The notes under the pieces: model-generated
What the model was told of the DNA's origin: nothing
The model's database searches: none
The model's input: the letters and a program-made list of their open reading frames with translations, nothing else
Translations under genes and position numbers: made by a program
Assembly (NCBI GenBank): GCA_039680605.1
Contig: JBDKTA010000004.1
Coordinates: 256,874-294,431, forward strand
DNA from: Planctomycetaceae bacterium
GTDB taxonomy: Bacteria; Planctomycetota; Phycisphaerae; SM23-33
Direction: 5' to 3'
DNA: 37,558 bases
In this document: one piece after another, positions 1 through 37,558 of the stretch
Layout: each line of letters opens with the position of its first letter
How positions within the stretch are numbered: the first letter of the stretch is position 1

Positions 1-672
1 ATCCTCTCCGGTAGCGTGGCGATGGCCAGCTACATGCCCCGCCAGGCGCGGCTGCCCGACGTGACGGACAAGCTCAAGCCCGCCGCCGCAGCCCTGCCGG
101 CAGCGCCAGCGCAACCGCCGGCCAAGCCGGTTCCGCCGCTGCTGCGGCAACAGCCACCGCTGGTCCAGGCGCCGAATCTGCAACCCGTCGCGCCCGTCGT
201 CCCGGCTGTCCGCGCCGTCGCGCTGCCGGGTCAGCCGGCGCCAGCTCCCATGCGGGTCAAGACCGGCGACCGGTTTACCTATCGCCAGGATGGAAGCCTC
301 ACCGGCGCGAAAGTGAATGTGCTGGTTATAAGCACCTTTGGCAACCAGGTGACGCTGGACGTGCAATACGATCAGCCCGGCGGCAGCAGACGGCAAATTG
401 TGACGGTCGATCAGTCGGCCATTCCCTCGGTGGTGGCCACCGCCGGGCAGGGCAGTCTCTCCACGGTCGGCCCGGCCGCGGCGCTGTCGCCTTCGGTCAG
501 CACGCAGGTCCAGCCGGCGCAGTGGACGGGTACACTCAACGGCGTCACCACGCGTAACCACCTCACCAACACCGCCCTGACGGTAACCCCGCGCCCAATC
601 GGGCTTCCGCAAATCTCCGTCCAACCCGGCCTGGCCAACCCCGCCGGCACGCGCTGGGTGCCCTCCCCGTAA
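1..672 (+). CDS. Pro/Ala-rich protein of unknown function, 5' end outside window
   Basis: The reading frame is open to the left edge, so this is the C-terminal part (about 223 codons) of a longer gene. A GTG at 16 and an ATG at 22 are the first internal start codons, but neither has a convincing ribosome binding site. The visible N-terminus is short and mildly hydrophobic, possibly the end of a membrane anchor. About 60 residues rich in Pro, Ala, Val and Gln follow, which look like a flexible periplasmic linker. A compact segment with alternating hydrophobic residues (near RVKTGDRFTYRQDG and QVTLDVQYDQPGG) could be a small beta domain, and a Ser/Thr/Pro-rich tail ends the protein. No family was recognised. 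The layout resembles envelope or secretion-accessory proteins, but that is a guess. The stop is TAA at 670-672, and a palindromic element begins about 20 bases later. Confidence 0.55.
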   Translation: MLSGSVAMASYMPRQARLPDVTDKLKPAAAALPAAPAQPPAKPVPPLLRQQPPLVQAPNLQPVAPVVPAVRAVALPGQPAPAPMRVKTGDRFTYRQDGSLTGAKVNVLVISTFGNQVTLDVQYDQPGGSRRQIVTVDQSAIPSVVATAGQGSLSTVGPAAALSPSVSTQVQPAQWTGTLNGVTTRNHLTNTALTVTPRPIGLPQISVQPGLANPAGTRWVPSP

Positions 673-691
673 ATTGGGGACGGGCGAGCTC

Positions 692-804
692 GGGTGCCAC
701 GCACAACTCCGTTGTGCGTGTCCCTGAACTCAGACCGTCGCAACCTCTCCCGCAACGTTCGGGGATCGTGGCTCTCCGGCCTTTGGCCTGCGCGCCACGG
801 CACC
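692..804. repeat. Two-hairpin palindromic element, copy 1
   Basis: A perfect 10-bp stem (CACGCACAAC, 698-707, with GTTGTGCGTG, 711-720) has a 3-base loop. About 45 bases downstream a second hairpin is built from CGTGGC/GCCACG enclosing GGCC-TTT-GGCC (767-799). The element starts GGTGCCACG and ends CACGGCACC, so the ends also pair imperfectly. A second copy at 16071-16182 has nearly identical ends but an unrelated middle. It fills most of the gap between two convergent genes. Confidence 0.8.
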
Positions 805-836
805 CGCAGAATCTTGGTCTGCGTCCTCCTGCGACC

Positions 837-1811
837 TCAGCGGCTAACGTTTCCCGCCATCCGGCGGCCGATCGCTTTTAGCTGGTCGACGAACGCGGCG
901 GGGATGAGGCCGGATTTTTCGATGGGGACGTCCCAGGTCATCACGCCGCCGCGGCCGGCGATGTACGCGGTGTAGGCGGCCGCCAGATCGTCGGGGAATC
1001 GCGGCGCCGCCCCGCCGCACCACGTGCTGCCCAGGTAGCTCAGCAGATGGTAGCGGGCCTTGTGGCCGTCCTTCTCGACCCACGCGCCGTCACACTGCGG
1101 CAGGGCGTCGGCCACCTCGCCGCAGGTGAAGTCTTCGTGGCTCGTGTAGTGAATCACCGGCAGCTTCACGCCGGGGTTGAACGCCACGATCGCGTCGGGG
1201 TTGCCCGCCCGCAGTGCGGCCGCAAACGTCTCGAAGTTCGGCGGCTGATTTTCCGGGTACCGCACGTGGGCATGGTACGCGCCGTCGACCCACCAGCCGC
1301 GCACCTTCGTGCCCCATCGCAGCGACCACTCGCGATTGACATTTTCCCAGTTGGTCTGGAACTCGACGTTGCGGCTGGCGTCCCAGTCGAAGTTGCCGCC
1401 GGGGTCGTTCCAGTGGCGGTCGAGCTTGAGGCCTTTGCGGGCCTCGAAGTCGCCCCAGGACCCGTCGCCGGTGGTGTAGACCAGCAGCTCGATCCCGCGG
1501 CCGTGCAGGGCGTCGTAGAGGTCGCTGACCAGGTCGCGCCGCGAGCACTTGCTGGGCGTCAGACCGGTCAGGGCGTCGTACGTCGCGTTGGGGGCGCAGT
1601 AATGCCCCGAGCCCTGCCCGACGGTGATGAAGAAGTAGCGCGCAGCCGCCGCCTCAAGCTGCTCGGCCAGCCCCGCCACATCGAACGCGTCGACCTGGCG
1701 GTTCCACTGGTCTGCCGTCGTCCCGATGCCATGCGTCGAAGGCGGGCTGCCCAGATAATGACAGAACACGCCCCACCCGCACTGCGCAAACCAAGCCGTC
1801 TTGTCGGTCAT
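837..1811 (-). CDS. GH29-like (alpha-L-fucosidase superfamily) glycosidase, short form
   Basis: This 324-residue protein looks like the catalytic barrel of the alpha-L-fucosidase (GH29) superfamily. An opening segment (WFAQCGWGVFCHY) matches the position of the usual WF...FGIFIHWG. Next come an HYCAPN stretch, a region around DLVSDLYDALHGRGIELLVY, and WWVDG near residue 175, where the family places its nucleophile Asp. It ends soon after MTWDVPIEKSG, so the C-terminal beta-sandwich of typical 400-500-residue GH29 enzymes is missing. There is no signal peptide, so it should act in the cytoplasm. The start is well set: rc AAGGAG lies six bases before the ATG at 1811. Substrate specificity cannot be told; the fold assignment is fairly sure, fucosidase activity is not. 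Confidence 0.72.
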   Translation of the reverse strand: MTDKTAWFAQCGWGVFCHYLGSPPSTHGIGTTADQWNRQVDAFDVAGLAEQLEAAAARYFFITVGQGSGHYCAPNATYDALTGLTPSKCSRRDLVSDLYDALHGRGIELLVYTTGDGSWGDFEARKGLKLDRHWNDPGGNFDWDASRNVEFQTNWENVNREWSLRWGTKVRGWWVDGAYHAHVRYPENQPPNFETFAAALRAGNPDAIVAFNPGVKLPVIHYTSHEDFTCGEVADALPQCDGAWVEKDGHKARYHLLSYLGSTWCGGAAPRFPDDLAAAYTAYIAGRGGVMTWDVPIEKSGLIPAAFVDQLKAIGRRMAGNVSR

Positions 1812-2062
1812 GAAGAACTCCTTCAGCCCTTATGGAAGCACAAAACACGCAAAAGAAAAAGGTTCATCCGGGAATAACGAGGAGGCTAAGAACAAACCGA
1901 GGACGAGGACGAGAAGAAGATACGCCCCATCCCCGTCTTTATTTTAATCCTCTTAATCGTTTCCCAATCCCGTCAATCCCGCACTCCCCGTCTTAAGCGA
2001 TGGGATGTGCATATTTCTGACCACTGGTCACAGATTACTCAGCGCTGTTGCGGATTTTGCTT
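1812..2062. other. Intergenic region with a degraded repeat, upstream of dnaA
   Basis: This stretch between the divergent GH29-like gene and dnaA holds no gene I can support. At 1935-1992 it carries an inverted copy of the GGATTAAGAGGATTAA repeat family (here read as TTAATCCTCTTAATC), ending in CAATCCCGCACTCCCCGTC. Related copies lie at 3657-3705 and 28366-28505. The remainder is A/G-rich (1855-1920) and shows no clear structure. Confidence 0.6.
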
Positions 2063-2091
2063 TTGACGCCTGCGCGGCGCGGGGGTATATT
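2063..2091 (+). promoter_or_regulatory. Sigma-70-type promoter of dnaA
   Basis: TTGACG at 2063-2068 and TATATT at 2086-2091 are separated by exactly 17 bases. Transcription would start near 2098 and give a leader of about 137 bases before dnaA. Confidence 0.7.
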
Positions 2092-2160
2092 CCGACGCGT
2101 TGAGTCTCCCGCTGCATGGATGCGTGGTGAGCGGGGCAAGGAGCGGCCTGTCTGAGACCG

Positions 2161-2180
2161 GACGCCGGATGTGCGGCGTC
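2161..2180 (+). promoter_or_regulatory. Hairpin in the dnaA leader
   Basis: GACGCCG (2161-2167) and CGGCGTC (2174-2180) form a perfect 7-bp stem with a 6-base loop. It lies in the predicted dnaA leader, 54 bases before the start codon. No T-run follows, so it is not an obvious terminator; its role is unknown. Confidence 0.5.
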
Positions 2181-2234
2181 AATCCCGTGGATACACCGAT
2201 GTGCTGTCACTGCGCGTAGAAAGGCGTTGATTCA

Positions 2235-3578
2235 ATGGCCGGCGTGGAATCATCCCTGTGGCAGAAAATCATTCAGCAAGTCGTTGCCTCCGGCGGCAAC
2301 ATCATCCGCCCCTGGTTCACCGCCCTGGAGCCCATCAGCCTCGAGTACGGGTTGCTGGAGATCCTCGTCCCCGGCCGCAAGGAACAGGAATACTGCCGCA
2401 AGCATGCCACGCGGATGTTCAACGAGGCGGCCCAGGCGGCGACGGGGCGGCTGGTGAGCGTGTGCTTTCTGACGTCGGCGGAAGAGGCCAACGGCGTCGC
2501 GGGCGACGAGGCGCCGGCGGCGGGCGAGGGCGAGTTCGAGACCGAGCCGGCGGCATTTTCGCTCAATCCGCGGTACACCTTCGGCGACTTCGTGATCGGC
2601 CCGTGCAACCGCCTGGCGCACGCGGCGTGCGTGGCGATCAGCGAGTCGCCGGGCAAGACGTACAACCCGCTGTTCCTGCACGGCTCGGTGGGGCTGGGCA
2701 AGACGCACCTGCTCCAGGCCGCCTGCGGCAAGGTGCAGCTCGATAACCCCCAAGCCCAGATCATGGTGCTGTCCTGCGAGACGTTCGTGAACCACTTCAT
2801 CAACGCCGTCGAGAAGGGCCAGCTCCACGAGTTCCGCTACCGCTACCGCCACGCCGACGTGCTGGCCATCGACGACATCCAGTTCCTCTCCGACCACGAG
2901 CAGACGCAGGAAGAGTTCTTCCACACCTTCAACACGCTCTACCAGAGCCAGAAGCAGATCATTCTGACCAGCGACCGCGGCCCGGGCGAGATTCCCGCCC
3001 TGCAGAGCCGCCTGGTCAGCCGCTTCAACTGGGGCCTGGTCGCCCGCATCGACCGCCCGTGCTACGAAACGCGCGTGGCGATCGTCCACAAGAAGTCGCG
3101 CCTGCGCAGCATCGAACTGCCCGAAGACGTCACGTGCTTCATCGCCGCGACCATCGACTCCAACACCCGCGAGCTCGAAGGCGCCATCGCCAAAGTCGCC
3201 ATGCTCGCCAAGGTCGCCGACCGGCCCATCGACCTGGCGGTGGCCGAAGAGGCCCTGGGCGCCGCCCCCGTCCCCACCCGGCGCGAGGTGACGGTCGAGG
3301 ATATCCTCACGGCCGTCACGTCACGCTTCAACGTGCGCCTGGCGGACCTGCAGAGCAAGAAGCGGTCGCGTTCGATCGCGTTTCCGCGGCAGATCTGCAT
3401 GTTCCTGGCTCGTAACCTGACGCGGCACAGCCTGGAAGAGATCGGCGGCTACTTCGGCGGCCGCGACCACACGACGGTGCTGCACGCCCACCGCACGATC
3501 GAAGGGGTCGCCCACAGCGACCCGCAGTTCCAGGCGACCCTCGAGGCGATCTCAAAGGAGATCCAGGCCAAGGCGTGA
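2235..3578 (+). CDS. dnaA: Chromosomal replication initiator protein DnaA
   Basis: DnaA binds DnaA boxes at the replication origin, oligomerises with ATP and opens the duplex. The 447-residue protein has the full layout. Domain I covers roughly residues 1-80, followed by a short acidic linker. The AAA+ module has Walker A GSVGLGKTH near residue 150, Walker B LAIDDIQF near 212, sensor I ILTSD and the arginine-finger segment SRLVSRF. Sensor II is NTRELEGAI. Domain IV carries the signature GRDHTTVLHAHRTIE near 408-422. AAAGG at 2220-2224 precedes the ATG by about ten bases. dnaN and gyrB are not adjacent, and I found no cluster of DnaA boxes, so the origin is probably not in this window. Confidence 0.97.
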   Translation: MAGVESSLWQKIIQQVVASGGNIIRPWFTALEPISLEYGLLEILVPGRKEQEYCRKHATRMFNEAAQAATGRLVSVCFLTSAEEANGVAGDEAPAAGEGEFETEPAAFSLNPRYTFGDFVIGPCNRLAHAACVAISESPGKTYNPLFLHGSVGLGKTHLLQAACGKVQLDNPQAQIMVLSCETFVNHFINAVEKGQLHEFRYRYRHADVLAIDDIQFLSDHEQTQEEFFHTFNTLYQSQKQIILTSDRGPGEIPALQSRLVSRFNWGLVARIDRPCYETRVAIVHKKSRLRSIELPEDVTCFIAATIDSNTRELEGAIAKVAMLAKVADRPIDLAVAEEALGAAPVPTRREVTVEDILTAVTSRFNVRLADLQSKKRSRSIAFPRQICMFLARNLTRHSLEEIGGYFGGRDHTTVLHAHRTIEGVAHSDPQFQATLEAISKEIQAKA

Positions 3579-3800
3579 AGACGGAGATGGGATTTACCAC
3601 AGAAGCACAGAGGGGGATGAGACAGGGACGGGGACGGGGACGGGGACGGGGAGGGGGAGTGCGGGATTGGGACGGGATTGAGAGGATTAAGAGGATTAAA
3701 ACAAAGATCGGAACGGGGAGAAGCTTCTTTCATCCTCGTCCGTAGGTCTTTTCACTCCGATCCTCTCTGCGGTCTCTGCGCTCTCGGCGGTGAAATGATC
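3579..3800. repeat. Composite repeat block behind dnaA
   Basis: Four repeat types lie head to tail just after the dnaA stop. First is a CCACAGAAGCACAGAG unit (3597-3612). Second is a run of GGGGAC units (3625-3657). Third is the GGATTGGGA/GGATTAAGAGGATTAA family (3657-3705). Fourth is an inverted CTCTGCGG-type periodic repeat (3763-3797, TCTCTGCGGTCTCTGCGCTC). No gene is seen here. The same types recur elsewhere in the window at gene ends. Confidence 0.7.
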
Positions 3801-3837
3801 CGGCAAATCCGCTCGGCGCGAATTCAGACACAAATCA

Positions 3838-3866
3838 TTGCCGACATCGCATCGCGGGTCTATCAT
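3838..3866 (+). promoter_or_regulatory. Candidate sigma-70 promoter
   Basis: TTGCCG (3838-3843) and TATCAT (3861-3866) are 17 bases apart, about 60 bases upstream of the ATG at 3928. Confidence 0.5.
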
Positions 3867-3927
3867 CTGCGCGGTCAATTACCCTTTGCCGGATCGGCTT
3901 CTCATCGAACATACAAGGAGTGCAGCC

Positions 3928-6021
3928 ATGACGGGACACCAGACTTTCACGAGATGGGCACTGGCGACAAGTGTTGTTTTGGCTTCGGCTGTCGCGGCCT
4001 GGGCGGCCCCGCCGTCCAACTACAACAAGAACGACGCGGTGTTCAAGGCCGGAAAGCTCGAAAAGGGCGCCGAAGCCCTCTTCACCCAGTACAACCACTT
4101 CAAAGAGCAGGGCACGCTGGAGAAATCCTCCAATGGCACGGTGCGCCATATCGAGGTCACGTCAGCGATGGCCGGCCAACTGCGCAACGTCATCGACGCG
4201 TATTTCCAGGCCGTGGAGGACGGCTGGCCCGAGAGCGACCCGCAGCTTGTCGAGGTCAAGGCCAAGGTCGAGGCCATGCGCAAGAAGATGGAGGCCTGCG
4301 GCATGTGGATGAGCTTCGCCTTCGGCGAAAAGCCGATGCCCGAAGGGCGCAGCCTCGACAACCTGCGCGACCGCGCATGGTATGCGACGATCCTGGTCAA
4401 AGGCGGCGAGGTGGATAAAGGCGTCGAGCAGTTCAAGGACATCGACGTCGACATCGAGCGCATGCACAAGGCCGTCGAACGCGCCCTCGACCAGGGCGAC
4501 ACCAAACGCGTCACCGTCAAGCTCAAGGAGCACCCGGCGTACCTGCGCACCATCGCCGAGATCGAGCGGTTCAAGAAAGAGGCCGCCCCCGCCATGACCA
4601 AGGTGACGGCGGGGCGCGACAACGTCGACAAGGACGCCAAGACGATTCTCGACCTGCGGGCGAAGTTTGAAGAGCCGTTCCGACAGGTCGCCGACATCCT
4701 CACGGCGCGCCAAAGCGACGAACGGGCGAAGCAATACGAGCAATTCCTGCCCAAACTCAAGACCCTCGAGACGGATGCGGCCGCCGCCAAGACCTTCCTC
4801 AAGGACTTCAGCGCCAAGTACGGCAGCAACTCGATGGACATCGACAACACCATGGCCAAGCTGCTCAACGCCCCGCTGAAATACGACCGCGACCCGGGCA
4901 CCGCCTACCGGGACCTGGACGAAGGGTTCAAGAAGATGGACGAGGTTCGCCCGGCGGTGGCCAAGGTGCTGCTGGAAGAAGCCCAGGACGCCATCAAGAA
5001 CTTCCGCCAGTACAACGAGCAGAAGCAGGAGGCGTTCTTCGCCCTGCAGAAGCAGCGCCTCGAGCTGGCGGCGGGGTACGACCCGGCCAACGCGGCGCTG
5101 GCTGACACGCTCAAGAACCTCGACGCCACCCGCAAGGGGATTATCGACAAGATCAACAAGGAGATCGACGCCGAGCAGTGGGATCCCAAGCCCTCGAAGA
5201 AGTTTCAGGGTCCCGGCAGCGCCGACGCCCTGGCCGACAGCGCCATCGCGTGGTTCAAAAACAGCGAGTGGATGAACCAGTACTCGCTGGTGGCCCTGAG
5301 GGTCGCCGGCGACTGGCATGCGGCCGAGAAGAACGCCCTGGGCATGCAGATCAACTGGGGTCTGCCGGTGGAGGTGGCGTTGTACTCGCACGAAGACCGC
5401 AAGGCCGGGCGCGACGTGGTCAAGTCGTTCTGGATGTCGATGTACACGCACGACCTCAAGCAAGGTCCGCCGTGGAAGATCGCGGCAGTGGGCGATAATC
5501 GCTGGATGCGCAGCGGAGCGTTCAAGGGCGCGGCGCTGACAGACCTGAGCAGCGTCGTCGCCGGCAGCACGGGCGGCAGGGCGGGCACGGCCGGCTCGAA
5601 CGCCCCGTTCATCCTGTTCCGCCTGGTTCTGAGCCTGGCGCTGATCTCCCTGGGCGTTTTGGTGGCCACGCCGCTGATCGTCCGATACGTACCGGCCGCG
5701 GCAAGCCTGCTGGGCAAGCTGGCCGCACACAAGGCCGTCCTGGGCGTGGTGGCTTTGGCTGCCGGAGTCGTGCTGCTGCTGTGGAACCTGGTGCGGCTGC
5801 GCCCGCATGCGGACCTGCTGCCGCAGGCGCTGGCGATCGTGACGGGCCTGGTCCTGGCGGCCGAGTTCCTGGCTACCAAGCGCCTGGCCGGCGCCGAGAA
5901 CCTGCTCATCCGCCACCAGGGGACGATCAAGACCCTGGAGAAGTACCAAATGCCCCTGGGCGCCGCATGCATCGTTCTGGGTCTGATGCACCTGCTCTTC
6001 GCGGGGGCGGCCCTGCTGTAG
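3928..6021 (+). CDS. Secreted coiled-coil protein with C-terminal membrane domain, unknown function
   Basis: The start at 3928 is supported by AAGGAG seven bases upstream. It gives 697 residues opening with a signal peptide (TRWALATSVVLASAVAAWA, cleavage after AWA). A long Lys/Glu/Asp-rich helical region follows (about residues 30-450) with many heptad-like stretches, typical of coiled coils. A Trp-containing segment (about 450-540) includes AIAWFKNSEWMNQYSL and PPWKIAAVGDNRWMR. The C-terminus (about 560-697) has four hydrophobic helices. The bulk therefore probably lies outside the cytoplasmic membrane with a C-terminal anchor. No family is recognised. A structured repeat element follows the stop, and the next gene is a membrane glycosyltransferase, so an envelope role is possible but unproven. 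Confidence 0.8.
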   Translation: MTGHQTFTRWALATSVVLASAVAAWAAPPSNYNKNDAVFKAGKLEKGAEALFTQYNHFKEQGTLEKSSNGTVRHIEVTSAMAGQLRNVIDAYFQAVEDGWPESDPQLVEVKAKVEAMRKKMEACGMWMSFAFGEKPMPEGRSLDNLRDRAWYATILVKGGEVDKGVEQFKDIDVDIERMHKAVERALDQGDTKRVTVKLKEHPAYLRTIAEIERFKKEAAPAMTKVTAGRDNVDKDAKTILDLRAKFEEPFRQVADILTARQSDERAKQYEQFLPKLKTLETDAAAAKTFLKDFSAKYGSNSMDIDNTMAKLLNAPLKYDRDPGTAYRDLDEGFKKMDEVRPAVAKVLLEEAQDAIKNFRQYNEQKQEAFFALQKQRLELAAGYDPANAALADTLKNLDATRKGIIDKINKEIDAEQWDPKPSKKFQGPGSADALADSAIAWFKNSEWMNQYSLVALRVAGDWHAAEKNALGMQINWGLPVEVALYSHEDRKAGRDVVKSFWMSMYTHDLKQGPPWKIAAVGDNRWMRSGAFKGAALTDLSSVVAGSTGGRAGTAGSNAPFILFRLVLSLALISLGVLVATPLIVRYVPAAASLLGKLAAHKAVLGVVALAAGVVLLLWNLVRLRPHADLLPQALAIVTGLVLAAEFLATKRLAGAENLLIRHQGTIKTLEKYQMPLGAACIVLGLMHLLFAGAALL

Positions 6022-6032
6022 GAACAAGCCGG

Positions 6033-6190
6033 GGGGAAAAGTCGCGGCGGAGGCACTAAATGAAGAAGTAATTCGTTGTCTGAATTACTTCTTCATTTGG
6101 TGCCCGTGTACTCTCCCCAGCGCAAGTATTCATCAAAGCCACACAACGGCTTTGATAAATACCTGGTGCCTTTGCCGCGGCTTTTTCCCC
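6033..6190. repeat. Nested palindromic element with two long hairpins
   Basis: Hairpin 1 pairs 6052-6074 with 6082-6104: 23 positions with a single T/G exception, core AAATGAAGAAGTAATTC, loop GTTGTCT. Hairpin 2 pairs 6126-6140 with 6148-6162 (core ATCAAAGCC, one mismatch, loop ACACAAC). Outer arms 6033-6058 and 6164-6190 (GGGGAAAA...GCGGC and GCCGCGGCTTTTTCCCC) are also complementary, allowing G/T pairs. The element occupies most of the gap between the flanking genes. It looks like a non-coding mobile palindrome rather than a simple terminator. Confidence 0.8.
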
Positions 6191-6243
6191 GGAGGCGTCG
6201 CAAGTGTTGGCCTTCAGGAGCGTCGTTGGGTATGCTATAGGGC

Positions 6244-8094
6244 ATGACGCGGGCACGACAGGATGCAGGAGGGAGATCGTTTTGGCGCGATCCGCGCGTT
6301 GAGACGTTTGTACACCTGATGGTATTGCTGGCGGTCTGCCTGCCGCTGTTCTTCACCGCGATTAACTCGCTGCCCCTGCTGGACCCTGACGAACCGCGAT
6401 GCGCCATCGTCGTGCGCAACATGATCCGCAGCGGCAACTGGTGGGTGCCGATGCTCGACGGCGGGATCTACTACGACAAGCCTGCCCCGTACTTCTGGCT
6501 CGTCGGCGCCGCCGAGATCCTCACCGGCAGCGGCGAGCTGGCCGGGCGGGGCGTCTCGGCGCTGTCGGCCCTGCTGGCGGTGGTGGTGACCTGGCGCCTG
6601 GGGCGGCGGATCTTCGGCCCCCAGGCCGGTCTGCTGGGGGCGATCATGCTCGCCTCGAGCGGGATGTTCCTCTTCGTGGCGCGCTGGTATCGGATGGACA
6701 TGCCCTTTACGGCGGCCATGTGGGCGGCGTTGTGGTTCTTCTGGCGCGGCGAGGACCAGCGTCTCAAAGGCCAGGGCAGCGGATGGGGGGGGTGGCTGGG
6801 CTTCTATATCTGCTGCGGCGTGGCGTGCCTGTTCAAAGGAATTGCGGGGCTGGGGATTCCGGGCATCGTCGTGGGGGGCTACCTGCTGCTGTCGGGCCGC
6901 CCTCGCCGGCTGTTCGAGGTCTTCCACGTGCGCGGGCTGCTGGGATTTTCGCTTGTCGCCTTGCCGTTCTACATCAGCGTGTGCTGGTCGGTGCCGCAGT
7001 ATGCCCAGCAGTTTTTCGGTCAGCACACCTTGGCGCGGTTTGGTGCGCAGACCTTCGGCGGCGCCGAAGAACACGGCTTTCCGGGCGTGACGTACATTGC
7101 GATTCTGCTGGGCGGGCTGCTGCCCTGGACGACGTACCTGCCCGGGGCGTACATCCGGATGTTCCCGCGGCGGTGGAGGCTTCGCAACGCCTCGCCGGCG
7201 GTTATGTTTCTATGGCTGGCGGCCCTGCTGCCGCTGATCTTCTTCATGTTCAGCAAGACCAAGCTGCCGGTCTACATCCTGCCGGTCTTGGCACCGCTGA
7301 CGATCCTGATGGGCGCCCTGGCCGTGCAATGGGTCCAGTCCAGCCAGCGCGACGGCATGCTCAAGCACGGCGCCATCTCCATGATGATCACCGTCGGCGG
7401 TTTTGTGATCCTGCTGGCCGTGCTGGAGCGATTGCTGGGCATCCTCTCGCCGGCGATTATTCTTCCGGCGGTTGTGGCCGCCGCGGTCATCGCCGCGATG
7501 ATCGTCGCCCTGGTCCGCAATCGTCGCGGGTGGGTCCTGATCCTGTCGGTGGCCGGCGTGATGGCCTCGTTCCTGTATCTGATCATCCACATCGCTCCTG
7601 CCGGCTACAACAAGAAGAGCATGCGGCAACTGGCCCGGCTGATCGATCCGGCCGAGGCCAAGATCGCCAGGTACTATTACTGGTCCGACGAGAACCGCTC
7701 GTTCGAGTACTATGCCGACCCCGGTTTTATCGAGCAGTTGAAAACATCCCCCGAACACCAGGCGCGGCGAAAAGCCATCGCCGCGGCTGCCTTGCAGTCC
7801 GACGCGCCGGTGTACTTCTTCGTCACCGGCAAAGAGGCCCTCATGCAGTTGCACGCCGCCGGACGCGTCAGGGAGCTCGGGCACATCGGCCGGCGCTGGC
7901 TGGTGACCAATCACCGCCAGAATCAGGCCCCTCCGGCGGATACGCAGCCGGCATCGCAGCGGGCATCTGCGCCGGCTTCGGCGCAGGGGGGGCACACGTC
8001 AGGCAAGGAACTCGCGCCCGAAACTCAACCCATGAGCAAAGAAGGCCTCAATATTCTCGATTGGCGTCTCCGGCATGACGCTGCTGGTCGATGA
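6244..8094 (+). CDS. GT39/ArnT-like membrane glycosyltransferase
   Basis: This 616-residue multipass protein fits the dolichyl-phosphate-mannose mannosyltransferase/ArnT family (GT39 type, GT-C fold). Such enzymes transfer a sugar from a polyprenyl-phosphate donor on the outer face of the membrane. After the first membrane helix the periplasmic loop carries LLDPDEPRCAI (acidic DE pair at about residues 49-50, the expected catalytic site). GNWWVPMLDGGIYYDKPAP follows, as in the family. About ten further hydrophobic helices follow, and the C-terminal 60 residues are Pro/Ala/Gln-rich. That tail overlaps the 3' end of the opposing URO-D-like gene by 96 bases. No strong ribosome binding site is seen before 6244; an in-frame ATG at 6319 is a less likely alternative. 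The acceptor is unknown. Confidence 0.85.
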   Translation: MTRARQDAGGRSFWRDPRVETFVHLMVLLAVCLPLFFTAINSLPLLDPDEPRCAIVVRNMIRSGNWWVPMLDGGIYYDKPAPYFWLVGAAEILTGSGELAGRGVSALSALLAVVVTWRLGRRIFGPQAGLLGAIMLASSGMFLFVARWYRMDMPFTAAMWAALWFFWRGEDQRLKGQGSGWGGWLGFYICCGVACLFKGIAGLGIPGIVVGGYLLLSGRPRRLFEVFHVRGLLGFSLVALPFYISVCWSVPQYAQQFFGQHTLARFGAQTFGGAEEHGFPGVTYIAILLGGLLPWTTYLPGAYIRMFPRRWRLRNASPAVMFLWLAALLPLIFFMFSKTKLPVYILPVLAPLTILMGALAVQWVQSSQRDGMLKHGAISMMITVGGFVILLAVLERLLGILSPAIILPAVVAAAVIAAMIVALVRNRRGWVLILSVAGVMASFLYLIIHIAPAGYNKKSMRQLARLIDPAEAKIARYYYWSDENRSFEYYADPGFIEQLKTSPEHQARRKAIAAAALQSDAPVYFFVTGKEALMQLHAAGRVRELGHIGRRWLVTNHRQNQAPPADTQPASQRASAPASAQGGHTSGKELAPETQPMSKEGLNILDWRLRHDAAGR

Positions 8095-9084
8095 CAGCAC
8101 GAACCCGCGTCCCTTGCCCGCCAGCGTGAACGACCGCTCGACGCTGCGGCGCACGTCCTCGACGCTGCCGTGGGGAAACGTGCTGGTGACCGAGACGCAG
8201 CCCAGGATAATCAGCGGGCGCCCGGCGCGGCTGTTGAGGGCGACCATCTGCGAATAGTCGACGCCGTGCTCTTCCTCGAACCCCTGCAGCCCCGCCACGC
8301 CCAGGTCCAGTATGTCCTCGAGGATCGGCATGATGTTTCCGTCGCAGTGCCAGATGATGCCCACGCCGGCCTCGATCAGCGGCTCGATGCACCACTTGAG
8401 CTGCGGGAAGTACCACTGGCGCAGCAGCGCCGGCGAGGCGATGGGGCCCTTGCCCGAGCAGATGTCCTGCCCGCTGTAAACGAACGGCGCGATGCCATGC
8501 TTGGCCACCGCCAGGGCGATGGCCTGGTTCCAGAGCCGCCCCTGCAGCGCCGTGTGATGCCAGTACCGCCCCATCGCCTCGGGGTAGTCCAGCATCGCCA
8601 TGAGGTAGTTCTCATAGCCCCAGCGGTTGTAGCCGCCCATGAAGTCCGCCTGACCGAACCAGTCGATGAACAGCGTCTCGTCGTGGGCCCGCGCCATGTG
8701 GTCGTTGTTGGCCCTGGCGTAATCGGCCGCGGACTTCTCGATGTTGAACTCGCGGATGACCTGCTCGTCGTCGGGCAGGCGTTCGATCGCCGCCAGGACG
8801 CCCTCGGGTCCGCTGACGCCCTCCCAGCCGCCGCTCTGAGGCTCGTGGGCCATGTGGCCCAGCTCGATGTTGCGCTGGCCCTCGCCGGGCAGGTAGTACT
8901 GCGGCACCAGGTTGATCCCGGCGTAGCGAAGATAATCGTAGAACGCGTTTTCGCTATCGGCCCAGTAGTCGCGACCGGCGGCCTTGCTGAGATACTTCGA
9001 GTGCGTCATCCAGCAGTAGTTGATGCAGGGTTCTTTGACATCCTGCTGCATCAGCGTCGCCAGGGCGATTTCGCGGCCTTTCAT
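7999..9084 (-). CDS. URO-D-fold protein (uroporphyrinogen decarboxylase/MtaA-like)
   Basis: The 361-residue protein resembles the URO-D superfamily, which includes uroporphyrinogen decarboxylases and corrinoid methyltransferases. Visible signs are GVGIIWHCDGNIMPIL near residue 250, where MtaA/CmuA-type members place metal-binding His and Cys, the GLQGFEEEHG segment and the terminal helix IENIEAFFAHG. The N-terminus lacks the Arg-rich substrate loop of true HemE, so heme synthesis is unlikely. Planctomycetes often carry many such paralogues next to sugar-degradation genes, and the GH3 glycosidase lies just upstream on the same strand. GAGG before the ATG at 9084 sets the start. The 3' end overlaps the GT39 gene on the other strand. 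Substrate unknown. Confidence 0.75.
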   Translation of the reverse strand: MKGREIALATLMQQDVKEPCINYCWMTHSKYLSKAAGRDYWADSENAFYDYLRYAGINLVPQYYLPGEGQRNIELGHMAHEPQSGGWEGVSGPEGVLAAIERLPDDEQVIREFNIEKSAADYARANNDHMARAHDETLFIDWFGQADFMGGYNRWGYENYLMAMLDYPEAMGRYWHHTALQGRLWNQAIALAVAKHGIAPFVYSGQDICSGKGPIASPALLRQWYFPQLKWCIEPLIEAGVGIIWHCDGNIMPILEDILDLGVAGLQGFEEEHGVDYSQMVALNSRAGRPLIILGCVSVTSTFPHGSVEDVRRSVERSFTLAGKGRGFVLSSTSSVMPETPIENIEAFFAHGLSFGREFLA

Positions 9085-9097
9085 GGTTTCCTCGTGT

Positions 9098-9141
9098 CGC
9101 GGGCGTCTCGCCCGCGCGTGGCGAGGGCATCTTGCCCTCGC
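9098..9141. repeat. Tandem pair of GTGGC-type hairpins
   Basis: CGCGGGC-GTCTC-GCCCGCG (9098-9116) and GCGAGGGC-ATCTT-GCCCTCGC (9121-9141) are adjacent perfect hairpins with 5-base loops. They separate the GH3 gene from the URO-D-like gene behind it. The loop sequence GTCTC recurs in the copies at 10688-10741 and 16377-16397. Confidence 0.85.
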
Positions 9142-9156
9142 TCCCCGGACAATTCA

Positions 9157-11856
9157 TTATTTCTGAGTACGGGACATCTGCGAAGCGTTCACTACTGCAG
9201 CCTCTTCTACTCGAAGCGTTGCTCTTGCACGAATGTCGTCGCTGGCGGCGCCGACGAGAATGTCGTACAGTCCGCTCTCGACGACCCACCCGCCCTCGTC
9301 GCCGGCTCGCTCATCCCACCACGCCAGATCGTCCACCGCCAGCGGGAGGTCGACCTTGACGGTGCGGCCGGCCTTGATCGCCACGCGCTTGAAGCCCTTG
9401 AGCTGCTTGATCGGCTGGGGCGCCCGCGAGCGGCGGTTATGCACGTAAAGCTGCACCACCTCCTCGCCGTCGCGCGAGCCGGTGTTGGTCACGCTCACGC
9501 TGACGATGACGCGCCCGCCCGGCGAGGCGCTGCCGCGGCTCAGCGCCGCCGGCGAGTACTTGAACGTCGTGTAGCTCAGCCCGTGCCCGAAGGCGTAGAG
9601 CGGCTCCTGGCGCAGGAACATGTACGTGCGGCCGCGGGCGATGTCGTAGTTGTTGAACGGCGGCAGTTGTCCGGTGCTCTTGTAGAACGTCATCGGCAGC
9701 CGCCCGGCCGGGTTGTAGCGGCCCCAGAGCACGTCGGCGATGGCGCGTCCGGCCTGCTCGCCGGGGAACCACGCCTCGAGCACGGCCGGGCAGTGCGCGT
9801 CGACCCAGTTGATCGCCAGCGGTTCGCTGTTGACCAGCACCACGATCGTCCGCGGGTTCACCCGCGCCACGCGGCGGATGAACTTCTCCTGCTCGGCGGG
9901 CAGGTTCAGCGAGAACTTGTCTTTGCCCTCGCCGGCGTACTGCACGTTGGTGCCCAGCACGGCGATGACCACGTCGGCCTGCGCCGCCGCGGCCAGGTAT
10001 GGGTCGTTGCGGCGTGCCATGGCGCCCGCCGGCGGCAGCCATTCGAGCTTCACCGCGGCTGTCACGCCCTCTTCGATGCGCTTGTCCGGCAGGTCGCGAT
10101 ACTCCAGCACAACCGCCGCCTGGTGGCCGGCGGCGAAGGTTACCGCGGCTGCGTCGCGACCGGCTTGGCGCTTGTCCCAATTGTCGATGATCGTGCGGCC
10201 GTCGACGTGCAGCCGCACGCCGCCGCCGCAGGTGACGGCGAGTTGATACTTGCCCGCCGAGGGTGCAGTGAGGGTGCCGCTCCATCGGATCGACAGGGGG
10301 GTGCTGGCGAACATCGGGTCGGGCTGCTGGTCGGCGCGGTGGAACTCGATGCGGGCGTCGACCCGCCGCCCCGCGGGCTTGCCGCGCAGGTCGTGATTGT
10401 GGAAGTATTCCCCCGCCAGCCCCTGCTGCGTTTCGGCGCCGCCTGCGGGGCGCAGGTACATGTCCGGGATCACCATGAAGCCCTTGGCGTCGAGGCTCAG
10501 CCACGGCACGTGCGTGACCTTCACGTTCTTGCCTGCCGCGGCGACGATCCCCGCCAGCGGCGTGATGGGCTCGTTGATCGGTTCGCCGCTGTAATGATGA
10601 TGCTTGTACGTCAGGCAGTTGGGCCCCATGACGGCGATGGACTTGATCTTCGTGTTATCCAGCGGTAGCAAGGGCGCCTTGTTGTGTGGCATGGGCGTCT
10701 CGCCCATGCTCTTGCTGTGTGGCATGGCCGTCTCGGCCATGCTCTTGGATGACAAGACTGGCGCATTCTTGAGCAGCACCATCGACTCGCGCGCGATCTT
10801 CAGCGCCAGCGCCTGGTGCTTGCGGCAGCCGATCACGTCCGGTTTGATCTTGTTGAAGGGCACGCTCTCCGGCTCGTCCAGCAGCCCCAGGCGCATCCGC
10901 CCCTGCAGGATCCGCCAGGCCGCCCGATCGATGTCGCGGCGGCTGACCATCCCGTCCGCCAGCGCCTGCGCCAGCGCCGGATAGCACAGGAAACCGCTGT
11001 CAAGTTCGAGCCCGGCCCTGAGGCACGCCGCGGCCGTCTGCTCGAGCGTGGCCGTGTAGTGGTGCCCCTTCATCACCAGCAGCGTCGAGTTCAAATCGCC
11101 CACCACGTAGCCGTCGAAGCCCCACTGCCAGCGCAGCACCTCGGTCAGCAGGAAGTGATTCGCCGAGCACGGGACGCCGTTGACGGCGTTGTACGCGGCC
11201 ATCAGCGACTGCGCTCCTGCCGCCACGCACGCGCGGTACGCCGGCAGGTAGTACTCGCGCAGCCACCGCTGCGGGATGACCGCTTTGCAACTGAAGCGGT
11301 TGTGCTCTTCGTTGTTGGCGGTGTAGTGCTTGGGCGTGGCGACGGCCTTGATGTATTTCGCGTGGTCGCCCTGGAGACCGCGGACGAAGGCGCTGCCCAT
11401 CAGCGACGTCAGCAGCGGGTCTTCGCCGTAGGTCTCGCCGGTGCGGCCCCAGCGCGGGTCGCGAACCATGTTCACCACCGGCGACCAGAACGTCAGCAGC
11501 CCGTTGTACTTTCCGCCGAAGTCCCCGCCGATCATCCGCCCGCGATTGCGATTGTGCCCCGCCCGCGCCTCGTCGCCGACAGCCGACGCCATCGCGCGGA
11601 TCAACGCCGGATTGAACGTCGCCGCCAGCCCCGTCGGCCGCGGAAACACCGTAAACCGCCCCGGCCGCACCACCCCATGCAACGCCTCGTTGCCATGGTT
11701 GTAAGGCCGTATCCCCAGCCGCGCGATCCCCGGCGCCGTCTCCGACAGCAGCGAGATCTTCTCATCCACCGTCAACCGGACGATCAAATCATCCAGCCGC
11801 CACTCAGACGGCAAGTCCGGATTCTTGTACGCAGGCACATGTTTCTTCGCGGCCAT
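9157..11856 (-). CDS. Glycoside hydrolase family 3 beta-glycosidase with PA14 domain
   Basis: This enzyme should hydrolyse beta-linked glucosides or xylosides with retention. The start at 11856 (MAAKKHVPAY) has GAGG upstream and gives 899 residues without a signal peptide, so it is cytoplasmic. The N-terminal barrel includes KHYTANNEEHNRF and GFDGYVVGDLNST, whose Asp near 254 is the expected nucleophile. The alpha/beta sandwich domain begins near KIKSIAVMGPNC. A PA14 domain is inserted at about 480-607 (GLAGEYFHNHD to VKLEWLPP), as in many GH3 enzymes where it shapes the active site. A fibronectin-III-like domain ends the protein. The loop between VLLKN and LLPLD holds 24 extra residues encoded by two palindromic repeats (10684-10748). 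The URO-D-like gene 72 bases downstream may be co-transcribed. Confidence 0.95.
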   Translation of the reverse strand: MAAKKHVPAYKNPDLPSEWRLDDLIVRLTVDEKISLLSETAPGIARLGIRPYNHGNEALHGVVRPGRFTVFPRPTGLAATFNPALIRAMASAVGDEARAGHNRNRGRMIGGDFGGKYNGLLTFWSPVVNMVRDPRWGRTGETYGEDPLLTSLMGSAFVRGLQGDHAKYIKAVATPKHYTANNEEHNRFSCKAVIPQRWLREYYLPAYRACVAAGAQSLMAAYNAVNGVPCSANHFLLTEVLRWQWGFDGYVVGDLNSTLLVMKGHHYTATLEQTAAACLRAGLELDSGFLCYPALAQALADGMVSRRDIDRAAWRILQGRMRLGLLDEPESVPFNKIKPDVIGCRKHQALALKIARESMVLLKNAPVLSSKSMAETAMPHSKSMGETPMPHNKAPLLPLDNTKIKSIAVMGPNCLTYKHHHYSGEPINEPITPLAGIVAAAGKNVKVTHVPWLSLDAKGFMVIPDMYLRPAGGAETQQGLAGEYFHNHDLRGKPAGRRVDARIEFHRADQQPDPMFASTPLSIRWSGTLTAPSAGKYQLAVTCGGGVRLHVDGRTIIDNWDKRQAGRDAAAVTFAAGHQAAVVLEYRDLPDKRIEEGVTAAVKLEWLPPAGAMARRNDPYLAAAAQADVVIAVLGTNVQYAGEGKDKFSLNLPAEQEKFIRRVARVNPRTIVVLVNSEPLAINWVDAHCPAVLEAWFPGEQAGRAIADVLWGRYNPAGRLPMTFYKSTGQLPPFNNYDIARGRTYMFLRQEPLYAFGHGLSYTTFKYSPAALSRGSASPGGRVIVSVSVTNTGSRDGEEVVQLYVHNRRSRAPQPIKQLKGFKRVAIKAGRTVKVDLPLAVDDLAWWDERAGDEGGWVVESGLYDILVGAASDDIRARATLRVEEAAVVNASQMSRTQK
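10684..10748. repeat. Two GTGGC-type hairpins inserted in frame in the GH3 gene
   Basis: GCATGGGC-GTCTC-GCCCATGC (10688-10708) and GCATGGCC-GTCTC-GGCCATGC (10721-10741) are perfect 8-bp hairpins, each preceded by TGTG and followed by TCTTG. On the coding (minus) strand they encode SKSMAETAMPH and SKSMGETPMPH in tandem. Confidence 0.9.
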
Positions 11857-11917
11857 AGGGGGTTCCTCTGCGCTTTGGCGCGTGAGCGAAGATACTACCG
11901 CGCGGCCGCGATTCATG

Positions 11918-11947
11918 CGACACAGAGACGCAGAGAAAACAGAAGAA
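11918..11947. repeat. CACAGAGACGCAGAG repeat
   Basis: GCGACACAGAGACGCAGAGA lies in the gap between the GH3 start and the next plus-strand gene. It belongs to the CTCTGCG/CGCAGAG family also seen at 3597, 3763, 13537, 13604 and 13751. Confidence 0.6.
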
Positions 11948-12025
11948 TGAGTGAGTTGCATGCCGTGGCAGTAAGATCAACGTTACCCTATTCTAATCAA
12001 ATCGCTCGTGTCGTAAGATTCATGC

Positions 12026-12589
12026 ATGGCACATCACATCCAGGCGATCATTGGAAGCCAGCAACTCCTCAAAGTGCTTGAGGAGAAATATACACATGCC
12101 AAAGTTGTGAAACTTGCCAATGGCTTTGCGATGGTGCCGATGCTTGGCGACCTCCACGATGAGATGGGTGTTGATGACGCAGTCGAGCATGATTCTCGGT
12201 TTATGCTGCTCTCCTCTCACGTCTGGAAAGTCCTGCAGGATATGTCTCTCATGGACCCGGTTGCTTACATCGAGACCGAGTACTTCGGCGGCACGGGAAC
12301 ACAAAGTGCCGTTGCTTGGAAGTCGGGAAAGGTTGCCTATGGGCCCGAAGTATCAGAAGACATTGGGCCTATCAATAAGGGACTGGCCATTTTGGGCATA
12401 GTACGAACTGAAACGAGGGATGAATTCCAAACCATTGGCCTACAGTGGTTTCGCCAGATGGATGAGTTCTACGAATTCGACAGCGAAGTTTTTCAAGAGA
12501 ATTACGTCGAACGAATGTTTTCCAGGTATCCACAGGTACCTGCGGTATCTTCCCGAAGGCCCTGGTGGAAGAGAATGCTGGGAATGTAA
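12026..12589 (+). CDS. Hypothetical protein, lower-GC accessory gene
   Basis: This 187-residue soluble protein has no recognised family. It is acidic in the middle (HDEMGVDDAVEHD, EDIGPINKG) and ends in a basic, Trp-rich tail (SSRRPWWKRMLGM). There is no signal peptide and no clear membrane helix. Base composition is plainly lower in G+C than the flanking genes and codon use is less biased, which suggests acquisition. A small zinc-ribbon gene with the same composition starts 36 bases downstream, so the two may form a unit. Size, acidity and pairing resemble immunity proteins, but nothing shows a toxin here, so that is only a thought. No strong ribosome binding site precedes 12026. Confidence 0.65.
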   Translation: MAHHIQAIIGSQQLLKVLEEKYTHAKVVKLANGFAMVPMLGDLHDEMGVDDAVEHDSRFMLLSSHVWKVLQDMSLMDPVAYIETEYFGGTGTQSAVAWKSGKVAYGPEVSEDIGPINKGLAILGIVRTETRDEFQTIGLQWFRQMDEFYEFDSEVFQENYVERMFSRYPQVPAVSSRRPWWKRMLGM

Positions 12590-12625
12590 TAACCTTTGGC
12601 GCCAGCCAGTCGCCGCGGAGTCGAT

Positions 12626-12931
12626 ATGTATTGCCCTAAATGTGGGCGAGTGATGACATGCAACGAAGGTATGTTGACCTGTGAAAAAGGCAACATGCCG
12701 CTTAGCCGGCACTTTCAGAGACTCCTGCAGGAGAACTATCCAGTTCAGCAAACCAAAACCAGTGACGTAACTGGTGCGGTCGCTTCCCGGGTCTACTGCC
12801 CTGGCTGCGGTATCCCCCTGGATAAGGATCATGCATGCCCAAGCTGTGGCAAGGCCCTACCTTTTAAGCTGTTCTATCAGCTTATTGAGCTTCATCCGCA
12901 TCTTACCGAAGACGGTCAAGGTTGGATTTGA
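12626..12931 (+). CDS. Small zinc-ribbon protein
   Basis: The ATG at 12626 has GGAG five bases upstream (12617-12620) and gives 101 residues starting MYCPKCGRVMTCNEGMLTC. The first ribbon uses CPKC with a later Cys. A second ribbon (YCPGCGIPL, then ACPSCGKAL) closes near residue 85. These Cys pairs are typical structural zinc sites. Between them lies PLSRHFQRLLQENYP, a helical segment. The function is not known; zinc ribbons of this size may bind nucleic acid or protein. The G+C content matches the preceding gene rather than the host background. The next gene begins 22 bases after its stop. Confidence 0.65.
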   Translation: MYCPKCGRVMTCNEGMLTCEKGNMPLSRHFQRLLQENYPVQQTKTSDVTGAVASRVYCPGCGIPLDKDHACPSCGKALPFKLFYQLIELHPHLTEDGQGWI

Positions 12932-12953
12932 CGTGCTGACGGAGAATGATTTT

Positions 12954-13511
12954 ATGGCAAAGACTATCGTGCTCAAGCCGGTCGAGATGACGGCGGATGT
13001 CATGCAGATGCTGGAGGATCGTAAGCTCATCATCCGGCTTGCGCCGGGGCGGCATGAATTGGCGGCCGGGGCGGGGGAGACTTTGGGCGAGTCGATCTAT
13101 GAGGCCGCGGAGTCGCTGGGGCCTCACAAGCTGATTGCGGTGACGGTGAACCGTGAGACTCTGGCGGCGTTTGGGACGCATGTCGATAACGAAGAGTTTC
13201 TTATGCTGGGGGATAACAACTGGCGGGCGATGTATCTGGTCGTCGCGCTGTGCATGCGCGAGGAGCTGGCGGCCAAGATCGCGGCGGGGCGGCTGACAGC
13301 GGCCGACTTTGTGTGCCTGAAGGTTCGGTACAACGACCCGCAGGCGAGCTTCTTCACCATGCTCAAGGACGTGCCCCACGGCGAGTGCATCGCGCCTGGC
13401 GAGGGCAAAGGGGCGTCGTTCTACGTGACCGAGTCGCGGGATATGGGGATCGACCTGACGGACTTTGGCCCTTACGAGATCAAAGTGCTTGATGGCGGCC
13501 GGACAGCCTGA
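12954..13511 (+). CDS. Hypothetical protein, unknown function
   Basis: The ATG at 12954 follows GGAGAATGATTTT and yields 185 residues (MAKTIVLKPVEMTADVMQML). The protein is soluble, with alternating hydrophobic segments (KLIIRLAPGRHEL, LIAVTVNRETLAAF) and a helical centre (AMYLVVALCMREELAAKIAAGRL). It closes with a GECIAPGEGKGASFYV/PYEIKVL stretch that could be a beta-barrel-like core. I do not recognise the family. Unlike the two genes before it, its composition is like the chromosome average, so despite close spacing it may be the resident gene beside which the other two landed. Confidence 0.65.
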   Translation: MAKTIVLKPVEMTADVMQMLEDRKLIIRLAPGRHELAAGAGETLGESIYEAAESLGPHKLIAVTVNRETLAAFGTHVDNEEFLMLGDNNWRAMYLVVALCMREELAAKIAAGRLTAADFVCLKVRYNDPQASFFTMLKDVPHGECIAPGEGKGASFYVTESRDMGIDLTDFGPYEIKVLDGGRTA

Positions 13512-13799
13512 ATCCAAAGCGCCACTTGCTTCTCTGCGGCCTCTGCAATGCTAACCGTCCATTTCTTATTTTCCCGCGAAGATTATTTCATGCGGCTAGC
13601 CCGGATATTTCACCGCGGAGATCGCAGAGGCCGCAGAGGTATTTTGAGCGAAAAGACTTACAGAAGACTAGCGAAGCGGGGCGCATGGACAGTCTGTTTT
13701 TCAGATTAACGCCGACGGCGACGTTAGATGGTCTTGTTTTGAGCCATTTGCTTCTCTGCGTACTCTGCGATCTCTGCGGTTCATGCAGTTTACGGGCTT
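13512..13799. repeat. Convergent intergenic region filled with CTCTGCG repeats
   Basis: Three imperfect repeat tracts are visible: CTTCTCTGCGGCCTCTGC (13531-13548), the inverted CACCGCGGAGATCGCAGAGG (13610-13629), and CTTCTCTGCGTACTCTGCGA (13750-13769). The unit recurs every 9-11 bases. No gene or clear terminator is seen between the two convergent coding regions. Confidence 0.7.
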
Positions 13800-15827
13800 T
13801 CAATACCGCCACGGGCGGATCAGGACGTACCAGACCCACGACATGCCGGTGACGCCGTAGAGCACCCAGTTGGTGACCAGCCAGACGGTGGCGCCGACGA
13901 GCTCGCCGGCGATGACGCCGATCATGATGATCTTGGTCTTCTGATACGCCGGTCCGCCGCCGAATCGCATGACGCCGGTCTTGATGATCCACCCCAGCAG
14001 GCACGAGGCGCTGAGCAATTGCAACTGACCGACCCCCAGGCCCAGCAGCAGGACCGGATGCAGCGGCCACCACGGGAACTTCAGCCGCATCTGCCCCAGC
14101 ACCAGCAGCCCCACGGCGCCAAAGATCATCGCGGCGATGAATTTCGGATGCGGCTGCATCGTGGCCACGCGCTGCAACGGCGAGAGCAGTTCTGAATCGG
14201 AGAGTTGACCGGTGGGTCTGAGGTTCTTGATGGCGGTCTGGGCGTTGACAAAGGCCGATGCCACGGCGGGATTCTCCCCGGCTTTGCTCGAGCCGAAGTT
14301 GTAGTCGGCCCAGAGGCCCACCACGATCACCGCCACCAGGGCCAGCACGTACGCCCCGGTCATGGAGGCTCCCGACCTGGCGGGGGTGAGCCCCTGCCTC
14401 TCGCCGATCTTCAGGGCGTTGATGGCGTAGGGGATGACGCACTCGATGGGGTTGGCGATCAGCACCACGCTGATCAGCCCGATCAACGCCAGCGACGAGG
14501 GTCCCACCGCCGCCAGACCGAACATGCCCACCACCACGCCCGACACCGCCCACAAGGGAGTGTAGATGAAGATGCCGCACTCGGCGTTCATCCGCGCCAT
14601 CACGATGAACAGCAGCCCCACCAGCACCAGCACCACCACCGCCAGCGGCCAGGCCAGACCCAGTCGCACGAAGATATACCCCAGCGCGGCGGCCGCCAGA
14701 AGACCCAGGCGGCAGGCCCAGACGGCGTAGCGGGGCACTTCGCCATGGCGGCGCCAGACAGCGCTGCGGGCGACGAGCAGATAGTATCGCCGCCCGACGT
14801 ACGCGATCAGCAGCCCGTAGCCCAGGAACGCGCCGAAGTTCTGCCACGGCAGCAGCCCGCCGACGTTGGAGTCGCCGGCGAAACTCACCCCCGCCTGCGC
14901 CAGCAGGAACAGCACCACCACGCTGACGAGGTTCAGCAGCCCCAGGCTCAGACCGATGTCGCTGCCCAGGAAGAACGTGATCGCCACCACCGCCGGTATG
15001 ATCGACAGGTAGTACAGGTAATTCGCGCTGGGGGTCTTGAGCAAAGCCGGAAGGACGTTGCAGAATCCCGAAACATCCAGCCCCAGGTCGAAGTTCGGCA
15101 CGCGCGTGGTGTATTGCTGGGCCCCGTGCATCACCCGCATCAGCGTCAGCAGCAGGAACGGAATCCAGAACAGGGAGCTGCTGAAGACGCCCCCCAGCGC
15201 GCGGCCGGGGCGGTCGGTCAGGATCGTGTCGGCGAACTCGGCGATCGGGTAGCGCAGACGCTCGGAATATGCCCACTGGCGATGCACCACCATGGCCATG
15301 CAGATGGCGACGATCGCCAGAAGAATCGTCATCCCGCCCCAGGATGCCACCGGACCTTTCCAAAGCCGCCAGGGAACCTGCCCCAGGCTTATCGGCCGAT
15401 CCTTTTGATCAAAGCCGTCGGCCCAGTACAGCAGGGCGGGGTCTTTTTCGGAAACATCCACCATCAGCACATCGGGCACGTAGTCGAGCACGTGGGTGTT
15501 CTTGAAGGCCACGTCTCGTGTGGCCAGCGCCCGGGGCATGATCAGGCTCTGTGTCCAGTTGATCATCAGCCCGTCGCTGGGCAGGCTGCAGGCCACCAGC
15601 GACATCCCCAGCACCAGCGCCACCTCGCGCCCGCTCAACCGCCACGACGGGCGGATCAGGTGCAGCAGCGGATTGCCCGCCACCAGGCCCACAAACAGCA
15701 GCCCGAACAGGAAAACCGGAAAATGCCCCACCGGGATCTTGCCAATGGCCAACAGCCCGCAGAGATAGCCTCCGCAGGCGATGGCAACGGCGGCCACGAG
15801 ACCGAGGATGATTGCACGCAGCGTCAT
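13800..15827 (-). CDS. Large multipass membrane protein, DUF6785/DUF6784-like
   Basis: This 675-residue protein has about 14-16 hydrophobic helices. The N-terminus (FVGLVAGNPLLHLIRPSWRLSGREVALVLGMSL) and the internal RLRYPIAEFADTIL, RMNAECGIFIYTPLW and IIKTGVMRFGGGPAYQ segments match my memory of the planctomycete DUF6785/DUF6784 proteins. Those look distantly like oligopeptide (OPT) transporters. Transport is therefore possible but not shown. The ATG at 15827 lacks a strong ribosome binding site. A candidate promoter (TTGCCG, 16 bases, TAAGAT on the minus strand) lies about 60 bases upstream. The neighbouring ThuA-like gene runs in the same direction but is cut off by its own terminator, so this gene is probably transcribed alone. 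Confidence 0.8.
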   Translation of the reverse strand: MTLRAIILGLVAAVAIACGGYLCGLLAIGKIPVGHFPVFLFGLLFVGLVAGNPLLHLIRPSWRLSGREVALVLGMSLVACSLPSDGLMINWTQSLIMPRALATRDVAFKNTHVLDYVPDVLMVDVSEKDPALLYWADGFDQKDRPISLGQVPWRLWKGPVASWGGMTILLAIVAICMAMVVHRQWAYSERLRYPIAEFADTILTDRPGRALGGVFSSSLFWIPFLLLTLMRVMHGAQQYTTRVPNFDLGLDVSGFCNVLPALLKTPSANYLYYLSIIPAVVAITFFLGSDIGLSLGLLNLVSVVVLFLLAQAGVSFAGDSNVGGLLPWQNFGAFLGYGLLIAYVGRRYYLLVARSAVWRRHGEVPRYAVWACRLGLLAAAALGYIFVRLGLAWPLAVVVLVLVGLLFIVMARMNAECGIFIYTPLWAVSGVVVGMFGLAAVGPSSLALIGLISVVLIANPIECVIPYAINALKIGERQGLTPARSGASMTGAYVLALVAVIVVGLWADYNFGSSKAGENPAVASAFVNAQTAIKNLRPTGQLSDSELLSPLQRVATMQPHPKFIAAMIFGAVGLLVLGQMRLKFPWWPLHPVLLLGLGVGQLQLLSASCLLGWIIKTGVMRFGGGPAYQKTKIIMIGVIAGELVGATVWLVTNWVLYGVTGMSWVWYVLIRPWRY

Positions 15828-15886
15828 GATGGCGTCTTGGGGCGGGTCCTCTCGTGGTGTCTATGATCGCATGGCGGTTGTGCGCG

Positions 15887-15914
15887 ATCTTATGGTCGGG
15901 GATCAAAGCGGCAA
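15887..15914 (-). promoter_or_regulatory. Candidate promoter of the DUF6785-like gene
   Basis: Read on the minus strand, TTGCCG (15914-15909) and TAAGAT (15892-15887) are 16 bases apart and lie about 60 bases upstream of the ATG at 15827. Confidence 0.45.
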
Positions 15915-15949
15915 GGTCAAGCACTATTGTTGGGTTCTGGAATTAGCCG

Positions 15950-16300
15950 CTGAGGTCGCTGAGGACGCTGAGGCCGGAGAGAGACGGGGAGCTGCGGAGA
16001 AGGAGAAGACAGCCACGATGGGGCAGAGCGGCCGTCAGATCGGGGATCCTGGCTCTCCGGGCCGCCACCCGGGTGGCACGCACAACTCCGTTGTGCGTGT
16101 CCCTGACGCCAAAGCCGAAACTCCCACCGCGAGATCAGGGATCGTGGCTCTCCGGGCCTTCGGCCCTGCGCGCCACGGCACCTGGGCTGCTTACTTGTGC
16201 GAAGGCCTGTCTTTCCCGCTCCTCTTTGCCCGCTCTCTCCCGGTCTCCTTCCCCGTCTGTCTTCTTCCTCAGCGTCCTCAACGTCCTCAGCGGCTATTAT
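15950..16300. repeat. Repeat cluster including copy 2 of the two-hairpin element
   Basis: CCGCTGAGG-type units (15951-15977) face an inverted set CCTCAGCGTCCTCAACGTCC (16267-16286). Between them lie a truncated 3' hairpin (GGATCCTGGCTCTCCGGG, 16044-16061) and the full two-hairpin element at 16071-16182. That copy has stem CACGCACAAC (16077-16086) with GTTGTGCGTG (16090-16099), then GTGGC...GGGCC-TTC-GGCCC...GCCAC. No gene is seen in this roughly 570-base interval. Confidence 0.75.
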
Positions 16301-16311
16301 TTTCCCCGTGC

Positions 16312-16355
16312 AAAAAAAACGTGCGGCAGGATTCCGGCAAAGATCCTGCCGCACG
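16312..16355 (-). terminator. Rho-independent terminator after the ThuA-like gene
   Basis: A perfect 13-bp stem (CGTGCGGCAGGAT, 16320-16332, with ATCCTGCCGCACG, 16343-16355) and a 10-base loop are followed, on the minus strand, by eight T (16319-16312). It lies 41 bases past the ThuA-like stop codon. Confidence 0.9.
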
Positions 16356-16376
16356 CGTGGTTTACTTCGAACGTTG

Positions 16377-16397
16377 CACGGGCGAGACGCCCGTGCT
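16377..16397. repeat. GTAGC-type hairpin abutting the ThuA-like stop codon
   Basis: GCACGGGC-GAGAC-GCCCGTGC is a perfect 8-bp hairpin. On the minus strand the element reads GTAGCACGGGCGTCTCGCCC, and its TAG is the stop codon of the ThuA-like gene. Confidence 0.8.
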
Positions 16398-17046
16398 ACT
16401 TGGCCAGCGCCTTGCCTTGGGCGGCCCAGATCAGGCCCTTGATCGTCATCGCATGGACCTGCGGGAACTTGCCGAACTCGGCGTCGCAGTGGCCCAGGGC
16501 GGTGTAGAACACCCGGCCCTTGCCCCAGCTCTTGGTCCACATGACCGGGTGGATGATCTTGTGGCCGTCATAGTTGTAGATCGTGTTGGCCAGGACGTTG
16601 ATGCCCGGGTCGACGATCATGTAGTACTGCTCGGACTCGTACTCGAACGCCGTCGGGGCGCCCTGGGTGATGGGGTGCTGCGTGTCGGTCAGGAAGACCT
16701 CGTACTTGCCGACATGCGGGTGGCCGACGAACTGTCCGCCGATCATCCACTGGTATTCCAGGTTGCCGCGGAAGGCGTCGCCGGCGCCGCCATGCAGGCC
16801 CGCCACGCCCGTGCCCGCGCGGACGGCCGCGTTCAGGCTGCCCCATTGCTCGCCGCTCATCTGGCCCATGGTCCAGATCGGGACCACCACGTCCATCGAG
16901 GCGACCTTGGCCGGGTCGTTCAACGCGTCGAGCGTGTCGTGCCGCTCAACCTGGAAACCGGCGGCCTTGAGTTCCTTTTCCACGATTTCCGACACCGGCT
17001 TAGGAGTGTGTCCGTCCCAACCGCCGTAAACGATCAGAGCTTTCAT
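16396..17046 (-). CDS. ThuA-like domain protein
   Basis: The 216-residue protein matches the ThuA family (class I glutamine-amidotransferase-like fold). The N-terminus is MKALIVYGGWDGHTPK, followed by VVVPIWTMGQMSGEQW, the GVAGLHGGAGDAFRG nucleophile-elbow region and KYEVFLTDTQHPITQG. Near the end come WTKSWGKGRVFYTALGH and a short C-terminal helix. Most ThuA-like proteins lack the catalytic Cys; here too the elbow shows Gly-Leu-His rather than Cys, so amidotransferase activity is unlikely. The family is linked to trehalose or sugar metabolism only by its name-giving member, and many planctomycete copies occur with sugar-degradation genes. The ATG at 17046 follows GGAAG. It is a single-gene transcript ended by a strong terminator. 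Confidence 0.88.
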   Translation of the reverse strand: MKALIVYGGWDGHTPKPVSEIVEKELKAAGFQVERHDTLDALNDPAKVASMDVVVPIWTMGQMSGEQWGSLNAAVRAGTGVAGLHGGAGDAFRGNLEYQWMIGGQFVGHPHVGKYEVFLTDTQHPITQGAPTAFEYESEQYYMIVDPGINVLANTIYNYDGHKIIHPVMWTKSWGKGRVFYTALGHCDAEFGKFPQVHAMTIKGLIWAAQGKALAK

Positions 17047-17103
17047 CTTTGTATCTTCCTTTATCGCATGGCCCGTTCACAGACGGGCTCTTTGTTCAAA
17101 AAC

Positions 17104-17213
17104 CAGATCCTCGATCCTCGGTCCCAGATCCTGGGGTCCTTGATCCGAGATCCTCCGCCCCAACAAGGCGTGGCGTCATGCCCCTAGGATCGAGGATCTA
17201 GGATCTAGGATCT
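17104..17213. repeat. GATCCT/AGGATC degenerate repeats
   Basis: About nine copies of a GATCCTNG-like unit occur: GATCCTCGATCCTCGG and its variants at 17106-17157, then the opposite orientation CTAGGATCGAGGATCTAGG at 17184-17202 and further to 17213. They fill the gap between the malic enzyme stop and the ThuA-like start. Confidence 0.7.
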
Positions 17214-17217
17214 TCTT

Positions 17218-18615
17218 CTATCTGTTAATAGCAGTTCCGCCTTTGCTTGCCGCCTTCGCCGTCGCGGCCGCCACGGCTTCGTGCGTGGCTGGGTCCATCA
17301 TCTCCGGGAGCAACTGGCCGGGAGGCACCAACGCCATCAGGGCCTCGGCGGCGGCGATCAGCATTTCCAGGGTGAAGATCTTCGCGCCGGCTTCCAGGGC
17401 GCCGCGGAAGAGGCCCGGGTACGCCAGGGCGTTGTTCATCATGCGGCCGTCGGCGTAGAGCGCCGCTCCGGCGGCCAGGGCATCGGGGCGGGAGATCTCG
17501 CTGACGGGGTTGGCCAGCGGGAAGATCAGCGGCCGCGGCGCCATCGAGCGGACCATGTCCTGCGTGACGATGTTGGGCTGGCTGACGCCGATGAACAGCT
17601 CGCGCCCCTTGAGGGCGTCGGCGAGGGCGCCCTTGATCTTGCTCTTGTTGGTGCGGCGGGCGAGGGCTTTCTTCTCTTCGTTGAGGTCGCCGCGAGATTC
17701 TTCGACGATCCCGCGGCTGTCGACGAGCACCACGTCGGCGATTCCGCAGTGGACCAGCAAGTCGGCGATCGCCGTGCCGGCCGCCCCCGCTCCGCTGATC
17801 GCGCAGCTCAGGTCGCCCATCTTCTTGCCCATCTGCTTAAGGGCGCTGAACAACCCAGCCAGCACGATGGTGGCCGTGCCGTGCTGGTCGTCGTGCATCA
17901 CGGGGATGTCGAGGCGCCGGTCGAGCTCGCGCGTGATGGCGAAGCACTCGGGCGCCTTGACGTCTTCGACCTGGATGGCGCCGTACGAGCCGGCGATGGT
18001 CTCCATCACGTGGATGAAGTCGTCGCTGTCGCGCGTGTTGATGAGCACCGCCTCGGCCGACAGGCCCGCGAACTCGGCGAAGATCGCCGCTTTTCCTTCC
18101 ATCACCGGCAGACCCGCGAGGGTGCCGATGTTGCCCAGGCCCAGGATCGCCGTCCCGTCGGTGCAGATGGCGATGCGCTGGCCGACGCCGGTGTACGTGC
18201 GGGCCAGTTCCGGCTTGGCCTCAATGGCCTTGCACACGCGGGCGACGCCCGGCGTGTAGACGATCCGAAGGTCCGTGTTTGTGCGGATGGGGATGCGGCT
18301 CTTGACGTACGTCGAACCGCCGCGGTGCGCTTCCAGCGCCGCGTCGAGCACGGCGGTCACTTCAAAACCGGCCGTCTTTTCCAGGGCGGCTTTGGCGGCG
18401 GCCATCTGGGCGTCGCCGCTGGTGAAGACCTGCAGGCGGTAGTTGAAGACCTTGTCGGCGGCGGCAGTGAAGTCGATATTGCCCACACGGGCGCCGGCGT
18501 CGGTGATGGCGCCGATGGCCGCGCCCAGGGCGGCGTTGTCGCCCGAAAAGCGCAGGAGCACGTCAAAGACAGTGTTGCGTCCAAACCGGTCGTGTAAAGC
18601 CTCGCGAGATTCCAT
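17218..18615 (-). CDS. Malic enzyme with N-terminal ACT-like domain
   Basis: Malic enzyme decarboxylates malate to pyruvate with reduction of NAD or NADP. The 465-residue form starting at 18615 begins with an ACT-like segment (FDVLLRFSGDN to about residue 95), which in related bacterial enzymes binds regulatory ligands. The catalytic part has VYTPGVA (Tyr near 120) and MEGKAA (Lys near 175). The metal ligands lie in QVEDVKAPECF (near 217) and HDDQHGTA (near 241), and the nucleotide fold is AISGAGAAGTAIADLL. An upstream in-frame ATG at 18645 overlaps the predicted -10 box, so 18615 is preferred; GGAG lies about twelve bases before it. The cofactor is not settled from sequence alone. The stop is closely followed by GATCCT repeats. 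Confidence 0.95.
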   Translation of the reverse strand: MESREALHDRFGRNTVFDVLLRFSGDNAALGAAIGAITDAGARVGNIDFTAAADKVFNYRLQVFTSGDAQMAAAKAALEKTAGFEVTAVLDAALEAHRGGSTYVKSRIPIRTNTDLRIVYTPGVARVCKAIEAKPELARTYTGVGQRIAICTDGTAILGLGNIGTLAGLPVMEGKAAIFAEFAGLSAEAVLINTRDSDDFIHVMETIAGSYGAIQVEDVKAPECFAITRELDRRLDIPVMHDDQHGTATIVLAGLFSALKQMGKKMGDLSCAISGAGAAGTAIADLLVHCGIADVVLVDSRGIVEESRGDLNEEKKALARRTNKSKIKGALADALKGRELFIGVSQPNIVTQDMVRSMAPRPLIFPLANPVSEISRPDALAAGAALYADGRMMNNALAYPGLFRGALEAGAKIFTLEMLIAAAEALMALVPPGQLLPEMMDPATHEAVAAATAKAASKGGTAINR

Positions 18616-18643
18616 GGCCGTGCGGTTCTCCGATAGAGGGGGC

Positions 18644-18671
18644 ATTATACGATTCCGGGGGAAATTTCCAA
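18644..18671 (-). promoter_or_regulatory. Promoter of the malic enzyme gene, -35 within a repeat
   Basis: On the minus strand TTGGAA (18671-18666) and a perfect TATAAT (18649-18644) are 16 bases apart. The -35 box is part of an AATTGGAAATTGG-type repeat (18664-18690). Confidence 0.6.
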
Positions 18672-18713
18672 TTTCCGATTTCCAATTTCCCGCTCGGCTG
18701 AAGTCAGGGATAG

Positions 18714-18734
18714 CCACGGGCCTTTGGCCTGTGG
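18714..18734. repeat. Short GC hairpin of the palindrome family
   Basis: CCACGGGCC-TTT-GGCCTGTGG forms a 9-bp stem with one G/T pair, just upstream of the malic enzyme promoter. Confidence 0.6.
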
Positions 18735-18803
18735 GCGAGGGGGGACCGTTCATCTAAGTGCCCCAGCATGCTTGAGCGTGCTTACTTCAGTGAATGCCAC
18801 CGA

Positions 18804-19211
18804 TCAGAACGGGATATTAACATTCGAATCAGCGTACCATTTGGCATGAAAAGCAAGGACTTGCACCGCCAAATATACAAAGCCCGGTCCTGCGATTGCC
18901 AGAATAAGGGCAATTTTGCCTACTCTTTTTCGACGGGAGACTATTGCAAGCCCTGTTGCTAATGTGCTGCTGAGAATTACCGCCCAAGGCAAACATGCCG
19001 CCAATGCATGGGCAACTGAATCAGACAGTGGAACCGACACCAGAAAATAGGGAGGTGGAATGAGAAACAGCCGCCCCGACCCATAGGGCAGCATTTCCCA
19101 CAGATAGAACCCCAGTGACCCTAGGACAGCCAGCACAAGGGCAGGCCACGCCAGTACGCGTGCAGCTTTATCGCTCAACCCCAGCCGGTGACTCTGAATA
19201 CTCTCTTCCAT
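18804..19211 (-). CDS. Small membrane protein, unknown function
   Basis: The ATG at 19211 follows AGGAAAG and gives 135 residues (MEESIQSHRLGLSDKAARVL). It has three or four hydrophobic segments: AWPALVLAVLGSLGFYLW, the stretch from YFLVSVPLSD to LATGLAIV, and IALILAIAGPGFVYLAVQVL. A positively charged RRKRVGK loop between the last two points to the cytoplasm. The family is unknown. It starts 28 bases behind the third TPR-like gene and is likely the last gene of that operon. Its G+C content is lower than that of its neighbours, so it may be a later addition. Confidence 0.65.
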   Translation of the reverse strand: MEESIQSHRLGLSDKAARVLAWPALVLAVLGSLGFYLWEMLPYGSGRLFLIPPPYFLVSVPLSDSVAHALAACLPWAVILSSTLATGLAIVSRRKRVGKIALILAIAGPGFVYLAVQVLAFHAKWYADSNVNIPF

Positions 19212-19239
19212 AAGCTTCTTTCCTGTCGCTTGTCCCGGC

Positions 19240-20451
19240 CTATCGGTCCTGTTTCTGCCCCAGCAGGTCTTTGGCTTCCTGGGCCGGGGCGGTGTTGGGA
19301 AATCGTTTGATGATGTCGCGGAGGGTTTCGTCGGCCTTGTCGGCGAACCCGTTGGCGCGCAGGAGCCGGGCCATGTCGAGCAGGCGCAGGGCCTCGGGGG
19401 CGGGCGGGGCGGCAGGGGCTGCCGCCGCGGCGCCCGCGGCGGGGGGCTTGTCGCCCACGGGCGGGTGCCATGTGAATGCCGGGGCGACGGGTCCGAGGGT
19501 TCTTTCCTCGGCCTTGAGCTTGTCGATCTCGGCGTTGATGCGTTTGAGGGCTTCAACCAGTTCGCGTTTTCGCAGGGCGACGGTGTTGGTTTCCTGCTGT
19601 CGGTCGTTGATGGTCTGGAGGGCTCGGGCGATGTCGGCCCGCACGTCGTCCGCCTGTCGGCGCAGCAGGAGTCGGTTGCCCGGGTCGGTCTCGACGAGCA
19701 GGTCGCCCTCGATGCGGGACAGGCGCAGGCGGTAATGGTTGATCATCGCCCACAGGTCGCGAATCTGCAGGTCGTTGCGTCCGGCGACCGAGTCGATCTC
19801 TCGCGCCTCGCTGAGCACGCCCTGGCGGCGCACCTGGGCGGCGGCGGTCTGCTCGGCGATCTCCTGCGAGCGCTTGGCCCGCCCGGTGTATGTCTGGCGG
19901 GCCTTGGCGTATGTGGCCGCGAACTGCGGCAGTTGTTTCCACTTCTCCAGCGACTGGTCGAGAATGCGCGCCAGCTCATTGGGCAGGGCGGGGCGCGGCT
20001 GCGTACCTTCGTGCCAGGCGATCAGGTTGGCGGCGTTGTGCTGGATGGTCTTGTCGTCGGGCCGATGCTTCATCGCCGGAAGCACTTCCTGCAAGGCCTG
20101 GAAATATCGCCCCTGCACCGCGTCGTTATACGCCAGCACCGCCCAGGCCAGGCCGTCGGTGGGCTTGAGACGCGTCAACTCCGTCGCCGGATACACCGCG
20201 ATGCGCGGATGACCCAACTGCAGCATACGCTGGGTATATGCCTCGTAGAGCGCAATGCTGTTGCGGTCGATGTTCCGCCCCTCGGCGTAATCGGCGGCGG
20301 CCGTGTTGAGGTCAGGTGCGCTGCGGATGTCGGCGATGATCTGATCGAGGTCCTTGGCGCTGCGGTCGACGGCGGGGCGGCTCTGGGCCCATAAGCCCCC
20401 CGCCAGGAGCAGGACGGTTGCGATGGCGGTGAAAAGACGCTGTGTGACCAT
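19240..20451 (-). CDS. Secreted TPR/coiled-coil protein, third tandem paralogue
   Basis: The 403-residue product has a signal peptide (FTAIATVLLLAGGLWAQ). A helical-repeat region follows, with GRNIDRNSIALYEAYTQRML and GLAWAVLAYNDAVQGRYFQAL (about 55-130). The centre is a long Arg/Glu/Gln coiled coil (about 190-320) and then a Pro/Ala linker. The C-terminal TPR-like motif is MARLLRANGFADKADETLRD, ending in QEAKDLLGQ. The same order appears in the two genes upstream, so these are diverged duplicates. The C-terminal motif resembles that of CpoB/YbgF-type envelope proteins, but no catalytic site is seen. GGGAG lies before the ATG at 20451. Likely periplasmic, perhaps a scaffold; function unknown. 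Confidence 0.8.
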   Translation of the reverse strand: MVTQRLFTAIATVLLLAGGLWAQSRPAVDRSAKDLDQIIADIRSAPDLNTAAADYAEGRNIDRNSIALYEAYTQRMLQLGHPRIAVYPATELTRLKPTDGLAWAVLAYNDAVQGRYFQALQEVLPAMKHRPDDKTIQHNAANLIAWHEGTQPRPALPNELARILDQSLEKWKQLPQFAATYAKARQTYTGRAKRSQEIAEQTAAAQVRRQGVLSEAREIDSVAGRNDLQIRDLWAMINHYRLRLSRIEGDLLVETDPGNRLLLRRQADDVRADIARALQTINDRQQETNTVALRKRELVEALKRINAEIDKLKAEERTLGPVAPAFTWHPPVGDKPPAAGAAAAAPAAPPAPEALRLLDMARLLRANGFADKADETLRDIIKRFPNTAPAQEAKDLLGQKQDR

Positions 20452-20502
20452 GACATTCTCCCGCCGCCTCTGACGGCGGCACGTTCATTATACGGGCAAA
20501 CG

Positions 20503-21771
20503 CTACCGGAGCTTGTGCTGCGCCATCAACTCCCGCGCCCGCTGCGCCGCGGGCGAGCCGGGATGGCTGGCGATGACCTCATTGAGCGTCGCGGCGGCTT
20601 TGCCGGGCAGACCGTTTCTCAGCAGCATCTCGGCCAGCTTGACCTTCACCTCGGGCGAGGTCTCGGCGCTGGCGGGATCGTCGGCGGAGTCGGGTTGGTG
20701 CTCTTGGCCGGCGGCGGGGGCGGTGGAGGGCATGTCGCGGTCGACCGACGCCTTGCCGTCGACGATGGGGGGCATCCACGGCAAAGTCGGCAGCGAGTGC
20801 TCTACCTTATATAGCCTCTGGCGGAGCTGGGTGGCCTTTTGCCGCTGGGCGCGGGCCTCGGCTGTCAGATCCCCCACCTGCTTGACCCGCTGTTGGTTGA
20901 GGGTTTCGAGTTCGGCGATCTTGTCGCGATTGGCCTTCCCTGCCGGCGGGGGCGTCGGCTGTTTTGCGGCGGTGGGGGGCGCGGGCTTGTCGGCGGGTCT
21001 GGAGGCGGCGGCAGCGGACTTTTCGATCTGCTCCAGGGCGCTGCGTTGATTGGCGATCTCGCGGACGGTGCGATTGTGTTCCTCGATGACGATGGCGATA
21101 GCGTTCTTGGCCTGGTAGTAGGCGCTTTGGGCGTTCTCGGCCTGGCGTTCGAGATCGGCCATTCGGGCGCGCCTCGAGGCCAAGGCGCCCGCGGCGGCGG
21201 CGTAGGCTTTCGAGAAGGCGGGTTTGGCCATCCATGCGGGCTTGTTTTTTTCGAGTGAACTTTTCAGCAGCGGCGAGATGCGGGGGGGCGGTTGCTGGTC
21301 TTCGTACCACGCCAGGCAGATGGCGGCGTTGTTGAGGATGCCCGGGTCGTCGCCGAGGGGGTCCATCGCCTTGGACATCGCCACCAGCGCCAGGAGCATC
21401 TTCTCGCGCCGCCCCTGGCAATAGCCGATCACGCTCCATGCCGCCGGCCAATCGTCGCGCAGGCGCGTCAGTTCGAGGGCGGCCGCCATCGCCACCATGG
21501 GACGTCCCAACTGCAGGGCCCGCTTCATGTGGGCCTGGTGGACGGCGGGGTTGTTGCGATCGATGGCCTGCGCCCGCGAGGCGTAGTCGCTCAAGGCCGT
21601 CAGGTTCTCCGCGGCGGCCATCTGGCGGACCAATTCGGTTAGAATCTCGATCTGGGTGGGCTGGTTGTCATGCGGTTGCGACGCGGCGGGGGCGGCCGCT
21701 TGCGCCTGCCCCAGGGCCAGGGTGATTGCGGCGAGTGCGGCCAGTTCCGGCAGATATCGGCGCGGCGTCAT
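20503..21771 (-). CDS. Secreted TPR/coiled-coil protein, second tandem paralogue
   Basis: The ATG at 21771 lies 11 bases after the preceding stop and gives 422 residues with a signal peptide (LAALAAITLALGQAQAAAP). The family pattern is clear: RAQAIDRNNPAVHQAHMKRA, LGRPMVAMAAALELTRLRDD and WSVIGYCQGRREKMLLAL. A coiled-coil centre with YYQAKNAIAIVIEEHNRTV follows, then a Pro/Lys-rich segment and LPWMPPIVDGKASVD. The C-terminal motif is LAEMLLRNGLPGKAAATLNE, ending in RARELMAQHK. The WxPP(I/V)xGK/D segment before the last motif also occurs in the third copy and, as WKVPSVDGRA, in the first. Function unknown. It probably acts with its neighbours in the periplasm; tight spacing supports one transcript. 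Confidence 0.8.
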   Translation of the reverse strand: MTPRRYLPELAALAAITLALGQAQAAAPAASQPHDNQPTQIEILTELVRQMAAAENLTALSDYASRAQAIDRNNPAVHQAHMKRALQLGRPMVAMAAALELTRLRDDWPAAWSVIGYCQGRREKMLLALVAMSKAMDPLGDDPGILNNAAICLAWYEDQQPPPRISPLLKSSLEKNKPAWMAKPAFSKAYAAAAGALASRRARMADLERQAENAQSAYYQAKNAIAIVIEEHNRTVREIANQRSALEQIEKSAAAASRPADKPAPPTAAKQPTPPPAGKANRDKIAELETLNQQRVKQVGDLTAEARAQRQKATQLRQRLYKVEHSLPTLPWMPPIVDGKASVDRDMPSTAPAAGQEHQPDSADDPASAETSPEVKVKLAEMLLRNGLPGKAAATLNEVIASHPGSPAAQRARELMAQHKLR

Positions 21772-21782
21772 GACAGTCTTAC

Positions 21783-23069
21783 TCAGGGGTTTTCGTGTTG
21801 CTTGAGGAGTTCCTGGGCTTCCTTGGCGACGGCGGTATTGGGATATCTCAGGACGATCTCGCGCAGGCTCTGCAGCCCTTTGTCGACGCGATTGTTCTGC
21901 AGCAGCATCTTGGCTAAATCCAACGCGCTTTGGGCTTCGGAGGCGGTGGGGCGGGTGGTGGCGGCAGGGGGTTCGACCGGGGGCAGGTCGCCGGTGTCGG
22001 CCGGGGCGGGCGCCGGCGCCGCGGGCATCAGGGTGAATCGCTTGCCTTTGTCCTCGGCATCGGCCGTGGCTCTGCCGTCGACGGAGGGGACTTTCCATTC
22101 CAGCTCGGGCATGGAGAGTTTGGCGGCGTCGGCTTTGGCCTTGGCGGCGTTGTCGCGCGCTTTGGCGACCGTCCGGACGGCTTCATTGACCTTGTTGGTC
22201 GCCTGGCCGATCTGACCGTTGAGGGTGTTGATGCCGTTCTTGGTGTTGTTGATCCTGGCTTCGAGGTCTCTTTTGTAGTTACCGCTTCCGCCGGAGCGGT
22301 TCATCAGGTCGAGGTGGGTCTGGTTTTTCTTGTTCTCTTCGGTCCACTCGGCGACGCGCTGGCGGGCGTTGCGGACGAAGATGGTGCCGTTGCGGATGAC
22401 GGTCAGGGCCTCTTTCTCCTGCTTATCGGCCTCGTCGACGGCAGCAGTGCTCTTCTTCATCGCGTCGTTGTAGGTCTTCATCTTGCTTCGGGCGGCTTTG
22501 TACGCCCCGCTGTAGGCGCCCGCGCTGGTCCAGGCTTTTTCATTCTCCTTGAACATCCCGGCGGCTTTGGCCGACAGCGACGCGGTGTGCTTGAGTTCGT
22601 CGGACCAGCCCATGAGCTGTCCGAGGTTGCTCAGGGCCGACGCGTCGTTGTTCAGCAGCGCCGCCGCCCGCACCGCCGGATCGATCGCCAGAGCGAACTT
22701 GCCCTCCCTGGCCAGATAGTACGCCATCGTCGCCCAGGCCGTTCCGTCGCCGCTGTCCAGGCGGACGACCTCGTACGCGCCGTGGTATGCCACACGCGGG
22801 TAACCCAGCGTGAGCATCTTGCGCATGTAGGCGCGGCACAGGTCGAGGTTGTTCCGGTCGAGGGTGCGCCCGCGCATGAACAACCCTGCCGCTTCGCCGG
22901 GTTGGTCGGTCGCCTTGAGCTGGGTGATGATCGCCTGGACCTCGGGCGCGGTGACTTTAGGCGCCGCCGCGGCAGGACCGCTGGCAGGTCGGCTCGTCGC
23001 CGGCGACGGCGCTGCACCGGCCGCGGCCGCGATGACGACCGCCCATGCCGCCAGACTTGTCGAGATCAT
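21783..23069 (-). CDS. Secreted TPR/coiled-coil protein, first tandem paralogue
   Basis: This is the promoter-proximal copy of the set of three: 428 residues, ATG at 23069 preceded by AAAGGAAACGATC. A short signal sequence (SLAAWAVVIAAAAGAAP) leads into GRTLDRNNLDLCRAYMRKML, LGYPRVAYHGAYEVVRLDSG and WATMAYYLAREGKFALAI. The centre is rich in Lys, Asn and Asp (NKKNQTHLDLMNRSGGSGNY, INTLNGQIGQATNKVNEA) and is predicted to be coiled coil. The C-terminus repeats the LAKMLLQNNRVDKGLQSL and KEAQELLKQ motif. The nearest known resemblance is to TPR proteins of envelope complexes. The gene is divergent from trpB with a 96-base shared upstream region. Function unknown. Confidence 0.8.
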   Translation of the reverse strand: MISTSLAAWAVVIAAAAGAAPSPATSRPASGPAAAAPKVTAPEVQAIITQLKATDQPGEAAGLFMRGRTLDRNNLDLCRAYMRKMLTLGYPRVAYHGAYEVVRLDSGDGTAWATMAYYLAREGKFALAIDPAVRAAALLNNDASALSNLGQLMGWSDELKHTASLSAKAAGMFKENEKAWTSAGAYSGAYKAARSKMKTYNDAMKKSTAAVDEADKQEKEALTVIRNGTIFVRNARQRVAEWTEENKKNQTHLDLMNRSGGSGNYKRDLEARINNTKNGINTLNGQIGQATNKVNEAVRTVAKARDNAAKAKADAAKLSMPELEWKVPSVDGRATADAEDKGKRFTLMPAAPAPAPADTGDLPPVEPPAATTRPTASEAQSALDLAKMLLQNNRVDKGLQSLREIVLRYPNTAVAKEAQELLKQHENP

Positions 23070-23103
23070 GATCGTTTCCTTTCGCCCCCGCCCGGGGCGG
23101 CGC

Positions 23104-23133
23104 TTGTTGCAGCAGCCGCCTTTGCTGTAGGAT
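23104..23133 (+). promoter_or_regulatory. Weak candidate promoter of trpB
   Basis: TTGTTG (23104-23109) and TAGGAT (23128-23133) are 18 bases apart, about 30 bases before the trpB ATG. No tryptophan-rich leader peptide or attenuator is visible. Confidence 0.35.
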
Positions 23134-23165
23134 AGGTCAAACGCCATGATAAGGACAGGCCCCAC

Positions 23166-24398
23166 ATGATTCAAGACCACCCTGACGACCGAGGCTACAT
23201 CGGCGCCTTCGGCGGGCAGTTCGTGCCCGAGACGCTCATCAAGGCCGTACGCCAACTCGAAGAGCAGTTCAACGGCGCCATGGCCGACGCGACCTTTACC
23301 GCGGAACTGGACCGCTGTCTGCGCCAGATCGCCGGGCGACCCAGCGAGTTGTACTTCTGCCGCCGCCTCAGCGAGCAACTCGGCGGGGCGAGAATCTACC
23401 TCAAGCGCGAGGACATGAACCACACCGGCGCGCACAAGATCAACAACACCCTCGGCCAGGGGCTGCTGACGCTGCGGATGGGCAAGAAACGCGTCATCGC
23501 CGAGACCGGCGCCGGACAGCACGGCGTGGCGACCGCCACGGCCGCGGCGGTGTTCGGCCTGGCCTGCGACGTGTACATGGGCACCGAGGACATCCGCCGC
23601 CAGGCGCTGAACGTCTTTCGCATGGAGCTTATGGGCGCGCGGGTCGTGCCCGTCGACTCCGGCCAGCGCACGCTCAAGGACGCCACCAACGCCGCGATGC
23701 GCGACTGGATGTCCAGCGTCGAGGACACCCACTACATCATCGGCTCGGTCGTGGGCCCGCACCCGTTCCCGGTGATGGTCCGCGAGTTTCAGAGCTGCAT
23801 CGGGCGCGAGGCACGGCGGCAGATGCTTGAGATGGAAGGCCGCCTGCCCGACGCCGTGGTCGCCTGCGTCGGCGGCGGGTCCAACGCCGCGGGCATCTTC
23901 GCCCCCATGATCAACGACGCGCAGGTGGCGATGGTGGGCGTCGAAGCCGGCGGGCGCGGGCCCAACCTCGGCGACCACGCCGCCAGCCTCGGCGCCGGAA
24001 AGCCCGGCGTGCTGCACGGCTCGCTCAGCTATGTGCTGCAGGACCCCGACGGGCAGACGGCGCCTGTCCACAGCATCTCGGCTGGCCTGGACTATCCCGG
24101 CGTGGGACCCGAGCACTCGTACTGGAAAGAAATCGGGCGAGTCGAGTACGTCTCCGTTCGCGACGACGAAGCCCTGGACGCCGTGGTGGCCCTGGCCCGC
24201 AGCGAGGGCATCATCCCGGCACTGGAGTCCGCCCACGCCGTCGCCCACGCCGTCAAGATGGCCCCCAAGATGGGCAAGGACAAGATCCTCCTGGTAAACC
24301 TGAGCGGCCGCGGCGACAAAGACTGCAACGAGATCGCCGAGATCCTCAAGCAACGGGGAGGGGAGGGACGACACAGAGACGCTGAGGGACAGAGATGA
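23166..24398 (+). CDS. trpB: Tryptophan synthase beta chain
   Basis: TrpB condenses indole and serine to tryptophan with pyridoxal phosphate, in an alpha2beta2 complex with TrpA. The 411-residue protein opens with [16 protein letters not shown]. It carries the PLP lysine in [15 protein letters not shown] (Lys91), GETGAGQHG-type ammonium-site residues ([14 protein letters not shown]), the phosphate-binding [10 protein letters not shown] loop and the closing SGRGDKD. The natural end should be near AEILK. The last dozen residues ([14 protein letters not shown]) are encoded by a copy of an A/G-rich repeat that continues past the stop. The tail is unlikely to matter for catalysis, but it marks a repeat insertion at the gene end. 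trpA is not adjacent: an accessory cassette of about 1.8 kb lies between them. Confidence 0.97.
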
Positions 24399-24442
24399 CG
24401 GGGAGGGGAGGGACGACGTAGAGACGCTGAGGGACAGAGGTG
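24351..24442. repeat. Direct A/G-rich repeat pair, left side of the GxxExxY gene
   Basis: Two tandem copies of about 46 bases (24351-24396 and 24397-24442) share ACGGGGAGGGGAGGGACGAC and GAGACGCTGAGGGACAGAG. The first copy encodes the C-terminus and stop of trpB. A purine-only tract (24440-24500) follows. Confidence 0.85.
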
Positions 24443-24551
24443 GGAAGAAGAGAAGAGAGAAGAAGAGAAGAAAGACAAAAGAGACAAGAAGAATGACAAG
24501 GATGAAGAAAGCCGCGCAGAATATGGAGATTGCTGAGCAAGGGGAATGAGA

Positions 24552-24980
24552 ATGAATGACGACGCGGGTATGAATCAAAATAAGGGTGGCAGGCAGTTTG
24601 GTGCAGACGAGTATCCGTTGCAGGAACTGACCAACGCTGTCATTGCGGCGGCTATTTATGTGCATCGAAAGCTGGGGCCAGGATACCTTGAACAGATATA
24701 TGAAAACGCGTTGGTGATCGAGCTGGAGTCGCGCGGCCGCGTTGTCGAACGGCAGAAGAGCTTCGATGTGTATTACAAGGGCTTCCTTGTCGGACAGCAC
24801 CGCCTGGACTTGCTCGTCGACGATCAAGTTGTTCTTGAACTGAAATCCGTCGAAGCCTTGGCTGCTATCCATGTAGCCCAATTGAGGAGCATACTGAAAG
24901 CCTCTGGCAAACGAATTGGGCTGCTGATGAACTTCAATCAGCCGACGCTGGCGAAGGGGCTAAAACGCGTTATCCTCTAG
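24552..24980 (+). CDS. GxxExxY protein, PD-(D/E)XK nuclease-like
   Basis: The name-giving motif is visible as GYLEQIY near residue 38, within LTNAVIAAAIYVHRKLGPGY. A PD-(D/E)XK-like core follows: HRLDLLVDDQVVLELKSVE, where Asp and ELK match metal-binding and catalytic positions. The C-terminus ILKASGKRIGLLMNFNQP and the basic tail are typical of the family (PF13366/TIGR04256, from memory). I chose ATG 24552, seven bases after AAGGGG; ATG 24546 lies only one base from it. About 142 residues, the normal size. Biochemical function is not established for the family. The gene is bracketed by A/G-rich repeats, direct on the left and inverted on the right, and sits inside the trp locus, which suggests it moved there. 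Confidence 0.88.
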   Translation: MNDDAGMNQNKGGRQFGADEYPLQELTNAVIAAAIYVHRKLGPGYLEQIYENALVIELESRGRVVERQKSFDVYYKGFLVGQHRLDLLVDDQVVLELKSVEALAAIHVAQLRSILKASGKRIGLLMNFNQPTLAKGLKRVIL

Positions 24981-24987
24981 GCGCAAA

Positions 24988-25035
24988 CGTTGTGTCTCTC
25001 AGTGTCGTCCCTCCGCGTCCCCGCCCCGTCCCGGC
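24988..25035. repeat. Inverted A/G-rich repeat, right side of the GxxExxY gene
   Basis: GTGTCTCTCAGTGTCGTCCC, followed by TCCGCGTCCCCGCCCC, is the reverse complement of the left-hand unit with some differences (shared GGAGGGACGACAC and GAGA). Together with 24351-24442 it places the GxxExxY gene between inverted repeats. Confidence 0.75.
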
Positions 25036-25067
25036 AGTTGGTTTGTTTTGGATCCTGAAAAATTGCC

Positions 25068-25096
25068 TTGATGCCTGTGCGCTTTAGGCGCACAAT
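25068..25096 (+). promoter_or_regulatory. Candidate promoter of the MNT/HEPN operon
   Basis: TTGATG (25068-25073) and CACAAT (25091-25096) are 17 bases apart. The -10 box lies inside the palindromic operator, so a bound repressor would block it. Transcription would start only a few bases before the ATG at 25107. Confidence 0.4.
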
Positions 25097-25103
25097 TGTG
25101 CGC
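25077..25103. promoter_or_regulatory. Phased triple half-site operator of the toxin-antitoxin operon
   Basis: Three GTGCGC half-sites alternate in orientation: GTGCGC at 25077-25082, GCGCAC at 25088-25093 and GTGCGC at 25098-25103. Centres are 11 and 10 bases apart, one helical turn. The last two form the perfect 16-base palindrome GCGCACAATTGTGCGC (25088-25103), ending three bases before the start codon. Confidence 0.7.
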
Positions 25104-25106
25104 ATA

Positions 25107-25712
25107 ATGAGAACATCACAGGGACAAGCGATCATCTGGTTGTTTCCTCGCGTGCGCAGCGCTGTGCTGACGCTGATTCTACGCGACCCTCAGCGGCGCT
25201 GGCACCTGCGGGACGTGGTCCGCCGAACCGGTTGCGCCATCGGCAGCGTCCGCCGCGAGTTGACGGGGCTGGCAGCCTGCGGCATCGTAACTTCCACGCG
25301 CGACGGAAACCGTACGTACTATCAGGCGGCGGCAAATTGTCCCATCGGCCCGGAACTGAGAGGGATCGTTCGTAAGACATCCGGAATGGCCGACGTGCTT
25401 GCCGAGGCGCTCAAACCACTGGCAAGGCGCATTGCAGTCGCCTTTGTATATGGTTCGCAGGCCGCCGGCACGGCCGGGGCTTCCAGCGACGTGGACTTGA
25501 TGGTGGTCGGTAATGTGTCGTTCGCCCGGGTTGTTGCCGCTGTGGGTCCGGCGCAGGATGAATTGACCCGAGAAGTCAATCCAACGGTTTTCTCGCCGAC
25601 TGAATTCAAAACCAAGATGGCCTCAGGGCACCACTTCCTTCACGCCGTCATGAAGGGACCCAAGATATTCATAGTAGGAGATGCCAATGACCTTGCAGGA
25701 CTGGCAAAATAA
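25107..25712 (+). CDS. Winged-helix/MNT nucleotidyltransferase, likely antitoxin
   Basis: The 201-residue protein joins two domains. Residues about 15-75 form a winged helix (SAVLTLILRDPQRRWHLRDV, then GSVRRELTGLAACGIV and a GNRTYYQ wing). Residues about 105-201 form a minimal nucleotidyltransferase with VYGSQAAGTAGASSDVDLMV: the exact GS-x10-D-x-D signature (Gly116, Ser117, Asp128, Asp130). MNT proteins of this kind neutralise HEPN toxins, in studied cases by adding AMP groups to the toxin (type VII systems). The HEPN gene overlaps its 3' end. The winged helix probably binds the GTGCGC operator in front of the gene and represses the operon. ATG 25107 is preferred because an earlier in-frame start would lie within the promoter and operator. 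Confidence 0.85.
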   Translation: MRTSQGQAIIWLFPRVRSAVLTLILRDPQRRWHLRDVVRRTGCAIGSVRRELTGLAACGIVTSTRDGNRTYYQAAANCPIGPELRGIVRKTSGMADVLAEALKPLARRIAVAFVYGSQAAGTAGASSDVDLMVVGNVSFARVVAAVGPAQDELTREVNPTVFSPTEFKTKMASGHHFLHAVMKGPKIFIVGDANDLAGLAK

Positions 25713-26127
25713 CGGTTGGCTCACGGAGCACCAGTCGAGCCCGCAGGAGATCATTGATCTGCTGGCTGTAGCAGACCGGGACCTCAAGGACTGCCAGTCC
25801 GAAGGCTTGAGCGCTGACTGGCGATTCAACATCGCGTACAACGCTCTCTTGCAGACAGCCACAGCCGCACTGGCGGCGGCAGGATATCGTGCTACTCGTG
25901 ACGCGCACCATTTTCGAGTTCTCCAGTCGCTGGCACTCACGGTGGGGCTGGATGCCAAGGTTATCCGCAAGCACGACGCTTTCCGCAAGAAACGCAATCT
26001 GACCGGATACGAACGCGTTGGCGCTGTTTCCGATCAGGAAGTGGTTGAGGTCATTCAGGCGGCGCAGAGCGTACGGCAGGCCACAGAAGAATGGATCGCC
26101 ACTAACTACCCCCATTTGCTTCTCTAG
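25687..26127 (+). CDS. HEPN-domain protein, likely toxin partner
   Basis: The 146-residue all-helical protein matches HEPN-domain families paired with MNT proteins: WRFNIAYNALLQTATAALAA, GYRATRDAHHFRVLQSL, then AFRKKRNLTGYERVGAV near residue 98. HEPN toxins are usually RNases with an R-x4-6-H site. Here the segment reads R-N-L-T-G-Y (103-108), so the His is replaced by Tyr, and either the site differs or the activity is altered. TAGGAG lies six bases before ATG 25687, while ATG 25681 directly abuts it, so 25687 is preferred. It overlaps the antitoxin gene by 26 bases, which suggests translational coupling. Confidence 0.82.
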   Translation: MTLQDWQNNGWLTEHQSSPQEIIDLLAVADRDLKDCQSEGLSADWRFNIAYNALLQTATAALAAAGYRATRDAHHFRVLQSLALTVGLDAKVIRKHDAFRKKRNLTGYERVGAVSDQEVVEVIQAAQSVRQATEEWIATNYPHLLL

Positions 26128-26149
26128 GGCGCCCCCTGACCCTGCACTC

Positions 26150-26205
26150 CCCATCGGAAATTGCCAATTGGAAATTGGAAATGCCCTCCCGCCTGCGGGT
26201 ATAGT
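26150..26205 (+). promoter_or_regulatory. AATTGGAAATTGG repeat with candidate trpA promoter
   Basis: CGGAAATTGCCAATTGGAAA and a second TTGGAA form an A/T-rich repeat (26156-26182) like the one before the malic enzyme gene. TTGGAA (26175-26180) and TATAGT (26200-26205) are 19 bases apart, eight bases before the trpA ATG. The spacing is long, so this is weak. Confidence 0.35.
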
Positions 26206-26212
26206 GGCGGAC

Positions 26213-27034
26213 ATGAGCAACGACAATCGACTGGCAAAGAGTTTTGCCGCCCTGCGTGCCTCTGGCAAGCGCACGATGGTGCCGTTTCTGACGGCGGGGT
26301 TTCCGGACCTGAAGACGACCGGGGCGCTGCTGGCGGAGATCGAGGCCCGCGGGGTGGCGGTCTGCGAGATCGGGTTTCCGTTCTCGGACTCCATCGCGGA
26401 TGGGCCGACCATTCAGTCCTCGTATTATCACGCGCTTGAGGGCGGGGTCACGTGCGAGGGGATATTCGAGATGGTCAAGGCCTATCGCAAGGGCGGGGGC
26501 AAGATGGCCTTGGTGGCGATGGTCAGCGACTCGATTGTCTATCGCCGCGGGTATGAGGGGTTTTCGGCCGCGGCGGCAGAGGCTGGGTTCGACGCGCTGT
26601 TGATCCCCGACCTGCCGCTGGAGGAGGCGTTGAAGGTTCAGCCGGTGGCGGCGTCGCACGGGCTGTGCTGCATCATGCTGGTGGCCCCGACCTCGACGGC
26701 TGAACGCCGCGAGCAGATCGCCCGCTCCAGCACCGGGTTCGTCTACTACATGTCGGTAGCCGGCATCACCGGGGCCCGCACCGCTTTGCCTGCGGCGACG
26801 CTGGCGGCAGTGGCCGAGCTCAAGACCAAGACCGACACCCCCATCTGCGTGGGATTCGGCATCTCCTCGCCGGAGATGGTGTCCGAGGTCTGCAAGGCCG
26901 CCGACGGCGCGATTGTCGGCTCGGCCATCGTGGCCCAGATCGCCAAGCGGACGGCTGACCACCCGCAAACGCTGGTCAAAGACATCGGCAACTTCGTAGC
27001 CGAACTTCTGGCCGGAGCGGCCGGTGCCAGATAA
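26213..27034 (+). CDS. trpA: Tryptophan synthase alpha chain
   Basis: TrpA cleaves indole-3-glycerol phosphate to indole, which is channelled to TrpB. The 273-residue TIM barrel shows MVPFLTAGFPDL, the catalytic Glu in VCEIGFPFSDS (Glu52) and the catalytic Asp in IADGPTIQSS (Asp63). Later come LLIPDLPLEEA, GFVYYMSVAGITGAR and the phosphate-binding VGFGISSPEMV and IVGSAIV. ATG 26213 matches the family's normal N-terminus; only GGCGGA lies before it. It is separated from trpB by the accessory cassette, so it needs its own promoter or read-through from the HEPN gene 85 bases upstream. Confidence 0.96.
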   Translation: MSNDNRLAKSFAALRASGKRTMVPFLTAGFPDLKTTGALLAEIEARGVAVCEIGFPFSDSIADGPTIQSSYYHALEGGVTCEGIFEMVKAYRKGGGKMALVAMVSDSIVYRRGYEGFSAAAAEAGFDALLIPDLPLEEALKVQPVAASHGLCCIMLVAPTSTAERREQIARSSTGFVYYMSVAGITGARTALPAATLAAVAELKTKTDTPICVGFGISSPEMVSEVCKAADGAIVGSAIVAQIAKRTADHPQTLVKDIGNFVAELLAGAAGAR

Positions 27035-27082
27035 CACGCGGTGAAGACATTCTCATGAAGATGCGGAAATTAAGAGGCCTCT

Positions 27083-27934
27083 ATGAAACATGTCAAACTT
27101 GAGACGGTGTCCTTGAAGAACCACTCTGAACTCAACGAGGCTTGGATTCAGAAGGTCATAGCAGATGACCCGGCAATCCTGGGCTTAGGCGATTTGGTCC
27201 TTCGGGACAAAGAACGCCCTCAGCCGCGAGCCGGAAGACTCGATCTGTTGCTTCAAGACAGCGACGACAAACGCTATGAAGTGGAGATTCAATTAGGAGC
27301 CACGGATGAAACGCATATCATCGGGACGATTGAGTACTGGGATATCGAAAGGAATCGCTACCCGCAGTATGAGCATTGTGCAGTTATTGTGGCGGAAGAT
27401 ATCACAAGCAGGTTTCTCAATGTCATTAACCTGTTCAACGGAACAATCCCCCTAGTTGCCCTTCAAATGACGGCAATCAAGGCCGACGGAGGGATCGGGC
27501 TCAATTTCACAAAGGTCCTCGACGAACGGAGTTTGGGTGTTGTTGATGAGGATGAAGATATAGTGGTCACAGACCGGGCTTATTGGGAAAAACGCACCCC
27601 CAAAACCATCATGGAATTGGCAGACCGCATCTTGGGCATTGTGAACGAGACCGATCCGGCATTCAACTTCAAGTACAACAAGTTTTATATCGGGATGGCC
27701 AAGGGTGGGATCACGAACAACTTTATCTGGTGTGAATTGAACAAGTCCCATCTCCGGCTGAACGTCAGGTTACCAAAGGACGAATCGCTCTCAGGCCAGT
27801 TGGATGAAGCCGGCTTGGATCTTATGAGCTATAAGTGGGGAGCTCTGAGAATCCGTCTCAAGCCGGAAGATCTTCCTAAACACGTGGGTCTCATCAAGAT
27901 GGTCTTGGACAAGGCGTATAGCATTTCCCAGTAG
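27083..27934 (+). CDS. PD-(D/E)XK nuclease-like protein, unknown function
   Basis: This 283-residue protein has a nuclease-like core near residues 50-75: AGRLDLLLQDSDDKRYEVEI followed by QLG. Asp and an E-x-Q pair take the place of the usual D...ExK. The surrounding text (NEAWIQKVIADDPAILGLGD, THIIGTIEYWDIERNRYPQY, HCAVIVAEDITSRFLNVINL) is like a widespread bacterial family of uncharacterised proteins I know only from its sequence. The C-terminal half (KFYIGMAKGGITNNF, LRLNVRLP) may be a second alpha/beta domain. AGAGG precedes the ATG. G+C is clearly lower than in trpA and glnA, suggesting transfer. A role in DNA or defence is plausible, not shown. Confidence 0.75.
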   Translation: MKHVKLETVSLKNHSELNEAWIQKVIADDPAILGLGDLVLRDKERPQPRAGRLDLLLQDSDDKRYEVEIQLGATDETHIIGTIEYWDIERNRYPQYEHCAVIVAEDITSRFLNVINLFNGTIPLVALQMTAIKADGGIGLNFTKVLDERSLGVVDEDEDIVVTDRAYWEKRTPKTIMELADRILGIVNETDPAFNFKYNKFYIGMAKGGITNNFIWCELNKSHLRLNVRLPKDESLSGQLDEAGLDLMSYKWGALRIRLKPEDLPKHVGLIKMVLDKAYSISQ

Positions 27935-28017
27935 CGTCGCCTTCAGTGCGACGCTGGCGGCCGCCATGTCTGTGCCTGCCCTGGAGCATGGCGGCTGATA
28001 AACGGCCGCCATCGCAC
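27932..28017. repeat. Nested GTAGC-type palindrome abutting a stop codon
   Basis: GCGTCGC (27934-27940) pairs with GCGACGC (27948-27954). GTGCGA...TGGCGGCCG (27946-27963) pairs with CGGCCGCCATCGCAC (28003-28017), enclosing GCCGCCATG (27960-27968) and CATGGCGGC (27987-27995). The element begins GTAGC, and its TAG is the stop codon of the preceding gene. Confidence 0.75.
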
Positions 28018-28037
28018 CCGGCGCGTCTGAGTCCAAT

Positions 28038-28086
28038 CTTGTCGCTGACTACAATAATGTAGCCAATCCGCCGAAATCGCGACAAG
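28038..28086. promoter_or_regulatory. Inverted repeat upstream of the glnA sigma-54 promoter
   Basis: CTTGTCGC (28038-28045) and GCGACAAG (28079-28086) are perfect 8-bp arms, with a smaller CTACA/TGTAG palindrome between them. The site lies about 110-160 bases upstream of the predicted start of transcription, where enhancer-binding activators of sigma-54 usually bind. It does not match the NtrC consensus I know. Confidence 0.4.
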
Positions 28087-28170
28087 TATGTAACAAAATG
28101 CAGCCACCTCATATAAAACAAGTCGTTTTAAGTTATTGATAAATAGATTCTTATGTTAACAATGGGTATC

Positions 28171-28186
28171 TGGCACGTTCCATGCT
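28171..28186 (+). promoter_or_regulatory. Sigma-54 promoter of glnA
   Basis: TGGCACGTTCCATGCT matches the -24/-12 consensus TGGCACG-N4-TTGC(A/T) with one mismatch. The GG (28172-28173) and GC (28184-28185) are exactly 12 bases apart. The flanking DNA is A/T-rich. Sigma-54 control of glnA is well known in other bacteria. Confidence 0.75.
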
Positions 28187-28267
28187 TTATATCTTGGCAG
28201 GCCACCGGTGTCTCTGCAGTGGATGCGAGGCTGCTGGATGCATGATGGAGTGCGTTGGGCTGGGGGG

Positions 28268-28321
28268 CTGTCGAATTACCGTGGCGCTGGGCCGACAGGC
28301 TGCCTGCGGCGCGTTCGACAG
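28268..28321 (+). promoter_or_regulatory. Nested hairpin in the glnA leader
   Basis: CTGTCGAA (28268-28275) pairs with TTCGACAG (28314-28321), enclosing a GC-rich inner stem-loop around GCCGACAGGCTGCCTGCGGC. It lies in the predicted 5' leader of glnA. It does not match the glutamine riboswitch as I know it. Confidence 0.45.
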
Positions 28322-28365
28322 TCTCCCCGGCTTTTTTGTCCGCCCGACGCCGGAAAAGAAAGAGT

Positions 28366-28508
28366 GCGGGATTGCGCGGATTGGGAAAAGATTAAGAGGA
28401 TTAAGAACAAAGAGATGATGGAAGACGAAGACGTGTCCCGTCTCTTTGCTCCGTCTTTTCCCAATCCTCTTAATCCCCTGAATCCGTGCAATCCTGCTCT
28501 CCCCGACC
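28366..28508. repeat. Face-to-face GGATTAAGAGGATTAA repeats before glnA
   Basis: A forward unit (GTGCGGGATTGCGCGGATTG, then AAGATTAAGAGGATTAAG, 28366-28416) faces an inverted unit (TCCCAATCCTCTTAATCCCC, then GTGCAATCCTGC, 28458-28498). Together they could fold into one long imperfect hairpin directly in front of the glnA ribosome binding site. Confidence 0.8.
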
Positions 28509-28527
28509 CGAAAGTCAGGAGACGAAC

Positions 28528-29940
28528 ATGACGCCCAAAGAGTTTTTCGAGTTCGCCAGGAAGAACAAAGCCGAGATGATGGACCTCAAGTTCGTCGACA
28601 TGCTCGGCACGTGGCAGCACTGTTCCTATCCCATCGCCACCATCAACGAGAGCGTCTTTGAAGAGGGTCTGGGCTTCGACGGCTCGTCTATCCGCGGGTG
28701 GCAGGAGATCCACAAGTCGGACATGATGGCCGTCTGCGACCCGAACACGGCGGTGCTCGATCCGTTTTTCGCGCGGCCGACCGTCAGCGTGATCGCCAAT
28801 ATCGTCGACCCCGAGACGCGCGAGGACTACTCGCGCGACCCGCGCCACGTGGCCAAGCGGGCGGCGGCGTGGCTCAAGGAGACCGGCATCGGCGACACGT
28901 GCTTCCTGGGCCCCGAGGCCGAGTTCTTCATCTTCGACGAGGTGCGCTACGAGCAGAACCAGCACACCGGCTACTACCAGATCGACTCGTCCGAAGGCGC
29001 CTGGAACACCGCGCGATTCGAGGAGCCCAACCTCGGCTATAAACCCAGTTTCAAGGGCGGGTACTTTCCGGTCAGCCCGACCGACACGTTTCACGACCTT
29101 CGCGGCGAGATGGTGCATGAGATGATGAAGGTCGGCATCAAGGTCGAGGCGCACCATCACGAGGTCGCCACGGCAGGCCAGAGCGAAATCGACATGAAGT
29201 TCGACGAGCTGACCAAGATGTGCGATCAGTTCATGTGGTACAAGTACATCATCAAGAACGTCGCCAAGCGTCACGGCAAGACGGTCACGTTCATGCCCAA
29301 GCCGATCTTCGAAGACAACGGCAGCGGCATGCACACGCACATTTCGATCTGGAAGGGCGGCAAGCCCCTGTTCGCCGGCAAGAAGTACGCCGGGCTGTCG
29401 GACATGGCGCTGTACGCGGCGGGCGGGCTGCTGCGGCACGCCCCGGCGCTGCTGGCGATTGCCGCCCCGACGACCAACTCGTACCGCCGCCTGGTTCCGG
29501 GCTTCGAGGCGCCGGTGAACCTGGTGATGTCGGCCCGAAACCGCTCGGCGTCGCTGCGGATTCCGATGTACTCCAAGAACCCCAAGGCCAAGCGCCTGGA
29601 GTTCCGCTGCCCGGACCCGACGGCCAACGGGTACCTGGCCTGGTCGGCGATGCTGATGGCCGTGATCGACGGCATCCAGAACAAGATCGACCCGGGCGAG
29701 CCGCTGGACAAGAACATCTACGAGTTGAGCAAGAAGGAACTCGACACGATCCCCAAGGTGCCCGGTTCGCTGGAAGAGTCGATCGCGGCGCTGGAGAAGG
29801 ATCACGCGTTCCTGCTCAAGGGCAAGGTGTTCAGCAAGGACCTCATCGAGGCGTGGATCACGTGGAAGCGCGAGAAGGAGATCGCTCCGATGGCGCTGCG
29901 CCCACACCCGCACGAGTTCCACATGTACTACGACAGTTAA
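28528..29940 (+). CDS. glnA: Glutamine synthetase type I
   Basis: GlnA makes glutamine from glutamate, ammonia and ATP, as a cytoplasmic dodecamer. The 470-residue protein has the GSI landmarks: [11 protein letters not shown], metal-site [25 protein letters not shown], the ATP site [16 protein letters not shown] and the glutamate loop [13 protein letters not shown], then [21 protein letters not shown] places Tyr398 where E. coli carries the adenylylation Tyr397, so ATase control is possible. AGGAG sits six bases before ATG 28528. It is expected to be driven by the sigma-54 promoter at 28171 through an unusually long leader. gltB and gltD follow in the same direction, making a GS-GOGAT block. 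Confidence 0.97.
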
Positions 29941-30012
29941 GTGGCACAGCCTTTCCAGGCTGTGGCTTCCCGCTGCAGACCTCACAGGCTGGAAAGCCCG
30001 TGCCACCGGGAA
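29941..30012. repeat. GTGGC-type palindrome abutting the glnA stop codon
   Basis: GTGGCACAGCCTTTCCAGG begins at the first base after the glnA TAA and pairs with CTGGAAAG...CGTGCCAC near 29990-30007, with the inner pair CAGCC-TTTCCA-GGCTG. The ends GTGGCAC and GTGCCAC match the other palindromes of the window. Confidence 0.8.
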
Positions 30013-30068
30013 AGGCCGAGGCAAACGAATTCGCGGGCAGACGATTTCGTATGCTGGCGCAGCGAGTG

Positions 30069-30096
30069 TTTGCGTTTCGGGCAAAACCGCTACAAT
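30069..30096 (+). promoter_or_regulatory. Candidate promoter of gltB
   Basis: TTTGCG (30069-30074) and TACAAT (30091-30096) are 16 bases apart. Transcription would start near 30103, about 35 bases before the gltB ATG. Confidence 0.4.
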
Positions 30097-30137
30097 AGGC
30101 GGCCCGGCCCGATCCGGCGACAGCGTGCGGCGTACGA

Positions 30138-34710
<4,573 letters not shown>

Positions 34711-34718
<8 letters not shown>

Positions 34719-36126
34719 GCCGACCGGATTCACCGAATACCAGCGTCAGGACGTGCCGCATCGCCCCGTCGGGCAGCGGGTGAAAGATTTCTTCGAGATC
34801 GATCTGCCCCTGGACGAGGAGGCCCTGCGCACGCAGGCGGCGCGTTGCATGGACTGCGGCATCCCGTTCTGCCACGGCGCCGGCTGCCCGCTGGGCAACC
34901 GCATTCCCGAGTTCAACGACCTGGTTTACCAGAACCGCTGGGCCGAGGCGCTGGAGATCCTGCACTCGACGAACAACTTCCCCGAGATCACCGGGCGCAT
35001 CTGCCCGGCGCCGTGCGAGGCCTCCTGCACGCTCAACATCAATGACGACGCGGTGCTCATCAAGCACATCGAACTGCAGATCGCCGAGCGCGGCTGGGAG
35101 CAGGGCTGGATCAAGCCCATGCCCGCCGCCGTCAAGAGCGGGCAGCGCGTCGCCGTGATCGGCAGCGGGCCGGCGGGCCTGGCGGCCGCCCAGCAACTGG
35201 CCCGCATGGGTCACGACGTGGTGGTGTTCGAGAAAGACGCCCGCCCCGGCGGGCTGCTGCGGTACGGTATTCCCGACTTCAAGCTCGACAAGCGCATTCT
35301 CGACCGCCGCATCGAGCAGATGAAGGCCGAGGGCGTCGAGTTCCAGTGCAACGCCGTCATCGGTGAAGATCTCTCGGGCAAGTACCTGCGCAACCGCTTC
35401 CAGGCTATCGTGCTGACGATGGGGGCCGGTCGCCCGCGAGAACTGGACGTGCCCGGTCGCGGGCTCGAGAACGTACACCTGGCGATGGAGTACCTCGCTC
35501 AGCAGAACCGCATCAACAGCGGCGAGATCGTCGACGGCGACATCATCTCGGCCAAGGGGCGCGTGGTGGTGGTCATCGGCGGCGGCGACACCGGCAGCGA
35601 CTGCGTCGGAACCGCCCGCCGCCAGGGCGCCCGCGAGATTCACCAGTACGAGATCCTCCCCCAGCCGCCGCGCCGCCGCCCGTCCGACACGCCCTGGCCG
35701 ACGTGGCCGCGGATCCTGCGCACCTCGTCCAGCCACGAAGAAGGCTGCACCCGACGCTGGTGCGTGCTGACCAAGCGCCTCAGCGGCATCGGCGAGACCG
35801 TGCGCGAGCTGCACGGCATCGAGGTCGCCTGGACGCACAAGGGCGGGCGATGGGACATGAAGGAAGTGCCCGGCACGAACTTCACCCAGGCCGCCGACCT
35901 GGTGCTCATCGCGATGGGCTTCGTACACGTCGAACACAGCGGCCTGGTGGAAGACCTCGGCTGCCAGCTCGACGAGCGCGGCAACGTGAAGATCGCCAAC
36001 TGCGCCACCAGCGTCCCGGGCGTCTATGCCGCCGGCGACGCCCAGTCCGGCGCCTCGCTGGTGGTCCGAGCCATCGCCAGCGGCCGAGAAACCGCCGCCG
36101 CCGTCGACAAATACCTCCGCCCGTAA
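34711..36126 (+). CDS. gltD: Glutamate synthase small (beta) subunit
   Basis: GltD takes electrons from NAD(P)H through FAD and iron-sulphur centres to GltB. The 471-residue protein has the N-terminal Cys set ([20 protein letters not shown] and [11 protein letters not shown]), and the FAD fold [19 protein letters not shown] with [15 protein letters not shown]. The nucleotide fold is [20 protein letters not shown], and the closing segment is [26 protein letters not shown] precedes the ATG, which overlaps the gltB stop (ATGGGTAA). A TAA stop at 36124-36126 is directly joined to a large palindrome, which may act as a transcription end or be a mobile repeat. Confidence 0.97.
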
Positions 36127-36216
36127 TATGGAGTGCGGCAGCCGTAGCTGCCGCTTTAAGAGTTGTCGGATTCCAGAAACTTCCAAAGCGGCAGCTAAGG
36201 CTGCCGCACTCCATAT
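36126..36216. repeat. 32-bp near-perfect inverted repeat abutting the gltD stop
   Basis: Arms 36126-36157 and 36185-36216 are 32 bases each with one mismatch, around a 27-base loop. They begin ATATGGAGTGCGGCAGCC. The left arm shares its first base with the gltD stop. A further one-armed copy (TGTGGAGTGCGGCAGCCTTA) joins the stop of the next gene at 37414. Confidence 0.9.
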
Positions 36217-36265
36217 AGCCTCCACATGGCTTTACACCGCGCGGGGGCGAGCGTACAGTGCGGCC

Positions 36266-37414
36266 ATGCCGACCAACGATCAGAAAGCCGAAGTATTGCG
36301 GGCGTATCGGGCGCGCACGCCTGTTCGCGTGCCAGTCACGTATGGGGCCAATCCGCGCGTGGTGGTGCTTGATCCGGCGTGGAACCCGCACGGGATCACG
36401 TTTGAAGATTACTTCACGCGGGCCGATGCGATGATCGAGTCGCAGCTTGGCCTGCTGGAGTACAAGGCCCAGTTTCTGAACAACTACTGCGACGATCCCA
36501 CCGGGCGGCCGGCCGCGTGGAGCTTCTATGTCGACGCGATGAACAGCTACGACTCGTTGTACTTCGGCTGTCCGATCCACTATCGCGACGACGAAGTGCC
36601 CGACACCCAGCCGATCCTGGCCGGGACGGACAAGGAGAAGATATTCTCCGTCGACCTCGACCACCCGCTGGACAATCCGTTCATCCGCCGGCGTCTGCAA
36701 CTCTATGACAACATGAAGGCCGCCGTCGCGGGCATGTCGTATCACGGCGTGCAACTGGGCGTGGCCGCCCCGGCGATGGGCTTCGACGGCCATCTGACCA
36801 TCGCCACGTGCCTGCGCGGCGGGGAGTTGTACAGCGACTTCTATGAGGACCCGCCCTACGTGCGGCGTCTGCTGGACTTCATCGGCCGCGCGGTCGTCAT
36901 CCGCAACAACACCTTGAACGAGAAGTTCGGCCTAAACCCCTTCGCGGCCGCGGGCGGGTTCTTCGCCGACGATTCGATCCAACTGATTTCCGGCACCATG
37001 TACCGCCAGTTCCTGCTGCCGCTGCACCGGCAGTGGTACGCCCAGTGGAGCGGCGGGGGTCCGCACGGCATCCATCTCTGCGGCGACGCGACGCGGCACT
37101 TCGGCGTCATCGCGAGCGAACTGAACGTGCGATCGTTCGACACGGGCTTTCCCGTCGACCACGGCGCGCTGCGCAGGGAACTGGGGCCGGACGTCGAGAT
37201 CCTCGGCGGGCCGGAGGTCGGACTGCTGCTGCACGGCACGAGCGAGGCCGTCTACGCGCGCACGGCGGGGATCCTCAACTCCGGTATCAAGGAAGGCGGC
37301 CGCTTTGTTCTGCGAGAGGCCAACAACTTGCCCCCGCGCGTGAGTGAGGCGAACCTGGCGGCGATGTACCGCGCATGCCTCGACCACGGCTGGCATGGGA
37401 CGCCGCAGGCGTAA
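36266..37414 (+). CDS. URO-D-fold protein, second copy
   Basis: This 382-residue protein also belongs to the URO-D superfamily but is far from the copy at 7999-9084. The N-terminus has RTPVRVPVTYGANPRVV. The barrel shows MFDG-like GFDGHLTIATCLRGGELYSD, GGFFADDSIQLISGTMYRQF and the GPHGIHLCGDATRHFGVIAS segment, with His and Cys at the position used for metal binding in MtaA-type members. SFDTGFPVDHGALRREL, then ILGGPEVGLLLHGT, matches the usual strand that follows. Substrate unknown; a methyltransferase or decarboxylase role is guesswork. ATG 36266 has no strong ribosome binding site, but the frame further upstream runs through the palindrome and is unlikely to be coding. Confidence 0.75.
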   Translation: MPTNDQKAEVLRAYRARTPVRVPVTYGANPRVVVLDPAWNPHGITFEDYFTRADAMIESQLGLLEYKAQFLNNYCDDPTGRPAAWSFYVDAMNSYDSLYFGCPIHYRDDEVPDTQPILAGTDKEKIFSVDLDHPLDNPFIRRRLQLYDNMKAAVAGMSYHGVQLGVAAPAMGFDGHLTIATCLRGGELYSDFYEDPPYVRRLLDFIGRAVVIRNNTLNEKFGLNPFAAAGGFFADDSIQLISGTMYRQFLLPLHRQWYAQWSGGGPHGIHLCGDATRHFGVIASELNVRSFDTGFPVDHGALRRELGPDVEILGGPEVGLLLHGTSEAVYARTAGILNSGIKEGGRFVLREANNLPPRVSEANLAAMYRACLDHGWHGTPQA

Positions 37415-37558
37415 TGTGGAGTGCGGCAGCCTTAGCCCAACTTCCGCAGTTATAGATTTATGCAGATTATTTTCGGTCGATTTGTGCAGGAATGGCGGTG
37501 CAATGGCGGCATTCTGCTACCCCAAAGGGTCTTTTCACTTGTTTTGGATCCGATCAGC
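37415..37558. other. Window end without a gene
   Basis: The TAA stop at 37412-37414 is followed at once by a partial copy of the GGAGTGCGGCAGCCTTAGC palindrome. About 120 A/T-richer bases follow in which I see no gene or clear signal. Confidence 0.6.

Follow-up and report, generated by a model that had tools for sequence, protein, structure and literature searches.

An in-frame REP pair in a GH3 glycoside hydrolase gene and RAYT transposases nested in host genes

The GH3 gene and its insert

The window, by which we mean the whole stretch of 37,558 nucleotides analysed, contains a GH3 glycoside hydrolase gene that carries two tagged hairpins in frame, with further REPs outside the gene. The features are as follows, with the basis of each call in brackets where one applies.

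9157..11961, minus strand: host gene, GH3 glycoside hydrolase with PA14 and Fn3-like domains (Pfam, PDB relatives)
10673..10759, minus strand: in-frame insert of 87 bp (29 codons) in the GH3 gene (no counterpart in homologues; joined flanks)
10686..10708, plus strand: REP 1, GTGG tag and CATGGGC-GTCTC-GCCCATG hairpin, in tandem unit 10678-10710 (pattern, folding)
10719..10741, plus strand: REP 2, GTGG tag and CATGGCC-GTCTC-GGCCATG hairpin, in tandem unit 10711-10743 (pattern, folding)
9094..9140, plus strand: two further REPs of the same class, with GTGT-CGCGGGC and GTGG-CGAGGGC stems, just past the GH3 stop codon
16377..16399, minus strand: single GTAG-tagged REP with a CACGGGC stem, elsewhere in the window

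Counted from the first start codon, the GH3 product comprises 934 aa, although a later start at MAAKKH is possible. Pfam places GH3_N at residues 90-352 and GH3_C from residue 427, in addition to the PA14 and Fn3-like domains. Residues Asp289 and Glu678 are invariant in the homologue alignment, and we take their motifs to hold the GH3 nucleophile and acid/base. An AlphaFold2 model of the protein, built with three sequences, had a mean pLDDT of 38.7 and was not used as evidence. The genome holds at least one other GH3 gene (C44:34174-36303), as might suit a decaying pseudogene in which the insert is tolerated without selection, but this is very unlikely, as the 934-aa frame is intact, Asp289 and Glu678 are invariant, and comparable inserts are found in single-copy essential genes of relatives. 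The enzyme is predicted, plausibly, to retain activity with the insert in place.

The original prediction described a tandem hairpin repeat lying in frame in this enzyme. Two hairpins are indeed present (10686-10708 and 10719-10741), with no REP pattern matches expected in the window from shuffled sequence, and the insert encodes the peptide SKSMAETAMPH-SKSMGETPMPHNK exactly as first written. The insert is extra relative to homologues, as proposed, but its length had been put at 24 residues, where the full insert spans 29 codons. VLLKN and LLPL, said to lie normally close together, are separated by 2-3 residues in eight of eight GH3 homologues from relatives; two named homologues from other phyla likewise align without the insert, bringing the total lacking it to 10, all at no more than about 50% identity to the GH3 protein. 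Removal of the 87 bp joins the flanks as ESMVLLKNAPLLPLDNTK, which reads VLLKN-AP-LLPL. The insert sits, as anticipated, in a loop between domains: barrel matches stop near residue 405 and GH3_C begins at residue 427. Beyond the REP units, the insert also holds AGTCTTGTCATCC on the gene strand. Direct repeats of GGCGC bound it (10673-10677 and 10760-10764); these may be due to chance, and since a target duplication is not expected of the Y1 transposase class, we do not claim one.

REPs across the genome and within its genes

The two REPs of the GH3 gene are head-to-tail 33-bp units set apart by one paired stem change. Tag and hairpin together measure 23 nt, within the 20-40 bp of REP palindromes, and as single-stranded DNA each unit folds with -11.6 kcal/mol, about -6 in z-score against shuffles. 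The 5.23-Mb genome contains 363 pattern matches (184 and 179), compared with 1 and 0 for a reversed control pattern. In a sample of about 1.0 Mb, whose stretches were chosen partly around REPs and which thus favours REP-rich places over a genome-wide rate, 293 hairpins with GTRG-like tags were found against 14 in the reversed sequence; 163 carry GTGG and 74 GTAG (237/293 together). Six stem classes in this sample occur with their matching complement (CATGGGC, CACGGGC, CATGGCC, CGCGGGC, CGAGGGC and CGCGGAC), so the stems co-vary. The hairpin pair in the GH3 gene thus consists of GTRG-tagged REP elements by its tag, palindrome, copy number and compensated stems. The CGTC-tagged REP class was considered and rejected, because CGTC occurs only across the stem-loop junction, at the loop, and the end tag is GTRG. 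Among related genomes, REP matches are patchy, occurring in 25 of 40, a few of which carry dozens.

These repeats resemble the published GTAG/GTGG REPs (Di Nocera et al. 2013, PMC3733652; Nunvar et al. 2010, PMC2817692) in combining a hairpin of 20-40 bp and a 5' GTRG tag with copy numbers above 100 and stems that co-vary, in tandem or inverted grouping, and in a location mostly just after genes. The tag and hairpin of the published repeats are exemplified by GTGGCGAGGGAGCTTGCTCCCGCT (PMC2817692), and the GH3 REPs come close to Pflu2, a REP of Pseudomonas fluorescens. They differ in stem family and lineage, in a GTGG unit whose six frames all lack stops, in their many in-frame intragenic copies, and in a RAYT nested in a gene.

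The original prediction expected further copies of the repeat in the genome, and ETPMPH- or ETAMPH-type peptides as its footprints. Copies number in the hundreds, the footprint peptides recur in other long ORFs, and no homologue was found with unrelated DNA inserted at the same place. An ordinary lineage-specific loop extension, with palindromic DNA arising by chance and no mobile element, would suit an in-frame insert in a loop where length variation is common; it is scarcely credible given that the same DNA unit appears hundreds of times in unrelated contexts and frames, including right after stop codons. The prediction named neither the GTRG-tagged REP family nor a RAYT, and the in-frame transposase described below lay outside the DNA in its view.

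A census of 100 REP clusters in the sample of about 1.0 Mb, with gene calls based on codon usage and Pfam, placed 14 inside coding sequence whose reading frame runs uninterrupted across the cluster; among the 100, no host gene had clearly lost its frame. Sixteen remaining clusters lie between coding regions of the same strand; 14 of these start no more than 26 nt after the upstream stop codon, a position typical of REPs, and the other two extend gene ends. Pfam-supported hosts of in-frame REPs include a Ser/Thr kinase, KsgA, a sulfatase, a U32 peptidase with six REPs, a lactate-racemase-like protein, an RNase HII-like protein, a GT9 glycosyltransferase, an FtsX permease and a PQQ protein. Intragenic in-frame REPs have already been reported from Opitutus terrae and Rickettsia, in uvrA, recB and other genes (PMC3733652), and the present ones are therefore a new example of a known phenomenon.

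Tandem units often repeat every 33 bp, which is a multiple of three, and the absence of stops from all six frames of the GTGG unit would aid the survival of insertions. Retention of the GH3 copy for a host function, such as mRNA stability, termination or supercoiling, is unlikely: many REPs do directly follow stop codons, as described in other bacteria (PMC3733652), but the GH3 pair lies in the middle of its gene, and the range of host genes shows no apparent selectivity.

Three individual loci are worth recording. In the Ser/Thr kinase (G000:C6:41474-43066; L102:9475-11067:-), three in-frame REPs occupy the activation loop between DFGLAK and GTPRYMAPE and may affect kinase control. A REP pair links a GH2 gene and a GNAT acetyltransferase gene into a single open frame (G000:C33:36921-39359; L122:4922-7360:-), and the C-terminal end of an AddB-like nuclease ORF is a six-unit REP array (G000:C9:145064-148780; L105:2065-5781:+).

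RAYT transposases nested in host genes

The genome contains 15 Y1_Tnp genes, only one of which (C4:19439-19612) is flanked by the GTGG REP family. Two REPs lie on one side and three inverted REPs on the other, the canonical RAYT layout, and the gene resides within etfB, on the same contig as the GH3 gene. The nested loci are listed here.

G000:C4:18785-20419 (L003:1006-2640), minus strand: etfB ORF of 545 aa with a complete REP-flanked RAYT in frame (Pfam)
L156-L162 and L245-L295: nested RAYT loci of relatives, in ValRS, LeuRS, IleRS, PurH, RdgB, MiaA, DinG and restriction/methyltransferase genes

The etfB ORF has a Pfam Y1_Tnp match, and the RAYT splits its ETF domain into profile positions 2-88 and 87-180 within one ORF. 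An etfA-like gene adjoins it; a second ETF pair lies at C50, so the RAYT-bearing etfB is not the sole etfB of the genome. Judged by its flanking REPs, the etfB-borne RAYT is likely cognate to the GTGG REPs.

In related genomes, RAYTs occur in frame in further genes. The RAYT of etfB recurs in frame in ValRS (52-57% identical) in several genera, at a single site between FYYLRYPL and THVTVATTRPETMLGDTA, bordered on both sides by REP-encoded peptides, and in one genome (G006) it occupies a second, C-terminal ValRS site. Across 397 genomes of the class, with nesting judged by Pfam or by eye on host flanks, in-frame hosts comprise ValRS (three sites), LeuRS (two sites), IleRS, PurH, RdgB/Ham1, MiaA, DinG-like helicases, ThiD2-ThiE, and restriction or methyltransferase genes. 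The nested RAYTs of this survey fall into two groups, and ValRS and LeuRS carry insertions ahead of the TTRPET/TTRPDT editing motif. GTRG-tagged hairpins lie upstream of the RAYT at 54 of 60 loci and downstream, inverted, at 50 of 60. No second valS accompanies the RAYT-bearing one in G006, G015, G020 or G027, and the same holds for leuS in seven genomes and for purH in six; three genomes with nested RAYTs (G263, G070 and G094) are single contigs or nearly so.

In most class members examined, the RAYT is nested in frame and is not a free-standing gene. RAYT ORFs of at least 450 aa make up 43 of 71 hits in the class versus about 23 of 100 outside it by hand count, a length difference that serves only as a hint, because GC-rich genomes have long antisense ORFs and a long ORF alone does not prove nesting. 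In the rest of the phylum, most RAYTs are free-standing ORFs of 200-300 aa, though there are exceptions.

All 60 RAYTs aligned retain the HUH motif, in one case as HAH, and a pattern search picked up Y-x3-NP in 39 of 60. In two pairs compared, RAYT dN/dS is about 0.08-0.09. Of 58 nested RAYTs, 28 lack an ATG in the stretch that runs from 45 codons ahead of the RAYT core start to 10 codons past it, and two lack GTG and TTG there as well. Error or decay is unlikely for these genes given the single-copy hosts, genomes in one or nearly one contig, retained HUH motif, low dN/dS and missing ATG.

The same figures bear on whether REPs are translated at all. Ribosome bypass (byp-like) or mRNA processing might leave a normal GH3 protein, and the stability of the hairpins and insertions into conserved proteins, for example the kinase activation loop, would fit such a mechanism. 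It is nevertheless quite unlikely: bypass would not require frame keeping, yet the clusters within genes leave the frame open and no clearly broken host was seen, and the low dN/dS and the 28 RAYTs without a nearby ATG make the nested RAYTs look translated with their hosts. Intein splicing was also considered and judged unlikely, with no intein or Hint domain hit by Pfam in the fusion ORFs scanned.

In two genomes of one genus (G022 and G132), ValRS is 91% identical and the RAYT only 62%, while in another pair RAYT DNA is 87% identical against 76-79% for ValRS. These mismatches suggest that RAYT cassettes are replaced at, or return to, the same ValRS site. The correlation between ValRS and RAYT distances is weak (Spearman 0.34, Mantel p 0.03), and the RAYT gene tree, with most deep forks open, is compatible with a single as well as a repeated origin of the ValRS site.

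A proposed mobile system housed in coding sequence

We propose, with a probability of roughly 0.87, that the GH3 insert is a REP pair of a RAYT/REP system, inserted as 87 bp in the interdomain loop and translated as 29 residues, with a RAYT as its likely mover. The proposal draws on REP anatomy, copy number, stem co-variation, the empty site, frame retention, RAYT-REP geometry and the in-frame RAYTs in single-copy housekeeping genes of relatives, all read from sequence. A Y1 HUH single-strand transposase (RAYT/TnpA_REP), presumably the etfB-borne one, would recognise tag and hairpin and move the REP pair, the 87-bp piece entering the loop that joins the two GH3 domains. RAYTs are known to cleave single-stranded REPs at dinucleotides selected with help of the tag (PMC8266576). 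REP insertions into genes are probably frequent, with mostly the frame-keeping, loop-placed ones surviving, and the same filter acting on whole REP-RAYT cassettes would leave those that lie in frame in essential genes.

In this bacterial class, REP-RAYT cassettes would then probably be long-term, unspliced, in-frame guests of essential single-copy genes, with ValRS, LeuRS, IleRS, PurH, RdgB, MiaA, DinG and EtfB as the named hosts, and insertions of the GH3 type would be their by-products. The GH3 insert itself is an ordinary REP pair, within a system whose lifestyle is unusual in being unspliced and frame-kept in essential genes. Since many nested RAYTs lack their own start codon, their transposase would arise only within the host protein, and the host enzyme would presumably remain active in the fused product. 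Because a frameshift or stop in the nested RAYT would inactivate the host gene too, the transposase would be shielded from loss.

Inteins offer a parallel: they are self-splicing and bring a mobile enzyme, in frame, into recurrent positions of conserved housekeeping genes. The nested RAYTs share this residence but gave no splicing-domain hit in the Pfam scans, and the insert would remain in the mature protein; theirs would be an intein-like strategy without splicing. Rickettsia palindromic elements, as cited in PMC3733652, likewise are palindromes that have entered numerous protein genes in frame, with evidence of expression for some; they differ in sequence and tag, and the literature examined reports no RAYT nested in host genes.

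Known RAYT/TnpA_REP proteins, REPtrons and REPINs (PMC2817692, PMC6006769, PMC8049555) share with the present system the Y1_Tnp domain, HUH and Y-x3-NP motifs, inverted REP flanks and few copies per genome. Known RAYTs, however, are described as free-standing, with median lengths of 148-325 aa, whereas those described here lie in frame inside other proteins. A few unexpectedly long RAYT proteins were previously ascribed to gene fusion or annotation error and discarded (PMC6006769), and in the open-licence literature we found no description of RAYTs nested in frame in essential genes.

REPs and RAYTs occur widely, RAYTs are described as single-copy, vertically inherited genes (PMC8049555), and their long persistence is an open question. 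In-frame residence in essential genes would, if true, answer it directly, since loss by decay becomes lethal. REP and RAYT insertion would also be a route by which housekeeping enzymes gain peptides and entire domains from mobile DNA. A point of caution for annotation is that an aminoacyl-tRNA synthetase or PurH of unusual length in these genomes can contain a transposase domain.

Two other repeats were noted. A second palindromic family, GGTGC-CACGCACAA-CTCCG-TTGTGCGTG-TCCC, occurs in the window at 698-720 (+) and 16077-16099 (+), with 16 copies in 418 kb; it reads GATHNSVVRVPD in frame and adjoins GTGG REPs in several ORFs. A separate inverted repeat, ATATGGAGTGCGGCAGCCGTAGCTGCCGC, lies at 36126-36164 and 36178-36216, with a further copy at 37410-37436, near the end of the window.
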